Positions 1-64,000 of a stretch of 64,000 nt of DNA are shown here, piece after piece (position 1 is the first letter of the stretch; each line of letters opens with the position of its first letter). Origin of the DNA: Fimbriimonadales bacterium (GTDB taxonomy: Bacteria > Armatimonadota > Fimbriimonadia > Fimbriimonadales > GBS-DC). Position numbers and translations under genes: made by a program. A model generated the notes under the pieces. It was not told the origin of the DNA. It saw only the letters and a program-made list of their open reading frames with translations, and did not search any database. The DNA lies in contig AP024673.1 of the NCBI GenBank assembly GCA_025998675.1, positions 957,221 through 1,021,220 on the forward strand, written 5' to 3'.

Positions 1-2607
1 TTTCTGGAGCTGGTGCGTCCCATCCCGTTCCTCAACGGCGGGCTGTTTGAATGCCTCGATGAGGTCTACCGCAAAGAGGAGAACCGCCCCGACCGCCGCA
101 TCGACGGCTTCTCCGACCACCCCAAAAACCCCCTGCATGTGCCCGACTATCTCTTCTTCAGCGAGGAGCGCACGGTAGACATCAGCCGCGCCTTCGGCGA
201 GAAACGCACCGCCCGCGTGCGCGGACTCATCCACATCCTCAAACGCTACAACTTCACCGTGACCGAAAGCACGCCGCTGGACCAGCAGGTCGCGCTCGAC
301 CCCGAACTCGCGGGCAAGGTGTTCGAAAACCTGCTGGCAGCCTACAACCCCGAAACCGCCACCACCGCCCGCAAAGCCACTGGCTCCTACTACACCCCGC
401 GCGAGATTGTCGACTTTATGGTCGAAGAGTCGCTGATTCGCGTGCTACACGACGCGCTTCAGCAAGCGCACCCCGACGCGCCCCACATAGAACCCCGCCT
501 GCGCCAGCTGTTCGACGAAAACGACGACGCCAACCCCTTCAACGAAGCCGAAACCCGCGCGCTCATCGACGCTCTCGACGCGCTCAAAACGATTGACCCC
601 GCCTGCGGCTCCGGCGCGTTCCCGATGGGCATGCTGCACAAACTCGTGTTCCTGCTGGGCAAACTGGACCCCCGCAACGAACGCTGGAAAGAGAAACAGA
701 TCGAACGCGCCCGCGCCCTCCCCGGCCCCGAAGTGCGCGAGAAGGTCATCGAGGACATCGAAAACGCCTTCGAACGCAACGAGCTGGACTACGGGCGCAA
801 ACTGTTCCTGATCGAAAACGGCGTCTACGGCGTCGACATCCAGCCCATCGCCGTGCAGATTGCCAAAATGCGCTTCTTCATCGCGTTGATTGTAGACCAG
901 CAGCCCGACCCCAGCCAGCCCAACAGCGGCGTCCGCCCGCTGCCGAACCTCGAAATCCGATTCGTCGCCGCCGACACGCTCAAGCGCATCCGCCAGAAAC
1001 CGCAGGAGGCGATTCCCGACCCGCACATCGAGCAGCTCAAAGCGCAGATTCGGCAGGTGCGCCAGCAATACTTCACCGCCCGCACGCCCGAAACCAAGCA
1101 GAAGCTGCGCCAGAAAGACGCCGACCTGCGCCAGCAACTCGCCCAGGAACTCAAAAAAAGCGGCTGGGACGACGCCGCCGCCCAAAAACTCGCCCGCTGG
1201 AACCCCTACGACCAGAACGCCTCCGCCCCCTTCTTCGAACCCGAATGGATGTTCGGCGTTTCGGAAGGCTTCGATATTGTCATCGGCAACCCGCCCTACA
1301 TCCAGCTCCAGAAAGCCTATGACGCCAAACGCAAATACGCCGACCTCTATATCGACGAAGGCTACTTCACCTTCGACCGCAGGGGCGACATCTACTGCCT
1401 CTTTTACGAGCGCGGGCTGGAGCTGCTCCGCTCTGGCGGAATCCTGGCGTACATCACCTCCAACAAGTGGATGCGCGCGGGCTACGGCGAAAAACTGCGC
1501 CAGTATTTCGCCGAAAAAACCAACCCCCTGCTGCTGATTGACCTCGGACCGGGCGTGTTCGAAAGTGCCACGGTGGATACGAACATCCTGCTGGCGCAAA
1601 AAGCATCCAATCAGAAGCGCCTGCACGCGCTGACCTACACCGACCGCGCGAAGAGCCTGCGCGAGGCGACGCAGACCCAGAGCGTCGTGCTGAACAACCT
1701 CTCCACAGGCGCATGGTTCATCGGCGGCGACGCCGAACAGCGACTAAAAGGGAAAATCGAGGCTCTCGGCAAACCCCTGCGCGACTGGGAGGTGAAAATC
1801 TATCGCGGCATTCTGACGGGCTTGAACGAGGCGTTCATTATTGACACGGCGACGCGCGAGCGAATTTTAGACGCCTGCAAAGACAACGCCGAACGCCAGC
1901 GCACCGAAGCGCTTATCAAACCCATCCTGCGCGGACGCGACATCAAACGCTACGCCTACGAGTGGAAGGGGTTGTGGGTGATTGGTACCTTTCCAGCCCT
2001 GCGTCTCAATATCGAGGACTACCCTGCAGTCAAGAAGTATTTCCTTGAACACTTCGATATCCGCCAGTTAGAGCAATCAGGCAAAAGGTATCCAGAGCTC
2101 GGCTTTTCTGCGAGAAAGAAGACAGGCAATAAATGGTTCGAAACACAAGACCAGATTGCCTACTACGCCGAGTTTGAGAAGGAGAAGGTGGTGTGGCAGG
2201 AGTTAGCACAGGGGGCGCAGTTTGCCTACGACCCTGAGGGTCGGTTTTTCGTGTCCAACACGGCTTACATCCTCACAGGTAAGAACATCAAATATTTGTT
2301 AGCCTATCTCAATAGTAATCTTAATCTGTATGCTTATGAAAAATGGTACTGCACAAAGATTGGCAGTAGTGGTGTACGCTGGTTGAATCAGCATGTTTTG
2401 GATATTCCAGCGCCCCCCATCACCCCTGAAAACCAGTCGCTGGCAGCGCAGATTGAGTCGCTGGTGGAGCAGATTCTGGCGCGGAAGCGGGGCAACCCGA
2501 ACGCCGACACCGCCGAACTGGAGCGCGAAATCGACCGCCTCGTCTACCAGCTCTACGACCTCACCCCCGAGGAGATCAGGCTGGTGGAATCGAGCGTGCG
2601 TAGGTGA
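1..2607 (+). CDS. Eco57I/TaqI-type DNA adenine methylase (type IIG or PglX-like), copy A, 5' partial
   Basis: The reading frame is open from the first base, so the N-terminal part lies outside the window; compared with the full copy at 3147-6692 about 310 residues are missing. It predicts an N6-adenine DNA methyltransferase of the Eco57I class. Visible are the YTPREIV motif, SAM-binding motif I (DPACGSGAF), motif II around YGVDIQPIA, and catalytic motif IV (GNPPY). A TaqI-like C-terminal specificity region follows. Its recognition segment contains GTFPAL and RKKTGNKWFETQDQ, typical of one TaqI-C recognition-domain type, and differs completely from the matching segment of the next gene. The nuclease part of a type IIG enzyme would be N-terminal and cannot be judged here. 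The gene could be a restriction-modification enzyme or a BREX PglX-like methylase; no other BREX gene is visible. Confidence 0.88.
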   Translation, partial: FLELVRPIPFLNGGLFECLDEVYRKEENRPDRRIDGFSDHPKNPLHVPDYLFFSEERTVDISRAFGEKRTARVRGLIHILKRYNFTVTESTPLDQQVALDPELAGKVFENLLAAYNPETATTARKATGSYYTPREIVDFMVEESLIRVLHDALQQAHPDAPHIEPRLRQLFDENDDANPFNEAETRALIDALDALKTIDPACGSGAFPMGMLHKLVFLLGKLDPRNERWKEKQIERARALPGPEVREKVIEDIENAFERNELDYGRKLFLIENGVYGVDIQPIAVQIAKMRFFIALIVDQQPDPSQPNSGVRPLPNLEIRFVAADTLKRIRQKPQEAIPDPHIEQLKAQIRQVRQQYFTARTPETKQKLRQKDADLRQQLAQELKKSGWDDAAAQKLARWNPYDQNASAPFFEPEWMFGVSEGFDIVIGNPPYIQLQKAYDAKRKYADLYIDEGYFTFDRRGDIYCLFYERGLELLRSGGILAYITSNKWMRAGYGEKLRQYFAEKTNPLLLIDLGPGVFESATVDTNILLAQKASNQKRLHALTYTDRAKSLREATQTQSVVLNNLSTGAWFIGGDAEQRLKGKIEALGKPLRDWEVKIYRGILTGLNEAFIIDTATRERILDACKDNAERQRTEALIKPILRGRDIKRYAYEWKGLWVIGTFPALRLNIEDYPAVKKYFLEHFDIRQLEQSGKRYPELGFSARKKTGNKWFETQDQIAYYAEFEKEKVVWQELAQGAQFAYDPEGRFFVSNTAYILTGKNIKYLLAYLNSNLNLYAYEKWYCTKIGSSGVRWLNQHVLDIPAPPITPENQSLAAQIESLVEQILARKRGNPNADTAELEREIDRLVYQLYDLTPEEIRLVESSVRR

Positions 2608-2746
2608 AGCTGCTGGCGCTTATGGAGGCAGGTTTTTTCACACCCTGCCTGTAGCAAAGACGGCTGAACCCGTGCCTGTAATACCAATTAGCGTGTCAGA
2701 CTTCGTAATTGCCGTGCGTTTCCAGCCAGAGCCACGCGCGTCTTTG

Positions 2747-2861
2747 CCCTCACCCCCAGCCCCTCTCCCGCGCGGCGGGAGAGGGGAGCCGCGCAAGCCT
2801 TGCACAACACGCTATCCCCCTCTCCCAACGGGTTGGGAGAGGGGGACAAAGGGGGTGAGGG
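2747..2861. repeat. Nested GC-rich palindromes
   Basis: The outer arms CCCTCACCCCC (2747-2757) and GGGGGTGAGGG (2851-2861) are perfect complements. Inside are two further perfect hairpins: 2760-2771 with 2775-2786 (12 bp) and 2816-2829 with 2832-2845 (14 bp). The result is a three-way cruciform-like structure. Sequences of this CCCTCACCCCCAGCCCCTCTCCC type are common interspersed repeats in many bacteria. It may act as a terminator for the methylase gene, although no T-run follows. Confidence 0.8.
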
Positions 2862-2945
2862 CTACAGGCGTCGGTAATTAACGAACTCTGACGGCGCATT
2901 TGGTATAATACCTATCGGCGGCTCATAGTTCGCAAAGCAGCAATG

Positions 2946-3003
2946 TATGGAGTGCGGAAGCGGAGCTTCCGCGCGGCTGAAGCTCCCGCTTCCGCACTCC
3001 ATA
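2946..3003. repeat. REP-like palindrome, copy 1
   Basis: The left arm begins TATGGAGTGCGGAAGCGG and the right arm is its complement ending CCGCACTCCATA, an 18-bp perfect stem. Related GAAGCGGGAGCTTC-containing palindromes occur at 7031-7088, 26881-26912 and 31785-31843, so this is a dispersed family. Confidence 0.8.
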
Positions 3004-3146
3004 GTCGCAGGGTGCGGGCAACAAGCACGCCTCTGCAGGCGCGTGCGAGGCAATTAACGAACTCTGACCGCGTAGTTGGTATTAAACCTCCCTAACAAAC
3101 CCTATCGGGTATCCTTCTATCATCCGATAATCACAGAGGGTGCGCC

Positions 3147-6100
3147 ATGCAGAATCTCTACGCGCCGATTGAGCGGATATTGCATAGTGAACGGTTGGGC
3201 GAGCGGCTGGGCGAGCTGTTTTGCAGCGTGCTGAACTGGGGCGCGCTGCGTGCGCAACCCCTCACGCTCAAAGTCAACGCGCCCGTGAATCAGACGTTGA
3301 CCCTGTACCCGATTGCCCAGATGAGCGGCTTGCCCGTGTTCCGGGTGGACTGGCACGCTGCCCGCCTGCCTTCTCTTACCGCCCGACGCGCCGTCTATCG
3401 CGCCCTCGCGCCCACCTACACCGAACACCTGCTCTGCTACAGCAACGCCAATCACTCCGAACTCGTTTTCACATGGGCGCGCCAACGCCCCGACGGCAAA
3501 ACTGAACTCCGCTCGCTCCCGTATACCCGCGGCGCCCCCGCCCGCACCACCCTCGAACGGCTCGCCGAGCTCCACTTCAGCATGCAAGAGATCCTGCAGG
3601 GTGAACCCACCCTTCCTGTTGTGCTGGATAAGCTCAACCGCGCCTTCGATGTCGAAAGCCTTTCCAAACAGTTCTATCAGGAGGTCGCCAACTGGTACTT
3701 CTGGGCATGTCAGGAAGTGCAGTTTCCCACACCCACCTCCCGCGAAGAGACCAACCGCGACGCCTACATCGCCCAGAGCGTCATCCGCCTCATCACCCGC
3801 CTGCTGTTCTGCTGGTTCCTCAAAGCCAAGGGGCTGATTCCCGACGACCTGTTCGACGAGGGCGCGCTGGCGAGCCTGCTCAAAGGCAACGAGCCGCTCG
3901 CCGCCAGCCAGCAAACCCGCTTCTACAAAGCCATCCTGCAGAACCTCTTTTTCGCGACGCTGAACCAGGAGCAAAACCAGCGCGCCTTCCGCAAGCGCAA
4001 CCCCAGCGGACTGGACCCCCATCGCGGCATTACCAACCTCTACCGCTACGAAGACCTCTTCATAAACCCGAACGACTTCCTGAATCTGGTGCGCCCCATC
4101 CCGTTCCTCAACGGCGGGCTGTTCGAATGCCTCGATGAGGTCTACCGCAAGGAGGAGAACCGCCCCGACCGCCGCATCGACGGCTTCTCCGACCACCCCA
4201 AAAACCCCCTGCATGTGCCCGACTATCTCTTCTTCAGCGAGGAGCGCACGGTAGACATCAGCCGCGCCTTCGGCGAGAAACGCACCGCCCGCGTGCGCGG
4301 ACTCATCCACATCCTCAAACGCTACAACTTCACCGTGACCGAAAGCACGCCGCTGGACCAGCAGGTCGCGCTCGACCCCGAACTCGCGGGCAAGGTGTTC
4401 GAAAACCTGCTGGCAGCCTACAACCCCGAAACCGCCACCACCGCCCGCAAAGCCACTGGCTCCTACTACACCCCGCGCGAGATTGTCGACTTTATGGTCG
4501 AAGAGTCGCTGATTCGCGTGCTACACGACGCGCTTCAGCAAGCGCACCCCGACGCGCCCCACATAGAACCCCGCCTGCGCCAGCTGTTCGACGAAAACGA
4601 CGACGCCAACCCCTTCAACGAAGCCGAAACCCGCGCGCTCATCGACGCTCTCGACGCGCTCAAAACGATTGACCCCGCCTGCGGCTCCGGCGCGTTCCCG
4701 ATGGGCATGCTGCACAAACTCGTGTTCCTGCTGGGCAAACTGGACCCCCGCAACGAACGCTGGAAAGAGAAACAGATCGAACGCGCCCGCGCCCTCCCCG
4801 GCCCCGAAGTGCGCGAGAAGGTCATCGAGGACATCGAAAACGCCTTCGAACGCAACGAGCTGGACTACGGGCGCAAACTGTTCCTGATCGAAAACGGCGT
4901 CTACGGCGTCGACATCCAGCCCATCGCCGTGCAGATTGCCAAAATGCGCTTCTTCATCGCGTTGATTGTAGACCAGCAGCCCGACCCCAGCCAGCCCAAC
5001 AGCGGCGTCCGCCCGCTGCCGAACCTCGAAATCCGATTCGTCGCCGCCGACACGCTCAAACGCATCCGCCAGAAACCGCAGGAAGCCCTCCCCGACCCGC
5101 ACATCGAGCAGCTCAAAGCGCAGATTCGGCAGGTGCGCCAGCAATACTTCACCGCCCGCACGCCCGAAACCAAGCAGAAGCTGCGCCAGAAAGACGCCGA
5201 GTTGCGCCAGAAACTCGCCGACGAACTCAAAAAAAGCGGCTGGGACGACGCTACCGCCCGCATGCTCGCCCGTTGGAACCCCTACGACCAGAACGCCTCC
5301 GCGCCGTTCTTTGACCCCGAATGGATGTTCGGCGTCTCAGAGGGCTTCGATATCGCCATCGGCAACCCGCCCTACATCCAGCTCCAGAAAGCCTATGACG
5401 CCAAACGCAAATACGCCGACCTCTACCTCGACGAGGGCTACGCCACCTTCGACCGCAGAGGCGACATCTACTGCCTCTTTTATGAGCGCGGACTGGAGCT
5501 GCTGCGGGAAGGGGGTATCTTAGCCTACATCACCTCCAACAAGTGGATGCGCGCGGGCTACGGCGAAAAACTGCGCGCATACTTCGCCAAGAACACCAAC
5601 CCGCTGCTGCTGATCGACCTCGGACCGGGCGTGTTCGAAAGCGCGACGGTGGACACGAACATCCTGATACTGCAGAAAGCGCCCAACCAGCAGAACCTGC
5701 GCGCGCTGACCTACACGGACCGCGAAAAGAGCCTGCGCGAAGCGACCCAGACGCAGGGCGTCGTGTTGCACAACCTCTCCGCAGGCGCATGGTTCATCGG
5801 CGGCGACGCCGAACACCGGCTGAAACAAAAAATCGAAGCCGTCGGCAAACCCCTGCGCGAGTGGGATGTAAAAATCTATCGTGGCATACTGACAGGCTTG
5901 AACGAGGCGTTCATCATCGACACGGCGACGCGCGAGCGAATTTTAGACGCCTGCAAAGACGACGCCGAACGCCAGCGCACAGAGGCGATTATCAAGCCTA
6001 TCCTGCGCGGACGCGACATCAAACGCTACGCCTACGAGTGGAAAGGGTTGTGGGTGATTCTGGCAAAATTCGGATTTTACAAAGAGGCGCACCTCTACCC

Positions 6101-6692
6101 TGCTATTGTAGCGCACCTCAGCCAGTACGAAAAGGCGCTGAAGAATCGCGGGCAGTGCCGCTACGGACGCACGGGCAAGAAGACCAACGCCGACTACCCC
6201 GGTCAGCATCACTGGCTGGAACTCGATAATAACCCGCACGACGACTACTTAGCCGAGTTTGAGAAGGAGAAGGTGGTGTGGCAGGAGTTAGCACAGGGGG
6301 CGCAGTTTGCCTACGACCCTGAGGGTCGGTTTTTCGTGTCCAACACGGCTTACATCCTCACAGGTAAGAACATCAAATATTTGTTAGCCTATCTCAATAG
6401 TAATCTTAATCTGTATGCTTATGAAAAATGGTACTGCACAAAGATTGGCAGTAGTGGTGTACGCTGGTTGAATCAGCATGTTTTGGATATTCCAGCGCCC
6501 CCCATCACCCCTGAAAACCAGTCGCTGGCAGCGCAGATTGAGTCGCTGGTGGAGCAGATTCTGGCGCGGAAGCGGGGCAACCCGAACGCCGACACCTCCG
6601 CGCTGGAGCGCGAAATAGACCGCCTCGTTTACCAGCTCTATGACCTCACGCCAGAGGAGATGGCGCTGGTGGAATCGAGCGTGCGTAGGTGA
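3147..6692 (+). CDS. Eco57I/TaqI-type DNA adenine methylase (type IIG or PglX-like), copy B, full length (1181 aa)
   Basis: This is a predicted N6-adenine DNA methyltransferase with its own specificity domain. In order: an N-terminal region of about 400 residues, the YTPREIV motif, motif I DPACGSGAF at residues 509-517, motif II near VYGVDIQPI, catalytic NPPY at 740-743, and a TaqI-like recognition region from about 960 to the end. The recognition segment at about 972-1034 contains ILAKFGFY and QYEKALKNRGQ; it is unlike the same place in copy A while both flanks match. A length near 1180 fits type IIG single-chain enzymes and also PglX. I do not see a convincing PD-(D/E)XK motif in the N-terminus, so nuclease activity is open. 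The ATG at 3147 follows CAGAGGGTG as a weak ribosome-binding site. Copies A and B probably methylate different sequences. Confidence 0.9.
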   Translation: MQNLYAPIERILHSERLGERLGELFCSVLNWGALRAQPLTLKVNAPVNQTLTLYPIAQMSGLPVFRVDWHAARLPSLTARRAVYRALAPTYTEHLLCYSNANHSELVFTWARQRPDGKTELRSLPYTRGAPARTTLERLAELHFSMQEILQGEPTLPVVLDKLNRAFDVESLSKQFYQEVANWYFWACQEVQFPTPTSREETNRDAYIAQSVIRLITRLLFCWFLKAKGLIPDDLFDEGALASLLKGNEPLAASQQTRFYKAILQNLFFATLNQEQNQRAFRKRNPSGLDPHRGITNLYRYEDLFINPNDFLNLVRPIPFLNGGLFECLDEVYRKEENRPDRRIDGFSDHPKNPLHVPDYLFFSEERTVDISRAFGEKRTARVRGLIHILKRYNFTVTESTPLDQQVALDPELAGKVFENLLAAYNPETATTARKATGSYYTPREIVDFMVEESLIRVLHDALQQAHPDAPHIEPRLRQLFDENDDANPFNEAETRALIDALDALKTIDPACGSGAFPMGMLHKLVFLLGKLDPRNERWKEKQIERARALPGPEVREKVIEDIENAFERNELDYGRKLFLIENGVYGVDIQPIAVQIAKMRFFIALIVDQQPDPSQPNSGVRPLPNLEIRFVAADTLKRIRQKPQEALPDPHIEQLKAQIRQVRQQYFTARTPETKQKLRQKDAELRQKLADELKKSGWDDATARMLARWNPYDQNASAPFFDPEWMFGVSEGFDIAIGNPPYIQLQKAYDAKRKYADLYLDEGYATFDRRGDIYCLFYERGLELLREGGILAYITSNKWMRAGYGEKLRAYFAKNTNPLLLIDLGPGVFESATVDTNILILQKAPNQQNLRALTYTDREKSLREATQTQGVVLHNLSAGAWFIGGDAEHRLKQKIEAVGKPLREWDVKIYRGILTGLNEAFIIDTATRERILDACKDDAERQRTEAIIKPILRGRDIKRYAYEWKGLWVILAKFGFYKEAHLYPAIVAHLSQYEKALKNRGQCRYGRTGKKTNADYPGQHHWLELDNNPHDDYLAEFEKEKVVWQELAQGAQFAYDPEGRFFVSNTAYILTGKNIKYLLAYLNSNLNLYAYEKWYCTKIGSSGVRWLNQHVLDIPAPPITPENQSLAAQIESLVEQILARKRGNPNADTSALEREIDRLVYQLYDLTPEEMALVESSVRR

Positions 6693-7170
6693 AGCTGCTG
6701 GCGCTTATGGAGGCAGGTTTTTTCACACCCTGCCTGTAGCAAAGACGGCTGAACCCGTGCCTGTAATACCAATTAGCGTGTCAGACTTCGTAATTGCCGT
6801 GCGTTTCCAGCCAGAGCCACGCGCGTCTTTGCCCTCACCCCCAGCCCCTCTCCCGCGCGGCGGGAGAGGGGAGCCGCGCAAGCCTTGCACAACACGCTAT
6901 CCCCCTCTCCCAACGGGTTGGGAGAGGGGGACAAAGGGGGTGAGGGCTACAGGCGTCGGTAATTAACGAACTCTGACGGCGCATTTGGTATAATACCTAT
7001 CGGCGGCTCATAGTTCGCAAAGCAGCAATGTATGGAGTGCGGAAGCGGAGCTTCCGCGCGGCTGAAGCTCCCGCTTCCGCACTCCATAGTCGCAGGGTGC
7101 GGGCAACAAGCACGCCTCTGCAGGCGCGTGCGAGGCAATTAACGAACCCTGACCGCGCAATTGATATAAC
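4077..7170 (+). repeat. Tandem duplication, copy 2 (methylase gene plus spacer)
   Basis: This is the second copy of the unit that begins before the window. Similarity ends near 7170, where the sequence runs into the promoter region of the UDP-sugar dehydrogenase. The spacer is virtually identical to that of copy 1, so the event is recent or the copies are being homogenised. Confidence 0.93.
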
Positions 7171-7174
7171 CCCT
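6767..7174. repeat. Composite inverted-repeat spacer after methylase copy B
   Basis: This is the same arrangement as the spacer at 2682-3089, shifted by 4085 nt: nested GC-rich palindromes at 6832-6946, the REP-like palindrome at 7031-7088, and the 34-bp ends at about 6769, 6959 and 7135. The last end has drifted (AATTAACGAACCCTGAC). No gene is seen between 6693 and 7263. Confidence 0.8.
7031..7088. repeat. REP-like palindrome, copy 2
   Basis: Identical to the palindrome at 2946-3003 (offset 4085), with an 18-bp perfect stem starting TATGGAGTGCGG. Confidence 0.8.
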
Positions 7175-7218
7175 TCCGACCGATTCTCCGTCGCAAGAAA
7201 CGATACACGCCCCGGTGG

Positions 7219-7224
7219 TACAAT
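7219..7224 (+). promoter_or_regulatory. Predicted -10 box (GGTACAAT) of the UDP-sugar dehydrogenase gene
   Basis: TACAAT preceded by GG, 39 nt before the start codon. It fits the GGTAnnnT pattern seen before many genes here. No clear -35 is visible. Confidence 0.5.
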
Positions 7225-7263
7225 TCCCCCTTGGAAACGCCGAAATTAGGCGTGGAGACGCTC

Positions 7264-8586
7264 ATGAAGATTGCTGTCGTTGGCACAGGGTATGTCGGGC
7301 TGGTGACCGGTGTCGTGTTTGCGGATCTGGGCAACGAGGCGCTGTGCGTCGATATCGACGCCGCCAAAGTGGACGCCATCAACAAAGGACAGTCGCCCAT
7401 CTACGAGCCGGGTCTGGACGACCTGCTGCAGCGCAATCTGGAAGAGGGACGCCTACGGGCGACCACCGACCTTGCGCACGCCGTGCGCGAGTCGGAGGTG
7501 GTGTTCATCTGCGTGGGCACGCCGCCGACCGACACGGGCGAACCCGACCTGAAGTATGTGGACGCCGTCGCCGCCGAAATCGGGCGCGCGCTCAACGGCT
7601 ACAAAATCGTGGTCAATAAGTCCACCGTGCCCGTGGGCACAGGCGACCGCGTGCGTCGGATTATCGAGCAGCATCGCACGGAGCCGCACGAGTTCGATGT
7701 GGTCTCCAACCCGGAGTTTTTGCGCGAAGGCTCGGCGATTCACGACACGCTGAACCCCGACCGCATCGTGATTGGCGCGGACAACCCCCGCGCGGCGATG
7801 AAGATTGTGGAGCTGTACGCGCCGCTGGAGCGACCGATGCTGATTACCAACCTCGCGACCGCCGAGATTATCAAGTACGCCTCCAACACCTTCCTCGCGC
7901 TCAAAATCTCGTACATCAACGCGATTGCCGACCTGTGCGAGCGCACGGGCGCGGATGTGGTGCAGGTCGCCAAAGCGATGGGCTACGACCAGCGGATTGG
8001 GCATGCGTTCCTGCAGGCGGGGCTGGGGTTCGGCGGCTCATGCTTCCCCAAAGATGTGCAGGCGTTCGCGCACACGGTGCAACGCTACCAGCTCGACCCC
8101 ACCCTGTTCCAGACGATCCTGGACATCAACCATGCGCGGGCGGGTCAGTTCGTGGCGCAGATTCGGAATCGGCTGGGCGAGCTGCAGGGCAAAACTGTCG
8201 GGCTGCTGGGGCTGGCGTTCAAGCCCAACACGGACGACATCCGTGAGGCGCGCGCGCTGGAGATTATCCGCCTGCTGCTGGATGCGGGCGCAACGGTCAA
8301 AGCCTACGATCCCGTCGCCATGCCGCGCGTGCAGTCGCTCTTCCCGCAAGTTCACTACTGCCGCAACGCCTACGAGGTCGCCGAAAACGCCGACGCGCTC
8401 GCGCTGATTACCGAATGGAACGAGTTCCGCCAGCTGAACTTCGAGCGCATCCGCCAGACGATGCGCCAGCCCAACCTGTTCGATGGGCGCAATTTGTACG
8501 ACCCGCAGCGGATGCGCAAGCTGGGTTTTTACTACTACGGCGTGGGGCGCGCCGCCGACCCCAGCGAATTCAAAACTGTGCTATAA
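7264..8586 (+). CDS. UDP-glucose 6-dehydrogenase family protein (440 aa)
   Basis: Predicted cytoplasmic NAD-dependent oxidation of a UDP-sugar (most often UDP-glucose to UDP-glucuronate), feeding polysaccharide synthesis. The N-terminus has the Rossmann motif GTGYVG, SNPEFLREG follows, and the catalytic cysteine is C260 in GGSCFPKD. Length is normal for the family. I start it at the ATG at 7264 because GGAG lies 6 nt upstream and the Rossmann strand begins immediately; an in-frame ATG at 7231 would add 11 unlikely residues. Substrate specificity (glucose or N-acetylmannosamine type) cannot be read from motifs alone. Confidence 0.95.
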   Translation: MKIAVVGTGYVGLVTGVVFADLGNEALCVDIDAAKVDAINKGQSPIYEPGLDDLLQRNLEEGRLRATTDLAHAVRESEVVFICVGTPPTDTGEPDLKYVDAVAAEIGRALNGYKIVVNKSTVPVGTGDRVRRIIEQHRTEPHEFDVVSNPEFLREGSAIHDTLNPDRIVIGADNPRAAMKIVELYAPLERPMLITNLATAEIIKYASNTFLALKISYINAIADLCERTGADVVQVAKAMGYDQRIGHAFLQAGLGFGGSCFPKDVQAFAHTVQRYQLDPTLFQTILDINHARAGQFVAQIRNRLGELQGKTVGLLGLAFKPNTDDIREARALEIIRLLLDAGATVKAYDPVAMPRVQSLFPQVHYCRNAYEVAENADALALITEWNEFRQLNFERIRQTMRQPNLFDGRNLYDPQRMRKLGFYYYGVGRAADPSEFKTVL

Positions 8587-8587
8587 T
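8582..8587 (+). promoter_or_regulatory. Predicted -10 box TATAAT, leaderless type
   Basis: A perfect TATAAT overlaps the stop codon of the upstream dehydrogenase gene and ends 9 nt before the next ATG, so the transcript would start within about 3 nt of the start codon. Confidence 0.65.
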
Positions 8588-8596
8588 AGAAACGCT

Positions 8597-10231
8597 ATGG
8601 CGCGCAAACGGGCAGCTCTGATTGTGCCGCATAACGACCGCAATAGCAGCGCGTACCAGCGCAACCTGCGGCTGGCGCGTCAGTGGCGCAGCGCGCTCCT
8701 GCTGTCGGGCGTGGACGCGACCATTATTATCGCGGGCGATGTGACCAAAGCGCAGTTCCAGAGCCAGTACGACTTCGGCATCGTACCCACGCTGGAGAAC
8801 CTCACAGGCTCTATGGCAATCAACAGCTGGCTGGACTACGCGCCGGGCGACAAGCCGCTCTACCTGTGCGGCTATCATATCCCGCAGGGCACGGCGGGCA
8901 CGCCGGCAACGGGCGTGGTGGGTTTGACGCCCATCTCCAGCAGCACGACGAACATCAAGCGCATCGGGCGGCGCGCCGTATGGTCTAACAGCAACCCGTG
9001 GGTCTATGTCGCGCCCTACGCCGCGCGCATCAACAACATCTACTACGGGCTGCAGGTGAACGCCAGCCACCCGAACCTGCAGGTGCTTCTGCGCCCGGAT
9101 CCAGCGCTCCACCCCACCGATTCCCATGTGTTTATCGCGCGCTGGCACAACCGCTACTTCCTCCCCACCGTCGGCGATACCTTCCAGCTTTCACTCTGGC
9201 TGGTGCCCTGGATTATGGTCAACGAGGACGCCGAGCCCGAGTGGGGACGCCCGTGGACGGCGGATATTGATCATATTATCAGCGTTTCGGGTTCGCTGGG
9301 GCTGAACTTCGACAACTATCTGCAAACCTTCCAGTGGCTCCATACTTTCTGTCAGCAGACGGGGCTGGTGGTTCACTGTGGCGCGACCACCAGCGCGCTG
9401 AATAATATTCGTCCTACCAGTCCCTACCTGCACCGCAACGGGCGCACTTACAACGCGCAGCTGGCTCAGATTCACCAGGTGCTGCTCGCCGAGCAACATC
9501 GCTACTTCCCTGTATGCATGCATGACCACTTCTGGATGATTGAGGACACGCGCGGCAGCGGCGGCGTGACGACCTTCACCAATCCATATGGCACATTTCG
9601 TGAAATGAATTCGCCCGCCGCGTTTCGCGCGCACTGGAAGGGCACGATGCAGGAGATGCAGCAGATGGGCTTCACCGACGCCCACTGTAGCCACTACCGC
9701 TACGCAAACTTTGCGAACAACCAGTTCTCCGACCGCTATCTGCGCTTCCTGCGCGACGAGACGCCCATGCGCGCCGTGCGTATCTGGTCGGGCAGCTGCG
9801 CCGTCTCTGCGGACACGCGCGTCATGGCGCCCACCCCATTCACACGCAACCCCTTCGAGCGTCGCTATGGGATAGAGATTGTCAACTCCTACGACGCGCT
9901 GTGGGTGAATGTGCCCACATGGGAGGTGGTGATGAATCGGCAAAATATCGCCGTGCGCGACGGCTACGGCGACTCCAGCGAAGCCGTAGAAATCGTATGG
10001 GCGCGCTCGATGGGGAATCGCTTCGGCAACCTGATGTGGGAGCGGTGGCTGCGTGAGGGCGCGCTGCACTACCACCATCAGCTCGAGATGGCGACCGAGT
10101 ATCCCAGCCCCGCGATGGATGTATACGAGCAGATGCGGGCGTGGCGTCAGATTCTGAGCGGCTGGGTCTTTCTGGGCAGCATCACGGATGTGGTCGCCTG
10201 GCGCAATCGCGCGCGCACCGCGCTGGGGTAA
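8597..10231 (+). CDS. Hypothetical protein, possibly deacetylase/hydrolase-like (544 aa)
   Basis: I do not recognise this protein. It has no signal peptide. It begins MARKRAALIVPHND and shows several acid/histidine clusters that could bind metal: TADIDHII in the middle, CMHDHFW, and DAHCSHYRY further on. This spread of Asp and His recalls polysaccharide-deacetylase-like or other TIM-barrel hydrolases, but no family signature is complete. The chosen ATG lies 9 nt after a perfect TATAAT that overlaps the dehydrogenase stop codon; there is no Shine-Dalgarno. Its position after a UDP-sugar dehydrogenase suggests, weakly, a role in surface polysaccharide. Confidence 0.75.
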   Translation: MARKRAALIVPHNDRNSSAYQRNLRLARQWRSALLLSGVDATIIIAGDVTKAQFQSQYDFGIVPTLENLTGSMAINSWLDYAPGDKPLYLCGYHIPQGTAGTPATGVVGLTPISSSTTNIKRIGRRAVWSNSNPWVYVAPYAARINNIYYGLQVNASHPNLQVLLRPDPALHPTDSHVFIARWHNRYFLPTVGDTFQLSLWLVPWIMVNEDAEPEWGRPWTADIDHIISVSGSLGLNFDNYLQTFQWLHTFCQQTGLVVHCGATTSALNNIRPTSPYLHRNGRTYNAQLAQIHQVLLAEQHRYFPVCMHDHFWMIEDTRGSGGVTTFTNPYGTFREMNSPAAFRAHWKGTMQEMQQMGFTDAHCSHYRYANFANNQFSDRYLRFLRDETPMRAVRIWSGSCAVSADTRVMAPTPFTRNPFERRYGIEIVNSYDALWVNVPTWEVVMNRQNIAVRDGYGDSSEAVEIVWARSMGNRFGNLMWERWLREGALHYHHQLEMATEYPSPAMDVYEQMRAWRQILSGWVFLGSITDVVAWRNRARTALG

Positions 10232-10291
10232 TTCCTGCCTGAAGGGGCGCGGCAGTGTACGCAGGCGTAGTCACTGATAGGCACGGCGCAC

Positions 10292-11203
10292 TTAACTGGC
10301 GCGTGCGCGTTGCGCGGCTTCCTGCAGTTGCTCGATGCGTTTGAGCAACCACTCGCTGCTGCGCGCCAGCGGGTCGGCGGCGTCGGTCGGCGTGATAGGA
10401 GCGGGCGTGCGTCCCATCGCAAGGTCGCGAACGAATTGCTCCACCTCCTGCAGCCGTTGCTCCTGAAAATGCAATCGTTCGGCGATGACTTTCCATTCGG
10501 TGTTCTGTAAGCGTCTGGCGCAGAGGTGTAGCGTTTCAGGGTTCTCAAGCGCCCGATGCAGCCATCGTGCGGGCGCGCCCCAGCGTCGCCAGAGCAACCC
10601 CATCACAACACCTGCGCTCACCAGTTGCATGACGAAGTAGCCAAGCAACTCCCACAGCGTCCGTTGTGAGTCCCTATGCAGTTCGCGCTGATACGCCTCG
10701 TGAAAGTCGCGAACCGCCGCGGGGAGACTTTTCTGTCCCTCGAAGCTGAACGCGCGCGAGGCAGTCAGGCTGAGCTGATCGGGCTGCCCGCGCTGCAGAT
10801 ACTCGCCGAGCGCAGCGTCCACGCGACTCCAGACGGCTTGCAACCGCGCGAGCGCCGTGTAGGTCTCCAGCGAGACCTCGGTGGTCGCCTGTGCCTCTAT
10901 CGCTGCGACGCACTGATTCGCGGCGCGGTGCGCATCCGAGAGATTGCGGAACAGCGCCTCTGCGTCATAGCCTGCGTAGCGCGTTTTCGGCGATTCGGTG
11001 TGCATCAAGCCCAACAGGCTCCGTTCCACTGTCAGCGCGTGCCCCTCCAGCTGCGCAATCTGATGGTTCATCGCCGCCTGATTATGGAGTTGTTGCCTCA
11101 TCAGGCATACCCCGCGCCCGAAGCCCCACGCACTCAGCAGCAGCAGCGCCAGCGCAAACATCCACGCGCCGTTCTCGAACGCCCGTTCCAATCGATGGGA
11201 CAT
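10292..11203 (-). CDS. Membrane-anchored sensor-like protein without output domain (303 aa)
   Basis: Residues about 13-32 form one transmembrane helix. A helical, Gln/Ala/Glu-rich extracytoplasmic region of about 160 residues follows, then a second membrane helix (about LLGYFVMQLVSAGVVMGLLW), then a cytoplasmic coiled-coil tail. This is the topology of a chemoreceptor ligand-binding half, but the methyl-accepting signalling hairpin is missing. It lies divergent from, and next to, the STAS-cheA-cheW genes, so a link to chemotaxis is plausible. The frame remains open upstream into the tRNA-Thr gene, but that translation is an artefact. I start at the ATG at 11203, 9 nt after an AACAAT box. Confidence 0.75.
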   Translation of the reverse strand: MSHRLERAFENGAWMFALALLLLSAWGFGRGVCLMRQQLHNQAAMNHQIAQLEGHALTVERSLLGLMHTESPKTRYAGYDAEALFRNLSDAHRAANQCVAAIEAQATTEVSLETYTALARLQAVWSRVDAALGEYLQRGQPDQLSLTASRAFSFEGQKSLPAAVRDFHEAYQRELHRDSQRTLWELLGYFVMQLVSAGVVMGLLWRRWGAPARWLHRALENPETLHLCARRLQNTEWKVIAERLHFQEQRLQEVEQFVRDLAMGRTPAPITPTDAADPLARSSEWLLKRIEQLQEAAQRARAS

Positions 11204-11212
11204 ACAAGGAGG

Positions 11213-11218
11213 ATTGTT
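11213..11218 (-). promoter_or_regulatory. Predicted -10 box (AACAAT), leaderless type
   Basis: On the minus strand GGAACAAT is followed by 9 nt and the start codon. The arrangement matches the one before trpA (GGTACAAT, 9 nt, ATG). Confidence 0.4.
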
Positions 11219-11246
11219 CCACATTTGGCAAAGTGGCGCGACACTG

Positions 11247-11275
11247 AGAGCAACCGCCTTGTAAGCGGTTGCTCT
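11247..11275. repeat. Hairpin made from a duplicated tRNA-Thr anticodon arm
   Basis: Arms AGAGCAACCGC and GCGGTTGCTCT form an 11-bp perfect stem around the 7-nt loop CTTGTAA. The first 19 bases equal the D-stem/anticodon segment of the tRNA-Thr at 11308-11382, but on the opposite strand. It sits downstream of the tRNA and might help terminate it. Confidence 0.75.
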
Positions 11276-11307
11276 GGAGGTTTCGCGAGAGGCAAGCCGT
11301 CGCACGC

Positions 11308-11382
11308 TGGAGCCGGCGGGGGGATTCGAACCCCCGACCTTCCACTTACAAGGCGGTTGCTCTACCACTGAGCTACGCCGGC
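11308..11382 (-). tRNA. tRNA-Thr (anticodon UGU)
   Basis: On the minus strand a full cloverleaf folds: acceptor GCCGGCG with CGCCGGC, D-arm, anticodon loop CTTGTAA (TGT), T-arm GGGGG-TTCGAAT-CCCCC, and an encoded CCA after discriminator T. The anticodon stem has an A-A mismatch at its base and one G-U pair. Confidence 0.95.
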
Positions 11383-11452
11383 GCTGCCCAAATTATACCC
11401 GCTCCCCTGCAAAAAATCACACGCCTGCCGATAATCCCAGCAGGAGGCAACC

Positions 11453-11752
11453 ATGCAGGTCGCACTCAAAACAACTGCCCGAAAACACAAGGCAACGCTC
11501 ACAGGCGAGGTCGGTTTCGCGGAGACGACGACGCTCTACGAAACCGCGCAGCAAATTACCCAGAACCCGAAAGAGACCCAGATTGACTGGAGCAACCTGA
11601 CCTCCCTCCACTACGCGGGGGTACAGGTGCTGTTCGCTCTACGCAAATCCCTTGAGGAGCAGGGCTACAAGGTGCAGTTCACCGAGCCAAACCCGACGCT
11701 CTATCAACAACTGCACACTTTCGGCGTGTGGGACGCCCTCATCCAATCCTAA
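11453..11752 (+). CDS. STAS-domain protein (99 aa)
   Basis: This is a small single-domain protein of the anti-sigma-factor-antagonist (STAS) type, with the characteristic sequence IDWSNLTSLHYAGVQVLFALRK in place of the usual D-S.G...L segment. A tyrosine-alanine pair stands where SpoIIAA-like proteins have the phosphorylatable Ser. Such proteins act by binding partner proteins in the cytoplasm. It is the first gene of a set with cheA and cheW (gaps of 18 nt each) and has a strong GGAGG upstream. A role as an accessory chemotaxis or signalling switch is inferred; lack of the usual Ser suggests it is not regulated by SpoIIAB-type phosphorylation. Confidence 0.8.
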   Translation: MQVALKTTARKHKATLTGEVGFAETTTLYETAQQITQNPKETQIDWSNLTSLHYAGVQVLFALRKSLEEQGYKVQFTEPNPTLYQQLHTFGVWDALIQS

Positions 11753-11770
11753 CCCTTCGGGAGCGCAACG

Positions 11771-13810
11771 ATGGACAGCTTGATGCAACTGTTTTACGAC
11801 GAGGCGAACGAGATGGTCGAGGGCATGGAGCAGGTGCTGCTTGCCCTCGAATCGGGCGAACCTGACCCTGAGACCGTGAATGCACTCTTCCGCTACGCGC
11901 ACTCGTTCAAGGGCAACAGTGCGGCGATGGGCTTCACGCACCTCAGCAAGTTCACGCATGGGCTGGAGAGCGCGATGGAGGTGTTGCGCAAGGAGCAGCG
12001 CTCGCTGACGCCCGAACTGGCGACCCTGCTATTGCAGGCGGTGGACACGATTCGCACCCTGCTGGAGCGCACACGCACGGAGGGGGATGTCGGCGACCCC
12101 GCCTGCGAAACCCTCCTGCAGCAGATTAACGCCGTTATCAGCGGCGAGTCGACGCCGCCCGCGCCCACCGCTGCTGCGCCAGCGACAACCACCCCATCTG
12201 AACTGACCGCACCCAGCACAACGCCGCGCTATCAGATTACCTATCAGCCGGCGCCGACCCTGAACGCGGAACACGACCCGCTCCAGCTACTTAGTGAATT
12301 GACCGAGTACGGACAGATTCTCGAGTGCCAGTTCCGCGAGCAGATTCCGCCGCTGAACCAGCTCAAGACCGACGCCTGCTATGGCAGCTGGGACATCGTG
12401 TATGAGACGGCGTTCGAGCCGGCGATTGTACGCGCGCTGCTGGAACTGGCGGCGGAAGGCGCCGAAGTGCGCATAGAACCGTTCGGCGGCGCATCCGTGT
12501 CCGAACATGCGCCCGCCACGACCACAGAGTCGGTAGCTACAGCCGCGACGACCGCTGCCCCGTCGACTTCGAATGACACGGTTGCCCCTGCCGCGACTCA
12601 GACGGCGGCAGTGAGCGCGTCCGCCAGCAAGAGCGAGGCGCAGAGCATTCGCGTCTCCACCGAGAAAATCGACGCGCTGATGAACCTCGTGAGCGAGATT
12701 GTGATTGCGCAATCGATGCTCTCCAGCGCGCAGCATGCGGACACCGACGAGCGCACCCGCGCCGCCATCACCCAGATGGAGCGCCATGTGCGCGACCTGC
12801 ACGAGCGCGTGATGGCCATCCGCCTGCTCCCCGTGAGCTATCTGTTCAACCGATTCCCGCGCATGGTGCGCGACACCGCCGCCAAGCTGGGCAAGAAAGT
12901 TAACTTCGAGGTGGAGGGCGAGGAAACCGAACTGGATCGCACCCTGCTGGAAGCGCTCAGCGACCCGCTCACGCACCTGATTCGCAACGCGATTGACCAC
13001 GGCATCGAACCGCCCGATGAGCGACGCCAGCACGGGAAGCCCGAAACAGGCACGATTAAGCTCAGCGCGTATCAGTCTGAAGGGCGCATCTATATCGAGG
13101 TGCGCGACGACGGACGCGGAATCAACACCGAGCGCGTGCGCCAGAAAGCCGTCCAGCTCGGCTGGATTACCGAGAGCGACCACCCCTCCGAAGAGACGCT
13201 CTACGAGTTTCTGTTCCAGCCCGGCTTTTCCACGGCGCAGCAGGTGAGCGACCTGTCGGGGCGGGGCGTCGGGATGGATGTCGTCAAGCGCAATGTGGAA
13301 AGCCTTGGCGGCAGCATCAGCGTGCAGTCCAGACAGGGTGAAGGCTCCCGCTTCCTCCTGCGCGTCCCCCTCACGCTCGCGATTATGGACGGGCTGGGGC
13401 TGACCGTCGCCGACGAACACTACATCGTGCCGCTCACCGCGGTCGTGGAAGCGTTCCAGTACGAGAGCCTGCAACACACCGCGCTGTTCGACCAGTACGA
13501 GCTGGTGAATGTGCGCGGCGAGTTCATCCCGCTGGTGCGCCTGCGCCAGTTCGTCGGACTGCCAGAATCGGACAACGACGGGCTGATCGTCGTGCTGGAA
13601 CAGGAGGGGCAACAGATTGCCCTGCTGGTCGATGGCATCGCGGGACAGCAGCAGGTGGTTCTCAAGAGCCTGGAAGAGAATTTCATCCGCGTGCCAGGGT
13701 TTGCAGGCGCAACGATTTTAGGCGACGGGCGCGTCGCGCTGATTCTGGATGTGTCCGACCTCATCCGACGCGGACGCCAATCCACCGAACGCTACGCCGC
13801 TATCGCCTGA
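11771..13810 (+). CDS. cheA: Chemotaxis histidine kinase CheA (679 aa)
   Basis: This is the central kinase of the chemotaxis array; it autophosphorylates and passes phosphate to response regulators. The P1 (Hpt) domain covers about 1-105 with the phosphorylated His at position 44 (AHSFKGNSAAMGF). A Pro/Thr/Ala-rich linker, a P2-like domain at about 155-240 and a second low-complexity linker follow. Then come the dimerisation helices (about 292-350), the ATPase domain with N box RNAIDHGIE, DDGRGIN and GRGVGMDVV, and a C-terminal CheW-like domain from about 540. GGGAG precedes the ATG. It lies between the STAS gene and cheW; no cheY, cheR or cheB is nearby. Confidence 0.96.
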   Translation: MDSLMQLFYDEANEMVEGMEQVLLALESGEPDPETVNALFRYAHSFKGNSAAMGFTHLSKFTHGLESAMEVLRKEQRSLTPELATLLLQAVDTIRTLLERTRTEGDVGDPACETLLQQINAVISGESTPPAPTAAAPATTTPSELTAPSTTPRYQITYQPAPTLNAEHDPLQLLSELTEYGQILECQFREQIPPLNQLKTDACYGSWDIVYETAFEPAIVRALLELAAEGAEVRIEPFGGASVSEHAPATTTESVATAATTAAPSTSNDTVAPAATQTAAVSASASKSEAQSIRVSTEKIDALMNLVSEIVIAQSMLSSAQHADTDERTRAAITQMERHVRDLHERVMAIRLLPVSYLFNRFPRMVRDTAAKLGKKVNFEVEGEETELDRTLLEALSDPLTHLIRNAIDHGIEPPDERRQHGKPETGTIKLSAYQSEGRIYIEVRDDGRGINTERVRQKAVQLGWITESDHPSEETLYEFLFQPGFSTAQQVSDLSGRGVGMDVVKRNVESLGGSISVQSRQGEGSRFLLRVPLTLAIMDGLGLTVADEHYIVPLTAVVEAFQYESLQHTALFDQYELVNVRGEFIPLVRLRQFVGLPESDNDGLIVVLEQEGQQIALLVDGIAGQQQVVLKSLEENFIRVPGFAGATILGDGRVALILDVSDLIRRGRQSTERYAAIA

Positions 13811-13828
13811 TACCTAAGGAGGCTACCG

Positions 13829-14320
13829 ATGACAATCACCAGACCCACTCAGGAGACAACCACAACGACGGACGCGAACACCGAGAAATACCTCGTGTTC
13901 CAGATAGGCAACGAGACCTACGGGGTGCCGCTGCTGCAGGTGCAGGAGATACGCACTTACACGCCCGCCACGCGCGTGCCGAACGCCCCCGACTATGTGC
14001 TGGGCGTGATTAACCTGCGCGGCAATATCATCGCGGTGATTGACGCGCGCACGCGCTTTGGGCTACCGCCCCTCCCCGAAGACGAGTCGACGGTTGTTGT
14101 CGTCGCACAGGTCAGCGACAAAGTCTTCGGGCTACGGCTCGACTCTGTCTCGGATGTGATGGACATCCCACTGGATCAGGTGCAGCCGACGCCGCCGATT
14201 GCTTCGGAGGCGACCCATCGGTTCCTGAACGGTATGGTGCAGGTCGGCGAGCGCGTGGTCATCCTGCTGAACCTGCGCGAGATTTTCGATATCGACGCGC
14301 TGAACCAGATGGTCGCCTGA
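13829..14320 (+). CDS. cheW: Chemotaxis coupling protein CheW (163 aa)
   Basis: CheW links receptors to CheA. After a Thr-rich tail of about 18 residues, the protein follows the CheW fold: YLVFQIGNETYGVPLLQVQEI, then RVPNAPDYVLGVINLRGNI, then a C-terminal section ending LREIFDID. An AAGGAGG lies 7 nt before the ATG, and the gene starts 18 nt after cheA, so the two are co-transcribed. Confidence 0.95.
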   Translation: MTITRPTQETTTTTDANTEKYLVFQIGNETYGVPLLQVQEIRTYTPATRVPNAPDYVLGVINLRGNIIAVIDARTRFGLPPLPEDESTVVVVAQVSDKVFGLRLDSVSDVMDIPLDQVQPTPPIASEATHRFLNGMVQVGERVVILLNLREIFDIDALNQMVA

Positions 14321-14335
14321 TTCGCGGTAGGTCGG

Positions 14336-14341
14336 GTAAAA
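14336..14341 (+). promoter_or_regulatory. Predicted -10 box (GGGTAAAAT) of the lipoprotein gene
   Basis: TAAAAT preceded by GGG, in the gap after cheW. A start about 7 nt downstream would put a long hairpin at the very 5' end of the mRNA. Confidence 0.4.
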
Positions 14342-14345
14342 TCCC

Positions 14346-14390
14346 CCTGCACAGAGGGTCTGTTCAGGCGAGCAGAACCCTCTGTGCAGG
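14346..14390 (+). terminator. Strong hairpin between cheW and the lipoprotein gene
   Basis: CCTGCACAGAGGGT (14346-14359) pairs perfectly with ACCCTCTGTGCAGG (14377-14390), and the stem can extend by 3 bp across a one-base bulge. No T-run follows, so it may be a weak cheW terminator or a stabilising 5' leader structure for the lipoprotein mRNA. Confidence 0.55.
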
Positions 14391-14418
14391 CTATCGTCTA
14401 AGGTACGGAGAGTGTGTG

Positions 14419-15669
14419 ATGAACTGCCGACAGACAGGAATAGGGCTGATTGCGACGATGGTTGTGCTGAGCGTTGCGCTCACGGGCTGCGGCGGCGGCG
14501 GCACTTCGGGAACCGCGCCAACCGTCTCCGTGAATGTGCAGAATGCGCAGTGGGTCGCCTTTCAAGACGGCGCGAACGGAAACTGGACGACGCTTGCCCC
14601 ATCGAGCGGGTTCAGCGGCGCGGTACCCTCCAGCGCGTCTGACGGACGCTACAGCCTCGCGTTCGTGTGTGGCGGCACGAAGCCGACCGTCTATGTGGTG
14701 CATGCCACCCGACAGGAATTGCCCCAGGCAAGCTTCACCTGCGCGGGCGCGGCGCCGTCCAGCATCACGGTCAGCGGAACCGTCTCAGGTTTGAGTGGGG
14801 GACAAGCGCTGGTCTCGATTGGCGAAACCGCCACGGCGACAACCGGGACTTACGATGTCAACATCTCGCCCGGAACCTATGACGCGCTCGCCGTGCGTAT
14901 CGCAGGCAGTGTGCCCAACCGCGTCTGGCTGCAGCGTAATCGCCAGTTTGCCAATAACACGACCTACAACATCAACTTTGACCAACCCGACGGAACGATT
15001 GTGCGTGTGTTCGATGTCTCCAGCGGCACACTCACTGTGTCGGGGCTGGACACTCTGGCAAACGAGACCGCCACGGTGCGTATCCTGTTCCAGTCGGGCA
15101 ATCGCGTCAGCGTCGTTGGAGTTGGCTCTGCGCTTAACGAAGCGACGCCGACTGCCTACCCGCGCTTTCCTTCTGGCATCCTCGGCGCCGCCGAGCAGTT
15201 TCGCGTGGTGGTCGATACTTCAGAGCAGCGCGGCGTGGTGCAGGTTGCCGCCTCACTCCCCGACAGCCTGACCATCACCCTGCCGCCCCCCTATGTGAAT
15301 CCCACGCTCAGCGTGAACAGTGCGGGCGCAATCCAGTTTTCGGCGTCGGACTTCTCGTACGGCGCTTCTCCCGTGGTCGGGTACCAGCTGACGGCGTCCG
15401 CCCCCAGCGGCGCACGGTTCGAGTACTTCCTCACACCGGGCTGGTTGGGCAACGCCTCCAGCTACGCCACGCCCGTGCTGGAGACCGTGAGCGGCTGGCA
15501 AGCGGCGTGGAACCTGACGCGCGGCGAGTCGGCAGAAGTGGGGCTGCGCGTCTATGTCTCGCCCAGCGGCGCAACACCCCAGACGGTCTGGAGCTATTTG
15601 CAGGGCAATCCGCTCCCTGCAGGCGCCACCCTGCGCTACGCCACGCGCCGACAGACGCTCACACCATAG
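14419..15669 (+). CDS. Secreted lipoprotein of unknown function (416 aa)
   Basis: The N-terminus has a short charged start, a hydrophobic stretch and the lipobox LTGC followed by GGGG, so it should be exported and lipid-anchored. The remainder is rich in Ser, Thr, Val and Gly and looks like beta-sandwich material; segments such as SSITVSGTVSGLSGG resemble carboxypeptidase-regulatory or Ig-like repeats, but I assign no function. I choose the ATG at 14419 (CGGAG 8 nt upstream); a GTG one codon earlier is in frame. The gene ends just before the promoter of the subtilisin-like protease. Confidence 0.8.
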   Translation: MNCRQTGIGLIATMVVLSVALTGCGGGGTSGTAPTVSVNVQNAQWVAFQDGANGNWTTLAPSSGFSGAVPSSASDGRYSLAFVCGGTKPTVYVVHATRQELPQASFTCAGAAPSSITVSGTVSGLSGGQALVSIGETATATTGTYDVNISPGTYDALAVRIAGSVPNRVWLQRNRQFANNTTYNINFDQPDGTIVRVFDVSSGTLTVSGLDTLANETATVRILFQSGNRVSVVGVGSALNEATPTAYPRFPSGILGAAEQFRVVVDTSEQRGVVQVAASLPDSLTITLPPPYVNPTLSVNSAGAIQFSASDFSYGASPVVGYQLTASAPSGARFEYFLTPGWLGNASSYATPVLETVSGWQAAWNLTRGESAEVGLRVYVSPSGATPQTVWSYLQGNPLPAGATLRYATRRQTLTP

Positions 15670-15679
15670 CATTTTGGGT

Positions 15680-15685
15680 TATAAT
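15680..15685 (+). promoter_or_regulatory. Predicted -10 box TATAAT, leaderless type
   Basis: A perfect TATAAT ends 9 nt before the protease ATG, with the same TATAAT-N9-ATG spacing and the same GCGCTATG/ACGCTATG ending as the gene at 8597. Confidence 0.65.
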
Positions 15686-15694
15686 ACCAGCGCT

Positions 15695-17686
15695 ATGGTG
15701 CTGGAACTACTGAGCCTGTTGCTGGCGACGCTCTGGGGCGACCGCCCGATTCTCACGAGCCAATCGCGGGTGCTGGCGGCGCCCGACCGCGTTCTGGTGC
15801 GCTTCATGGACGAACACACGCGCCATGCTTGCGAGCAGGCAGGCTACCGAGTCGTCCGCGAGATTCCTGAAATCGGCTACAGCGTCGTGCAAACGCCATG
15901 GGGACAGGTGGACGAGACCATCCACCTGCTCCAGAAGCATGGCTGGGTTGCGGAAGCCTATCCCGATCGGGCATACGCACTTGCCTACACCCCCAACGAC
16001 CCCCTCTTCCCATCTCAGTGGAATCTCCATCGAATGCAACTGCCTCAAGCGTGGGACTGGACGCGCGGACGCCCCGATGTTGTGGTCGCCGTGCTAGATA
16101 CAGGCGTCGACTACACCCATCCTGAACTCGTTCCCAATCTGTGGGTCAACACTCAGGAGGTTCCGCAGAATGGCGTGGACGAGGATGGAAACGGGCTGGT
16201 GGACGACCATCTGGGCTATGACTTCGCCTACAACGACCCCGACCCGATGGACGACCACGGACATGGCACCGCGTGCGCCGGGATTGTGGCGGCGGCTGGC
16301 GACAATAACCTGATGCTCACCGGCGTCGCGTTCCAGTGCCGTATCATGTGCGTCAAAATCGGCTTGTCGAACGGCTATAGCTACGATTCGATGTTTGCGC
16401 CGGGCATCATTTACGCCGCGCAAATGGGCGCGAAGGTGCAGAGCATCAGCTACTTCAGCGACGACCTGACCCCTGTGCTGCGCGCCGCCACCGACTATGC
16501 GTGGAGTTTGGGGTCGCTGCTGATTGTCGCTGCGGGCAACTACAACGAGCCGTTGCCGCTCTACCCCGCAGGGTACGACCGCGCCGTCGGCGTCGCCGCT
16601 CTGAGCACCAGCGACCGGAAAGCCAGCTTTTCGAACATGGGCAGCTGGGTCGATGTCGCGGCGCCGGGCGTCGGGATTTACGCGACCACGCTGGGGGGTG
16701 GCTCTACCAGCTCCTTTGCTGGCACTTCGGCAGCCGCGCCCAACGCCGCAGGCGTCGCTGCTCTGCTCTGGTCATGGATGCCCCACGCACGGATCGAGAC
16801 CATTCGCGAGGCGCTGGAGTATTCCGCCGAACCCGTTCCTGACCCCGTCGTCGGGGCGTATGTGAACTACGGGATTGTCAACGCCAACCGCGCGCTTCAA
16901 TACCTGCGCGAGGCGACCTTCCTGCCCGACGGAGTCGCGCTGTGGAACCCGATTGCGCCCACCCTGCACTGGGTCAGCCCGCATCGAATCCCCGTTCAAG
17001 GGGGTACTGTCACGCTGGCGGGACGATACTTCGGTTGGAATCGCCTCTGGGGGCGCGTGATGCTGGATAACCGCTCGCTTCCTGTGCTGGAGTGGACGGA
17101 CAGCAAAATCGTGGTTGCGATTCCCCCAGGCGCACGCCCGGGCGAGCTGCAGGTGATTGTACGGGGCGTGCCCACCCAGCGATTCCGCCTGGAGCGGTCC
17201 TTTGCCCCCAACATCCGCGCTGCGGCTCCCCACGACCTCCAGATTAAGGGGTACACGGCGGGCGCGCGCGTCAGCGGCGGCTTTCAGGAACTGCGCCTTG
17301 CAGACAACCTCCCCCTCGTCGCTCAGGCGCGCAGCGATAATGGCAATATCGTCTTCTACCTGCTGGTGCGCGGGCTGGACAAAGATCGTGTGCAGGGCAA
17401 CCTGTCGCTGACCTACCGCCGACGGGGAGACAGTCTGCCGAGTGGCGTCGCCGATCGCATCGAACTCTACGACTTCGCCACAGGGAGCTATCCCTACGGG
17501 AGCTTCGTGCAGGTGTTTCAAGCACCAACGCCCAGCACTGCCTACCAAACAACGACCGTCTCGATCGCCTCGCCCAGTCGGTACATCTCTTACGAAGGCG
17601 ATATTTTCATGCGTATTATTCTCGAGGGTGCGGGCGGCAACGGTCGCCTTCTGATTGACCAGCTTCTTGTAGAGTGGCAGGAATAG
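15695..17686 (+). CDS. Subtilisin-like (S8) serine protease with IPT/TIG-like domain (663 aa)
   Basis: This is a predicted secreted serine endopeptidase. A hydrophobic N-terminus (VLELLSLLLATLW) acts as a short signal peptide and is followed by an inhibitor-like propeptide region. The catalytic triad is complete: Asp135 in VLDTGVDYTHPE, His190 in DDHGHGTACAG, Ser345 in FAGTSAAAPNAAG. After the peptidase domain comes an IPT/TIG-like beta domain (about 425-500: GGTVTLAGRYFGW), then a C-terminal beta-rich module of about 150 residues. The ATG at 15695 is chosen because it lies 9 nt downstream of a perfect TATAAT; a longer open frame starts inside the previous gene. No Shine-Dalgarno is present, consistent with a near-leaderless transcript. 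Confidence 0.93.
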   Translation: MVLELLSLLLATLWGDRPILTSQSRVLAAPDRVLVRFMDEHTRHACEQAGYRVVREIPEIGYSVVQTPWGQVDETIHLLQKHGWVAEAYPDRAYALAYTPNDPLFPSQWNLHRMQLPQAWDWTRGRPDVVVAVLDTGVDYTHPELVPNLWVNTQEVPQNGVDEDGNGLVDDHLGYDFAYNDPDPMDDHGHGTACAGIVAAAGDNNLMLTGVAFQCRIMCVKIGLSNGYSYDSMFAPGIIYAAQMGAKVQSISYFSDDLTPVLRAATDYAWSLGSLLIVAAGNYNEPLPLYPAGYDRAVGVAALSTSDRKASFSNMGSWVDVAAPGVGIYATTLGGGSTSSFAGTSAAAPNAAGVAALLWSWMPHARIETIREALEYSAEPVPDPVVGAYVNYGIVNANRALQYLREATFLPDGVALWNPIAPTLHWVSPHRIPVQGGTVTLAGRYFGWNRLWGRVMLDNRSLPVLEWTDSKIVVAIPPGARPGELQVIVRGVPTQRFRLERSFAPNIRAAAPHDLQIKGYTAGARVSGGFQELRLADNLPLVAQARSDNGNIVFYLLVRGLDKDRVQGNLSLTYRRRGDSLPSGVADRIELYDFATGSYPYGSFVQVFQAPTPSTAYQTTTVSIASPSRYISYEGDIFMRIILEGAGGNGRLLIDQLLVEWQE

Positions 17687-17702
17687 GGGAGAGACACGCA
17701 GG

Positions 17703-17708
17703 TATAAT
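17703..17708 (+). promoter_or_regulatory. Predicted -10 box (GGTATAAT) of a tRNA gene
   Basis: TATAAT preceded by GG ends 9 nt before the first base of the tRNA with anticodon CAU. Confidence 0.6.
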
Positions 17709-17717
17709 TGTTTTTGT

Positions 17718-17792
17718 GGGCCTGTAGCTCAGCGGCAGAGCAGGCGGCTCATAACCGCTTGGTCGCAGGTTCGAATCCTGCCGGGCCCACCA
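17718..17792 (+). tRNA. tRNA with anticodon CAU (elongator Met, or Ile2)
   Basis: Acceptor GGGCCTG pairs with CGGGCCC (one G-U), the anticodon loop is CTCATAA, the T-arm is GCAGG-TTCGAAT-CCTGC, and CCA is encoded. A G1-C72 pair and the absence of three G-C pairs in the anticodon stem argue against the initiator. Met and lysidine-modified Ile cannot be told apart by eye. Confidence 0.93.
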
Positions 17793-17848
17793 GTAAAATT
17801 TCCAGCAGGAATGTATCTTTTTTGGGCGAATTTCACAAAAAGAATGCC

Positions 17849-19855
17849 ATGCGCAACGACGCCCTTGAAAGAAAACGGCATGAGCTGGTCGCCTCGCCGC
17901 TGTTCAACCTGACCTTCATGCCATCGCTCTTGCTGTTGCCCGATAGTTTGCGCATCTATCGAGCGACAGACGCGGCTTCACGCACGCTGGGCTATTCGCA
18001 TGATGAACTCCAGCAGAAAACGCTCTACGATTTGGTGGTAGAGCCGCGTGAACAGGTGGACGCCGTTCTCACGCATGCCCGCACGCATCCCCCCTTCCTG
18101 TTGACCGCGCGCCGCCCCAACCGTGAGGAGCGTATTCTTGAGGGGATTATACACTCGCTGGACGAGTACCAGTTGCTGCATCTCAGCTTTGCCGACCTGA
18201 CTGACCTGCACCTGCCCCGCCGCGCCCTGCGTGAAACTGCTGCAATCGACCCCCGCCATACAGGCTATGCATACCTGCAAGAGCTTGTATGCGCCCTCTC
18301 GCGCACTTTCGATGGCGCGCATGCATACATTGGGCGGCTGATCGAATCAACCCGCGTCGAAGGCGTCGCGCAGGCGGCAGGGGGCGTCTTGCAGGAGCCT
18401 CTGGACTACCATCTTCACGGCACGCCCTGCGAAAATGTGGTAACTACTGGGATGTGCGCCTATCCGTCGGGGGTGTCCGCCCTGTTTCCAAAAGACGCTG
18501 AGTTGCAAGCGATGGGCGCGGAGAGCTACCTCGGCGCGCCGCTGCGCGACCCTCAGGGACGCACCATCGGGATCGCATGGATTACACACACGAAGCCGCT
18601 CCCCGACAGCGACGCGATTCGGGAGATTTTCCAGCTTTTTGCGATTCGCGCGGCGCACGAACTCCTGCGCGAACAGCGCGAACAGGAGGCGGAGCAGCTA
18701 CGCGCCCAGCTGCTTCAGGTGCAGAAGATGGAGAGCATCGGTCGGATGGCGGGCGGACTGGCGCACGATTTCAACAACCTGCTCACCGCCGTACTGGGCT
18801 ACATCGAACTTGCGCAGGGCGCGGCGCCGCCCAACAGCTCCGCACAGGGCTTTCTGAATAACGCGATTACTGCCGTCGAGAAAGCCGCCAGCGTGACCCG
18901 TCAGCTGATGACGCTGGCGCGCCAGCACCCCATGCAACGCCAGCCTGTCGACCTGAACGCCCTGATACAGGAGGCGCTTCAGATTGCGCAAACCTGGTTG
19001 CCTTCGTACATTCAGGTGCAGACCTATCTTGCCCAGCCGCTCTGGCGCGTTGAGGCGGACCCCGCCCAGCTGACTCAAGTGCTGCAGAATTTGCTGCTCA
19101 ACGCCCGCGACGCGATTCCAGAGACGGGCGGGGTCATCACCCTCGAGACGCAGAACACGACTCTGGACACTGATTATGCGCGTTCCCACTATCAGGTCGT
19201 GCCGGGCGAATATGTGATGCTGATGATTTCCGACAACGGCATCGGTATGAAACCGCATGTACGCGAGCGCATCTTCGAACCGTTTTTCACCACCAAGCCC
19301 CGCGGTCAGGGCACTGGACTGGGGCTTTCCATCGTTCACAATATTGTGTACCAGCTTGGGGGACACATCTGGGTCTACAGTGAAGAGGGCAAAGGCACCA
19401 CCTTCAAAATTTATCTGCCGCGCGCCTATGACGGGGCACGCCTTCAGAGCGCGTCCCTCACAACGCCTGTGGCGCTGCCACGGGGACAGGAGACGATTCT
19501 GGTAGTGGAAGACCAGACAGAGGTGCTGGAGGTCGCCGCCGAAACGCTGCGCCTGCAGGGCTACACGGTCCTCGCCGCCAGCTCGCCCGCCGAAGCGCTG
19601 CAAATCGCACAAAGCCTCAACGAACCCATCCATCTGCTCGTCACCGATGTAGTGATGCCCGTCATGAGCGGGCGCGAGCTGGCAGACTACCTGATTCGCC
19701 TGTACCCACAGATGCGCGTGCTGTATGTGTCGGGCTACACCGAAAACACCATCGTGCATCATGGCGTCCTCGATTCGGGCGTCCACTTCCTGCCGAAGCC
19801 CTACACGCCTGCGCAGCTCCTTCAAAAAGTGCGCGAGGTACTGGACAACGGCTGA
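17849..19855 (+). CDS. Hybrid sensor histidine kinase with PAS, GAF and receiver domains (668 aa)
   Basis: This is a cytoplasmic two-component sensor; no membrane helix is seen. An N-terminal PAS-like domain (about 20-110, TLGYSHDELQQKTLYDLV) is followed by a GAF-like domain (about 125-280). The kinase core has His306 in GGLAHDFNNLL and an ATPase domain with ISDNGIGM and GTGLGLSIV. A C-terminal receiver has the phosphoacceptor Asp near 600 (VTDVVMPVMSG) and the conserved Lys in LPKPYTP. The frame runs upstream through the tRNA gene, which is not coding. I start at the ATG at 17849, the only ATG between the tRNA and the PAS domain. No Shine-Dalgarno is obvious, and the start may need revision by a few codons. 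No cognate regulator lies next to it. Confidence 0.9.
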   Translation: MRNDALERKRHELVASPLFNLTFMPSLLLLPDSLRIYRATDAASRTLGYSHDELQQKTLYDLVVEPREQVDAVLTHARTHPPFLLTARRPNREERILEGIIHSLDEYQLLHLSFADLTDLHLPRRALRETAAIDPRHTGYAYLQELVCALSRTFDGAHAYIGRLIESTRVEGVAQAAGGVLQEPLDYHLHGTPCENVVTTGMCAYPSGVSALFPKDAELQAMGAESYLGAPLRDPQGRTIGIAWITHTKPLPDSDAIREIFQLFAIRAAHELLREQREQEAEQLRAQLLQVQKMESIGRMAGGLAHDFNNLLTAVLGYIELAQGAAPPNSSAQGFLNNAITAVEKAASVTRQLMTLARQHPMQRQPVDLNALIQEALQIAQTWLPSYIQVQTYLAQPLWRVEADPAQLTQVLQNLLLNARDAIPETGGVITLETQNTTLDTDYARSHYQVVPGEYVMLMISDNGIGMKPHVRERIFEPFFTTKPRGQGTGLGLSIVHNIVYQLGGHIWVYSEEGKGTTFKIYLPRAYDGARLQSASLTTPVALPRGQETILVVEDQTEVLEVAAETLRLQGYTVLAASSPAEALQIAQSLNEPIHLLVTDVVMPVMSGRELADYLIRLYPQMRVLYVSGYTENTIVHHGVLDSGVHFLPKPYTPAQLLQKVREVLDNG

Positions 19856-19860
19856 AACGG

Positions 19861-19866
19861 TATACT
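19861..19866 (+). promoter_or_regulatory. Predicted -10 box (GGTATACT), leaderless type
   Basis: TATACT ends 10 nt before the start codon of the universal stress protein gene and lies 6 nt after the kinase stop codon. Confidence 0.55.
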
Positions 19867-19876
19867 TACCCGCGAG

Positions 19877-20770
19877 ATGCGTATCGTTGTTGGCGTGGAT
19901 GGAGAGGGCGCGTATGAAGGCGCGCTGGCTTGGGTAAAGTCGCTGCAATTTGCACAGCCGCAGGTGATTCTGGCGTCGGTGGTCGAACCGCCGCGTCCGC
20001 CTGTGGTTGGCGTGATTGCTCCCTTCTCCGAGGAGGTCTACCTGCAATCGCTTCAGGCGCAAACGGAAGCGATGCAGGCGCGCCTCAGCGACCTGCAACA
20101 GAACCTTCAGGCACAAAATATCGCCGTGGAGACCGTCCTGCTGCAGGGGCAGGCGAGCGCGAAACTGCTGGAGCTTGCCGACGAGCGCGACGCGGACCTG
20201 ATAGCGCTGGGGGCGACGCGCAAGGGCGCGTTGCAGGCGTTCATGGTCGGCAGCGTCGCCCGCGCCGCGCTCACCCACGCCCGCCAGAGCCTGCTGATTG
20301 CCCATACCCCACCCCCCGCCAATCAGCCCCTGCACGCCGTGCTGGCGACCGACCACTCCGAATACAACTACCGCTGCATCGATCGCCTGACCCAGTTCGC
20401 GCCGCAGGGGCTTGAGCGCATCGCAATCACCACTGCCTTCGACCTCGACGAAGAGACCCTGCAGTCGCTTACTCGAACCGCCCCCGCCGTTCAGGAATCG
20501 GGCGTGGAGTGGATTATCGAGCATCTGCACGAGCGCAATCGGCAGGTATGCGAACGGCTCCGCCCTCTGAACGCCGCCTGCGAGTCGGTTGTTGTGGAGG
20601 GGTTGCCCATCCCCTCCATCCGCGAGGCAATGCGCGAGACCGAATCGCAATTGCTGATTCTGGGCGCAAAGGGACACTCACTGCTGGAGCGGCTCTCGCT
20701 GGGGAGCGTTTCGTACCACTTCGCGATTGGCGAGGCGGTCAACCTGCTGATTCTGCGCGCGCCTGAATGA
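19877..20770 (+). CDS. Universal stress protein, tandem UspA domains (297 aa)
   Basis: Two UspA-like domains lie in tandem (about 1-145 and 150-297). Each ends with the typical serine/glycine-rich nucleotide-binding stretch: GATRKGALQAFMVGSVAR in the first and GAKGHSLLERLSLGSVS in the second. Such proteins bind ATP or act as stress-related chaperones or regulators in the cytoplasm. The ATG at 19877 follows a TATACT box by 10 nt, so translation probably does not use a Shine-Dalgarno. The next gene starts 3 nt after its stop, so the two form an operon. Confidence 0.88.
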   Translation: MRIVVGVDGEGAYEGALAWVKSLQFAQPQVILASVVEPPRPPVVGVIAPFSEEVYLQSLQAQTEAMQARLSDLQQNLQAQNIAVETVLLQGQASAKLLELADERDADLIALGATRKGALQAFMVGSVARAALTHARQSLLIAHTPPPANQPLHAVLATDHSEYNYRCIDRLTQFAPQGLERIAITTAFDLDEETLQSLTRTAPAVQESGVEWIIEHLHERNRQVCERLRPLNAACESVVVEGLPIPSIREAMRETESQLLILGAKGHSLLERLSLGSVSYHFAIGEAVNLLILRAPE

Positions 20771-20773
20771 GCC

Positions 20774-21256
20774 ATGCGTCCCCGCAAGCGACTGATTGGC
20801 GTGATTGGCAGCTCGGTCGGGACTCCTGAGCAGCTGGCGCAGGCGCGGGTTGTCGGGCGACTGATCGCTGAGCGCGGCGCGGCGCTGCTCTGCGGCGGTA
20901 TGACAGGTGTGATGACCGCCGCCGCGCAGGGCGCCCAGGAGGCGGGCGGGCTGACCATCGGCATCCTGCCCGGCGCGAACGCTTACGAATCGCCCCCCAA
21001 CGACTACATCGAGATTCCGCTCTTCACAGGGCTGCGCGAGGCGCGCAACTACCTCATTGCCTGCGCCAGTGAGGGGCTGATTGCTATCGGCGGCGGCTAT
21101 GGCACGCTCTCCGAAATCGCGCTCGGTCTGCGACTGGGCAAGCCTGTGGTATTGCTCAACAGCTGGCAATTCGCGATAAAGGGCGAGCCGCTGGAAGCGC
21201 CGACCGCACACACTCCAGAAGAGGCGATAGACCTCCTCTGGGGGCTGCTCCCTTAG
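20774..21256 (+). CDS. LOG-family protein, TIGR00725-like (160 aa)
   Basis: A Rossmann-like fold starts RLIGVIGSSVGTPEQLA. It carries LLCGGMTGVMTAAAQGA and the family hallmark IGGGYGTLSEIA, which resembles the PGGXGTXXE nucleotide-binding motif of cytokinin riboside monophosphate phosphoribohydrolases (LOG). The variant GGGYGTLSE without the preceding proline is usual for the TIGR00725 subgroup, whose substrate is unknown. The gene follows the universal stress protein gene by 3 nt and overlaps the last 4 nt of the convergent polymerase gene. Confidence 0.85.
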   Translation: MRPRKRLIGVIGSSVGTPEQLAQARVVGRLIAERGAALLCGGMTGVMTAAAQGAQEAGGLTIGILPGANAYESPPNDYIEIPLFTGLREARNYLIACASEGLIAIGGGYGTLSEIALGLRLGKPVVLLNSWQFAIKGEPLEAPTAHTPEEAIDLLWGLLP

Positions 21257-23463
21257 TCAAACAGCCCCGGCTGGCGCTCCGCCTGAATAATCGCCTGCGG
21301 CTTGGGAAACCGCGCCTCGAAATCGTCAAACAGCGGCTCCAGGCGCGCGGCGAACTTGTAGAGCTTGTCCACATAATGCTCGCGGTCTTCGTCGTCCGCG
21401 TACTCCTCCAGCAAGCCCAGACTGCCGTCGCGCCTGCGATAGACCAGAATGTAGTCGCCAATCTGGAAGCGCGTCGCCAGCGAATAGAGCGGGTGATTGG
21501 GCTGCTTGCTCTTCTGCGTGATACGCTCGCGTCGGCAGAGCTGCTCGATGCCAATCTCGCCGTTCAGGATGAGTCGCGCCAGCCGCTGGTACTCGGCGAC
21601 GACCTTCTCTGGCTCGCCGTTGAGCAGCCACTGAATCGCCTGATTGAGGAACTCGCGCCCGAACTTCTCGTCCGCGCGGGAGCGCAGCGACGCGCCCTTG
21701 AAGGTCAACTTGCCGTCGTAGCCCTGCAGCACATAGTTTTTCGTCTTCAGCGAGAGCATCGCCTTGTAGCGTCCATCATACGCCAGCCGAATGCCTTCAG
21801 GCAACACCGCGCCCACGCGCTCCACAAACGCAATCTCGTCCGCTTCCGTTTTCACCGCGTCCGGCGGCTGGAAGTAGACCCCATCGGTGTCGATCTCCAC
21901 CACCTGCCCGCCCTGCCGTTCGATTTCGTCGGCGATTTGTTTAACCAGCTCCTGCCCCGTGAGCGTCACCTGTTCGGCGGCGTCAAAATCATTAAAATTA
22001 AATGGTGCTGCTAAATATCCGTAATACGAGTTGATTAAAATCTTAAAAGAGTTCTGCAACCCATCCCAGTACGCCGCTTCGGCGCCCTGTGTCTTGCGGG
22101 CGCGCGCTTTGGCGTTCAGTCGCAGCTGGCGCAACCGCTCCAGTGTCGGCAGGAACACATTCAGATGGTCGGCGCTCGGCTTGATGGCGTACTTCAGCAT
22201 CACACTGGGGTACAGGCTCTCCACATCCGCTTTGACGATGCGCGGGATGAGTCCGACCTTTCGCACTTCGGTGTAGCCGCCGGGGTACTCGCGCGACTGC
22301 TGGGGCGTTGGGATGGCATACCCCGCCGCCAGATACGCCCGCAGAAAGAGCAGGTTCGCCTTCTCGCCCGTGCCGATGGTCGCCAGATTCTGCAGCGTGT
22401 CAGGCAGCATCTGACACTGGTAGAACTCGGTGGGCAGCGTCAGGTCGGCGAGGCGGCGCGTCTCATGCACATCCTGCAGGCAGTAGCGACGCACCGTTTC
22501 GGGGTCCGTGCGCCACAACTCGGCTATCTGCTCCCGCTCCAGATAGATACGGTCTGGCGCGGCGATGCCCAGCTGTTGCGTCGCCTCCTTGAGACCGTAG
22601 CTCTCCAGGTCGCCGCGTCCGATGTCGAACCGCTGCACGCTCAGGTAGGTGTCTATCAGATGGCGTCCGAAGGCGAAGGCAGGGCGGAAGGTTCGGCTGT
22701 TCGCGCCGATGATGCACTGGCGCGGCGCGCCGATGCGCAGCTCCGACCCGTCACGCCCCAGCCGCAGGGGCACGCCCATCGCCTCCGCACGCGCCACCAG
22801 ATACGGCAGGTCGAACCCGAACAGATTGTGCCCCTCAATCACATCGGGGTCCAGCGTCTGCACGCGCTCCACCAGCTGCTCCAGAATCCCTTTCTCGTCG
22901 CCGTCCAGCACAGCTTCGTAGCCGCGTGTGTCGCTGAGCGCAATCATCAGCACCTGCGCGCCGGGCTGGTCGGGCGCGAGCGTGGTGGTCTCGATGTCCA
23001 GCTGCAGCCGATGCAGGTCGTCGAAGGTCATCCCCTTGAACAGCGTCTTGCCCGACCACATCAGGTACTGGCGCGCGAAGGAGCCATAGGCGATAAGCTC
23101 GCGGTGTTCCTCGCGCAGGGCGCGGCGCAGGCTCTCGAACGCCTCGCGGTCGTCGCACCGCGCGAGATATTTGAGCATCCGCCGCCCCGATGACGCGCCC
23201 GCCAGCTCCTGCCATTCCACGCCCTGCATGCGCATCATCGTGTCGGTCAGCAGCCAGGGGCGGAACGGCTCGTCGTGGGTGCGCACACGCCCGCCCTCGC
23301 GCACAAACAGGCGGATGTGATGGTTGGTCGCTTCGACCGCAACGATAAAAGGCGTCGGGTCTTTGCCAAACAGCACGGGGTCGTACTCGATGGCAGGCGC
23401 AGCAGTGTTCGGCGTGTCCCCCGCAGGCTCCTCCAGCAACGGCAGCGCAGGCTGCTCGTACAT
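21253..23463 (-). CDS. Family B DNA polymerase with proofreading exonuclease (736 aa)
   Basis: The protein contains every core motif of an active family B polymerase. Exonuclease motifs: D156/E158 in LQLDIET, N213/D218 in GHNLFGFD, and Y327/D331 in YCLQDVHE. Polymerase motifs: A (D413 with SLYP at 417-420), B (K474 with NSYYG at 478-482), and C (DTD at 525-527). The C-terminus ends RQPGLFD, which matches the beta-clamp binding form Q-x-x-L-F and parallels the end of E. coli Pol II. At 736 residues it is slightly shorter than Pol II (783). A role in lesion bypass or repair synthesis is inferred. The ATG at 23463 lies 6 nt after a TATACT box. Confidence 0.93.
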   Translation of the reverse strand: MYEQPALPLLEEPAGDTPNTAAPAIEYDPVLFGKDPTPFIVAVEATNHHIRLFVREGGRVRTHDEPFRPWLLTDTMMRMQGVEWQELAGASSGRRMLKYLARCDDREAFESLRRALREEHRELIAYGSFARQYLMWSGKTLFKGMTFDDLHRLQLDIETTTLAPDQPGAQVLMIALSDTRGYEAVLDGDEKGILEQLVERVQTLDPDVIEGHNLFGFDLPYLVARAEAMGVPLRLGRDGSELRIGAPRQCIIGANSRTFRPAFAFGRHLIDTYLSVQRFDIGRGDLESYGLKEATQQLGIAAPDRIYLEREQIAELWRTDPETVRRYCLQDVHETRRLADLTLPTEFYQCQMLPDTLQNLATIGTGEKANLLFLRAYLAAGYAIPTPQQSREYPGGYTEVRKVGLIPRIVKADVESLYPSVMLKYAIKPSADHLNVFLPTLERLRQLRLNAKARARKTQGAEAAYWDGLQNSFKILINSYYGYLAAPFNFNDFDAAEQVTLTGQELVKQIADEIERQGGQVVEIDTDGVYFQPPDAVKTEADEIAFVERVGAVLPEGIRLAYDGRYKAMLSLKTKNYVLQGYDGKLTFKGASLRSRADEKFGREFLNQAIQWLLNGEPEKVVAEYQRLARLILNGEIGIEQLCRRERITQKSKQPNHPLYSLATRFQIGDYILVYRRRDGSLGLLEEYADDEDREHYVDKLYKFAARLEPLFDDFEARFPKPQAIIQAERQPGLFD

Positions 23464-23469
23464 ACTTTC

Positions 23470-23475
23470 AGTATA
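23470..23475 (-). promoter_or_regulatory. Predicted -10 box (GGTATACT), leaderless type
   Basis: On the minus strand AGGTATACT is followed by 6 nt and the polymerase ATG, so the predicted transcription start coincides with the A of the start codon. Confidence 0.6.
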
Positions 23476-23504
23476 CCTGAGCGCCGTTGCAGTGAGTGTT
23501 CAGC

Positions 23505-24323
23505 CTACGGCGCAGCCTCAGAACGCTTTGTAGCGGCTTTCAACCCGCGCAGGTACTCGCCAATCGCCGTCTGCCAGTTAGGCGAATCGGCGAACTCGTG
23601 CAGGTACTGCACCAGCTGGCTGCCCACCACCGCGCCGTCGGCAATTCGGGCAATCTGGCGCACATGGTCGGGCTTGGAGACGCCGAAGCCGACGGCAATC
23701 GGCAGCGCGGTGTGTTCTCGAATGCGGGCAATCAGGTCGGGCAGGTCGGGCGGCAGCTGGTCGCGCGCGCCCGTGACGCCCGTGCGCGAGACGCAGTAGA
23801 CGAACCCCTGCCCGCGCGCCGCCACGAGCTGTATCCGCTCCGTCGTGCTGGTCGGCGTGAGCAAAAAGATGGGCTGCAGGGCGCGCCGCTGGGCGCAGGT
23901 CAGCCACTCGTCCGCCTCGTCGGGGGGCAGGTCGGTCATCAGGCACGCAGTGAAGCCCGCCGCAGCCGCCTCCTGCGCGAACCGCTCCAGCCCATACCGC
24001 TGCACAGGGTTGTAGTAGGTGAAGGCAATCAGGGGGATTCGCAGGCTGGGGGCGCACGCAGCGACGGTCTCCAGCACGCGCGGCAAGCTCGCGCCATGCT
24101 GCAGCGCGCGGTGCATCGCCGCCTGTATCACGGGTCCATCCGCCAGCGGGTCGCTGAATGGAAACCCCACCTCCACCATGTCCACGCCCGAATCCTGCAA
24201 CAGGCGCAGGATGTCGGGCATCCGCTCCAGCGACGGGTCGCCCGCCGTGATATAGGCTATCAGCGCGGCTTCGCCCCGCGCCCGCAGCGATTCGAAAACC
24301 GTCTCCAGCCGTTCCGTGCGCAT
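23505..24323 (-). CDS. trpA: Tryptophan synthase alpha chain (272 aa)
   Basis: The alpha subunit cleaves indole-3-glycerol phosphate to indole and glyceraldehyde 3-phosphate, passing indole to TrpB. The TIM barrel shows the active-site Glu in VEVGFPFSDPLADGP, the Asp in LMTDLPPDEADEW, and the phosphate-binding part GFGVSKPDHV. It usually sits beside trpB, but neither trpB nor other trp genes are in the window. An open frame upstream extends past the promoter, but I choose the ATG at 24323, 9 nt after TACAAT and just before the conserved start RTERLETVFESLR. Confidence 0.96.
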   Translation of the reverse strand: MRTERLETVFESLRARGEAALIAYITAGDPSLERMPDILRLLQDSGVDMVEVGFPFSDPLADGPVIQAAMHRALQHGASLPRVLETVAACAPSLRIPLIAFTYYNPVQRYGLERFAQEAAAAGFTACLMTDLPPDEADEWLTCAQRRALQPIFLLTPTSTTERIQLVAARGQGFVYCVSRTGVTGARDQLPPDLPDLIARIREHTALPIAVGFGVSKPDHVRQIARIADGAVVGSQLVQYLHEFADSPNWQTAIGEYLRGLKAATKRSEAAP

Positions 24324-24332
24324 GCAGGGGGG

Positions 24333-24338
24333 ATTGTA
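24333..24338 (-). promoter_or_regulatory. Predicted -10 box (GGTACAAT) of trpA, leaderless type
   Basis: On the minus strand GGTACAAT is followed by 9 nt and ATG. A divergent box of the same type lies at 24382-24387. Confidence 0.6.
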
Positions 24339-24381
24339 CCTTTTTCGCCACAGCAGCGCACAAAACCCCGTAAAAATGTGG

Positions 24382-24387
24382 TACAAT
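24382..24387 (+). promoter_or_regulatory. Predicted -10 box (GGTACAAT) of a secreted-protein gene
   Basis: GTGGTACAAT lies 35 nt before the start codon; the transcript would have a leader of about 29 nt with a good AAGGAGG site, in contrast to the leaderless trpA opposite. Confidence 0.55.
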
Positions 24388-24422
24388 AGAGACATCCGAT
24401 TACTTATTGAAGGAGGCACACC

Positions 24423-25547
24423 ATGAAACGCTACGCTTGTGTAGTGGGTATTGTGCTTGCTGTCCTGACTGGCAGCCACGCTCAGACGCTGACTTCCATC
24501 GGGAACGGAATTGCCGGCGATGGAAGATTGACCATCCCCGTTGACCCGTTTGGCGCATGGTACGCAAACTTCTCCACGGGCGCGAACCGCGGCGAGTTTT
24601 ACGACCCTGCTGGATCGCTGGGAGTAGACTATCCCACCTTCGCCACGGGCACTTACCTGTTTGTTGGAACCAGCTACCGTGTTGCGCTCAATCAGGAGCC
24701 CGGATGGGGCGGATCGACCTCATGGGCGGGCAACCTGACGGCGACGGTCGTTTCTGGACCCACGGCGTTTGACTACGCCTACAACGATGGCGTGAACGAC
24801 ACCGCGACCGCGAGCTTCACCGTCGCCAGCGCGGATAGTGTGGTGAACTTGAGTGTGAACATGTTGACCGCCGTTCGACGCCCCTCATATGTCGTCGTGC
24901 GCTACCAGATTACCAACAACTCCAGCAGCCCGATAGACTTCAAGCTCTATCGCGCCTGGGACCTGGATATTCTCTGGGATGGAAACTACGAGAACGACGA
25001 GGTGTGCGGCGGCGTTTATGGCGGGCAGGGCTATCCGTCTCAGGGCGAGGTTGGCAACTCTGCATTGCGCTTCGCGCTGAGCAGTCTCAACCCGATTAAC
25101 GGCTATGCTGCGGTGAAACGCACCTATCGCGACAGCAGCTGGGACCCCAGCTGCCCCACGATGGGATACGGAACGGACATTCAGGAGTGGAACGCCTACG
25201 GTATCCCCTCGTGCTGGGTGAACTATGTCGCCTACTACGGCATCGGACCCGGATGCAGCGGCGGCGCCTTCGGCGACGGGCATATCGGTGTGGAGGCGCC
25301 CGTTTCGCTGGCGGCGGGCGGCAGCGCGACCGTGACCTTCATCCACACCTACGGCGCGAACCAGCCCGTGACCTGCAACCTGGCGGATGTGAACCTCGAC
25401 GGCGTGGTCGATGACGCCGACCTGCTCGCGGTGCTGTTCGCCTTCGGCAACGGCGCGCCCGATGCGGACGCCGATGTAAACTTCGACGGCGTGGTGGACG
25501 ACGCCGACCTGCTGGAGGTGCTGTTCAACTTCGGTAGCTCGTGCTGA
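24423..25547 (+). CDS. Secreted protein with C-terminal dockerin-like repeats (374 aa)
   Basis: The protein has a signal peptide (basic start KRYA, hydrophobic core, cleavage probably after SHA) and an aromatic- and Asn-rich beta domain of about 290 residues that I cannot name. The tail has two copies of a calcium-loop-like repeat: DVNLDGVVDDADLLAVLFAFG and a close second copy ending VLFNFGSSC. Each has the D-x-N/D-x-D-G-x-V-D-x-x-D-L-L pattern of type I dockerin repeats. In genomes without cellulosomes such tails are thought to help sort or anchor proteins at the surface. AAGGAGG precedes the ATG. The next gene carries the same tail. Confidence 0.85.
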   Translation: MKRYACVVGIVLAVLTGSHAQTLTSIGNGIAGDGRLTIPVDPFGAWYANFSTGANRGEFYDPAGSLGVDYPTFATGTYLFVGTSYRVALNQEPGWGGSTSWAGNLTATVVSGPTAFDYAYNDGVNDTATASFTVASADSVVNLSVNMLTAVRRPSYVVVRYQITNNSSSPIDFKLYRAWDLDILWDGNYENDEVCGGVYGGQGYPSQGEVGNSALRFALSSLNPINGYAAVKRTYRDSSWDPSCPTMGYGTDIQEWNAYGIPSCWVNYVAYYGIGPGCSGGAFGDGHIGVEAPVSLAAGGSATVTFIHTYGANQPVTCNLADVNLDGVVDDADLLAVLFAFGNGAPDADADVNFDGVVDDADLLEVLFNFGSSC

Positions 25548-25563
25548 CGCGCGCAGCCGTGCG

Positions 25564-25600
25564 ACTCGTGCGACGGGACGCTACTCCCCGTCGCACGAGT
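25564..25600 (+). terminator. Perfect 14-bp hairpin after the secreted-protein gene
   Basis: ACTCGTGCGACGGG (25564-25577) pairs with CCCGTCGCACGAGT (25587-25600) around a 9-nt loop, 17 nt after the stop codon. No T-run follows, so factor-independent termination is uncertain. The rest of this 187-nt gap shows nothing clear. Confidence 0.6.
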
Positions 25601-25734
25601 ATCCCCTTCAGGGAAGCCTTGTCAGGAACTTTCTTCAAATACACCGTCCCCTGCCAATAACAGCATCAGACAATCAACGCCACTCGTGCATCCTGAAGGC
25701 GTCTAATTAGGCGCAATTGGCTGGAGGTTCGCAA

Positions 25735-26859
25735 ATGAGAGGCGTTCTGTTGACGGGACTATTGACGCTGAGCGCCCTTACCTATGGGCAGCACTATCAG
25801 TATCGTGTGCTGATTGGCGATCGTGACGCCGAGCGCGGCGTACTCTACTACGACTATCCCACAGGCAACTTCGGCGCGCTGGGCATTTGCGACCCGTCGA
25901 ACACCGCGAGCGACTTCTATTACGGAATCGCTGTCCACCAAGCACGGGGCGAAATCTGGGTATGCAATGTGCTGCGCAACCGAATCGATATTCTGGACTT
26001 TGACGGGAACTGCCTGCGCACGATGTCGTCGGGGTTCTCTGGTCCGCACGGAGTCGCCATCCACCCCAACGGCGATAAAGTGGTGTTTTCGCACAACACT
26101 TTCGGCATGGCGGAATACACCATTTCCACTGGGCAGTGGCGTCCGATTCTGTTCCGATACTTCGATGATGCTCTGGGAGCCTATGTGGTCTATCTCGATA
26201 GGATTTATGGAATAGAGTGGCATCCCGATGGGAGCTATCTGTACGCGGCGGCGCTGGGCGGGATTGCCGAGATAGTCGCCGATGCCGACGGCTCGCTGAC
26301 AAACACAGTGCGCTGTATGAGTGGCTCCAGCGCAATCGCAACCCCGTGGGATGTAGCGGTAATCAGCAGTGATGCGCAGACGACACGCCTGGCAGCCACC
26401 GACGACGACTTCGCTGGTTCAAACCAGCCGCGTTTGCGGCGTATCGGCTTATACGAGTTCGACAGGGAGCCATCTGACTGCCGACGATTGGGCAATCTTG
26501 CAGCGCACCCGGATAGCGCGGGCGGGCAACTGTTCGGAATTGCCCATGCGCCTGACGGTACTCTGTGGGTGAGCAATTACCACAGCGGGCGCGTGTACCA
26601 GCTGGACGCTAGCGGCGCCCTGCTGCGCACGGTACAGGCAGGCAACCCCAAACTGGGCGTCGGGGTTGCAATCCTGCCCTGGTGCTGGAGCCACGACGGC
26701 GATGTGAACGCCGACGGCTGCGTGGACGACGCCGACCTGCTATCTGTGCTTTTCAACTTTGGCGCAGCCGAGCCTGGCATACGCGAGGATGTCAACTGCG
26801 ACGGCATAGTGGACGATGCGGATTTGCTAACCGTACTGTTCAACTTCGGCTCGTGCTAA
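25735..26859 (+). CDS. Secreted beta-propeller-like protein with dockerin-like tail (374 aa)
   Basis: After the signal peptide (MRGVLLTGLLTLSALTYG) the protein resembles NHL/SMP-30-type propellers, with segments such as GPHGVAIHPNGDKVVFS, IEWHPDGSYLYAAA and GIAHAPDGTLWVSNY. It ends with two dockerin-like repeats (VNADGCVDDADLLSVLFNFG and a second copy ending LFNFGSC), as in the preceding gene. The function is unknown; binding of a surface ligand is a guess. The ATG at 25735 has GGAGG 7 nt upstream. Its stop codon forms the left end of the palindromic element at 26858-26960. Confidence 0.85.
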   Translation: MRGVLLTGLLTLSALTYGQHYQYRVLIGDRDAERGVLYYDYPTGNFGALGICDPSNTASDFYYGIAVHQARGEIWVCNVLRNRIDILDFDGNCLRTMSSGFSGPHGVAIHPNGDKVVFSHNTFGMAEYTISTGQWRPILFRYFDDALGAYVVYLDRIYGIEWHPDGSYLYAAALGGIAEIVADADGSLTNTVRCMSGSSAIATPWDVAVISSDAQTTRLAATDDDFAGSNQPRLRRIGLYEFDREPSDCRRLGNLAAHPDSAGGQLFGIAHAPDGTLWVSNYHSGRVYQLDASGALLRTVQAGNPKLGVGVAILPWCWSHDGDVNADGCVDDADLLSVLFNFGAAEPGIREDVNCDGIVDDADLLTVLFNFGSC

Positions 26860-26960
26860 GTGTCGCTGCAGAAAGTTTTCGGCTGCTGAAGCAGGAGCTT
26901 CCGCGCTCCATACAGACGGCGCTTCGCCCACAGGTTGCACTCATAGCGCAACCGCCCTTA
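26858..26960. repeat. Palindromic repeat element between convergent genes
   Basis: This element fills the gap between the propeller gene and fliH. It contains GCTGAAGCAGGAGCTTCCGC and then CCATACAGACGGCGCT. From CCATA onward it aligns with the right part of the element at 31719-31890 (CCATAAAGACGGCGCT ... CTTA). Its ends, TAAGTG and CCCTTA, provide the stop codons of both flanking genes. Confidence 0.6.
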
Positions 26961-27728
26961 CGCCGCCTCTCGGATAACGCGCTCGATTTCGCCGAGTTGT
27001 GTGCGGATGCGCGCATCGTAGACGCCCTGCTCCGTCTCGACAATGCAGCCGCCTGGGTCGACGCGCCTGTCCTCGATAATCTCGATGCCCTCCACGCCAT
27101 CTACAATCTGGAGCAGGGCGGGGCGGTGCTGGCGCACGGTCTCCACATCCAGCGGGTTCACACGGATGCGCAGGCGTCCGAAGCCCTGCACGCGGCGGAG
27201 CGCGTCGCGCACAATCGCCCGCACATGTTCAGGCTGCAGTCGGAGTTCCTCACGCACGACTTTGCGCGCGACTTCCAGCGCGAGTTCGAGCATCTGCGAT
27301 TCGGCATTCTGTAGATAGGCTTCATACTGGCTGTGGACGGCGCTCAGGGCGCGCTGTAGTTCCGCGCGGAGCGTTTCGAGGGTCTGCTGGAGCGCAGTTT
27401 CTGCCTGCTGGCGCGCGTCTCGTTCGCCGTCGCTGTAGCCCTGTTCGTAGCCGCGCTGGTAGCCCTCGCGGCGCGCCTGCTCACGGATGCGCTCTGCTTC
27501 CTGAATCGCTTTCAGGCGGATGGCTTCGGCTTCCGCGCGGAGCGTTTCAGCGTCAGGCGTCTGCTCCGAGTGCGGCGGCGCGTATTCGGGGAAGGGCGAC
27601 GCACTCCCTGTGCGCGCAGGCGCGTGGGGACTTCTGTCAGTCGCCCCCACCAGCTCGGTCAGCCCCGTGGGGGGCTGGGCGCGCGCTTCCGCGAAGGCGT
27701 CTTCCAGAGTCGGGAACGGCGCGCGCAT
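26958..27728 (-). CDS. fliH: Flagellar assembly protein FliH (256 aa)
   Basis: FliH is a cytoplasmic regulator of the FliI export ATPase. A Pro/Ala-rich N-terminus is followed by a long charged coiled coil (about 60-135) with GYQRGYEQGYSDGERDA, and then the FliH C-domain (ALEVARKVVREEL ... IRVNPLDVE ... DPGGCIVETEQGVYDARI). It is the last gene of the operon; fliI, normally next, is absent and a palindromic repeat follows. It starts one base after the fliG stop codon. Confidence 0.9.
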   Translation of the reverse strand: MRAPFPTLEDAFAEARAQPPTGLTELVGATDRSPHAPARTGSASPFPEYAPPHSEQTPDAETLRAEAEAIRLKAIQEAERIREQARREGYQRGYEQGYSDGERDARQQAETALQQTLETLRAELQRALSAVHSQYEAYLQNAESQMLELALEVARKVVREELRLQPEHVRAIVRDALRRVQGFGRLRIRVNPLDVETVRQHRPALLQIVDGVEGIEIIEDRRVDPGGCIVETEQGVYDARIRTQLGEIERVIREAA

Positions 27729-27729
27729 G

Positions 27730-28746
27730 CTAAATCAGCATCTCCTCCTCGCCGCCGCGCGAGATGACAATCTCGCCCGCCTCTTCCATACGGCGCACGA
27801 TGCTCACGATGCGCTGCTGCGCCTCTTCCACATCGCGCACGCGCACGGGTCCCATAAACTCCAGTTCCTCTTTGAGCATGTTCACGGCGCGCTCGGACAT
27901 GTTGCGGAAAATCTTGTCTTTGAGCGCGTCGCTGGCGCCCTTGAGCGCGAGCGAGAGTTCCTTCATGTCCACCTCTTTCAGAATCTGCTGGATGGCGCGG
28001 TCGTCCAGCTGCAGCAGGTCTTCGAAGGTGAACATCAGCTTGCGCACCTCTTCGGCGAGTTCGGGGTTGTTGTCGGTCAGGTAGTCGAAAATCATGCGCT
28101 CGGTGTTGCGATCCACCCACTGGATGACCTCCACCAGCGATTTGACGCCGCCCGCGGCGGTCAGCTCCTGGCTGGCGATGCTGGAAAGCTTGCGCTGCAG
28201 CACATTCTCGACGCGGCGGATGACTTCGGGCGGCGTGCTGCCCATCGTAGCGAGCCGCTCGGCGACTTCGGGACGCAGTTCGGGCGGCAGGCTGCCCATC
28301 ACGGCGGCGGCAGACTGGGGGTCCAGATACGCCAGCACCAGCGCGATGGTCTGCGGATGCTCATCCTGCAGGAAGGTACTGAGCTGCGCGGGATGCACGC
28401 GCTTGATGGAATCGAACGGCAACATCTGGATGGCGCGGGTGAGTTTCGCCAGAATCTCCTGCGCGCGTTCGGGTCCGTAGGCGCGTTCGAGCATCTCGCG
28501 GGCGTGGTCCAAGCCGCCCTCCAGCGCGAGGTTCTGCGCGAGGCACACCTCATAGAACTCCTGAATCACCTGCTGGCGCACTTCGGCGGGGATGCTGCCC
28601 AGCCGTGCGATTTCGAGGCTCAGCTCCTCGACTTCCGCGTCGTTGAGGTGCGGCAGCACTTTGGATGCGATGTCTGTGCCCAACGCGACCAGCACAATCG
28701 CCGCCTTCTGTTTGCCCGTCAGTTTCTTCTCGCCCGGTTTCAGCAT
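27730..28746 (-). CDS. fliG: Flagellar motor switch protein FliG (338 aa)
   Basis: FliG forms the rotor part of the C-ring that interacts with the stator. The N-terminal section starts LTGKQKAAIVLVALGTDIASKVL. The EHPQTIALVLAYL motif marks the middle domain. The C-terminal torque helix carries the conserved charged pattern (MFTFEDLLQLDDRAIQQILKEVD). The length is typical. It lies between fliF and fliH with gaps of 3 nt and 1 nt. Confidence 0.97.
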   Translation of the reverse strand: MLKPGEKKLTGKQKAAIVLVALGTDIASKVLPHLNDAEVEELSLEIARLGSIPAEVRQQVIQEFYEVCLAQNLALEGGLDHAREMLERAYGPERAQEILAKLTRAIQMLPFDSIKRVHPAQLSTFLQDEHPQTIALVLAYLDPQSAAAVMGSLPPELRPEVAERLATMGSTPPEVIRRVENVLQRKLSSIASQELTAAGGVKSLVEVIQWVDRNTERMIFDYLTDNNPELAEEVRKLMFTFEDLLQLDDRAIQQILKEVDMKELSLALKGASDALKDKIFRNMSERAVNMLKEELEFMGPVRVRDVEEAQQRIVSIVRRMEEAGEIVISRGGEEEMLI

Positions 28747-28749
28747 GGC

Positions 28750-30453
28750 TCAGTTCTTAATCCAGTTGCGCAGCAGCGCCGCGATATGCTCTGGCTTATT
28801 ATCGGCGAATCGCTGGATTTCCAGCAGTTCGGGCTGGGTGCGCTCGCGGATGCGCTCGGCAAGCTCCTCCTCGATGACCGAGGGTCCCCGCCGTTTGCGC
28901 ACGATGACCGCGCCGTCGGGATCGACCTCCTCAACGAGCGTGATTCCGTCCTCGTCGACAACGGCGTTCAGGGCGTGTTCCGAGCCGTCGGTAATCGCGC
29001 CTGCTGGGGCGACGCCTGCGCCGACCTCCATCGCGCCGCCGCCAGGCAACGCCGCCAGCGCTTTCGGCTGGGGCGCGGAACGCCGAATCTGCTTGCCAAT
29101 CACGCGCGCCAGGAAAATCGCGACAATCAGGAGCAGGATCACAGGCAGCAATCGCCACAGCAGCTCCTGACGCTGGGCGGCTTCGCGCGCCTGCTGCTCT
29201 TTCGCCGCCTGCTCCGCCTGCGAGGCGTCGAACTTGACGCGCTGCACAGTCACGATGCGGTTCGGCTGGTTGGGCGCGACGCCGACCGTCGCCTCCAGCC
29301 AGTTGCGCACGGCGGTCAGCGCCTCGTCGGGCACGCTCTCGTCGACCAGCGTCGCAACGCTGAGCCGTTCGATGCGCCCCGGCGCACGGATGATATGCTC
29401 CACCTGTTTGTTGATTTCGTAGTTGCGGACGGTATCTTCCCGGTTATATTCGCCGACGCTGCCCCCGCCCAGCGGCGCGGCAGGGTACATCGGGTTCTCG
29501 GCGCGGTTGCCCGCGATTCCCGCCGCCCCTCCCCCAGCGGGCGGATTGCCGTTCAGTCGCTCGGTAGCGGTCGTTTCGCTAATCACGGCGGCGCGGTTCG
29601 GGTCTAATGGCTCTACGCGCTGCGCTTGCACCTCTTCCTTATCAAGGTTCAGTTCCGCCTGCACCATCACGCTGGACTTGTTGGGTCCCAGCACGCGGTC
29701 GAGGTGCTGCTGCAGCTGGCGGCGCAGTTCCTCGGCGTAGGCGCGTTCGGCTTCGCGGCGCGTGCGGATGAGTTCGTTGTCCACCGCGTACTGGTCGCCT
29801 CCCTGCCACAGCGGGCGCGCCTCGGAGTCGACCACCGTCACATTCTCGGGCTTCAATCCCTCCACGCTGTGGCTGACCAGATGCACGATTCCGCGCACCT
29901 GCTCGCGAGTGAGCGTAGCATCGGGCTTGAGCGCGACCACCACGCTGGCGGTCGGCTCCGTGCGCGAATCGGCAAACGGCGAGTCGTTGCCCGGGGTGAT
30001 ATGCACGCGCGCGCTTTCCACCGGCTCCAGATGGCGGATGGTGTTTGCCAGCTCCTCTTCGAGGGCGATGCGCAGGGTGTTCTGCTCCATCGACTGCGTC
30101 ATGCCGAAGGGCGGCTTTTCGAGTCGGGCGTAGCCGGGCGCGCCCGTTTTGGGCAAGCCTTGAGACGCCAGCTCCAGCCGCGCCTCTTCCGAGCGCTCCT
30201 GGGGCACCTCAACGACGCTGCCGCCGCCCGAAGTGCGCACGGGGATGTTTTTCTCGCGCAGCGCCTGCACCACCGCGGCGGAGTCGGCAGGCGACAGCCC
30301 CGTGTAGAGGGTCGTGTAGGTCGGCGCGCTCGCCCAGAAACCAAGCGCGACGAACAGCGTTAGTAGCCCCACCACGCCGCCCACCAGCGCGATTCGCGTC
30401 GTGCGGGGCAGCTGCGCCCACCAGTCCCGAAACCGATTGACCGCGTTCTGCAT
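28750..30453 (-). CDS. fliF: Flagellar MS-ring protein FliF (567 aa)
   Basis: This is the inner-membrane MS ring, the base on which the flagellum is built. An N-terminal membrane helix (about 22-45) is followed by YTTLYTGLSPADSAAVVQAL, the ring-building domains (VHITPGNDSPF, ENVTVVDSEARPLW), and a second membrane helix (LLPVILLLIVAIFLARVIG, about 435-455). The cytoplasmic tail that binds FliG is at the C-terminus. A Gly/Ala-rich insertion lies near 315-335. The gene starts 6 nt after fliE. Confidence 0.97.
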   Translation of the reverse strand: MQNAVNRFRDWWAQLPRTTRIALVGGVVGLLTLFVALGFWASAPTYTTLYTGLSPADSAAVVQALREKNIPVRTSGGGSVVEVPQERSEEARLELASQGLPKTGAPGYARLEKPPFGMTQSMEQNTLRIALEEELANTIRHLEPVESARVHITPGNDSPFADSRTEPTASVVVALKPDATLTREQVRGIVHLVSHSVEGLKPENVTVVDSEARPLWQGGDQYAVDNELIRTRREAERAYAEELRRQLQQHLDRVLGPNKSSVMVQAELNLDKEEVQAQRVEPLDPNRAAVISETTATERLNGNPPAGGGAAGIAGNRAENPMYPAAPLGGGSVGEYNREDTVRNYEINKQVEHIIRAPGRIERLSVATLVDESVPDEALTAVRNWLEATVGVAPNQPNRIVTVQRVKFDASQAEQAAKEQQAREAAQRQELLWRLLPVILLLIVAIFLARVIGKQIRRSAPQPKALAALPGGGAMEVGAGVAPAGAITDGSEHALNAVVDEDGITLVEEVDPDGAVIVRKRRGPSVIEEELAERIRERTQPELLEIQRFADNKPEHIAALLRNWIKN

Positions 30454-30459
30454 AGGCTA

Positions 30460-30786
30460 TCACACCTGCAATCGCATAATCTCCTGATAGGCGTCCAGCA
30501 CCTTGTTGCGCACCTGCAGGGTCAGCTGGAACGCGAGGCTGGCGCGCTCCATCGCCAGCACCAGCGTCTGTTCGTCGACAGGCTCCCCGCGCGCGAATCG
30601 CTGCGCCAGCGCCGCCGACTGTTGCTGCGCGTCGTTTACCTGCCCGATAACCTCGCGCAGCATGCCGCCGAAGTCGGCGCGGGGCGCGTCTTCCGCAGGC
30701 GCGTCGGACGCCTGCAGCCATTGGGGCGGCGCCAGCTCCCGTATCTGAATGCGCGGCAAATCCTTCACGATGCCCTTGATTTCCAT
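30460..30786 (-). CDS. fliE: Flagellar hook-basal body protein FliE (108 aa)
   Basis: FliE joins the MS ring to the rod. The protein is small and helical with the family's conserved end LAMERASLAFQLTLQVRNKVLDAYQEIMRLQV-type segment. GGGGAG lies before the ATG. It sits between flgC and fliF, the usual order. Confidence 0.94.
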   Translation of the reverse strand: MEIKGIVKDLPRIQIRELAPPQWLQASDAPAEDAPRADFGGMLREVIGQVNDAQQQSAALAQRFARGEPVDEQTLVLAMERASLAFQLTLQVRNKVLDAYQEIMRLQV

Positions 30787-30797
30787 ACGCGCTCCCC

Positions 30798-31205
30798 TTA
30801 GACGCGCCCGATGTCCAGCGTGCGCATGAACATATCTTTTGCGGCGTTGAACGCCTGAATGTTCGCTTCGTAGGCGCGGCTGGCGCTAATCATGTCCACC
30901 ATCTCGTGGACGATGTCCACATTCGGGTAGGTCACATAGCCGTTGGCGTCGGCGTCGGGGTGTCCGGGATCGTAGACCATACGCGGAGGCGTGGAGTCCG
31001 TCGCGATTTGCGCGACGCGCACGCCGCCCGGCATCTGCGGCGTCGGCGCCATCGGCTGGAAGATAGCCACCTTGCGACGATAGGGTTGTCCGTCGGGCGT
31101 TCGGGTGGTGTTCGCGTTCGCGAGGTTGTCGGCGACCAGGTCCATCCGCAATCGCTCCGCTGAAAGACCGCTCGCGCTCACCCGCAGTGTGCTAATCAAT
31201 CCCAT
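30798..31205 (-). CDS. flgC: Flagellar basal-body rod protein FlgC (135 aa)
   Basis: This is a rod component of the basal body. The N-terminal rod motif ASGLSAERLRMDLVADNLANANT and the C-terminal EMVDMISASRAYEANIQAFNAAKDM are diagnostic. A GGAAGTGA lies before the ATG. It is the second gene of the operon. Confidence 0.96.
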   Translation of the reverse strand: MGLISTLRVSASGLSAERLRMDLVADNLANANTTRTPDGQPYRRKVAIFQPMAPTPQMPGGVRVAQIATDSTPPRMVYDPGHPDADANGYVTYPNVDIVHEMVDMISASRAYEANIQAFNAAKDMFMRTLDIGRV

Positions 31206-31216
31206 CGTTCACTTCC

Positions 31217-31657
31217 TTATTGCCCGCGTCCTTCGCGGATGGCGTTCTGCAGCCCTCGAATCTGGCTGTTGGCGATACGCGCCAGCATCGAGTAGCGCAT
31301 CTGGTTCTCGGCGAGTTGCGCCAGTTCGTATTCGGGGTCTATCGTGTTGCCGTCGGTGCGCGTGGGCGTCGGCTGCGGCGCGGGGGTTGCTTCGCGCGGC
31401 TGGACGCTGGGCGGCAGGCTGACATGGCGCGGGTCGGATACGCGCAGGGGCAGCGCGCCCGCCTGCATCGCGCGTTGCACGGACGGCGCCGGCGCGGATT
31501 CGCCCTCAGGCAGGTCCATCCGCACGAAATTCGGCGTGTTCGCGTTCGCGAGGTTGTGCGCCAGCAGCTTGTGGCGCGTCGTCGCGCGGTTCATCGCTCG
31601 TTCACTCGCCTGCAGAGTCGGCGTGTCCCAAAAGGTACGGTAGTTGCTAATCCGCAT
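31217..31657 (-). CDS. flgB: Flagellar basal-body rod protein FlgB (146 aa)
   Basis: This is the proximal rod subunit and first gene of the operon. It shows ERAMNRATTRHKLLAHNLANANTPNF and the C-terminal LAENQMRYSMLARIANSQIRGL. AGGAG lies 9 nt before the ATG. Its transcript should have a leader of about 67 nt that contains a stable hairpin (31691-31711). Confidence 0.94.
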   Translation of the reverse strand: MRISNYRTFWDTPTLQASERAMNRATTRHKLLAHNLANANTPNFVRMDLPEGESAPAPSVQRAMQAGALPLRVSDPRHVSLPPSVQPREATPAPQPTPTRTDGNTIDPEYELAQLAENQMRYSMLARIANSQIRGLQNAIREGRGQ

Positions 31658-31690
31658 ACCGCGTCGCTCCTCTCGCGTCCGTGCAACAGT

Positions 31691-31711
31691 GCGCCCACCT
31701 CCTGTGGGCGC
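31691..31711 (-). promoter_or_regulatory. Hairpin in the flgB operon leader
   Basis: GCGCCCAC and GTGGGCGC form an 8-bp perfect stem; on the mRNA strand the loop region reads AGGAG. It lies between the predicted start of transcription and flgB, too far upstream to be the ribosome-binding site of flgB. Confidence 0.45.
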
Positions 31712-31718
31712 GTTCTGT

Positions 31719-31890
31719 TAAGTGCCTTTGCATTATATTTTCAACTGTCCCACTACCTGTAAGGCGTGCGCGGTTAGCGTGCATTTTGGAGTGCTGAAGC
31801 GGGAGCTTCAGCATGCGCGGAAGCTCCGCTTCCGCACTCCATAAAGACGGCGCTGCCGCACATGTCGCAATTCTCGCGCAAAGGCACTTA
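31719..31890. mobile_element. MITE-like palindromic element with 13-bp terminal inverted repeats
   Basis: TAAGTGCCTTTGC (31719-31731) is perfectly repeated inverted as GCAAAGGCACTTA (31878-31890), enclosing 146 nt with a REP-like palindrome at 31785-31843. The right half is related to the element at 26858-26960. No coding capacity is seen. The -10 box of the flagellar operon lies directly inside the left end. Apart from this element and the leader hairpin, the 315-nt gap holds only the two divergent promoters. Confidence 0.55.
31732..31737 (-). promoter_or_regulatory. Predicted -10 box TATAAT of the flagellar operon
   Basis: A perfect TATAAT on the minus strand, 74 nt before flgB and immediately inside the 13-bp inverted repeat of the element at 31719-31890. 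It lacks the GG prefix seen elsewhere. I see no sigma-28 or sigma-54 type sequence. Confidence 0.5.
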
Positions 31891-31958
31891 GAAAACCTGC
31901 TTACCGATTATCGGCGCGGGGGGGCGAAAGGTTTAGGGGTAAGCATGCCTGCTCTGGG

Positions 31959-31964
31959 TACACT
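31959..31964 (+). promoter_or_regulatory. Predicted -10 box (GGGTACACT), leaderless type
   Basis: TACACT ends 8 nt before the ATG of the exporter adaptor gene. Confidence 0.55.
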
Positions 31965-31972
31965 ACGACCGT

Positions 31973-33397
31973 ATGCGGCGATGGTGGTGGGCGGCGGCGC
32001 TGATAGTTGCAGCGTCTGCGGTGTTGCTCTGGCGGCAGGGGCGTATGCAGCCGCCTGAAGTGCGCGTGGCGCAGGCTGCCTACGGCGTGCTGAAAGTGCC
32101 GTTCAGCGCGGAGGGGATTGTTCGCGGCTGGGACGCGCATATTTCCCTGCCTGTCCCCGCACAGGCGACGGAGGTGCTGGTGCGCGAAGGCGAGACAGTG
32201 CGGCGCGGGCAGGCGCTGGCGCGGTTCTGGGCGGGCGATCTGGAAAGTGCGGCGCAAAGCGCGCAGGCGCGTCTGCAGGCGGCGCAGAACGCCCTGCGCG
32301 AGGCGCAGCAGACATACCTCTACGCACGCGCTCAGGTTCGGGCGAACCGCCAGCGCGCCGAAGCGACGGTTCAAGCGGCAGAGGCGTCCTTGCGCCTGCT
32401 CGAGCGGGGCGCGCGCCCAGAGGAGATCGAACAGGCGCAGCAGGAGGTGGACGCGGCGCAATCGGCTTTCGAACTGGCGCAGCAGAACGCCGCGCGCGCC
32501 GCACAGCTCTATGCGCAGGGCGCGCTCGCTCGCGCCGAATACGAGCGTGCGCTGCATGAGCAACGCGCAGCGGAGACGCGCCTGAAAGCGGCGCAGGCGC
32601 GCCTGACCCAGCTCCAGCGCGGCGCACGCCCCGAAGAGCTGGAGTCGGCGCGCGCACGCCTCGCCGCCGCACGCGCCGAACTGCAACTCGCGCAGAGCGA
32701 GCAGGCGCGTCTCCGCGCACTGCAGGAGCGCGTCGCCATCGCGCGGGCGGCTCTGCGTGAAGCACAGGCGTCGCTGCAGGGAGTCGACCGCACCCGCGAA
32801 CTGCGCGTGCTGACTGCGCCGCGCGACGCCGTCGTGGCGCGCGTTCTCATCGAATCGGGCGAAAGCGTTGCGCCCGGAACGCCCGCGATTTATCTGGTAG
32901 ACCCCCAATCGCTCTGGGTGGAGGCGGAGCTGACGCAGGAAGACGCCGCCAAAGTGCAGCCGGGCAATCGCGTGCGCGTGCGTGTGCCTGCGCTGCCCGG
33001 ACGCAGCTGGGAAGGCGTCGTCGAGTCGCTCCTGCCCGCTCTGGAACGCAAGCCCGACTCCCCGCTGGATGTGCGCATTCTGCGCGTGCGGGTCAAAGTG
33101 CTGAAGCCGCCCCCAGAGCTGCGCCCCGGCATGGAAGTCAGCGTCGAGGGCGAGGGACATCTGGGCGCGGAGACGCTCCTTGTGCCCAGCGACGCGGTCA
33201 TCGAGGAGCCTGACCGCACATGGGTGTGGGTGGTCAAGCGGGGCGTTGTGCAGCCACGGGCGGTGAAGACGGGCTACTTCACCTATCACTCTACCGAGAT
33301 TACCGACGGGTTGCGTGCAGGCGAGTGGGTGGTGGTTGGGGGCAAAGAGGGCTTGAAAGCGGGCATGCGTGTACGGGGGCGTCCGCAGTCGCCATGA
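31973..33397 (+). CDS. Periplasmic adaptor (HlyD/MacA-like) of an ABC exporter (474 aa)
   Basis: This membrane-fusion protein would link an ABC exporter to the outer layers. One N-terminal membrane anchor (WWWAAALIVAASAVLLW) is followed by a split lipoyl/barrel-sandwich domain (ATEVLVREGETVRRGQAL ... VVARVLIESGESVAPG) that brackets an unusually long, Ala/Gln/Arg-rich coiled-coil hairpin of about 190 residues. A beta-barrel and membrane-proximal domain end the protein. The stop codon overlaps the ATG of the ATPase gene (ATGA), so the three genes form one unit. The start follows a TACACT box by 8 nt. Confidence 0.92.
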   Translation: MRRWWWAAALIVAASAVLLWRQGRMQPPEVRVAQAAYGVLKVPFSAEGIVRGWDAHISLPVPAQATEVLVREGETVRRGQALARFWAGDLESAAQSAQARLQAAQNALREAQQTYLYARAQVRANRQRAEATVQAAEASLRLLERGARPEEIEQAQQEVDAAQSAFELAQQNAARAAQLYAQGALARAEYERALHEQRAAETRLKAAQARLTQLQRGARPEELESARARLAAARAELQLAQSEQARLRALQERVAIARAALREAQASLQGVDRTRELRVLTAPRDAVVARVLIESGESVAPGTPAIYLVDPQSLWVEAELTQEDAAKVQPGNRVRVRVPALPGRSWEGVVESLLPALERKPDSPLDVRILRVRVKVLKPPPELRPGMEVSVEGEGHLGAETLLVPSDAVIEEPDRTWVWVVKRGVVQPRAVKTGYFTYHSTEITDGLRAGEWVVVGGKEGLKAGMRVRGRPQSP

Positions 33398-34101
33398 AAC
33401 CTGCGCTCATCGAGCTGCGCGAAGTGAGCAAAATCTATCGGCGCGACGCGACGGAAGTGCATGCGCTCCGCGCGGTGAACCTCCGCGTGCAGACGGGCGA
33501 GTTTGTCGTTGTGCTGGGTCCCAGCGGCTGCGGCAAAAGCACCCTGCTGAACCTGATTGGCGGTCTGGACCAGCCCACGCACGGCGCGGTGCTGGTGAAC
33601 GGGACAGACATCAGCCATTACACCGAGACCCAGATGAGCCTCTACCGCCGCCACACCATCGGGTTTGTGTTTCAGTTTTTCAACCTGATCCCGTCCCTGA
33701 CCGCCCGCGAGAACATTCAGCTGGCTGCCGATCTGGTGGAGAACCCGCGCTCAATCGACGAGCTGCTACACGCGGTGGGCTTATCGGAACGCGCCGATCA
33801 CTTCCCGGGGGAGCTGAGCGGCGGCGAACAGCAACGGATTGCCATCGCGCGTGCGCTGGTCACGCGCCCTCCCATCCTGCTCTGCGACGAGCCGACCGGG
33901 GAGCTGGACTCCACCACGGGCAAGCGCATCCTGAGCCTGCTGCTGGACATCAACCGCCATGAGGGGCAGACGGTCATTCTGGTGACGCACAACTCGGTCA
34001 TCGCGGCGATTGCCGACCATGTGGTGCGCCTGCGCGACGGGCAGATTGAGTCGGAAACCTACCCTGCGGAGCGACCTGCGGTGGAGGCGTTGCAATGGTG
34101 A
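33394..34101 (+). CDS. ABC transporter ATP-binding protein, MacB/LolD type (235 aa)
   Basis: This ATPase powers the FtsX-like permease encoded next. Walker A is GPSGCGKST, the signature is [15 protein letters not shown], Walker B is [13 protein letters not shown], and the H-loop lies in VTHN. The sequence [17 protein letters not shown] is typical of the MacB/LolD family. The ATG at 33394 overlaps the adaptor stop codon; an open frame upstream lies within the adaptor gene and is not used. Confidence 0.95.
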
Positions 34102-36506
34102 GCCGAACGCTCGGGCGCAAGCTATGGCGCGAACTCTGGCGGGCGCGCTGGCAATACGGCTCCGTTGCGCTCATGATTATGCTGGGGGTGGCGTTTTTCG
34201 CCGGGATTAGCGGCTTGTATTTGAGTTTGAAGCGTTCCCTGCACGCCTCGTATGAGCGGTATCGCCTGGAGCATTTTCGGATAACCATGCGCAGCGCGCC
34301 CGCCAGTGTGGTGGAACAGCTGCGTCGGCTTGAGGGCGTTGCGGCGGTCGAGGGGCGTCTGGTCGAGCCCGTGATTCTGGAGCTGGGGAATGTGCGCACG
34401 CGCCGACTGACAGGCAGGCTGATAGGAATCGAGACGCGCCGCCCCCTGCAGGTCAATCGGCTGCACCTGCTGCAGGGGCGTCTCCTGCACGGCGCGATGA
34501 GTCGGGAGGCGCTGCTGGAGAGCCGATTCGCCGCCTATCACGGACTGCAGCCGCGCGATACCCTGACCATCCGCTGGCGCAACGAGCGGGCGCGGCTCAC
34601 GATTGCGGGCGTCATTCGCAGTCCCGAATACATCTATGTGATTCAGAGCAAGCAGCAGGTACTCCCCTCAGAGGATGTGTTTGGGGTGTTATTCGCCGCG
34701 CGTGAGACGGTGGGCGCGCTCACGGGGCAACCGGGGCGCATCAACGAGGTGTGCGTCTCCGTTCGGGAGGGCTACGACGCCACGCGCGTCGCTCGATCCG
34801 CGCGCCAGTTGCTTGCCGCTTACGACCCGGAGCCGCCCGTTCTGCGCAAGGACCAGCCCAGCTACTATGTGCTGGAGTCGTCGCTCGATGAGCTGCGCAC
34901 TTTTGCGGTCTTTTTCCCGGTGCTGTTCCTCAGCGTGAGCATCCTGACCCTGTATACGCTGCTCATGCGCCTGATTACGCAGCAACGGCATGTGATAGGT
35001 CTGTTGCGCGCGCTGGGCTACACTCGTGCGCAGGTATCGCTGCACTATCTCAGCGCGGCGCTGCTGGTGGGGCTTGTCGGAGGGGTCTGTGGCGCGCCGC
35101 TGGCGCTGGCGCTTTCGGACGGGCTCTCGCGCCTCTATCTGGCGTTCCTCGCGCTGCCTGTGATTGAGCTGGGCATGCCGTGGACGCAAATCGGGATTGG
35201 CGGGGTGATGGCGCTGGGCGCGACGCTGATTAGCGGTGTACAGCCCGCGCTGCAGGCGTCCCGAATTCCGCCTGCACAGGCGCTTCGCGCCGCCGCCCCG
35301 ACCGTCGGGCGCGTGTGGAGCATGGATCGGTATATCCCCTTCCTCAATCGGGCGCGCCTGCGCTATCGGCTCCCGCTGCGCAACCTCTCACGCTCGTGGC
35401 GACGCACGCTCGTTGGGGTGCTTGGGATTGCGCTGGGGGTGATGATGGCGATGCTCGCGCGCGGCATCATGGACTCGCGCGACGCCGTACTCGCGGACTA
35501 CTTCGCCCAGGTGCTGAGCGAGGATGTGCGTGTCGGGTTTGCGCAACCGCAGGACGCCAGCATCGTCCATCGGGTACGCGGGTGGCGTGGCGTGGCGCAT
35601 GCGGAGGGGGTTCTCGAACTTCCCGTCCGGCTCCGACGCGGCGCCCGCGCCTACGACGCGCTCCTGCGTGCGGTGGAGCCCGATAGCCCGCGCCTGCGCC
35701 TGCTGACGGAGGCTGGCGCGCCCGTTGCGCTCACAGGGCTGGTCTGTGGGCAGGTCGTTCAGGAGCGTCTGGGGCTGGAGCGCGGCGATGTGGTCGCCCT
35801 GTCGCTGCCTGCTGAGCTGCTGGACGAATCGCCTGTGGAGACCCCCATGCGCGTGCATGGGCTGGTCTGGGAGACCATCGGCACGGTGGTCTACATGCCC
35901 CGCGACCAGGCGCTGGCGTGGCTCCGCCGCCAGATGCAGACTCCGCCCAACGCGATTAATAGCCTACGCCTCTGGGTGCGCCCCGAATACCGTCGCGAAA
36001 TCATTCACGCGCTCAACCAGCTCCCCGATATTGGCGCGATTGTGGTCAGCGACGAGATTATTCAGCGGTTCCGCCAGCTCGATGCGCTGGCGCGTCAGTT
36101 TTTCTACTTCATGATGGCGTTCGGCATGGTGCTTGCGGTCGGGGTCATCTTCAGCGTGGTGACCATCAGCGTGCTGGAGCGACGCAGCGAAATCGCGACT
36201 TTGCTCACCATCGGCTTCCGACGGCGCGAGGTGTACGGGCTTATCCTGGGCGAGAACATGCTCCTTGTGACGCTGGGCGTGCTGCTGGGGCTGGTCTTCG
36301 GGCGGGTGATGGTTTTTGTGGCGATTCAGGCGCTTGTGCCTTCGGAGCAGGCGGAGCTGATTGCCTTCCGCCCGCACATTACATGGCAAACTTACGCCTT
36401 CACCGCTCTGTTGAGCTGGGGCGTGGGTTTGCTGGCGCAGTTCCCCGCCCTGCACACGATGACGCGAATCGATCTGGTCGCCGCGTTGAAGGAGCGCGTG
36501 AGCTAA
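34095..36506 (+). CDS. FtsX-like ABC transporter permease, MacB-like (803 aa)
   Basis: This is the membrane part of the exporter. It contains two FtsX units: helix 1 near residues 17-37, a large extracytoplasmic domain, then three helices (about 275-400). A repeat of this plan starts near 430 (RTLVGVLGIALGVMMAMLARG) and ends with three more helices (about 675-800). The two-unit, eight-helix plan at about 800 residues resembles the MacB-type 'two FtsX modules' subgroup such as DevC/YbbP, not the four-helix MacB. It overlaps the ATPase gene by 7 nt. Export of a lipid, peptide or lipoprotein is possible; the substrate is unknown. Confidence 0.92.
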   Translation: MVSRTLGRKLWRELWRARWQYGSVALMIMLGVAFFAGISGLYLSLKRSLHASYERYRLEHFRITMRSAPASVVEQLRRLEGVAAVEGRLVEPVILELGNVRTRRLTGRLIGIETRRPLQVNRLHLLQGRLLHGAMSREALLESRFAAYHGLQPRDTLTIRWRNERARLTIAGVIRSPEYIYVIQSKQQVLPSEDVFGVLFAARETVGALTGQPGRINEVCVSVREGYDATRVARSARQLLAAYDPEPPVLRKDQPSYYVLESSLDELRTFAVFFPVLFLSVSILTLYTLLMRLITQQRHVIGLLRALGYTRAQVSLHYLSAALLVGLVGGVCGAPLALALSDGLSRLYLAFLALPVIELGMPWTQIGIGGVMALGATLISGVQPALQASRIPPAQALRAAAPTVGRVWSMDRYIPFLNRARLRYRLPLRNLSRSWRRTLVGVLGIALGVMMAMLARGIMDSRDAVLADYFAQVLSEDVRVGFAQPQDASIVHRVRGWRGVAHAEGVLELPVRLRRGARAYDALLRAVEPDSPRLRLLTEAGAPVALTGLVCGQVVQERLGLERGDVVALSLPAELLDESPVETPMRVHGLVWETIGTVVYMPRDQALAWLRRQMQTPPNAINSLRLWVRPEYRREIIHALNQLPDIGAIVVSDEIIQRFRQLDALARQFFYFMMAFGMVLAVGVIFSVVTISVLERRSEIATLLTIGFRRREVYGLILGENMLLVTLGVLLGLVFGRVMVFVAIQALVPSEQAELIAFRPHITWQTYAFTALLSWGVGLLAQFPALHTMTRIDLVAALKERVS

Positions 36507-37262
36507 TCATGTCCCCTGCGCTTGCTGCACCGCCAGCCAGTGTTCGAGGCGGTCGATGTCCGTGCCGACTTCGGGATACGGGGTCAGGATGGCTTTGACG
36601 GGCACATGCAGGATTCGGGCGATGCGCTGTTCAATCTGCTCGATGCTCAGCAGGCGGGGCGAGAGGTACTGCGCCAGCAAGAACCGCACGAGTAGCCCGA
36701 CGCCGATTTGCATCGCAAGGCGCACAGGCTGTTTGCGCGCGCGGTAGAGCGCTTCCAGCCGATGGAGTTCGCGCAGGGCGACGGTGCGCCGCGCCCAGAA
36801 CAGGTTGCCTCCCGTGACCTCGCCCTCGCGCAGGCGCACGGTCGTGCGCGTCAGCTGCGGGAACCGCTGGCGGCACAGGTCGGCGGGCACAACAGCGTAG
36901 GTCAGTGCAGCGCGGCTTTCGAGACTCGCCTGCAGAAAAAAACGCACGCTCTCAGCGGTCAGAAACGGCAGGTCAACCGTCGCAAACAGCGCCGATTCGG
37001 TCTGGCTCCGTTCCAGCCCCAGGCGCACATTCTCCAGCAGGGTGTCGCGTGGGGGCAGGGTGGTGTAGCCCGCGCCCTGCGGAGCGTCGCCAATCAGCAG
37101 GATGGAGTCGATTCCCTCGACCGCCTGCAGCGCGCGCACGACATGCAGGTACATCGGCGCGTCGCCGACGACGACCTCGGCGCGGGAGCGCGCGCCCGTT
37201 TGTTCGCGCCATGCGGCGTCTATCGCGCCGCCAGCCAGCACAATCGCAGTGGTCGGCTCCAT
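36507..37262 (-). CDS. MobA-like nucleotidyltransferase (251 aa)
   Basis: The N-terminus has a nucleotide-binding start (TTAIVLAGGAIDAAW) and the family continues with LFATVDLPFLTAESVRFFL, the usual place of the metal-binding Asp. This matches the MobA-like NTP-transferase family, which transfers a nucleotide to a sugar phosphate or molybdopterin. The usual LAGG.S.RMG loop is altered (AGGAIDAAW), so the classical molybdopterin guanylyl activity is doubtful. A C-terminal extension of about 60 residues is present. It is convergent with the permease gene, with no gap. Confidence 0.75.
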   Translation of the reverse strand: MEPTTAIVLAGGAIDAAWREQTGARSRAEVVVGDAPMYLHVVRALQAVEGIDSILLIGDAPQGAGYTTLPPRDTLLENVRLGLERSQTESALFATVDLPFLTAESVRFFLQASLESRAALTYAVVPADLCRQRFPQLTRTTVRLREGEVTGGNLFWARRTVALRELHRLEALYRARKQPVRLAMQIGVGLLVRFLLAQYLSPRLLSIEQIEQRIARILHVPVKAILTPYPEVGTDIDRLEHWLAVQQAQGT

Positions 37263-37474
37263 AGGCTACAGGGTCAGCAGGCGTTGCACACGCAGGCGGC
37301 GTCCGGGGCGCAAACGCGAAGACAAACACTTCGTACAGACTCGGCTCATCAATACTATTCTACCTGAGCGGGGATGTAAGCCAAAGCGCTTGCATTGTTT
37401 CCGATTCGGAAAACATCATTACTATTTACACTGCAAGTTAGCTGGCGTGCGGCACTGGGACAGGTGTTCTGGGG

Positions 37475-37480
37475 TATCAT
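37475..37480 (+). promoter_or_regulatory. Predicted -10 box (GGGGTATCAT), leaderless type
   Basis: TATCAT ends 8 nt before the first ATG of the toxin-antitoxin-like pair. The 226-nt gap upstream also holds an imperfect dyad GTTTCCGATTCGGAAAAC at 37397-37414 that could be an operator. Confidence 0.5.
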
Positions 37481-37488
37481 AGGGTGGG

Positions 37489-37745
37489 ATGAGGGAACTG
37501 CAAATCAAGGTCAACGAGCAGGACTGGGAGCGGCTGCAGGATGTCGCTGCGCGGCTCGGTTGCACAGCGGAGGAGTATGTCGAGCGCACTCTCCGCAACT
37601 TGCTTGTACAGGTTCTGCCGCCTTCTGAAGAGTGGCAGCAGCGTTTCGATGCACTCTTGCAACAGATTCGCCAGCACACTGCCCAGTTTTCGCCCGAAGA
37701 GATAGAGGCTGAGATTACCGCGGCATGGGAAGAGTACAGAAAGGA

Positions 37746-37758
<13 letters not shown>
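37489..37758 (+). CDS. Small protein, probable antitoxin partner of PIN protein (89 aa)
   Basis: This short, acidic, mostly helical protein starts RELQIKVNEQDWERLQDVAARLGCTAEEYVERTLRNLL. A beta strand followed by two helices with this spacing is reminiscent of ribbon-helix-helix DNA-binding antitoxins. The C-terminal half is Gln/Glu-rich and could wrap the toxin. It overlaps the PIN-domain gene by 13 nt, as expected for an antitoxin-toxin pair. The antitoxin role is inferred from context only. Confidence 0.7.
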
Positions 37759-39664
<1,906 letters not shown>

Positions 39665-39667
39665 GCG

Positions 39668-40075
39668 ATGCGCGAGTTCCTGCTGTCGATTGTGAACCCC
39701 GAACGCACCGTGCTGGAGGAGCGCGTGGTGCATGTGCGCCTGCCGGGCAGTGAAGGCTACTTCGGCGTGATGGCGGGGCACATGCCCTTCTTCGCGCAGT
39801 TGCAGTACGGCGTGGGCGAGTACCGCCGCGCGGACGGCGTCACGCGCAAGTTCACCGTGCTGGGCGGCTTCGCGGAGGTGCTGCCCGACCGCACGATTGT
39901 GCTGGCGGACGGCGCGGAGCTGGCGGACGAGATCGACCCCGACCGCGCGCGCGTCGCCCTGCGCAAGGCGCTGGAGGTACTGAGCCAGCCGCTCTCCGAA
40001 GAGGAGCTGGCGGAGGCGCGGCTTGCCATCGAACGCGCCAAAGCGCGCCTGCGCGCGATTGGCGAACAGGTATAG
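39668..40075 (+). CDS. atpC: F1 ATP synthase subunit epsilon (135 aa)
   Basis: Epsilon couples rotation to catalysis and can inhibit ATP hydrolysis. The N-terminal beta sandwich has the typical LPGSEGYFGVMAGHMPFFAQL segment, and the C-terminal helical pair is present (about 90-135). It starts 3 nt after atpD. Confidence 0.95.
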   Translation: MREFLLSIVNPERTVLEERVVHVRLPGSEGYFGVMAGHMPFFAQLQYGVGEYRRADGVTRKFTVLGGFAEVLPDRTIVLADGAELADEIDPDRARVALRKALEVLSQPLSEEELAEARLAIERAKARLRAIGEQV

Positions 40076-40190
40076 CCCTGTTCACGAGAATGCTTCGTGC
40101 GCCGACTCCCCTCCTTGAGGCGATTCCTGCAAGTATGACGAGCCTTGAGGAGGGGGCGAGGCAACCCCCTGATCGCTGAGGCTGCTCCCG

Positions 40191-41957
40191 ATGACCCTTG
40201 AGATTGCGCTCACTTTGGGCTTGCTTGTGGCGGCGATTGCGCTGTTCATCAGCAACCGCTTTCCGCCCGAAGTGGTCGCGTTGATTCTGCTGGCGACGCT
40301 GCTGGTGAGTGGGCTGGTGCCTGTGGAGAAGGGGCTGCGCGGGTTCAGCAACGACGCCGTGATTACGATTGCCGCGATGTTCGTGCTGAGCGAGGGGTTG
40401 CAACGCACGGGGCTTATCGGATGGGTCGCACGCGGATTGGAACGATTGGCGCGGCGCACACCGTGGCTGGCGATTATCACGCTGCTGTTGCTGACGGCGT
40501 TTCTGTCCGCGTTTGTGAACAACACGGCGGTCGTGGCGCTGTTTATTCCGCTGGCGCTTGCGCTTTCCGAGACGGCGCGGCAAAGCCCCTCACGCTTGCT
40601 GCTTCCCCTCTCGTATGCCTCGATGCTGGGCGGGGTCTGCACACTGATTGGCACCTCGACGAACCTCATCGTGAACGGCGTCGCGGTACAGCGCGGGATC
40701 GAGCCGCTGGGCATGTTCGAGTTCACTCCGCTGGGACTGATTTTCACGGGGGTGGGGTTTGTGTACCTGCTGGCAATTGGCATGCGCCTGATTCCGGACC
40801 GTCGCCCTGCCGCCGACCCGGCGGACGCCTATCGGTTAAGCGCGTACATCACCGAAGTCGTGTTGACCGAGCAGTCGAAGGCGGTAGGCAAGCGTCTGAT
40901 GGACGCCGACTTTGTGAAGGAGCTGGGCGTGGAGGTGCTGGACATCTGGCGCGACGGTGTGCGCCTGCTGCCCCTGCCCGACCGTATCCTGCAGGCGGGC
41001 GACTTGCTGCGTGTGCGGTGCAACCTGCAGCGGCTGCAACAGTTGGAGGGCGCGTATGGGCTGCAACTGCTCGTGGATAGCCCTGCGCATCCCAACGACG
41101 AGCCGCCGTTGCTGGTGGAGCTGGTGTTGACGCCCAGTTCCTCGCTGGTCGGGCAGACGCTGCGCGAGAGCCGATTCCGCAACCGATTCGGCGCGACGGT
41201 GCTGGCGTTGCGTCATCGTCAGGAGATGGCGCTGGAGCAGTTCGCCGACATCCCCCTGCAGGCAGGCGACGCCATCGTGATTCAGATCGAGCGCGAGCGG
41301 CTGAGGGAGTTGCTGCGGTTGCCCGATTTCATCCTCGTTTCCCAAGTGGAGGCGGCGCGTCCGCGTCCTGTGAAAGCGGCGCTGGCGGGGCTGATTATGG
41401 CAGGCGTCGTTCTGATTGCCTCGATGGGCTGGTATCCGACAAGCGTGGCGGCGCTGGTGGGCGCGCTGGCGATGGTGCTGACGGGCTGTCTCAAACCCGA
41501 CGAGGCGGTTCAGGCGATTGACTGGCGGCTGCTGCTCATGCTGGGCGCGATGCTGGGGCTGGGCATCGCGATGGAGGCGACGGGCGCGGCGCGCTGGCTC
41601 ACGGTCTCCCTCGTTGGCTCATTGGGCGCGCTGGGACCGATGGTTGTGCTGGCGAGCTTCTATCTGCTCACCTCGCTGCTGACGGAGATTATGTCCAACA
41701 ACGCGACGGCGGTGCTGATGGCGGCGCTGGCGATAGAGGTCGCTGCCGCGCTGGGGGTGGATGCGCGTCCGTTTTTGTTCGCCGTCGCCTACGCCGCCTC
41801 CGCCAGCTTCATGACCCCCATCGGCTACCAGACGAACACGATGGTGTTTGGCGTTGGGCAATATCAGTTCAGTGATTTCGTGCGCGTTGGATTGCCGTTG
41901 AACCTGCTGTTCTGGATCCTCGCGACAGTGCTGATCCCGCGATTCTGGGGCTTTTGA
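40191..41957 (+). CDS. SLC13/DASS-type permease with RCK-C (TrkA-C) domains (588 aa)
   Basis: This is a sodium- or proton-coupled anion transporter of the CitMHS/SLC13/ArsB superfamily. N-terminal helices to about residue 200 include the SAFVNNTAVVALFIPLAL and LGGVCTLIGTSTNLIVNG motifs. A cytoplasmic section (about 205-375) has two RCK-C domains (VLLTEQS-type start and LVELVLTPSSSLVGQTLRES). The second transmembrane half ends with EIMSNNATAVLMAALA and MTPIGYQTNTMV. Sulfate, phosphate or dicarboxylates are possible substrates. The gap before it (40076-40190) holds an imperfect inverted repeat (40108-40115 with 40148-40155). Confidence 0.9.
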   Translation: MTLEIALTLGLLVAAIALFISNRFPPEVVALILLATLLVSGLVPVEKGLRGFSNDAVITIAAMFVLSEGLQRTGLIGWVARGLERLARRTPWLAIITLLLLTAFLSAFVNNTAVVALFIPLALALSETARQSPSRLLLPLSYASMLGGVCTLIGTSTNLIVNGVAVQRGIEPLGMFEFTPLGLIFTGVGFVYLLAIGMRLIPDRRPAADPADAYRLSAYITEVVLTEQSKAVGKRLMDADFVKELGVEVLDIWRDGVRLLPLPDRILQAGDLLRVRCNLQRLQQLEGAYGLQLLVDSPAHPNDEPPLLVELVLTPSSSLVGQTLRESRFRNRFGATVLALRHRQEMALEQFADIPLQAGDAIVIQIERERLRELLRLPDFILVSQVEAARPRPVKAALAGLIMAGVVLIASMGWYPTSVAALVGALAMVLTGCLKPDEAVQAIDWRLLLMLGAMLGLGIAMEATGAARWLTVSLVGSLGALGPMVVLASFYLLTSLLTEIMSNNATAVLMAALAIEVAAALGVDARPFLFAVAYAASASFMTPIGYQTNTMVFGVGQYQFSDFVRVGLPLNLLFWILATVLIPRFWGF

Positions 41958-41969
41958 GGCGCGCCCCCC

Positions 41970-42000
41970 TTGACACACCCCTGCGTGATTGGGGTATATT
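41970..42000 (+). promoter_or_regulatory. Predicted promoter of the tRNA-Leu/tRNA-CAU pair
   Basis: TTGACA at 41970-41975 and GGGGTATATT with the -10 at 41995-42000, a 19-nt spacer, 10 nt before the tRNA. This is the only consensus-like -35 I found among the promoters of the window. Confidence 0.6.
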
Positions 42001-42010
42001 AATGGGGCGT

Positions 42011-42097
42011 GCGGACGTGGTGGAATTGGTAGACACGCTAGATTCAGGTTCTAGTGGGCGAAAGCCTGTGGGAGTTCGAGTCTCCCCGTCCGCACCA
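42011..42097 (+). tRNA. tRNA-Leu (anticodon CAG)
   Basis: 87 nt with a long variable arm (GGGCGAAAGCCT), acceptor GCGGACG with CGTCCGC, anticodon loop ATTCAGG, T-arm GGGAG-TTCGAGT-CTCCC, and an encoded CCA. Confidence 0.96.
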
Positions 42098-42101
42098 TTC
42101 T

Positions 42102-42178
42102 GGCGGCGTAGCTCAGTTGGTGAGAGCGACCGGCTCATACCCGGTAGGTCGGCGGTTCGAGTCCGCCCGCCGCTACCA
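42102..42178 (+). tRNA. tRNA with anticodon CAU (elongator Met, or Ile2)
   Basis: 77 nt, acceptor GGCGGCG with CGCCGCT (terminal G-U), anticodon stem ACCGG/CCGGT with loop CTCATAC, T-arm GGCGG-TTCGAGT-CCGCC, and CCA encoded. It lies 4 nt after tRNA-Leu. Initiator features are missing. With the CAU tRNA at 17718 there are two such genes; one may be the Ile2 species. Confidence 0.94.
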
Positions 42179-42299
42179 AGCACAAATTCCGCCGTTCGCG
42201 CCCCTCTAATCGCCCGTGCCCGGTGGGTCTTCAACACCCCGTCACTCCTGCCTGTTGTAGGGTCAGGCTCCCGATTTTCTCCGCACTGCAGACGAAGCT

Positions 42300-43145
42300 T
42301 CACAATCCCTTCGCACGCGGCAGGGGGCGCCCGCCTTCCAGCCAGAGCGGGATGGGTTGAATTTCGCGCACGCCTGATTTGTCCAGCGTCGCCGCGAGCA
42401 GCACCGCCTCGCGCGCGCGCCGCGAGCGGGGCGTGTGAATGAAGTTGCCAACGCTGTAGAACACATGCGCCTGCCCCACCCGTTCGTAGCCCTGCGCGAC
42501 ATGGGGATGATGCCCAACGATGAGCGTCGCGCCCGCATCGGCAAGCAGGCGTGCGAGGCGGCGCTGCTTCGCATTCGGCTGCGTCCTGCCTTCGTCGCCC
42601 CAGTGTGGAATGACCACCAGCGCGTCGGCGTTCGCGCGCGCCTCTTGGAGGGTCGGTAGAACCATTTCTCGCGTGGCGACGCCGGGCGTGCGTGCGCCTG
42701 CAGGGAACCCGCGCGGCACAACCGCCGTGAAGCACACAAACGCGACGCACAATCCGCCAAAGTCCACCTGCACCGCTTGCGCCGCCTGCGTGCGATTCGC
42801 GCCCGCGCCCGCCCACCACACGCCCGCCTGCCAGAGATGCTCCATCGTGTCCAGCAAAGCAAGCGCACCATAGTCCATCGAGTGGTTGTTGCCCAGCGAG
42901 ACCATCGAAACGCCTGCAAGGCGCAGATGCTTCGCCAGTTCGGGCGGCGCGCGGAAGGTGTACTCTTTCGGCACGGGCGTCCCGCGCATGCTGATGCAGC
43001 CCTCCATGTTCAGCACGCACCAGTCCGCCTGACGCAGCAGGGGCGCAATCGGCTCGAAAAAGTAGCCTAGTCCGCGCGCCCGCGCGAGTTGCGACACACC
43101 CCTGCCGAAAATAATGTCCCCGCCAATCAGCACGCGCACTGCCAT
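42300..43145 (-). CDS. CapA/PgsA-like metallophosphatase-fold protein (281 aa)
   Basis: The protein belongs to the CapA (poly-gamma-glutamate synthesis accessory) family with a calcineurin-like fold. Metal-ligand motifs in order: GGDIIFGRG, LNMEGCIS, SLGNNHSMDYG, IPHWGDE, VGHHPHVAQG and YSVGNF. No signal peptide is seen. It is the last gene of an operon with a glycosyltransferase and a methyltransferase, the three joined with gaps of 0 and 3 nt, so a role in cell-surface polymer synthesis is likely. Confidence 0.88.
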   Translation of the reverse strand: MAVRVLIGGDIIFGRGVSQLARARGLGYFFEPIAPLLRQADWCVLNMEGCISMRGTPVPKEYTFRAPPELAKHLRLAGVSMVSLGNNHSMDYGALALLDTMEHLWQAGVWWAGAGANRTQAAQAVQVDFGGLCVAFVCFTAVVPRGFPAGARTPGVATREMVLPTLQEARANADALVVIPHWGDEGRTQPNAKQRRLARLLADAGATLIVGHHPHVAQGYERVGQAHVFYSVGNFIHTPRSRRAREAVLLAATLDKSGVREIQPIPLWLEGGRPLPRAKGL

Positions 43146-44234
43146 TCAGCCCTCCAGCACGCGCAGGTACTGCGCCGCAACATGCTCTTCCTCAAACTGC
43201 TGGAGCCACTCGTCGGGTGCAGTGGGAATGTCGCCCGCCAGTCCGCGCAGGATGGCTTTTGCCAGCGCGTCCACATCGCCCACAGGCGCCAGCGCGCCGT
43301 AGCGTCCGCCGTCGAGAATCTCACGCGGTCCGCTGGGACAGTCGGTGCTGACCACAGGGCAGCCGCATGCCATCGCCTGAATGAGCGCGTTCGGCAGCCC
43401 CTCGTACTGCGACGACAGCACGAACACGCGGGCGCGCCGCATGTAGGCGAATGGGTTCGGCTCGTAGCCGGGCATCGCGACGGCATCGGTGAGGTGAAGC
43501 GCCTCCACCAGTCGCCACAGTTCGGCGCGCAGCTCGCCCTCGCCCAGGATTAGCAGCCGCGCGGGATGGCTCTGGCGCGCCTGCGCGAAGGCACGCAACA
43601 GGGTGGGGTAGTCTTTCGCCGCGGTCAATCGCCCTACTGCCAGCACGACGGGCGGCGCGCCCGCCTCGAACCACGGGTGCTGCAGCGACTCTTCGCTCAA
43701 TTGGCGCAGCTGCGCGGTAATCACAGGGTTATAGATACAGGGAATGCGACTCGCTGGCAGTCCCGTCAGGCGGAGCAGATCGCGTTGCACGCCGTGCGAC
43801 ACGGCGACAATCGCATCCGCCCGCCGGTACAGGCGGGCAATCAGCGCGGGCACGATGCGATCTTTTGACTGTACCGCCTGTTCGAATTCACGGGTGGGGG
43901 TGCTTGCCTCGCGTACAACAATTCGTGTCGGTGTTCGCGCCAGCCGTCGCGCCAGGATCGCGACCAGATTCGGCTGGCTCAGTGTACTGAGCAGCGCGTC
44001 GGGGCGCGCACGACGCAGATAGCGAGCAAGCGGCACAACGGTGCGCAGGGCGCGGTAGGTGTTCAGGTCTACAATCCGCACTTCGGGGCAGAGTTCGCTG
44101 CGCAGCTCGCCCTCGGGCTTCATCAACACGACCTCCACCGTGTGTCCCAGCACGGCGAAGCGGTTCGCCAGCGTTACCAGCACCCGCTCCGCCCCGCCGA
44201 CCTCCAGACTCACGGTGAATAGCGCGATTTTCAT
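43146..44234 (-). CDS. GT4-family glycosyltransferase (362 aa)
   Basis: This GT-B enzyme probably transfers a sugar from a nucleotide donor to a growing surface glycan. The N-terminus has VSLEVGGAERVLVTLAN. The donor-binding part has AVGRLTAAKDYPTLLRAFA and the E-x7-E motif in SSQYEGLPNALIQAMACGCPVVST. It starts 3 nt after the methyltransferase gene. Acceptor and sugar are unknown. Confidence 0.93.
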   Translation of the reverse strand: MKIALFTVSLEVGGAERVLVTLANRFAVLGHTVEVVLMKPEGELRSELCPEVRIVDLNTYRALRTVVPLARYLRRARPDALLSTLSQPNLVAILARRLARTPTRIVVREASTPTREFEQAVQSKDRIVPALIARLYRRADAIVAVSHGVQRDLLRLTGLPASRIPCIYNPVITAQLRQLSEESLQHPWFEAGAPPVVLAVGRLTAAKDYPTLLRAFAQARQSHPARLLILGEGELRAELWRLVEALHLTDAVAMPGYEPNPFAYMRRARVFVLSSQYEGLPNALIQAMACGCPVVSTDCPSGPREILDGGRYGALAPVGDVDALAKAILRGLAGDIPTAPDEWLQQFEEEHVAAQYLRVLEG

Positions 44235-44237
44235 CCC

Positions 44238-45245
44238 TCAGACCCGTACCGCGATTACCCGAAACGAGTTCGCCCAGCGGATAGTGAGCGGGGTCAACGC
44301 CATCAGCGCGCGGTTCGCAAGGCGCACCAGCGGATTGCCCCGCGCGCCGCCGAAGTAGGCATAGGCGCGCGCCCGAAAGCCGTAGCCCTCAATCTGGCGC
44401 GCCAGCTCGAACGGGTCAAACAGACGCTCAATCACCGCTCCAGAGTACGGATTTACAGGGCATGCCTCGCCTGTGAAGATAGAATTCGGCGTCTCGCCTG
44501 TAGCGCGGTAGCGGCGCACGGCGTCCAGAATGGCGGGCTGGGTCATCCCACTGGTACGCCGCGCCAATTCCGCAACCTGCTCATGGCTCAGGTCGGGGGC
44601 GCACTCTCGAATAATTGCCTCGCGCGCTTCGCGGTACGACTGCCGGACTGTATGCCCTTCGTAATCCCCAGCGGGTCCATTCTCAAAACGCTCCCAAATC
44701 TGGCGTGTTTTATGCGCCAGTTGCGGATTCGCGCCGTTGTTGCCGTCCGCGATAATCAGCACGCCGCCCACCCGCAGCCATTCCGCCGCGCGCTCCAGAA
44801 ACCGCTCGACGCTGGGATAGTGTGAAATCGCCTCGTTGGAGAGGAGCATATCGAACGCGCCCTGCGGATAGTCCACCTCTTCAAGTCCCGCCTGCCTCAC
44901 CTGCAGGTTTTTCAGCGAATGCTCGGCGATAAGCCGCTGCAGCACCTGCAGGCGGTCGGCGTAGGGGTCGAAGCCGTGCGCTTCCGCGACGCCCATCAGG
45001 TGCAGAATCGCCAGTTGCAGCCCCAGCCCGCAGCCGACATCCAGCACGCGCTTGCCCGTCGGGTCAAATCGCGCCAGCGCGCACAGGTCGTACACGAAGC
45101 GTGTATATTCCTGACACCCCTCCAGCGTGTTCAGGCGCGGATAGTACCCCAGCAGCTCGCGGGCATGGTCATGATGCGCGTTATCGTGCAGGATTGGCTG
45201 GTACAGCGCGTATACCTGCCGGGCGACGGACGCATAGTCTGGCAT
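44238..45245 (-). CDS. SAM-dependent methyltransferase, class I (335 aa)
   Basis: Motif I is VLDVGCGLGLQLAIL, followed by the acidic loop AHGFDPYADRL and the motif around FDMLLSNEAISHYP. A C-terminal extension of about 130 residues is unusual and may bind the substrate. As first gene of the operon with a glycosyltransferase and a CapA-like protein it probably modifies a sugar or lipid. The ATG lies 6 nt after TAGAAT. Confidence 0.88.
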   Translation of the reverse strand: MPDYASVARQVYALYQPILHDNAHHDHARELLGYYPRLNTLEGCQEYTRFVYDLCALARFDPTGKRVLDVGCGLGLQLAILHLMGVAEAHGFDPYADRLQVLQRLIAEHSLKNLQVRQAGLEEVDYPQGAFDMLLSNEAISHYPSVERFLERAAEWLRVGGVLIIADGNNGANPQLAHKTRQIWERFENGPAGDYEGHTVRQSYREAREAIIRECAPDLSHEQVAELARRTSGMTQPAILDAVRRYRATGETPNSIFTGEACPVNPYSGAVIERLFDPFELARQIEGYGFRARAYAYFGGARGNPLVRLANRALMALTPLTIRWANSFRVIAVRV

Positions 45246-45251
45246 AGCCCA

Positions 45252-45257
45252 ATTCTA
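45252..45257 (-). promoter_or_regulatory. Predicted -10 box (GGTAGAAT), leaderless type
   Basis: TAGAAT on the minus strand, 6 nt before the methyltransferase ATG; the divergent box at 45270-45275 lies only 12 nt away. Confidence 0.5.
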
Positions 45258-45269
45258 CCGCAGGCAGGG

Positions 45270-45275
45270 TACACT
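45270..45275 (+). promoter_or_regulatory. Predicted -10 box (GGGTACACT), leaderless type
   Basis: TACACT ends 6 nt before the nicotinamidase ATG. The whole intergenic region is 36 nt, so any -35 region would lie in the opposite gene. Confidence 0.55.
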
Positions 45276-45281
45276 CAGGAT

Positions 45282-45875
45282 ATGTATCCGACGGCGCTGC
45301 TGATTGTCGATGTGCAGAACGATTTCTGTCCGGGGGGCGCGCTGGCGGTGTCGGACGGCGATCAGGTGATTGCGCCGCTGAACCGCGCCGCGCAGACGAT
45401 TGTCCAGCGGGGCGGGCTGGTGGTCGCCTCGCGCGACTGGCATCCGCCCACCACGCGCCACTTCCAGCAATACGGCGGCCAATGGCCCGTGCATTGTGTG
45501 CAGGGGACGCTCGGCGCGGCGTTCCACCCTGATTTGCGACTGCCCGACGGCGCGGTGATTGTCTCGAAGGGCACGGGCGCGGAAGACGACGGCTACTCGG
45601 CGTTTGAAGGGCGCACGGACGACGGCAGCACGCTGGACGAGACACTGCGGGCGCACGGCGTGCGTCGCCTGCTGGTGGGCGGGCTGGCGACCGACTACTG
45701 CGTGCGAGCGTCTGTGCTGGACGCGCTCAAACACGGCTACGAAGTGGTGGTGCTGACCGACGCGATTCGCGGGGTGAACCTGCAGCCCGACGACAGCGCA
45801 CGCGCCCTGCAGGAGATGCAGACGCACGGCGCACGCCTACTCGCCACCGACGAAGCGCTACGGGACGATAATTAG
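45282..45875 (+). CDS. pncA: Nicotinamidase, PncA-like (197 aa)
   Basis: Predicted hydrolysis of nicotinamide to nicotinate for NAD recycling. The catalytic triad of the isochorismatase fold is visible: Asp10 in IVDVQNDF, Lys96 in IVSKGTG, Cys140 in GLATDYCV. Metal ligands fit Asp52/His54 (SRDWHPP) and His71. The ATG at 45282 is chosen because it begins the fold and lies 6 nt after TACACT. The last 18 nt overlap the convergent disulfide oxidoreductase gene. Confidence 0.93.
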   Translation: MYPTALLIVDVQNDFCPGGALAVSDGDQVIAPLNRAAQTIVQRGGLVVASRDWHPPTTRHFQQYGGQWPVHCVQGTLGAAFHPDLRLPDGAVIVSKGTGAEDDGYSAFEGRTDDGSTLDETLRAHGVRRLLVGGLATDYCVRASVLDALKHGYEVVVLTDAIRGVNLQPDDSARALQEMQTHGARLLATDEALRDDN

Positions 45876-46529
45876 CCCGCTGCTGGACGCCCCACGCAGC
45901 ACCTGCTGCACAAACGCCGGCTCAGGCAGCGCGCCCTCGAAGCTGTGGCGGTCGTTGACCACCGTCTTCGGCACTGCCATCACGCCGTACTGGTTCGCCA
46001 GCTCAGGGAATTCCTCGCTGCTGACGCCCTCAGCGGTAATCAGGTCGCTCGCCATCGCCAGTTTGTGCGCCATCCGCACCGCCGCAGGGCAGTAGGGACA
46101 CCCGTAGGTGACGAACACCCGAATATGCACCGGGTGGCGCAGGTTCGCCAGCATCAAGCGGCTGTCGGGCGAGAGAGCAGGATCGCCCCTGCCGACATCC
46201 TCAATCGCGCCAATCAGCGACGCGAATTCAAAGCCTGCAGGCACGCCCAGATAGCGAATGCCATAGTCCTTCTCTTCGGTGCGCACCACAATCGCGGGCG
46301 CGAGCGTGACGCCGTAAGCCTGCGCGACGGTCGGCTCCGCCTCCAGCGCGTGTTGCTCCAGCGTCAGCTTGCCGCCGCTCACGCTCACCAGCTCCTGCAT
46401 CAGTTGCGAGACCAGCTCGCTGGTCTCCGGCTGCTGGCTGGTGGTGAACACGACCAGCTTCACCGGGTTCGGCAGCGCACTCAGCCGCTGCTGCAACGCC
46501 AGTCGATCCTTCTCTTGAATGATAGTCAT
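45858..46529 (-). CDS. Protein disulfide oxidoreductase, tandem thioredoxin folds (223 aa)
   Basis: Two thioredoxin-like folds lie in tandem. The first (about 1-115) lacks a CxxC (TTSQQPE takes its place). The second has the active pair Cys144/Cys147 in GCPYC. The cis-proline lies in MAVPKTVV. This is the arrangement of the glutaredoxin-like protein disulfide oxidoreductases common in thermophiles, which form or exchange disulfides in the cytoplasm. AGGAGA lies before the ATG. It overlaps pncA tail to tail. Confidence 0.9.
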   Translation of the reverse strand: MTIIQEKDRLALQQRLSALPNPVKLVVFTTSQQPETSELVSQLMQELVSVSGGKLTLEQHALEAEPTVAQAYGVTLAPAIVVRTEEKDYGIRYLGVPAGFEFASLIGAIEDVGRGDPALSPDSRLMLANLRHPVHIRVFVTYGCPYCPAAVRMAHKLAMASDLITAEGVSSEEFPELANQYGVMAVPKTVVNDRHSFEGALPEPAFVQQVLRGASSSGLIIVP

Positions 46530-46602
46530 CGTTGTCTCCTCAGATGCGCTTCACAGGGATTCTTCCATCCTGTAAGAGGCATCTCCGGGGCGGATGGATT
46601 CA

Positions 46603-47370
46603 TCACCCAACACGACAGCGTTCAAAAGCGTCGCGCAGCGCGGCAATCGGGTCGCCCTTCGGCACGAACTCCTGCCCAATCCAGCCCGAGTAGCCCGTCT
46701 CCTTGATGGCGCGCATAATCGCAGGGTAGTGTAGCTCCTGCGAGTCGTCGATTTCGTTGCGTCCGGGGTTGCCCGCCGTGTGATAGTGCGCAATCTTGTC
46801 GTGATGGGCGCGGATGGTGCGGATGATGTCGCCCTCCATAATCTGCGCATGGTAGATGTCGTACAGTATCCTCACGCGCGGCGAGTTGACCAGCTCCACC
46901 ACGCGCACGCCCCATGACATACGGTCAAACTGGTAATCGCGATGGTCAACTTTGCTGTTGAGAATCTCCAGCGCGAGTGTAATCCCCTTCTGCTCGGCGT
47001 AGGGCGCGACGCGCTTGAGGCAGGCGACGGTGTGTTCGATGCCCTCCTCGTCGGGGCGTCCGCGCCGATTGCCTGAGAAACAAATCAGCAGGGGGATTTC
47101 GTACTTGACCGCCTTGTCGATGGTCGCTTTGAGTTCGTCCTCGATACGGCTGTGGTTGCGCGGGTCGTTCATGCCGTTTTCAATCGTGCCGTGCCCGCCG
47201 TGCGTCACAATCTGCATGCCCGCCTCCTTCACGGCGTCCCACATCGGCTCTGGAACCAGCTCGAAGCCTTCGTAGCCGACGCGTTTGGCTTCGGCAATCA
47301 GTCGCTTCGGCTCGACGCGCCCCTGAAAACACCACCAGCAGATGTCCTGTCGCATCCGTCCACCTCGCAT
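46603..47370 (-). CDS. Sugar-phosphate isomerase/epimerase, hydroxypyruvate isomerase-like (255 aa)
   Basis: This is an AP-endonuclease-type TIM barrel. Metal-ligand Glu and Asp/His appear in [38 protein letters not shown] and WIGQEFVP. These match hydroxypyruvate isomerases (EILN, YHxQ, HxxxxPGRxE, ExxP). Two starts are possible: the ATG at 47370, exactly 6 nt after TATACT, as in other leaderless genes, or the ATG at 47355, which has GAGGTGG upstream. The first is given. Confidence 0.87.
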
Positions 47371-47376
47371 GGCAGG

Positions 47377-47382
47377 AGTATA
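47377..47382 (-). promoter_or_regulatory. Predicted -10 box (GGTATACT), leaderless type
   Basis: TATACT on the minus strand 6 nt before the ATG at 47370; divergent from the rplS box 22 nt away. Confidence 0.55.
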
Positions 47383-47404
47383 CCTGCGCCGTGGGCGATT
47401 GGGG

Positions 47405-47410
47405 TATACT
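47405..47410 (+). promoter_or_regulatory. Predicted -10 box (GGGGTATACT) of rplS-lepB
   Basis: TATACT, 62 nt before rplS. The leader has no strong structure that I can see, and a GAGGTG lies before the start codon. Confidence 0.5.
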
Positions 47411-47472
47411 TTGCCTTCGCGCGTGGGGTATCCTATAGCGCGGTTGAGACACGCAAAAAGCGAGGTGCTACG

Positions 47473-47826
47473 ATGAATCACACCGTTTTGCAGGAAGTGG
47501 AGCAGCCCTATCTGAAGCAGGATGTGCCGGAGTTTCGTCCGGGCGACACCGTGCGCGTGCATGTGCGCGTGGTGGAGGGCGGCAAGGAGCGAATCCAGAT
47601 TTTCGAGGGCGTGGTGATTGCCCGCAAGCATCGCGGCATCGCCGACACGATTACCGTGCGCAAGGTCTCGTATGGCGTCGGTGTGGAGCGTACCTTCCCG
47701 ATTCACTCGCCGATGGTCGCCAAGCTGGAAGTCGTGCGCAAGGGCAAGGTGCGCCGGGCGAAGCTGTATTACCTGCGCAACCTGTCGGGCAAGGCGGCGC
47801 GCCTGAAAGAGGATATGAGCCGCTGA
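47473..47826 (+). CDS. rplS: Ribosomal protein L19 (117 aa)
   Basis: L19 lies at the subunit interface of the ribosome. The family signature is clear: [30 protein letters not shown], then [15 protein letters not shown] and [20 protein letters not shown]. The start at 47473 fits the family length; an open frame upstream lies in the opposite gene. The stop codon overlaps lepB by one base (TGATG). Confidence 0.98.
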
Positions 47827-48641
47827 TGGAGCCGTTCACGCCCCCTTCAGGTCCGCTGACATGGATTGAAACGCTGGCGCGGCTGCCCATCGTGACGGTC
47901 GTGCTGGCGATGGCGGTCTGCACGGTCGTGCGACTGGCAATCACGCCGATGCAGAACCGCCCCGCCCGATTCCTCAATAACCTGCTGGACGCCATCGTCT
48001 ATGCGGGGATTCTGGTCTACCTCATCATTCGCCCCTACATCGCGCAGCCATTCTACATCCCTTCGGAGTCGATGGTGCCCACACTGAAGGTCGGCGATGT
48101 GGTGATGGTGGGCAAATACAGCTATCGCTTCAGCGAGCCGAAGCGGTTCGATATTGTGGTGTTCCGCGCGCCCGACTGGGCGTTGAACCCCTGGCAGACG
48201 CCGGGCAAAACGGACTTCGTGAAGCGGCTGGTCGGCATACCAGGCGACATTATCGAGGTCAAGGCGGGCGAGGGGCTGTACCTGAACGGCAAACTGCTCA
48301 AGGAGCCGTACCTGAACGGCGTCCCGCAATACTCCATGAAGATTATCAACGGCTGGGTGTACGAATACAACGACTTCGGCGACATCTGGAAAGGCGGCGA
48401 GAACACCATGCGCCAGCCCGTCTTTGACGAACAGGAACGCCAGATGGTGTTGCGCACGCCCTCGCAACCCATCCCGCCCGGCAAGTACCTGATGCTGGGC
48501 GACAACCGCAACAACAGCAGCGACGGGCATCACTGGGGCTTGCTGGACGCCAAGCGCGTGGTGGGCAAGGCGCTGTTCGTGTTCTGGCCGCTCAATCGGA
48601 TTGGTCCCGCGAATCGGGGCGAGTTGCCCAGAGTGGATTAG
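47826..48641 (+). CDS. lepB: Signal peptidase I (271 aa)
   Basis: This membrane protease removes signal peptides of exported proteins. Two N-terminal helices (about 20-40 and 52-70) are followed by the nucleophile Ser82 (FYIPSESMVPTL) and the general base Lys133 (DFVKRLVGIPGD). The box GDNRNNSSDGHHWG marks the end of the catalytic domain. It is translationally coupled to rplS. A second, shorter signal peptidase is encoded at 61113-61574. Confidence 0.96.
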   Translation: MEPFTPPSGPLTWIETLARLPIVTVVLAMAVCTVVRLAITPMQNRPARFLNNLLDAIVYAGILVYLIIRPYIAQPFYIPSESMVPTLKVGDVVMVGKYSYRFSEPKRFDIVVFRAPDWALNPWQTPGKTDFVKRLVGIPGDIIEVKAGEGLYLNGKLLKEPYLNGVPQYSMKIINGWVYEYNDFGDIWKGGENTMRQPVFDEQERQMVLRTPSQPIPPGKYLMLGDNRNNSSDGHHWGLLDAKRVVGKALFVFWPLNRIGPANRGELPRVD

Positions 48642-49654
48642 CCGACCGTGTTCTGCGGGCGTCCCTCCAGAAACGCCTTCAGGTTCTCCAGCGTGGTGTC
48701 CAGAATGCGCTGCACGGCTTCCTGACTGTTGAAGGCGATATGCGGCGTGAAGACGACATTCTCGCGTCGCAGCAGCAGGTGCGCCTGCACGACCTGCTTG
48801 AGCGTCTGCTCGGCGAGGGGCATCTTGAGCAGCGCGCTCTCTTCCGTGATAAACTCTTCGCCCTCGATGACATCCAGCCCTGCGCCCGCCAGAATGCCCT
48901 CTTCTAACGCCCAGAGCAGCGCCTCAGTGTCCACCACACTGCCGCGCGCGGTGTTAATCAGCAGCGCGCCGCGCTTCATCTTGCTCAGCGTCTCGCGATT
49001 GATCAGATGGCGCGTTTCGGGCAGCGCGGGCACATGGAGCGACACGATGTCCGACTCGGCAAGCAGCGTGTCGAGGTCGGTGTAGGCGAAGCCCAGCACC
49101 TCCGCCAGCAGGGAGTGTGGGCGCAGGTCGTATGCCAGCGCGCGCATGCCGAACCCGCGCGCGATGCGAATCACATGCAGCCCGATATTGCCCGCGCCGA
49201 TTACGCCCAGCGTCTTGCCGTACAGGTCGAACCCGCGCAGCGCGCGCATGTGATACTCGCCGCGCAGTCCCTGAAAATACGCCGCGTGCAACTTGCGCGA
49301 GAGCGAGAGTATCAGTGCGAAGGTGTGTTCCGCGACGGTGTTCTCGCCGTAGTGAGGCACATTGCACACGGTAATCCCGCGCGCCCGACACGCCTGCAGG
49401 TCGATGTGGTCGTAGCCCGTGGACATGGTGAGGATCAGGCGCAGGTTCGGCAGGGCTTCGATGAGCGCGCCGCTCACCTTCGTCCAGATGAACACCACAA
49501 TCGCCTCGTGGTCAGCGTACTGCGCGGCGGAGTCGGGGGTCAGGTGGTCGCGGAAGAAGTCTGCCTGCACCTGCGCGGCGATGCCCAGCCGCTGCAGACC
49601 TGCCTGCAGGTAGTCGGGCTGCCATGGCTCCAGATCGAAAAACGCGACTCGCAT
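48638..49654 (-). CDS. D-isomer 2-hydroxyacid dehydrogenase, D-lactate dehydrogenase-like (338 aa)
   Basis: This NAD-dependent enzyme would reduce a 2-oxoacid such as pyruvate to a D-2-hydroxyacid. The NAD-binding motif is GVIGAGNIGLHV. Catalytic Arg lies in NTARGSVVD, Glu in DVIEGEE, and His in FTPHIAFNSQEA. The insertion with AEQTLKQVVQAHLLLRRENV is typical of the D-lactate dehydrogenase branch. I start it at 49654, 4 nt after the upstream gene's stop. The last 4 nt overlap lepB. Confidence 0.9.
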   Translation of the reverse strand: MRVAFFDLEPWQPDYLQAGLQRLGIAAQVQADFFRDHLTPDSAAQYADHEAIVVFIWTKVSGALIEALPNLRLILTMSTGYDHIDLQACRARGITVCNVPHYGENTVAEHTFALILSLSRKLHAAYFQGLRGEYHMRALRGFDLYGKTLGVIGAGNIGLHVIRIARGFGMRALAYDLRPHSLLAEVLGFAYTDLDTLLAESDIVSLHVPALPETRHLINRETLSKMKRGALLINTARGSVVDTEALLWALEEGILAGAGLDVIEGEEFITEESALLKMPLAEQTLKQVVQAHLLLRRENVVFTPHIAFNSQEAVQRILDTTLENLKAFLEGRPQNTVG

Positions 49655-49658
49655 GGCG

Positions 49659-50147
49659 TTAGCGCAGGGCGACCTCCACGACGCCGTCGCGGGCGCGACA
49701 CACGCCAATCAACTGCGCGCTCCCGACGATGTAGGTCTCGTAGATATGCACACGCACTTCGCGTCCCAGCGCGCGTGTCGCTTCCTCGTAGCCCAGTCGC
49801 GCGGCGCGCGCTGTGTACCAGCGGGGCAACGCGGCGGCGGCGTTCAGGCGCAACGCCAGCGCGCCTTCATCTGTACGAATCACTTTGAAACGCAGCGGCG
49901 CGTCCTGCTCGCGATACCGACGGGTCAGCAGCTCCGCTAAAGACGCCAGTTTCGCCTCGTCGGTTGGCTGGCGTTGCGCTTCGTGGCGAATCTCAGGCAG
50001 GTAGCGGCTCCAGACAGGCTCGTCGAAGACCATACTCTCGTGCATGGCATCCTCGCTGCGTCGCTGCTCCACACGCGCCCAGCTGAGCAGTCCCACAGCC
50101 GCCAGCAGAATCAGCAGATACGGCGCTAAGCGCCCAACTTTTCTCAT
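49659..50147 (-). CDS. Hypothetical membrane-anchored protein (162 aa)
   Basis: An N-terminal membrane helix (LAPYLLILLAAVGLLSW) is followed by a charged, Arg-rich exported domain with no family I recognise. It lies 4 nt upstream of the hydroxyacid dehydrogenase gene and is probably co-transcribed. I start at the ATG at 50147 because the TATAAT box at 50163-50168 lies upstream of it; a longer frame starting at 50183 would precede the promoter. Confidence 0.7.
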   Translation of the reverse strand: MRKVGRLAPYLLILLAAVGLLSWARVEQRRSEDAMHESMVFDEPVWSRYLPEIRHEAQRQPTDEAKLASLAELLTRRYREQDAPLRFKVIRTDEGALALRLNAAAALPRWYTARAARLGYEEATRALGREVRVHIYETYIVGSAQLIGVCRARDGVVEVALR

Positions 50148-50162
50148 CGCGCCACCCAGCCT

Positions 50163-50168
50163 ATTATA
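50163..50168 (-). promoter_or_regulatory. Predicted -10 box TATAAT
   Basis: Minus-strand TATAAT 15 nt before the ATG at 50147, giving a leader of about 8 nt with GGGTGG. Confidence 0.5.
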
Positions 50169-50252
50169 CACCACCTGACCCAATCTGGAACGCCGCGCCG
50201 TGAAGAAACCCTTGCGCAGAATCGGGCGTCTACTGAATATGGAGGTTTCCCC

Positions 50253-52418
50253 ATGCGGGTCTGCGTTTCGGTGGTGGGCTTAATGGCGGCGTTCGCGCTC
50301 GCTGCTGGGCAAACGGTAGAGTTTCCTGTCGGCTACTACTTCTACGAGGAAATCGCGCAGAGGATGTCTGTCGGCGGCAGGCGCGTGGCGTGCGCCCCAG
50401 AACTGAGCGATTCGGTCGCGCTGCTGCGCCTGAAACCCCGCGAGTGGCGTCAGGCGCGTCAAATCCTCGAAAACACGCTTGAGGTACGCTTCCGCGAAAT
50501 TGGTGGCAATCGGTGGGTGATTGAACGCCCGCCCGCGCTTGTGAAACAGGAGCAACGACTGCGCCGTTCCCTCGCGCGCGCCGTCGAGGACTCAATCCGC
50601 CAGAATCGAGCGCTGCAACAGCGGATGTGGAGTCCCGAAGCGCCCATCGAGCAGGTACTCGAAGAAGCGTCCGCGCGCGGCTCGCAAGCGGTCTACTACC
50701 CGACCACCCCCGCGCAGGAGCGGCGCTATCGGCTGCTGCTGGCGGATCAAATCGCTCTGTTGCGCGAGGCGTCGCTGGAAGGACTGATGCTGGAGTGGCG
50801 CGGGATCAGGCGCTTTGAACGCGCGATTGTCGCCGAATTCGGTCGGATACAGACCGCTGTACCTACCGCAAACAATTCGCAACCGCCCCCCGACGACTCA
50901 CGCCAGCCGTTCGCGTCCCAGCAGCAGGCGATCGAGCGGTTCCTCGCGAAGCATTCTCTGCGCGACTTTCGGATACACCCCGCGATTGAGCGTCTTGCCA
51001 TTCAGCATGCGCGTATGGAGCAAGCGGAGTGGTCCGAGCGCTACGGCGACCTCTGGTTCGAGGACTACGCACATCGCCGGGTGTGGGCAACCTACTCCCT
51101 GTGCGGTTTGGTATGCAGCGCGCTCATCCGCTACATCCCTGATGCGCTGCTTCAGCGCCTGCAGCCGCCGCTGGACACACTGCAGGCAATCGAGCAGGGG
51201 TTGGTCGCGCGGGTCTACGAACTGGATGTCGACGCCGAGTGGCTGGCGTTCTGGCTGGACGATCTGGAAGGCGCACAAATCCCGCTTCTCCCGCCTCCTA
51301 CCCTGCGCGTGCGGACGCTGGTCCTCGCGCAGTGGGACGGGACTCAACTCAGCTACCATATGCTCCTGCTGCAACTGGAGTCGACGGACACCTTTCGGAA
51401 ATGGATACAGCTGGATTCGGGCGATGTGCTGTCCTACGACGCGCTGGCGCGCCTGTTGCGCGACGAGTCGCCTGCGCTGGAGCAAGCGCTCCATCAGGCG
51501 CGTCGGCGGCACGAACAGCTCCTCAACGAGCCAGTCTGGGCGCAGTTGTCATCGGACTTGGAAAAATTCGGCGTCCCCTTCTACGAGCAGCTCTACCAGT
51601 GGGCGAAGCGACACGATCAGGAACTCGCGACGGAGCTTATTCTCCGATGGTACGCATCCAGCAGTCTGTGGGGCAGGTTGGCGGACGGCACGATGCCGCT
51701 GCGCATGGCGCTTCAGAGCGGCGCGGCGCGCGCCCAGACCCTGCTGGATCGCTATGAGACGGTATGGACGCTACGCAATTTCGCCGCGTTCATCCATCGG
51801 GCGCAGCGGGTTCCCGTCGCGGCGCTGCATCGGTTGGCGCATTCAGAGGGCAGTCTGGCGGAGTCGCAGCGTTTCTACCTTGCGATAGACGGATGGCAGG
51901 CGGCGCAGTTGCACTCCTTCACGAAGTTCCGCCTCTATCGTGAGGGACAACCTCGCAAACAGCTTGATTGCTCAACGCGCGTGAGCGGCGAAAGCGTCGA
52001 CCTGTGGCTGATGGCGCGTCTCTGGGAGCTGCTCTCCGAGACGCAACGAGAGCAGCTGTTGTCGCCGCCAGAATCTTTCTCGGATGTTGCGCCCGCGGTC
52101 CCGCTCCGCCAGCTGCCCGCGCACACGCAACGGGGGCTGGGCGAGCTGATAGAGCAGTGGGCGATGATACAGCTGTGGCGCGCGCGCGACAATCCCATCT
52201 GGCTTGGTCCAGAACCGATGTGCTACGATCTGCTAAGCGGCAGGCTATCCTTCGAACAACTTATCGAAGGATTAGCGCTGATACGCGGCGGGTACGGTTC
52301 ACCCGAACGCCTGACGCTGGTCTACAATCCTCCGGGCTACCTGAAGCCGCGTGGCGTCAGGCTGCTCTCCATCGGGCTGCCCCGCGAGCGCTTGTCGCCG
52401 CCGTCGGATCGGCAGTGA
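50253..52418 (+). CDS. Secreted protein of unknown family with STN-like N-terminus, paralogue 1 (721 aa)
   Basis: A signal peptide (RVCVSVVGLMAAFALAAG) is followed by a section of about 80 residues that resembles the short N-terminal (STN) domain of secretins and TonB receptors: YFYEEIAQRMS, then PELSDSVALLRLKP, then ENTLEVRFREIG. The rest is helical, rich in Arg, Leu and Gln, with no recognised motif. The next gene encodes a full-length paralogue, sharing for example DRYETVWTLRNFAAF. GGAGG lies before the ATG. No cysteine pattern or membrane segment suggests an anchoring mode. Confidence 0.8.
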   Translation: MRVCVSVVGLMAAFALAAGQTVEFPVGYYFYEEIAQRMSVGGRRVACAPELSDSVALLRLKPREWRQARQILENTLEVRFREIGGNRWVIERPPALVKQEQRLRRSLARAVEDSIRQNRALQQRMWSPEAPIEQVLEEASARGSQAVYYPTTPAQERRYRLLLADQIALLREASLEGLMLEWRGIRRFERAIVAEFGRIQTAVPTANNSQPPPDDSRQPFASQQQAIERFLAKHSLRDFRIHPAIERLAIQHARMEQAEWSERYGDLWFEDYAHRRVWATYSLCGLVCSALIRYIPDALLQRLQPPLDTLQAIEQGLVARVYELDVDAEWLAFWLDDLEGAQIPLLPPPTLRVRTLVLAQWDGTQLSYHMLLLQLESTDTFRKWIQLDSGDVLSYDALARLLRDESPALEQALHQARRRHEQLLNEPVWAQLSSDLEKFGVPFYEQLYQWAKRHDQELATELILRWYASSSLWGRLADGTMPLRMALQSGAARAQTLLDRYETVWTLRNFAAFIHRAQRVPVAALHRLAHSEGSLAESQRFYLAIDGWQAAQLHSFTKFRLYREGQPRKQLDCSTRVSGESVDLWLMARLWELLSETQREQLLSPPESFSDVAPAVPLRQLPAHTQRGLGELIEQWAMIQLWRARDNPIWLGPEPMCYDLLSGRLSFEQLIEGLALIRGGYGSPERLTLVYNPPGYLKPRGVRLLSIGLPRERLSPPSDRQ

Positions 52419-52495
52419 ATTGCAAGCAGGAAACGCAACTCTGTGCGGCGAAACTGCTCGCAAGCCCCATGCGTCCAACGCATCAGGAGGGCGGT

Positions 52496-54643
52496 ATGCG
52501 GTACTGGGTGCTGATAGGGCTGGCGATGACGCTCGCGCTCGCCCGCGGGCAAACCGTGGAGTTCCCGCTGGGCTACTACTCATACGCTGAGATTGCGCAG
52601 CGGATGTCGGTGGGCGGCAGGCGCGTGGTGTGCGCTCCAGAGCTGAACGACTCGATGACGCTGCTGCGCCTCAAGCCCCGCGAGTGGGGCGCGATGCGCC
52701 GTGTGCTGGAGAACACGCTCGAAGTGCAGTTCCGACCAACAGGCGACAACCGCTGGATTCTCGCGCGCCCGCCTGAAGTGCTGAAACAGGACGCGCGACT
52801 TCTCGAAGCGCTTGCGCACGCCCTTGAACAGGACCTCCTCGCGCAACGAGCCGTTTTGCAGAGGATAATCCAGTCGAACACCCCCGCTGAAACCCTCACG
52901 ATGGAGTCGGCGGCGCGCCTGTTCGGGGTTCGATTCTCGAGCAATCCAGACCTGGCGCGCTATCAGTATGAGCGTCTGAGAGAACGGGTCGCCCTGTTGC
53001 AAAGCGCGCCGTTTCTGGAACTTCGCGCGCACTGGCGCGCCATCAGCCGATTTCGCAAGGCGCTTGCGGACGAGTTTCCTCGCGCCGAGGTACAGACATC
53101 CCCATTGCCCCGTGTCCAACCGCCTGCGCCTCTGAGCCATCGCGTCGCGATCGAGCGATTCCTTGCGAAGTATTCGCTCGGCGACTTTGGGCTTCCGCCG
53201 TCGCTGCTGCGCATGGCAGAGCAACACGCGCGCCTGTCCCAGGCGGAATGGGAGGCGATTTACCCCAACATCTGGTTCGACGCCGCCGAGTATCGCGCGG
53301 TGTGGGCGCTCGACAAACAGTGCGCCCTCGCGCTTGAGGCGCTACGCACATACGCGCAGCATACCCTTCTCCAGCAACTGACCCCGCCGCCGAGCCTCCA
53401 GCAGGCGTTTGAGCAGGGGGGCGTCGCGCAAGTGTATACGCTGTCGGTCGACGCCGAGACGCTGGCGCTCTTGTTCAACGATTCGGAAGGCGCGCCCGTG
53501 GCGCCCAGCGCCCGCGCAACGACGCCCCTAACCCTGCTGGCCACGGCATGGTGGGACAAGACGCTCGATGGCTACAGGATGGCGCGCCGCTATCTCCTGC
53601 TGGGCTACGAAGACCGCCCGTGGATTGCGAGAACCTTCGACGAGGAGGCGGTGTTTACGCTTTCGCGCGAGGAGCTGTCGCGCCTGTTCCGTCACGCCGC
53701 GCCCGCGCGAGCGCGTCAGTTCCAGCAGGCGCTGCAACGGCACGAGTCGCTTCTGCAGGAACGCGCGCTGCGCCAGTTCCCGCCGCGAGCGGGCGACCTC
53801 AGTCATACCCTCTACGAGCGACTCGCAGAATGGGCGGGGCAGCAGGACCAGGAGGTTGCCGTAGAGCTGGCGATGACCTGGGATGTGTGCATCATCACAT
53901 GGGGTACAGCGCTGCGACTGTATGTGGCAGACGATGTGCCGTTGCACACGGCGCTCAGGGAACACACCCGGTACGCCGAGGCGCTGTTAGACCGCTATGA
54001 GACGGTGTGGACGCTGCGCAACTTCGCGGCGTTCTGGAACCGCTTGCAGCGCGTCCCCGCCGCTCCCATCCGCCGTCTCATCGTCTCGGACGGCAGTCCG
54101 GCGGACTGGAAGGGCTTCTATCGCTCGCTCAGCCCCGTGCAGGCGGCGCGACTGGCGACCAGTAGCGAATACATTCCGGAATGGCTTCGGGCAGGCAAAA
54201 CACTGGTGCTTGACGCGCAAAGTGCGAACGACTACGGCGAGGCGTGGCTGATTCTGCACTTTCTGGAGCAGTTGCCCTCTGAACAGCGCGACAGGCTTCT
54301 GAAGGCGCCTGCGTGGGCGGATGTGATTCGCGTGCCTCTGGGTTCGTTGCCTGCCCCTGCGAAAGCGCGCCTGGCGGAGGTGTTGCGCCTGTGGGCGACG
54401 ACGCAGCTCGCCGCCAAAGACTTCTATGTCTCCCGAAGGGACGAGCAGCTCTGGTACGACCTGCTGACGGGTCAGCTACCCATGGAGCGGCTGCTCAGCG
54501 GGTTGGTGCTGGAGCGCCGCCATGGGGGCTGGGAGCTGAGTTATCATGCGCCTGAGGTTGAACAGCATAGCGGCGTGCTTCTGCTCATGAACGGACTGCC
54601 AGCGAACAGGAGACTGCTCTGGGTTCCTGACGCTTTCGAGTAA
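52496..54643 (+). CDS. Secreted protein of unknown family with STN-like N-terminus, paralogue 2 (715 aa)
   Basis: The protein parallels its upstream neighbour along its whole length: signal peptide (RYWVLIGLAMTLALARG), TVEFPLGYYSYAEIAQRMSV, PELNDSMTLLRLKPREW, and DRYETVWTLRNFAAF in the last third. AGGAGG lies 5 nt before the ATG at 52496; an upstream open frame lies within the first paralogue in another frame and is not real. The two genes arose by tandem duplication and have diverged clearly, unlike the nearly identical methylase pair. The function is unknown. Confidence 0.8.
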   Translation: MRYWVLIGLAMTLALARGQTVEFPLGYYSYAEIAQRMSVGGRRVVCAPELNDSMTLLRLKPREWGAMRRVLENTLEVQFRPTGDNRWILARPPEVLKQDARLLEALAHALEQDLLAQRAVLQRIIQSNTPAETLTMESAARLFGVRFSSNPDLARYQYERLRERVALLQSAPFLELRAHWRAISRFRKALADEFPRAEVQTSPLPRVQPPAPLSHRVAIERFLAKYSLGDFGLPPSLLRMAEQHARLSQAEWEAIYPNIWFDAAEYRAVWALDKQCALALEALRTYAQHTLLQQLTPPPSLQQAFEQGGVAQVYTLSVDAETLALLFNDSEGAPVAPSARATTPLTLLATAWWDKTLDGYRMARRYLLLGYEDRPWIARTFDEEAVFTLSREELSRLFRHAAPARARQFQQALQRHESLLQERALRQFPPRAGDLSHTLYERLAEWAGQQDQEVAVELAMTWDVCIITWGTALRLYVADDVPLHTALREHTRYAEALLDRYETVWTLRNFAAFWNRLQRVPAAPIRRLIVSDGSPADWKGFYRSLSPVQAARLATSSEYIPEWLRAGKTLVLDAQSANDYGEAWLILHFLEQLPSEQRDRLLKAPAWADVIRVPLGSLPAPAKARLAEVLRLWATTQLAAKDFYVSRRDEQLWYDLLTGQLPMERLLSGLVLERRHGGWELSYHAPEVEQHSGVLLLMNGLPANRRLLWVPDAFE

Positions 54644-54648
54644 ACTTT

Positions 54649-54834
54649 TTGTACGCACGGGGGATAGAGGCAGTGTTGGCGGTAAACCATACGCGGGGTC
54701 ATCAGGCGACGCTGAGCGGGTTGCTGTCCGATGGGCACGGTAAGTTGCGCTTGATAGAAGCAGAAATGGCGGATTCAGGTGCAGGAGAATGGTGGGAAAA
54801 TCAGGTCGAGTGGCTCTTCCAAGCCGGGAGGTGA
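54649..54834 (+). pseudogene. Possible remnant of a GYF-membrane-protein tail (61 codons)
   Basis: The translated sequence includes EAVLAVNHTRGHQATLSGLLSDGHGKL. It resembles the C-terminal tail of the protein encoded at 55488-56297 (AAVAQTMNQASRARVSWLLSDGRGHL): both have a spaced Asn, Arg, Ser and then LLSDG-G-L. There is no promoter or ribosome-binding site at its start, so it may be the 3' end of a lost neighbouring gene. Confidence 0.4.
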
Positions 54835-54841
54835 ATGTCTG

Positions 54842-55329
54842 ATGGAGACCTGGAAAAAGTACTTCATCGTATCTATCATTTTGTTTTTTTTGTTTCTTCT
54901 TTCGCCATCGTCTATTCATTTGTGAGTCGTCGCTATCAATTTGACTCACCCTCGAGGGTTATAATCGTGATGAAGAAGCCGAGATTATCTTTCTCCAGCT
55001 GGAGAAGGACCTCGTGGAGACTACGCAAGGTTCGAACCGAAAAGGAGATGTGTAGTTCCTACATTATATGTTCTCATCTTGCCTGCGGCTTCCCTGTTTT
55101 CAGCGATATACTGCTGGCTTGTTTGGCGCTATCTCGATGACGGCGATGCACTGGGAGATAAAGACTGAATCTTAGTGGCAATATTGTGTATAGTAATTAC
55201 ATCGTTTGTTGTCTTAAGGCACTGGATAACTCTCCAGGCGTGGAACAGGGGTCAGCCTATATAGGATACGGTGGGTGGAAATTAGTACAGGTGGAGTATC
55301 TGTATGACGGGCACAGGAACTGGGGATAA
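54842..55329 (+). pseudogene. Decayed multi-helix membrane protein gene
   Basis: An intact start (GGGAGGTGA, then ATG at 54842) opens with a membrane helix (METWKKYFIVSIILFFLFLL) that stops after 27 codons. Coding-like sequence continues in another frame (NRDEEAEIIFLQLEKDLVE at about 54963-55055). It then returns to the first frame with two further helices (LYVLILPAASLFSAIYCWLV and ILVAILCIVITSFVVL) separated by a TGA. It ends in a third frame with GGWKLVQVEYLYDGHRNWG before a TAA at 55327-55329; the last shift falls at a run of four G near 55247. At least two frameshifts and one in-frame stop indicate a dead gene. Apart from this, 55330-55487 shows only the weak upstream extension of the next gene. 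Confidence 0.6.
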
Positions 55330-55487
55330 GCGAGCAGGTATACTTTTCTCTGGGTGAAACATGATGCAAGCGGTCAAGTATGAGGGGGAACCGTCCGCCT
55401 GCTGGAACCGTGAACCCACCCAAATGGCAGGCAGTCCCAGAGCCAGCGACAACAGAGCCTCCCGCGTTGCAGGTTCAGGAGGTGCGC

Positions 55488-56297
55488 ATGCAATCTGGAA
55501 AGTTATACTGGTACATTGACCGACAGGGCAAAATGTCGGGTCCTGTAGATGTCGCGACGCTGAGCCGCTTACTGGCTTCAGGAGACATCACCCTGAATAC
55601 AAAGCTTGTCCAGTCCGATGGGCGTTCGACGCGCGTTCGCGATTTACCAGAATTTGGCGGGAATATCGCCAATTGGGTTTCCAAAGGTCCTACGGAAGCC
55701 GCTTACCTGATACTGTTTGCCAGTACCTTGCTGTTAGCGTCTTTATTGTGGTCACGCGGCCCGACGGGCGTGATGATTCTGATGTTCAGTCCGAAGCCTT
55801 ACGACGAGACCGTCGTGCGCCCTATCCCGTTCAGTTCCGATCACGAACTTTCTGAGGCTGAACGCAGGCAGCTCAGGCACATCCTCTCTTCTAATGAACA
55901 GTCAAAAGCCGATGTGCGGTTGCGTTCGTACATGGGATTGGGCGCCTACCTTGCTTCGCTGCTCTGCACGGTATATGCCTTGATGCGAGGGGGAACGCGG
56001 CAGCGGGATGTGAGGATAGTAGCGATAATAATTTTTGTGGCGGCGTTTTTATTGCTCTGCTACAGTATAATTCATCGTCATGACAGCCTCTCAAGAGGGC
56101 GCGCTCGTTTCGGCTGGTGGGATACGCACGGGGCGGCGGTGGCGCAGACGATGAATCAGGCGAGTCGGGCGCGTGTAAGCTGGTTGCTGTCCGATGGGCG
56201 CGGCCATCTGGGGCGCACGCTGGCGCCATATCACACGCCGCTGGGTTCCAGTGGTGTGGGGCGAGGTGCAGCATTCGTTGGCACGGGCAGGAAATAA
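55488..56297 (+). CDS. GYF_2-domain membrane protein (269 aa)
   Basis: An N-terminal GYF_2 (DUF4339)-like domain (LYWYIDRQGKMSGPVDVATLS, about 4-55) is followed by a membrane helix (about 75-92), a loop of about 60 residues, two further helices (about 145-160 and 175-195), and a Gly/Arg-rich tail. GYF_2 domains often bind proline-rich peptides or sit on bacterial membrane proteins of unknown role. I start at the ATG at 55488 because AGGAGG lies 5 nt upstream; an in-frame ATG at 55380 adds 36 residues of low-complexity sequence. It precedes the methyltransferase gene by 27 nt. Confidence 0.75.
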   Translation: MQSGKLYWYIDRQGKMSGPVDVATLSRLLASGDITLNTKLVQSDGRSTRVRDLPEFGGNIANWVSKGPTEAAYLILFASTLLLASLLWSRGPTGVMILMFSPKPYDETVVRPIPFSSDHELSEAERRQLRHILSSNEQSKADVRLRSYMGLGAYLASLLCTVYALMRGGTRQRDVRIVAIIIFVAAFLLLCYSIIHRHDSLSRGRARFGWWDTHGAAVAQTMNQASRARVSWLLSDGRGHLGRTLAPYHTPLGSSGVGRGAAFVGTGRK

Positions 56298-56324
56298 GCG
56301 GGAATTGCTGAAATAGGCGCTTGT

Positions 56325-57176
56325 ATGACTCGCGAATCGGAGCCTTCACACGAGAAGGTCGGCTATAAGTCGGTGATTGATATGGGACGGGAAGCGACCG
56401 TACCCTTCCCGCACAATCTGTACGACTACCCAACGAAGATTCTGCCGCAGGTGATGGGCGAGTTTGTAGAGCGGCTGAGCGCAGTTGGCGAGGTGGTGTT
56501 GGACCCCTTCGCGGGCGGCGGCACAGTCGCAGTGGAATGCGCCCTTCGGCAGCGTCGCTCCATCTGCGTGGACATCAACCCTTATGCGCTGGCGGTGGCT
56601 CAGAAGAAGCTGGACGCGCTGCGAACAGGGTCGCTGTTCGACTCGCCTCTGGTGGAGGCGCAACTGTGCCTGCGCGCCGACGCGCGTGCGCTTCCTCTTC
56701 AGTCGGACAGCGTGGACGCCATCGTGACAGATATTCCCTATGCCGATATGATTCGATATTCAGACCTGCCTGCTGACCTCAGTACGATTGGAGACTATGA
56801 TGCCTTTCTCGACGCGCTGGGATGCGCTTTCGACGAGATGGCGCGCGCACTCAAACCGAATCGATACTGCGCTATCTTCGTGGCAGACTATCGGATCGCG
56901 CGCAGTCGCGTGATTTTGCCCCTGCATGCGGATGTGATTGCCCTGATGCAGGGACGCGGCTTTGATTTATTCGATCTGTATGTGTGGCGATATTACCGTT
57001 CGGGAGGGTTCCGTCCGTTTGGCGCGAAGCCCTATCAGGCGATGAATGTCCACTCCTACATTCTGGTCTTTCACAAGCCTGTCGCACCAAAGACGCTCAT
57101 CAAAAACCGCCCTGTGCGCTACCGCCCACGCCTTGTTGAAAAGCTCCAGAGGGCAAATGGAACTGACAAGCACTGA
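56325..57176 (+). CDS. DNA methyltransferase, N4/N6-amino type (283 aa)
   Basis: This is predicted to methylate an exocyclic amino group of cytosine or adenine in DNA. The SAM-binding motif is D60-PFAGGGT, preceded by FPHNLYDYPTKILP, which fits motif X. The catalytic motif is D136-I-P-Y in TDIPYADM, a variant of the usual DPPY/SPPY. Motif order is X-I-IV, unlike the beta class (IV before I). A tRNA or rRNA methylase of the Trm11-like group is an alternative. Its last 20 nt overlap the next gene, a putative nuclease, which supports a restriction-modification pair. Confidence 0.8.
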   Translation: MTRESEPSHEKVGYKSVIDMGREATVPFPHNLYDYPTKILPQVMGEFVERLSAVGEVVLDPFAGGGTVAVECALRQRRSICVDINPYALAVAQKKLDALRTGSLFDSPLVEAQLCLRADARALPLQSDSVDAIVTDIPYADMIRYSDLPADLSTIGDYDAFLDALGCAFDEMARALKPNRYCAIFVADYRIARSRVILPLHADVIALMQGRGFDLFDLYVWRYYRSGGFRPFGAKPYQAMNVHSYILVFHKPVAPKTLIKNRPVRYRPRLVEKLQRANGTDKH

Positions 57177-58458
57177 ATATACGCCGTCTACAAACTCGGC
57201 ATATCCCACCAGGGCAGTCGTGCTGGTGGTGGACAAGTATTCGCAGGATGTTCACCTTGCAAGCTTGACTGCAGGAGTTAAGTACCCCATAAAGTATGGA
57301 AGCCGTAGCGGAATAGAGTACACAAGAGGTTTTTACAGCATACTTGCGGATCTGGCGAATGTTCAGCAGGGCGTTAGTGTGTTTTTCTACCGTCGTCGCA
57401 TAGACGAGCCTACGGAAGGTCGTGGATTCATAGGCGAGTGGGCAGCTGCAGGCGACGCTTATGAAGACTTGTCTTCCTCTATAGTTTACAATAATTTGAA
57501 AATTTTGGGAATTTGTTCTAACTGTGGATGCCCTGTTTCTACACTCGAAGACGAAAAAATTGTTTGCAAATACTGTAAAGGCGAATTAAACGGACATATC
57601 CTGCCTTTGCGGTTTCCCCTGCGAACCGTTTATCGCTACCCGCGATACTTGGATGATAACACGGCATATGTTGACATTACGGACGAGGGGCGGCTCAGTA
57701 CCCTCATCTTCCGAAAAGTCTATGGCGCAGGTAGAGAGCGAAGCGTTAATCCTATCCTGCCCGAAGAGGCTGAAAAGTTGCGGCGACTGCTGCATCGGGT
57801 GGAACAGGATAGACAAAATCATCAAGTGTCTCATCCCAGTAGTATGCCCTACAATCAATCCGTCAGTATACAGAAATTAAGCGATTATATAAACTTAAAA
57901 CAAAAATATAAAATATCGGGAAAAGGTAGCACACATTTGTACGAAACCAAAAGTGGTGAGCTGGTTTATGAAACAATTCTCGAGTTCTGGCTCATGCTCG
58001 AGTTAGGAAGAAATCCACAGGGTCTACTCGCGACTCTGGGGATTCCTCCCCACGAACGATTGGAGTGGTTTGCGAATCAGGTATTGTTCGGTATCGGGGG
58101 AGAAAAATCTGATGTCTTGTTACTGATGCGCAACGGTTCAAACCAGCGATGCCGTGCAATCGTTATTGAGTTGAAGAAAGGGGTAGTTGGCTTACAGTCA
58201 ATTCAACAGGTCAGGTCTTACGCCTACTGGATCGCTCAGCTGGCGACGGCACAGGTGCAACACTGTATTCAGATGCCTTTCAAGATTACACCAATCATGA
58301 TCGGACACCGCGTGAGTCGCGGGGCAAAGCCATTCGCTCCATTTTCGCTGGTGATACCGTACTCTACTCCATTGACAGTAGAAATAGAGTCACCACAGGT
58401 GTTCACATACTCCGTGGATACCAGCAACAACACCCTCCAGCTTGCCAGAAAAATTTAA
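57157..58458 (+). CDS. Putative restriction endonuclease: zinc ribbon plus PD-(D/E)XK core (433 aa)
   Basis: I do not recognise the family, but three parts are visible. Residues about 15-105 form a beta-rich domain that weakly resembles PUA/EVE-like folds (VSVFFYRRRID ... GRGFIGEW). A zinc ribbon has cysteines 120, 123, 137 and 140. A C-terminal nuclease-like core has Asp319 (GEKSDVLLLM) and Glu338-Leu-Lys340 (AIVIELKKG), the D-x18-ExK pattern of PD-(D/E)XK nucleases. The ATG at 57157 has AGAGGG upstream and overlaps the methyltransferase gene by 20 nt. Base composition is visibly more AT-rich than its neighbours, suggesting transfer. Confidence 0.75.
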   Translation: MELTSTEYTPSTNSAYPTRAVVLVVDKYSQDVHLASLTAGVKYPIKYGSRSGIEYTRGFYSILADLANVQQGVSVFFYRRRIDEPTEGRGFIGEWAAAGDAYEDLSSSIVYNNLKILGICSNCGCPVSTLEDEKIVCKYCKGELNGHILPLRFPLRTVYRYPRYLDDNTAYVDITDEGRLSTLIFRKVYGAGRERSVNPILPEEAEKLRRLLHRVEQDRQNHQVSHPSSMPYNQSVSIQKLSDYINLKQKYKISGKGSTHLYETKSGELVYETILEFWLMLELGRNPQGLLATLGIPPHERLEWFANQVLFGIGGEKSDVLLLMRNGSNQRCRAIVIELKKGVVGLQSIQQVRSYAYWIAQLATAQVQHCIQMPFKITPIMIGHRVSRGAKPFAPFSLVIPYSTPLTVEIESPQVFTYSVDTSNNTLQLARKI

Positions 58459-58460
58459 GC

Positions 58461-60656
58461 TCACTCCGCGCTCAAACTCGCATACTCCTGGCGGAGGGCG
58501 TCAGCGTCCTGCGCGCGTCCCTGCGAGTCGTAGAGGGCGGCTAAGTCCTGCAACGCCTGCAGGTGCGCGCTGAGTATCTGCCGCTCGCGTTCGGGGTTGT
58601 AAAGCCCCAGCCCGCGCCCCGCGAGGTTGAACGGATAGGTGACCTCGCGGTAGTTGCGGAACACCTGCAGCGCCTGCTCGTAGTGCCCCTGCGCCTTGAT
58701 AAGTTCGTTCAGGGCGCGGTAGTGCCGTGCGAGGGCGAGGTGCGCAAACCCATACGCCGTCTCGACAATCTCGGGAATCGCGCGAATGCGCCCGTAGGGG
58801 CTGTTCTGGATTTCAATCACGCGCTCGTAATACTGGCGCGCCTCGTCGGTCAGGCGGGGGTCATCGCGGTCGGGCTGGGCGTACTGCGCCAGTTTGAGCA
58901 GCGCGGGCAGGCTATGCGGGTCGCGCGCCAGCGCCGCCTCGAACTGGGCGCGGGCGCGTTCGCGGTCGTTCTCGCGCTCGTAATACAGCCCCAGCCGATA
59001 GTGATTGCGCGGCGAGGGCTTCAGGCGCACGGCGCGGGTCATCAGCTCCAACGCGGTCTCGCGCCTGCCCAGCGCGTAATACAGCTCGCCCGAATCCATC
59101 AGGTAGTCGGGGTTGGTCGGGTCGAAGCGGCGCGCGGTGCTGTAATATTCTGCCGCCTGCGGCGCGTGCGAGACGAGCATTTCGTACCTGCCCGGGTTGG
59201 CGCGCCACTCGCCCAGCGCGAAGCCCGTCAGTGCGGTCATCAACACCAGCGTCAGCACCAGCGCCGTGCCGCGCCGTTCAATTGCGCGGACAGGCAGCGC
59301 GAATACGCCGTCCACCGCAAACGCCAGCCCCAGCCCCAGCAGCGCGCACAGCGTCAGCAGGTTCGCAAACGCATGCAGGTCGGAATCGACGGCGTTGTGC
59401 AGCGCCGCGCCCACAACCGCCGCCAGCACGCCCGCCCGCATGGGACGCCAGTCCATCACGCGCGGCGCGGGTCGGTTCGGGTCGGGCGGCTGCTCGCCCT
59501 GCAGCGCGCGCCCCAGCCAGCCGACTGCGGTTGCAATCAGCAAGAGTAGCGCGGGCAGCCCCGACTCGGCAGCAAGCTCCAGATAGGTGTTGTGCGCCGC
59601 GCGGGTGTAGCCGACGCTCGCGTAGCGCGGGTACTGCCACTCGAATGCGCCCGTGCCTACGCCCAGCACGGGGTTCGCCAGCGCGGTGCGCAGCGCGCCC
59701 TTCCATGTCTCGATGCGGAACGCGCCTGAATGCACATCCTGCGTCGCCGCCTGCGGGGTCAGCCGTTGCGTCGCGGGGGTACTGAGCCAGAACACGCCCA
59801 TCAGCAGCACGCCCACTACCCCAAGGCGCAGGATGAAGTCGCGCCCCAGCAGTCGCCACGCGCCCACCAGCGCCAGAAAGACCGCCGCCGCGCCCAGAAA
59901 CGCCAGCATGCCCAATCGTGAGGCGGTCAGCGCGAGCGCGCTGAGTTGCAGCCACAGTCCGACCGTGAGGAGCGCAGTATAGGCGCGTCGGCGCGGCTCG
60001 GGCAGCTCGCGCCCCAGCATCAGCAGTGCGCCCAGCGTCAGCGGCGCGCTCATCGCCAGATAGCCCGCCAGCAGGTTCGGATTGAAAAAGCTCGCGAAAA
60101 TGCGCCAGTTCGGAACCCCGCCCAGCGCGTTTATCAGGTACTCCGTGCAGCCGCGCAGTCCCAGCAGGCTCGCGCTTGCAATCATCGGCGCGACGACCAG
60201 CCAGCCCGTTGCGCCCCGTCGCACAACCGCCGTGAGCGTCAGAATCGCCGCCAGTCCCACCAGCCACTGCACGACGCGCAGCAGCCCCGCCCAGCCCGAC
60301 TGCATCAGCGCCGCCGAGAGCCCCATCCACACCACCAGCAGCGTCAGGGGCAACAGGAATCTGCCCACGGGCAGCCGCCACATCTCTGCGTTCCACGCCG
60401 CAACAAAAAAGCCCGCCAGCAGCAGCGCGCTCACCAGCAGCATGCCCATGAGGGGCATGTCCGCGCTCCACAGCAGCGCGCCGAGCAGGGAATCGGGCGC
60501 CACGGGGCGCGCGCCCACATACACGCTGCCCGACAGCCACGGGACGAGCGCAATCCCCGCGCCTGTCAGCCCCGCCGCCCACGAAACCCACTGCGGCGCA
60601 CGGCGCTTCACGCGCGTCTTACCGTTCCCAGAATGCCTGACGCCGTTCCTCTGCAT
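58461..60656 (-). CDS. O-antigen ligase-family membrane protein with C-terminal TPRs (731 aa)
   Basis: About ten to twelve hydrophobic helices fill residues 20-470. The Wzy-C type segment is present: VGTGAFEWQYPRYASVGYTRAAHNTYLELAAESGLPAL, where the conserved His-Asn and acidic residues lie. The last 230 residues contain tetratricopeptide repeats (YYSTARRFDPTNPDYLMDSGELYYALGR, and similar). Such proteins polymerise or ligate surface glycans. Start choice is uncertain: the ATG at 60656 has GAGGCGG upstream and overlaps the NUDIX gene by 38 nt; a GTG at 60611 just after the NUDIX stop is an alternative. Confidence 0.87.
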   Translation of the reverse strand: MQRNGVRHSGNGKTRVKRRAPQWVSWAAGLTGAGIALVPWLSGSVYVGARPVAPDSLLGALLWSADMPLMGMLLVSALLLAGFFVAAWNAEMWRLPVGRFLLPLTLLVVWMGLSAALMQSGWAGLLRVVQWLVGLAAILTLTAVVRRGATGWLVVAPMIASASLLGLRGCTEYLINALGGVPNWRIFASFFNPNLLAGYLAMSAPLTLGALLMLGRELPEPRRRAYTALLTVGLWLQLSALALTASRLGMLAFLGAAAVFLALVGAWRLLGRDFILRLGVVGVLLMGVFWLSTPATQRLTPQAATQDVHSGAFRIETWKGALRTALANPVLGVGTGAFEWQYPRYASVGYTRAAHNTYLELAAESGLPALLLLIATAVGWLGRALQGEQPPDPNRPAPRVMDWRPMRAGVLAAVVGAALHNAVDSDLHAFANLLTLCALLGLGLAFAVDGVFALPVRAIERRGTALVLTLVLMTALTGFALGEWRANPGRYEMLVSHAPQAAEYYSTARRFDPTNPDYLMDSGELYYALGRRETALELMTRAVRLKPSPRNHYRLGLYYERENDRERARAQFEAALARDPHSLPALLKLAQYAQPDRDDPRLTDEARQYYERVIEIQNSPYGRIRAIPEIVETAYGFAHLALARHYRALNELIKAQGHYEQALQVFRNYREVTYPFNLAGRGLGLYNPERERQILSAHLQALQDLAALYDSQGRAQDADALRQEYASLSAE

Positions 60657-61116
60657 AGCGAAATACCGCCTCAATCAGGGGCGACCAGTCGTAATAGAGC
60701 GCGGGCATCTCGTCGAGCGTCGCCCAGCGGACGCCCTGCGACTCGGAGTCGGCGCGGAGCGGTTCCAGCCGCGCCGCCCGCGCCAGAAACACAGGCGCAC
60801 TGCACGGCTCGGGCTCATTCAGCGAGCAAGGCTCCAGCAGGTAATGCCCGATCAGATGAATGGACTGCAGCACTGCGCCCGATTCTTCGTAGGCTTCGCG
60901 TCGGGCGGCGGCGTCGGGCGACTCGTTCGGCTCGATGCGTCCGCTGGGGGCGCAGTAGCCCCGTTCGCGGATGTGCGCCAGCAGGTAGCGTCCCGCGCCG
61001 TCGCTAATCAGCGCGACCACATAGCACGGGCGCGGCGACTGCACGGGCGTCTCGTCGGGCACGAATCGCATCCGTCGCCCTGCCCAGACCGCCTCCAGCG
61101 TCGCCCAGTCGGTCAA
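60619..61116 (-). CDS. NUDIX hydrolase (165 aa)
   Basis: The NUDIX box is complete: GRIEPNESPDAAARREAYEESGA matches G-x5-E-x7-REUxEExGU. Such enzymes hydrolyse nucleoside diphosphates linked to another group. The start appears to be a TTG at 61116, overlapping the stop of the signal peptidase gene (TTGA) with GGGGGAG upstream; an ATG at 61071 is the alternative. It belongs to the minus-strand operon from 62459 down to 58461. Confidence 0.87.
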   Translation of the reverse strand: MTDWATLEAVWAGRRMRFVPDETPVQSPRPCYVVALISDGAGRYLLAHIRERGYCAPSGRIEPNESPDAAARREAYEESGAVLQSIHLIGHYLLEPCSLNEPEPCSAPVFLARAARLEPLRADSESQGVRWATLDEMPALYYDWSPLIEAVFRYAEERRQAFWER

Positions 61117-61574
61117 GGCAGCTCCCCCCGCCCGCCGACGATTTTGCCCTGCACATAGCTGAGCGGGATTGCGCCCAGCTGACGGCTGTCCTCCGAGCGC
61201 TCCATGTTGTCGCCCACCACGAAGATATGTCCTTCGGGCACGCGCCCGCCCATCATATACACCAGCGGCGTCCAGTATTTCTCAGGTACGCGCTCGCCCG
61301 CCAGCGCGACCACCCGCTTGATGAGCAGGTCGCCGTTCGGACGCACAATCACCACCACATCGCCTTTCTGAATCTCGCCAAAGAGCCAGTAGGCGGTCGT
61401 CATCAGCAGGCGGTCGCCGTTTTTGTAGGTCGGCTCCATCGATGGCCCGCTGACCACCACCACGCGGAAGTTCAGCGCGAAAAAGAGCGCGAGCAGTCCA
61501 AACAGCGTCAGCAGTATAAGCGAGCGCGTCATACGCGCGTTGCGTCGTTGTTCCAGAGTCTCGGCGGCGCTCAT
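61113..61574 (-). CDS. Short signal peptidase I (153 aa)
   Basis: One membrane helix (about 17-38) precedes the catalytic Ser45 in SGPSMEPT and Lys86 in LLIKRVVALAGE. The GDN box (FVVGDNMERSEDSRQLG) is present. At 153 residues it is much shorter than the lepB product and resembles small S26 signal peptidases of Gram-positive or mitochondrial type. It starts 3 nt after the beta-lactamase-like gene and overlaps the NUDIX start. Confidence 0.92.
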   Translation of the reverse strand: MSAAETLEQRRNARMTRSLILLTLFGLLALFFALNFRVVVVSGPSMEPTYKNGDRLLMTTAYWLFGEIQKGDVVVIVRPNGDLLIKRVVALAGERVPEKYWTPLVYMMGGRVPEGHIFVVGDNMERSEDSRQLGAIPLSYVQGKIVGGRGELP

Positions 61575-61577
61575 CGC

Positions 61578-62459
61578 TCAGGCTCCTCCGTAGCCGACGG
61601 CGTATTTCTCGGCGTTTTTGGGCGCGCGCCACGAATCGCGCGGGTGATAGAACCGCCACACCTCGCGCGCGACCTCGCGGATGGCGACCTCGCCCTCATT
61701 GTCGGGCGTCCAGCGCGTGTCCTCCGCCTCTTTCGTGTAGACCGCCAGCAGGTACGCCCCCGACGGCGCGTACACAATCCCCACATCGGAGCGCGAGCGG
61801 TTAATCGCCCCCGACTTGGTGCAGGCGACCACCCATGGGGGCGCGGAGCCGCCAATCAGGTCGTCATAATACTGATGGCTCATGATGCGCAGCATCCGCT
61901 CGCAGGCGGCGGGCGACGCGGCTTTCTGCGTGCGGATGGCGTCCAGCAACTGCACCATCTCGTTCGGCGTACACATGCCCATGCCCCAGCGGTCACGCAG
62001 CGCTTTCAGCTCGGCGTCGTCGGGCGGGTGCAGCGCGAGCAGTTTCGTGTTGCGGAGCCCCAGTCGCTCCAGATGGCGATTCACCTCCACCGTGCCCAGC
62101 CGACGCGTCAGCATAATCGTCGCTGTGTTGTCGCTGACGGTAATCATCAGGTGCAGCAGCAGCTTGACCTCCACCGACTGGTTCTCCTTATAAAACTGCA
62201 GCAGTCCCGATCCGTCGCGGAGGTCGTCGGGCGTAATCGGCAGTTTCTCAGCGTAGTTCAGGCGTCCCGCGTCGATCTCCTCCATCGCCTTGCTCATCAC
62301 GGCGACCTTGATGGTGCTGGCGGTGGGGAAAATCTCGTCCCCGCGATGGTCTATCCGATGGTTGTGGCGGGTGTGGTACAGACTGTAGCCCATCACGCCG
62401 CGAAAGCGTTCACAAATCGCGTCCAGTTTCGCTTTCAGTGGTCTTGGGTCACGCGCCAT
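61578..62459 (-). CDS. Class A beta-lactamase-like serine hydrolase (293 aa)
   Basis: All three motifs of the penicillin-binding/class A beta-lactamase fold are visible: Ser48-x-x-Lys51 (TASTIK), Ser109-Asp110-Asn111, and Lys215-Ser216-Gly217. No signal peptide is seen at the chosen start, and no Glu166-type omega-loop motif (ExxLN) is obvious, so true beta-lactamase activity is uncertain; a peptidase or esterase role is possible. The ATG at 62459 lies 6 nt after TACAAT. It heads the operon with the short signal peptidase, NUDIX and ligase genes. Confidence 0.87.
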   Translation of the reverse strand: MARDPRPLKAKLDAICERFRGVMGYSLYHTRHNHRIDHRGDEIFPTASTIKVAVMSKAMEEIDAGRLNYAEKLPITPDDLRDGSGLLQFYKENQSVEVKLLLHLMITVSDNTATIMLTRRLGTVEVNRHLERLGLRNTKLLALHPPDDAELKALRDRWGMGMCTPNEMVQLLDAIRTQKAASPAACERMLRIMSHQYYDDLIGGSAPPWVVACTKSGAINRSRSDVGIVYAPSGAYLLAVYTKEAEDTRWTPDNEGEVAIREVAREVWRFYHPRDSWRAPKNAEKYAVGYGGA

Positions 62460-62465
62460 GCCCGA

Positions 62466-62471
62466 ATTGTA
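62466..62471 (-). promoter_or_regulatory. Predicted -10 box (GGTACAAT), leaderless type
   Basis: Minus-strand TACAAT 6 nt before the ATG at 62459; faces the box at 62488-62493. Confidence 0.6.
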
Positions 62472-62487
62472 CCTGAACGCCGTTGGG

Positions 62488-62493
62488 TACAAT
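62488..62493 (+). promoter_or_regulatory. Predicted -10 box (GGGTACAAT), leaderless type
   Basis: TACAAT 6 nt before the ATG at 62500. The two divergent boxes are 16 nt apart in a 40-nt intergenic region. Confidence 0.6.
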
Positions 62494-62499
62494 TGATGT

Positions 62500-62772
62500 A
62501 TGCCGCGCAAGTGCCCCTATTGCGGCGCGGAGTTGCCCACCGACGCGCCCGAACAGGAGTGCCCCGTGTGCCACAACATCGTGCGCCCGCCGAACCCGCA
62601 CGCGCGCCGATTCGCGTGGATGGCGCTGATCACTGCGACTCTGTACCTGATTGCGATGTTCTCGATGCTGGCGCGCGACACGGGATGGTGGATTGCCGTC
62701 ATCTTCGGCGCGGCGACCCTCAGCGGCGTCTACCTGATGATTACGATGTACCACTTCTTCAAGGCGGGGTAG
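62500..62772 (+). CDS. Zinc-ribbon membrane protein (90 aa)
   Basis: The N-terminus is a small zinc ribbon (KCPYCGAELP and ECPVCHNIV, four cysteines in two CxxC pairs), followed by two membrane helices (about 38-58 and 63-85). The function is unknown. The ATG at 62500 is preferred over the one at 62496, which is in another frame. It starts 6 nt after a TACAAT box. Confidence 0.75.
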   Translation: MPRKCPYCGAELPTDAPEQECPVCHNIVRPPNPHARRFAWMALITATLYLIAMFSMLARDTGWWIAVIFGAATLSGVYLMITMYHFFKAG

Positions 62773-62776
62773 CAGG

Positions 62777-62782
62777 TATAAT
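62777..62782 (+). promoter_or_regulatory. Predicted -10 box (GGTATAAT) of the hydroxyacyl-CoA dehydrogenase gene
   Basis: A perfect TATAAT preceded by GG, 64 nt before the start codon; the leader carries GAAGGAGG. Confidence 0.55.
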
Positions 62783-62846
62783 CCCGCCTGCAGGGATTTC
62801 GAACACTGAGTCGAAAACCGTAGCGGATACGAAGGAGGCGTTATCG

Positions 62847-64000
62847 ATGTTGAACGAACACACGACCACAGGCAGAGCCGCCGTGCTGGGCGCAGGCACG
62901 ATGGGCGCGCAAATCGCCGCGCACTTAGCCAATGTCGGCTGGCAGGTGCTGCTGTTAGACCTCACTCACGAACACGCGAAGCAGGGACTGGAGCGCGTGA
63001 GCAAACTCAAGCCCGCGCCGTTCTACCTGCCCGAGCTGGCAAGCCGTATCGAGTTAGGAAGTTTCGAGACCGATTTCCCCCGCCTGAAAGAGGCGGACTG
63101 GGTGATTGAAGCGGTCGTCGAGAAGCCCGACATCAAGCGCGAGCTGTGGACGCGCGTACAGGAGTATGTCGCCCCGCACGCCGTGCTGTCGACCAACACG
63201 AGCGGGCTGTCCATCCACGAGATGAGCGACGCCTGCCGCGACGACATCAAGCGACGCTTTCTGGGCACGCACTTTTTCAACCCCCCGCGCTACCTGAAAC
63301 TGCTGGAGATTATCCCCCGCCGCGAGACCGACCCCGACATCGTGGAGGGCGTCGCGCGGTTCGCCGAGCGCGTGCTGGGCAAGCGCGTCGTGATTGCCCG
63401 CGACACGCCGGGCTTCATCGCCAACCGACTCGGCGTCCACTCGATGATGGTTGTGTTCCCGCTGATGCAGGAGTTCGGGATGACCATCGAAGAGGTGGAC
63501 GCGCTCACGGGTCCGCTGATTGGCAACCCGCGCAGCGCGACCTTCCGACTGGCGGATATTGTGGGGCTCGATGTGATGGCGAGCGTGGCGGGCAACCTGC
63601 ACGAGCGGCTGGAGACCGACGCGGAGAAGCAGGTATTCGCCCTGCCTGAAGTGGTGCAGCGGCTGATTGCCGACGGGCGGCTGGGCGAGAAGACAGGCGC
63701 AGGCTTCTACCGCCGCCAGAAAGACGGTACCATCGAGGCGCTCGACCTGAACGCCTACGAGTACCGTCCGCGCCAGAAGGCGAAGTTCCCGCACCTGGAC
63801 GCGCTGGAGAAGCTGCCGCTGGAAGAGCGACTGCCCGCGCTGGTGAACCACGACAGCCGCGAGGGGCGATTCCTGTGGCGGCTGCACGCGGAGACGCTCA
63901 GCTACGCTGCACAGCACGCGCCCAACCTCGCCGACGACCCCATCGCCATCGACCATGCCATCAAGTGGGGCTTCAACCGCGAGCTGGGACCGTTCCAGAC
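62847..64000 (+). CDS. 3-hydroxyacyl-CoA dehydrogenase, 3' partial
   Basis: This is an NAD-dependent beta-oxidation enzyme that oxidises 3-hydroxyacyl-CoA. The Rossmann motif AAVLGAGTMGAQIAAHLA, the STNTSGLSI segment and the catalytic His-Glu pair (GTHFFNPPRYLKLLEII) are present. A second domain starts with DTPGFIANRLG. The frame is open to the window end (384 codons visible), so the protein probably continues like the long FadN/FadB-type fusions with an enoyl-CoA hydratase part. GAAGGAGG lies 8 nt before the ATG. Confidence 0.93.
   Translation, partial: MLNEHTTTGRAAVLGAGTMGAQIAAHLANVGWQVLLLDLTHEHAKQGLERVSKLKPAPFYLPELASRIELGSFETDFPRLKEADWVIEAVVEKPDIKRELWTRVQEYVAPHAVLSTNTSGLSIHEMSDACRDDIKRRFLGTHFFNPPRYLKLLEIIPRRETDPDIVEGVARFAERVLGKRVVIARDTPGFIANRLGVHSMMVVFPLMQEFGMTIEEVDALTGPLIGNPRSATFRLADIVGLDVMASVAGNLHERLETDAEKQVFALPEVVQRLIADGRLGEKTGAGFYRRQKDGTIEALDLNAYEYRPRQKAKFPHLDALEKLPLEERLPALVNHDSREGRFLWRLHAETLSYAAQHAPNLADDPIAIDHAIKWGFNRELGPFQ

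What the first reader, a model, noticed from the sequence alone, without database searches (positions are those of the whole stretch)
1..6692. Tandem DNA methylases that differ mainly in a recognition segment
The two copies look identical over long tracts (about 76-979 versus 4152-5055, and 2167-2510 versus about 6249-6595) and carry scattered substitutions elsewhere. They are unrelated only at 1984-2166 versus 6060-6248, inside the TaqI-like target-recognition region. One copy has the GTFPAL...KTGNKWFETQDQ type and the other the FGFYKE...QYEKALKNRG type. TaqI-C domains are known to read DNA sequence, so the pair should have two specificities. Near-identical flanks in direct repeat also allow recombination that would shuffle or delete a specificity, a possible phase-variable switch.
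Basis: partly seen in the sequence, partly recalled or inferred. Interest (0 to 1): 0.72.

Follow-up and report, generated by a model that had tools for sequence, protein, structure and literature searches.

The report
Twin methylases sharing half a recognizer
A bacterium carries two side-by-side copies of a DNA-tagging enzyme that differ in one exchangeable half of the part that reads the DNA sequence; relatives in gut and mouth bacteria appear to swap the same half by flipping DNA, which may explain methylation patterns that earlier work could not assign.

Summary
Two intact m6A methyltransferase genes (A: genome 956297-959827, window end 2607; B: window 3147-6692) lie in a 4.1-kb direct duplication bounded by a dispersed repeat. 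They are a mosaic: identical runs of 908, 556, 483 and 345 bp alternate with blocks at dS about 0.34, which indicates gene conversion. Only aa 971-1035 are unrelated.

The recognition region has two modules. A and B differ in module 1 and share module 2, so I predict motifs that differ in one half. Across 56 relatives the modules recombine almost freely.

The neighbour is a PLD-SNF2 helicase-nuclease, adjacent in 60 of 66 relatives with room. The pair is a restriction-like system. It is not a Type IIG enzyme with its own nuclease, nor BREX, BR or DISARM.

Switching in this strain is not shown: no serine recombinase, no silent cassette. In Bacteroidales relatives, an inverted silent cassette with different modules, inverted repeats at the module borders and a serine recombinase form an apparent 2x2 specificity switch. 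Two Prevotella species have the expressed and silent module 1 exchanged. The same layout in P. intermedia 17F could explain its unassigned motifs. I found no published description of this switch in the papers searched.

The parts
1..2607 (+). Copy A of the m6A methyltransferase, 3' part (full ORF genome C1:956297-959827, 1176 aa; starts about 0.9 kb upstream of the window)
   Evidence: Pfam Eco57I and TaqI_C
3147..6692 (+). Copy B of the m6A methyltransferase, complete, 1181 aa
   Evidence: Pfam Eco57I and TaqI_C; AF2 model pLDDT 88
1984..2160 (+). Recognition module 1 of copy A (GTFPAL...RKKTGNKWFETQDQIAYY type)
   Evidence: only unalignable stretch; similarity 0.90 to L042, 0.87 to L034
6060..6245 (+). 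Recognition module 1 of copy B (FGFYKE...GQCRYGR...GQHHWLELDNNP type)
   Evidence: nearest L058 at 0.56; similarity to A's module 0.07
2161..2511 (+). Recognition module 2 and C-terminal region of copy A, identical to copy B (345-bp exact run from 2167)
6246..6596 (+). Recognition module 2 and C-terminal region of copy B, identical to copy A
76..983 (+). 908-bp identical (converted) tract in copy A, covering the start of the methyltransferase core (motif I DPACGSG)
4152..5059 (+). The same 908-bp identical tract in copy B
2679..2908 (.). Dispersed repeat element Ra (about 230 bp, over 20 copies in the genome)
2928..3082 (.). Dispersed repeat Rb, middle copy, at the duplication junction; the others are at genome 956077-956232 (upstream of A) and window 7013-7167
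7013..7167 (.). Dispersed repeat Rb, downstream copy, right end of the duplicated unit

Best explanation
The locus is a two-component restriction-like defence system: a divergently transcribed PLD (HKD)-SNF2 helicase-nuclease (genome 952601 to about 956020, just outside the window) and a large gamma-class m6A methyltransferase of the Eco57I/TaqI-C kind. The methyltransferase gene has been tandemly duplicated between copies of a dispersed repeat. Its recognition region has two exchangeable modules. The copies hold different module 1 (aa 971-1035) and the same module 2, so they should methylate two related asymmetric motifs sharing one half. The helicase-nuclease would then attack DNA that lacks the marks. 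Gene conversion has repeatedly made the copies identical outside the heterologous module. Shown: anatomy, mosaic, purifying selection on both copies, module modularity across the family, helicase linkage. Inferred: two active specificities, a shared partner, and how each half-site is read. Both specificities are held side by side here; relatives in Bacteroidales appear to switch the same modules by DNA inversion.
For: Both copies keep motif I DPACGSG and motif IV NPPY, and the diverged blocks have dN/dS 0.15-0.17. Both have an identical 196-bp upstream region. Between the copies module 1 has normalised similarity 0.07 and module 2 has 1.0. In 56 relatives 45 module combinations occur; 9 of 12 shared module-2 types pair with two or more module-1 types, and same-module-1 pairs share module 2 only 5% of the time. 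The window's module 2 is paired with a third module-1 type in L036, and L042 carries copy A's combination on a 48%-identical backbone. A helicase lies within 2.5 kb in 60 of 66 relatives with room, 43 directly upstream on the same strand, and P0003 orthologues sit next to a methyltransferase in about 20 phylum genomes. The Prevotella intermedia 17F enzyme of this layout methylates adenine in an asymmetric motif when cloned (PMC5608340). The model's best solved matches are CamA, M.BseCI, BrxX and MmeI.
Against: No methylome, expression or phage data for this strain. Specificity differences are inferred from sequence. The helicase is divergent here rather than in an operon, so functional pairing in this genome rests on adjacency. 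One copy could be silent or redundant in practice.
Confidence: 0.75

Rival explanations
1. Phase-variable switch in this strain: recombination between the direct repeats deletes, duplicates or converts a copy often enough that the population carries mixed specificities.
For: 4.1-kb direct repeats with long identical tracts and clear past conversion; Bacteroidales members of the family carry an apparent specificity switch.
Against: No serine recombinase in the genome, no silent or partial cassette, both genes complete. Diverged blocks at dS 0.34 survive, so whole-gene homogenisation is not frequent.
Confidence: 0.1
2. Plain tandem duplication in which one copy is decaying or unexpressed, and the differing module is a relic of an imported allele with no second specificity.
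For: Tandem duplications are common. No close homologue of this methyltransferase was found in same-genus genomes, so the locus was probably gained recently; another relative has a tandem pair with the same recognition region and one truncated copy (L039).
Against: Both ORFs are intact; diverged blocks show dN/dS about 0.16 with intact motifs; the module-1 types of both copies occur in intact genes elsewhere.
Confidence: 0.12
3. Two independent Type IIG enzymes, each cutting and methylating on its own, with no role for the helicase.
For: PADLOC's best models are REase_MTase_IIG (E 3.5e-181), and REBASE-style annotation of the P. intermedia relative is Type IIG (PMC5608340).
Against: No conserved nuclease residues in the N-terminal 165 aa (first invariant residue is F176); no significant structural match of the N-terminal domain to a nuclease; conserved PLD-SNF2 neighbour.
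Confidence: 0.12

Closest known systems
Prevotella intermedia 17F Pin17FIII locus (PMC5608340)
   Same: Large m6A methyltransferase next to an SNF2/RAD54 helicase; asymmetric motifs; a second methylase-like gene adjacent
   Different: There the second gene is a convergent partial copy of about 305 aa (silent-cassette layout as in L109), not a full-length direct copy. The authors left GGNYAG and CCNYAG unassigned.
Phase-variable Type I systems with duplicated hsdS (Atack et al. 2020, PMC7394358; domain movement, PMC3077401)
   Same: Two-part recognition region whose parts recombine to give new specificities
   Different: Here the recognition modules are inside a single-chain gamma methyltransferase with a helicase-nuclease partner; no separate S subunit
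BREX PglX/BrxX
   Same: About 1200-aa m6A methyltransferase; model resembles BrxX
   Different: No BREX partner genes; NCBIfam BREX models far below cut-off (95.8 versus 500 bits)
Type-2 BR systems (DUF499-centred; PMC12839542)
   Same: HKD-Swi2/Snf2 helicase plus N6-methyltransferase
   Different: No DUF499 ATPase or DUF3780 gene was matched beside the window locus
DISARM class 1 (DrmD and DrmMI)
   Same: SNF2 helicase plus adenine methyltransferase; weak matches to both
   Different: No DrmA, DrmB or DrmC neighbours; the helicase carries its own PLD domain
CamA of Clostridioides difficile
   Same: Best solved structural match (E 9.7e-29); single-chain m6A enzyme with asymmetric target
   Different: An orphan methylase without a helicase partner or duplicate (own knowledge)

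Membership tests
Type IIG restriction-modification enzyme | Gamma-class m6A methyltransferase with its own target recognition domain in one chain | tested here: met
   Eco57I, N6_Mtase and TaqI_C matches; motifs I and IV
Type IIG restriction-modification enzyme | Endonuclease domain with a conserved active site in the same chain | tested here: not met
   No charged residue conserved above 64% in aa 1-165 and no invariant column before F176; structure search of the N-terminal domain gave no match at E 0.001 or better, with only weak hits that include PD-(D/E)XK nucleases
BREX (PglX) | Scores above the curated PglX cut-off and has BREX partners (PglZ, BrxC) | tested here: not met
   95.8 bits versus cut-off 500; no BREX genes among ten neighbours
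Type-2 BR system | HKD-Swi2/Snf2 helicase and N6-methyltransferase | tested here: met
   PLDc_2, SNF2 and Helicase_C in P0003
Type-2 BR system | DUF499 ATPase and DUF3780 gene in the locus | tested here: not met
   Neighbours are efflux genes, a TetR regulator, a small protein of PADLOC family PDC-S70, UDP-glucose dehydrogenase and others
DISARM class 1 | DrmA, DrmB and DrmC beside DrmD and DrmMI | tested here: not met
   No such neighbours; NCBIfam DrmD 138 bits versus cut-off 610
Invertible specificity switch (inverton) | Inverted partial copy with alternative recognition modules and a site-specific recombinase | tested here: not met
   Absent in the window genome for serine recombinases and recognition cassettes; met in Bacteroidales relatives
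Two-module recognition region | Modules assort independently among relatives | tested here: met
   45 combinations in 56 proteins; same-module-1 pairs share module 2 in 5%
Active restriction system | Methylation of two motifs and restriction of unmethylated DNA | not testable with these tools
   Needs methylome and phage or plasmid assays

The most novel reading that the evidence does not exclude
A widespread helicase-nuclease plus methylase defence system uses a two-module, half-site recognition region as an exchangeable unit. Bacteroidales lineages run it as a serine-recombinase-driven 2x2 combinatorial specificity switch (two inverted repeats, one before module 1 and one between the modules). 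The window's lineage instead holds two of the combinations side by side by tandem duplication. This would explain the three related motifs of P. intermedia 17F, two of them unassigned.
Probability: 0.5. Interest if true: 0.75.

Novelty: new variant of a known kind. Interest (0 to 1): 0.6.

Why it matters
It gives a testable reading of a common but unnamed defence system: half the DNA target is encoded by a short exchangeable module. It predicts which half of the methylation motif two genes should share, offers an explanation for unassigned motifs in Prevotella intermedia, and suggests that phase-variable methylation in Bacteroidales extends beyond Type I hsdS genes.

Tried and rejected
Assembly artefact: rejected, since the copies differ at 185 positions plus the module. 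More copies upstream: none, the upstream neighbour is the helicase. Silent cassettes elsewhere in the genome: the only further hit (G000:C1:1968465-1969148, 34.7 bits) is a distant methylase with a PD-(D/E)XK-like N-terminus by eye. N-terminal nuclease: no conserved active site, structure search inconclusive. BREX, BR and DISARM membership: not met. Polarising the gene-conversion tracts: not possible, as the nearest outgroup (Roseiflexus, L107) is only 58-59% identical and truncated. Rfam and promoter scans gave nothing useful for the locus. Tyrosine recombinases were not searched for in the window genome, so only serine-type inversion is excluded there.

Full report
The observation. The window starts inside copy A. 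The genome is one 2,987,958-bp contig and the window is C1:957221-1021220. With the upstream sequence, copy A is C1:956297-959827 (1176 aa) and copy B is window 3147-6692 (1181 aa). Excluding the unrelated stretch there are 185 differences in 3993 positions, but four identical runs of 908, 556, 483 and 345 bp. Uniform scatter gives a longest run of 121 on average and at most 368 in 20000 draws. The three diverged coding blocks have the same dS (0.33-0.35) and dN/dS 0.15-0.17, and the identical blocks have dS 0.013 or less. The simplest reading is one old divergence (a duplication, or an imported homologue), purifying selection on both copies, and several recent gene-conversion tracts. The 345-bp tract begins at the 3' border of the heterologous stretch.

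How the duplication arose. Homology of the two units begins and ends in a dispersed intergenic repeat (Rb), present upstream of A (956077), between A and B (960148) and after B (964233), all in direct orientation, with many further copies genome-wide. Unequal recombination between such repeats is the likely origin (inference).

What the genes are. Both proteins carry Eco57I, N6_Mtase and TaqI_C domains. PADLOC labels them Type IIG, but no nuclease active site is conserved in the N-terminal part, and a structure search of that domain found nothing significant, with only weak hits that include PD-(D/E)XK enzymes. The full model (pLDDT 88) best matches CamA, M.BseCI, BrxX and MmeI. Divergently beside copy A lies P0003, a PLD plus SNF2 helicase. 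In GTDB relatives, 60 of 66 loci with room have such a helicase within 2.5 kb, 43 directly upstream on the same strand. In the window's phylum P0003 orthologues sit beside a methyltransferase in about 20 genomes, with no duplicate seen. A Parabacteroides plasmid has the same pair, annotated SNF2-related protein and N-6 DNA methylase. Ten flanking genes include no BREX, DISARM or DUF499 component. I therefore treat the locus as a two-component restriction-like system.

Two recognition modules. Aligning 61 sequences shows two variable modules, at P0002 aa 971-1037 and 1046-1118. In A and B module 1 is unrelated (0.07) and module 2 identical (1.0). Among 56 relatives module similarity correlates weakly with the other module (r 0.13) and with the backbone (r 0.16 and 0.24). 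There are 45 combinations, and proteins sharing a module-1 type share module 2 in 5% of pairs against 4% overall. At stricter clustering the association is small but above the permutation 95% level, so assortment is near-free, not perfectly free.

Switching in relatives. In eleven Bacteroidales loci an inverted C-terminal fragment of about 300 aa follows the methylase (in L106 it is broken), and in nine of them a serine recombinase (PF00239 in the two tested) follows that fragment; L081 keeps only a short remnant of one. The readable silent fragments carry a different module 1 and module 2 from the expressed gene. Inverted repeats lie just before module 1 (up to 101 bp, up to 100%) and, in nine of the eleven, also between the modules (22-37 bp, up to 100%). 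Prevotella multiformis (L091) and P. vespertina (L106) are 94.8% identical over the gene's first 2.7 kb and share module 2, yet the module 1 expressed in one is the silent module of the other. In L106 that silent module is itself reversed relative to its flanks. This is comparative, not within-strain, evidence of switching.

Published link. P. intermedia 17F has a methylase of about 1117 aa (Pin17FIII, 22231-25584) followed 23 bp later by a convergent gene of about 305 aa (25608-26525), beside an SNF2/RAD54 helicase. Its methylome has GGNYAG, CCNYAG and GGYGAB, but the cloned gene gave only GGYGAB (PMC5608340). Read as GG/CC plus NYAG/YGAB, these are three of the four states of a two-module switch. 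That is my inference: I did not have the 17F sequence. Searches of the held papers found no description of this switch; subscription papers are mostly missing from that library.

What this says about the window. No serine recombinase and no further recognition cassette exist in the genome at the sensitivity used, so serine-recombinase inversion switching is not supported here. The best reading is two related specificities held side by side, sharing one nuclease partner, with occasional conversion or deletion possible by homologous recombination.

Noticed in passing
window 2679-2908 and 2908-3084; about 50 further places in the genome: Two families of dispersed intergenic repeats with palindromic cores (2815-2846 and 2946-3003 match their own reverse complement), mostly 80-91% identical between copies; no Rfam match.
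   Followed up: partly
L069, L081, L084, L085, L091, L096, L101, L103, L106, L109, L112: Inverted silent recognition cassettes downstream of the methylase in Bacteroidales, with a serine recombinase in most; an apparent 2x2 specificity switch.
   Followed up: yes
L066:7431-17265: A Desulfobacterales relative also has tandem direct methylase copies with different recognition regions and a third partial copy.
   Followed up: partly
L039:7516-19111: A Sericytochromatia relative has a nearly identical tandem duplication with the same recognition region, second copy truncated, and about 1-kb direct spacer repeats in between.
   Followed up: partly
L171:6424-9810 (G000:C1:1968423-1971809): A separate large methylase in the same genome with a PD-(D/E)XK-like N-terminus by eye; possibly a true Type IIG enzyme.
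   Followed up: no
L009:4920-5459 (genome 944919-945458): Small protein upstream of the helicase that matches the PADLOC candidate family PDC-S70.
   Followed up: no

Follow-up and report, generated by a model that had tools for sequence, protein, structure and literature searches.

A MITE with a REPIN core in the predicted leader of a flagellar operon, downstream of a predicted sigma-28-type promoter

The 172-bp element at positions 31719-31890 of the window (the whole 64,000-nt stretch of Fimbriimonadales DNA that was analysed) is very probably a MITE that inserts at TA, has a REPIN as its core and entered the leader of the flgB operon, between an older, conserved sigma-28 promoter and the ribosome-binding site, and neither made nor replaced the promoter. 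This reading is based on sequence comparisons within the host genome and among its relatives. The analysis describes, in Armatimonadota, a small mobile element uniting TA-inserting ends with a REPIN core; it also discards a promoter assignment that appears to be wrong and puts a precise, testable one in its place. The features concerned are the following.

31217-31657, minus strand: flgB (TIGR01396, 73.1 bits against a cut-off of 59.05)
31658-31901, minus strand: predicted 5' leader of the mRNA of the flgB operon, with the MITE inside, placed from the -10 position and the flgB start codon; its start is a prediction
31691-31711, minus strand: leader hairpin GCGCCCAC[AGGAG]GTGGGCGC with GGA in the loop
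31719-31890, no strand assigned: MITE, 172 bp including both TA dinucleotides (core 31721-31888), recognised by its 13-bp terminal inverted repeats and 35 paired-end copies
31719-31731, plus strand: left terminal inverted repeat TAAGTGCCTTTGC, target TA included
31878-31890, minus strand: right terminal inverted repeat, target TA included
31732-31737, minus strand: TATAAT named in the earlier note, probably not a promoter
31788-31840, no strand assigned: REPIN of two inverted GGAG-tagged REPs found by pattern matches, one on the plus strand from 31788 and one on the minus strand from 31840
31908-31935, minus strand: predicted sigma-28/FliA-type promoter of the flgB operon, TAAA-N16-GCCGATAA, the only match in the window, with a conserved -10

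The element and its family in the host genome

The repeat coordinates in the window confirmed the structure described in the earlier note, a 172-nt element with 13-bp perfect terminal inverted repeats and an internal palindrome. The two terminal repeats are a perfect inverted match with 146 bp between them, and the inner palindrome arms lie at 31784-31802 and 31826-31844, at 31792-31800 and 31805-31813, and at 31802-31812 and 31817-31827. The hexamer ATTATA at 31732-31737, which reads TATAAT on the flgB strand, adjoins the inner edge of the left repeat, as had been stated. On the minus strand the order flgB, flgC, fliE, fliF, fliG was supported by Pfam/NCBIfam, the identity of flgC being given by gene order together with its Flg_bb_rod/Flg_bbr_C domains, and the operon order proposed earlier (flgB-flgC-fliE-fliF-fliG-fliH) stands for these five genes. 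Their frames are intact beside the insertion.

Other repeats were also observed in the window. Its segments 1-300 and 4077-4376, as well as 2160-2459 and 6245-6544, are 98-99% identical at a spacing of about 4.08 kb, and this suggests a tandem duplication of 1-3089 as 4077-7174. A 41-nt dispersed repeat occurs at 2873-2913, 3049-3089, 6958-6998 and 7134-7174, and the end of this repeat sequence is directly adjoined by two MITE copies elsewhere in the genome (1637430 and 2397009).

The host genome contains at least 49 matches to the element at E<=1e-3 (with 40 of the 172 first-look candidates scored), and the element is therefore beyond chance. Its end pattern TAAGTGYCKTTGC has 65 exact occurrences in the genome and none in the reversed control. 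The end pattern TAAGTGYCTTTGC was present in 4 of the 18 family genomes, and a search with the 172-bp DNA gave matches in 3 of 61 genomes, the host genome counted. We assembled at least 35 paired-end copies, 130-172 bp long, from 46 chosen own-genome loci, which is not an exhaustive set, after two duplicate pairings had been dropped. An outer TA is found on both sides of 25 of these 35 copies; the 10 copies without TA on one or both sides were excluded from the target test. Of the 25 copies, 20 have a target that reads YTAR, a pattern shown by 10.2% of the 2206 TA sites that these flanks supplied as background (p=5e-16), and TTAG or CTAA alone made up 17 of the 25. Moreover, the tandem copies at 1435880-1436040 and 1436039-1436198 have a single TA in common (1436039-1436040). 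The shared TA and the TA flanks are, as far as sequence can tell, the footprint expected of a TA-duplicating transposon. Thus the element has the features by which MITEs are recognised, being short, non-coding and multicopy with perfect or near-perfect terminal inverted repeats, and a fixed TA target duplication is indicated by the TA that borders 25 of the 35 copies at both ends, the tandem pair with one TA and an empty site at flgB that is approximate. By these features it is to be regarded as real and mobile in type, a combination of two known kinds, MITE and REPIN.

An autonomous parent transposase with the same ends was not found with PF13358 and PF01609; Y1_Tnp was searched only for the RAYT gene. 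PF13358 (IS630-type DDE_3) had no match in the host genome, and the 9 matches to PF01609 (DDE_Tnp_1), spread over 3 genomes, all lay outside matching terminal-repeat pairs. The own-genome stretches L151-L155 entered the all-locus scans only. Two candidate parents were rejected: the 1.8-kb terminal-repeat pair at 1112590-1114380 proved to be a MITE whose REP has been entered by an unrelated IS701-like element, and the C84 transposase of G008, the closest relative, belongs to an IS with ends of its own that sits in a MITE end. The IS701-like element (below the family cut-off) is inserted in two different MITE copies, at an identical point of their REP hairpins (L149, 466-2097; L031, from 1576).

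The core of the element consists of two inverted, tagged REP hairpins, as in a REPIN. The REP pattern was counted 256 times in the host genome, 174 times in G008, 14 times in G016 and not once in G004, G006 or G010, with zero in every reversed control. The REPs of the host genome outnumber the MITE copies recovered from it, and G008 is rich in REPs although the MITE end pattern is rare there. Two Y1-transposase (Y1_Tnp) genes are present in the host genome. One of them, at 1509374-1509634 within its ORF, scored 100.9 bits against a cut-off of 80 with NF047646 (REP-associated tyrosine transposase), and its product matches the solved TnpA-REP structure 4ER8 (E=2.6e-8). The same REPs flank this RAYT gene on both sides, here and at its counterpart in G008, as known from REPIN/RAYT systems; the second Y1-transposase gene has no flanking REPs of this kind. 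The tag in the element is GGAG and not GTAG. Since the described REP families carry a GTAG tag (PMC3733652, PMC8266576), the GGAG REPs are, judged by their pattern, a tag variant of them. Armatimonadota is not among the phyla named for GTAG repeats in a passage of PMC3733652.

Many copies lie at gene ends. The TA of a stop codon (ORF of at least 100 codons) was the site of 11 of the 25 intact copies, compared with 75 of 1286 background TA sites (p=1e-7); for YTAR sites in the background the figure was 17 of 153 (p=2e-4). A Pfam-supported gene ends at the MITE in 7 of these 11 cases (L014, L013, L026, L019, L028, L020 and L041); 4 have no Pfam hit, and in one of them (1637430) the ORF runs antisense to a gene. 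In two (L014 and L013) the MITE parts convergent genes, at 1304346 (methyltransferase/FtsX) and 2431491 (SRP54/PurK), and both genes gain TAA. It is possible, though we consider it rather doubtful, that the family inserts by preference at the TA within stop codons, especially at TTAG/CTAA between back-to-back convergent genes, and that the flgB copy is an off-pattern case in a sigma-28 leader. If so, each convergent gene would receive a newly formed stop codon, as the ends begin with TAA, and would acquire a hairpin at its 3' end. Selection against other sites could explain the stop-codon bias as well as targeting does.

The flgB promoter and the insertion site

The predicted sigma-28 promoter at 31908-31935 lies outside the element, upstream of it on the flgB strand. 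TAAA-N16-GCCGATAA had this one match in the window and none in 100 shuffles; genome-wide it had 7 matches, and the reversed control had none. The genes following these sites include flgB, a flagellin (PF00669), an FlhF-like SRP54 GTPase, a pilin-like protein and others, among them an FlgM-like gene, a weak match (E 0.08), and a PilB-like ATPase, which was named by eye; to the sixth of the other sites no following gene was assigned. A FliA model match above the cut-off was found in all 18 family genomes, the host included. Thus the host genome has fliA and other flagellar targets besides flgB. The sites before the pilin-like gene (L103, N_methyl) and the PilB/GspE-like gene (L108) are of sigma-28 type, a hint that sigma-28 may also serve type IV pili in this genome.

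FlgB was matched in 52 of 60 relatives, and upstream DNA was examined in the 16 belonging to the same genus or family and in the host genome; in G005 this DNA is truncated, leaving 15 testable relatives. The exact octamer GCCGATAA is present upstream of flgB in 14 of the 15, G017 being the one that has no such octamer. Exact TAAA at a spacer of 16 was seen in 5 of the 14 octamer-bearing relatives, and G001 matches 1 of the 4 bases. The genes upstream differ: in the window HlyD/ABC/FtsX genes (31973-37262) part an NTP-transferase gene from flgB, while in G008 (L057) flgB directly adjoins the NTP-transferase gene, whose stop codon appears to share bases with the -35 of the sigma-28 site.

None of the 15 testable relatives has the element at flgB, and among the matches listed, no relative's match to the 172-bp element lies on its flgB contig. 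When joined, the window flanks align across the site with G008 (84% FlgB identity), with one TA left and 7 bases gapped where the element went in, so that the empty site is approximate and the 2-bp duplication at flgB is not established base by base. The distance from the start of the -10 octamer to the ATG is 258 nt here versus 81 nt in G008, the element accounting for 170 nt of the difference. Both comparisons that the earlier note had proposed, the count of element ends in the genome and the flgB upstream region of relatives, which have the site and lack the element, thus bear out the mobility that it had raised as a possibility: the mini-element is of mobile type and has many copies.

The same cannot be said of its suggestion that the insertion created or replaced the flagellar promoter by bringing in the -10 box. 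The hexamer is an exact TATAAT on the correct strand, some 75-80 nt upstream of the ATG. However, the best match to TTGACA at a spacing of 16-18 bp is 2/6, and a consensus scan of 31500-32100 gave no sigma-70 site, and hence no sigma-70 promoter at an element end of the Correia type. The 64-kb window contains TATAAT 14 times, only 2 of 35 MITE copies carry a TATAAT that faces outward and lies no more than 40 nt from an end, and the conserved sigma-28 promoter lies upstream of the element. We therefore consider a MITE-borne promoter very improbable. A related proposal is that two promoters act, the upstream sigma-28 one and a weak housekeeping one in the MITE giving basal early flagellar expression. 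The -10 hexamer is exact, and sigma-28 control of a basal-body operon would require basal expression from some other source, but with no -35 in the scan and no element at flgB in the 15 testable relatives this too appears quite unlikely. An insertion downstream of a pre-existing sigma-28 promoter remains our preferred reading.

The leader RNA

If the insertion point is as proposed, between the conserved promoter on the minus strand and the flgB ribosome-binding site, transcription would start near 31900, only a few bases ahead of the element, and the entire element would therefore be transcribed, making the leader longer by 170 nt. The predicted fold of this leader has a z of -5.8, and none of 200 shuffles folds as well. 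In it the element pairs end to end, closing through its terminal repeats, and its RNA would fold into an independent hairpin that precedes the Shine-Dalgarno region. The effect is likely to be neutral, or modest by way of mRNA processing or stability.

It could be argued instead that selection keeps the element at flgB for a function in the leader, as a switch or as an RNA-processing site (an RNase III target or an attenuator). The very stable fold would be compatible with such a role, and RNase III cleavage of the Correia element in mtrCDE is a precedent. Nevertheless, of the 16 loci whose upstream DNA is long enough, only that of the host genome has the element at flgB, the copies of the family are scattered, many of them at gene ends, and the consensus scan of 31500-32100 gave no terminator. 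We regard this explanation as unlikely and return to that of an ordinary insertion into the leader.

Between the element and flgB we observed the hairpin at 31691-31711, whose stem score was reached by 0 of 300 shuffles that kept mononucleotide content only. A GGA-loop hairpin precedes a conserved GGACGCGAGAGGAG upstream of flgB both in the window (31658-31712) and in the leaders of relatives (L057-L072); the loop is AGGAG in the host genome and in G008, with stems that differ. By its sequence, this hairpin is suggestive of a CsrA double site. A csrA gene gave no regex or tblastn match in 687 kb, mostly fragments of several genomes.

Comparison with known systems

ERIC/RUP-type MITEs insert at TA. 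The likeness of the element to them is one of size class and of TA insertion, by description rather than sequence, and ERIC is counted among MITEs in PMC3733652. With REPIN/BIME and RAYT it shares a core built of inverted, tagged REPs, a REP count in the hundreds and a REP-flanked RAYT gene; the differences are the GGAG tag and the embedding of the REPIN in a terminal-repeat element with TA ends.

Basal-body flagellar genes are usually early genes and not sigma-28 genes, and the placement of a sigma-28 site at flgB is therefore unusual. The predicted promoter shares exact TAAA and GCCGATAA with the sigma-28/FliA promoter of E. coli, with FliA present, whereas its spacer of 16 is one base longer than the 15 of the E. 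coli consensus TAAAGTTT-n11-GCCGATAA (PMC2859248). Here it would drive an early basal-body operon, which points to an Armatimonadota basal-body operon under a sigma-28-type promoter.

With the Correia elements of Neisseria (CREE/nemis) the MITE has in common that a short element with terminal inverted repeats lies at TA sites, in many copies, and forms a transcribed hairpin, which is here a prediction. It differs in its ends and core, in the REP doublet and in that no sigma-70 promoter was detected. In Neisseria meningitidis, a Correia element located between the native promoter and mtrCDE is carried in the mRNA and cut by RNase III (PMC2649163). The position of the MITE within a leader is ordinary, and we consider the mtrCDE Correia element the nearest published parallel to the MITE at flgB.
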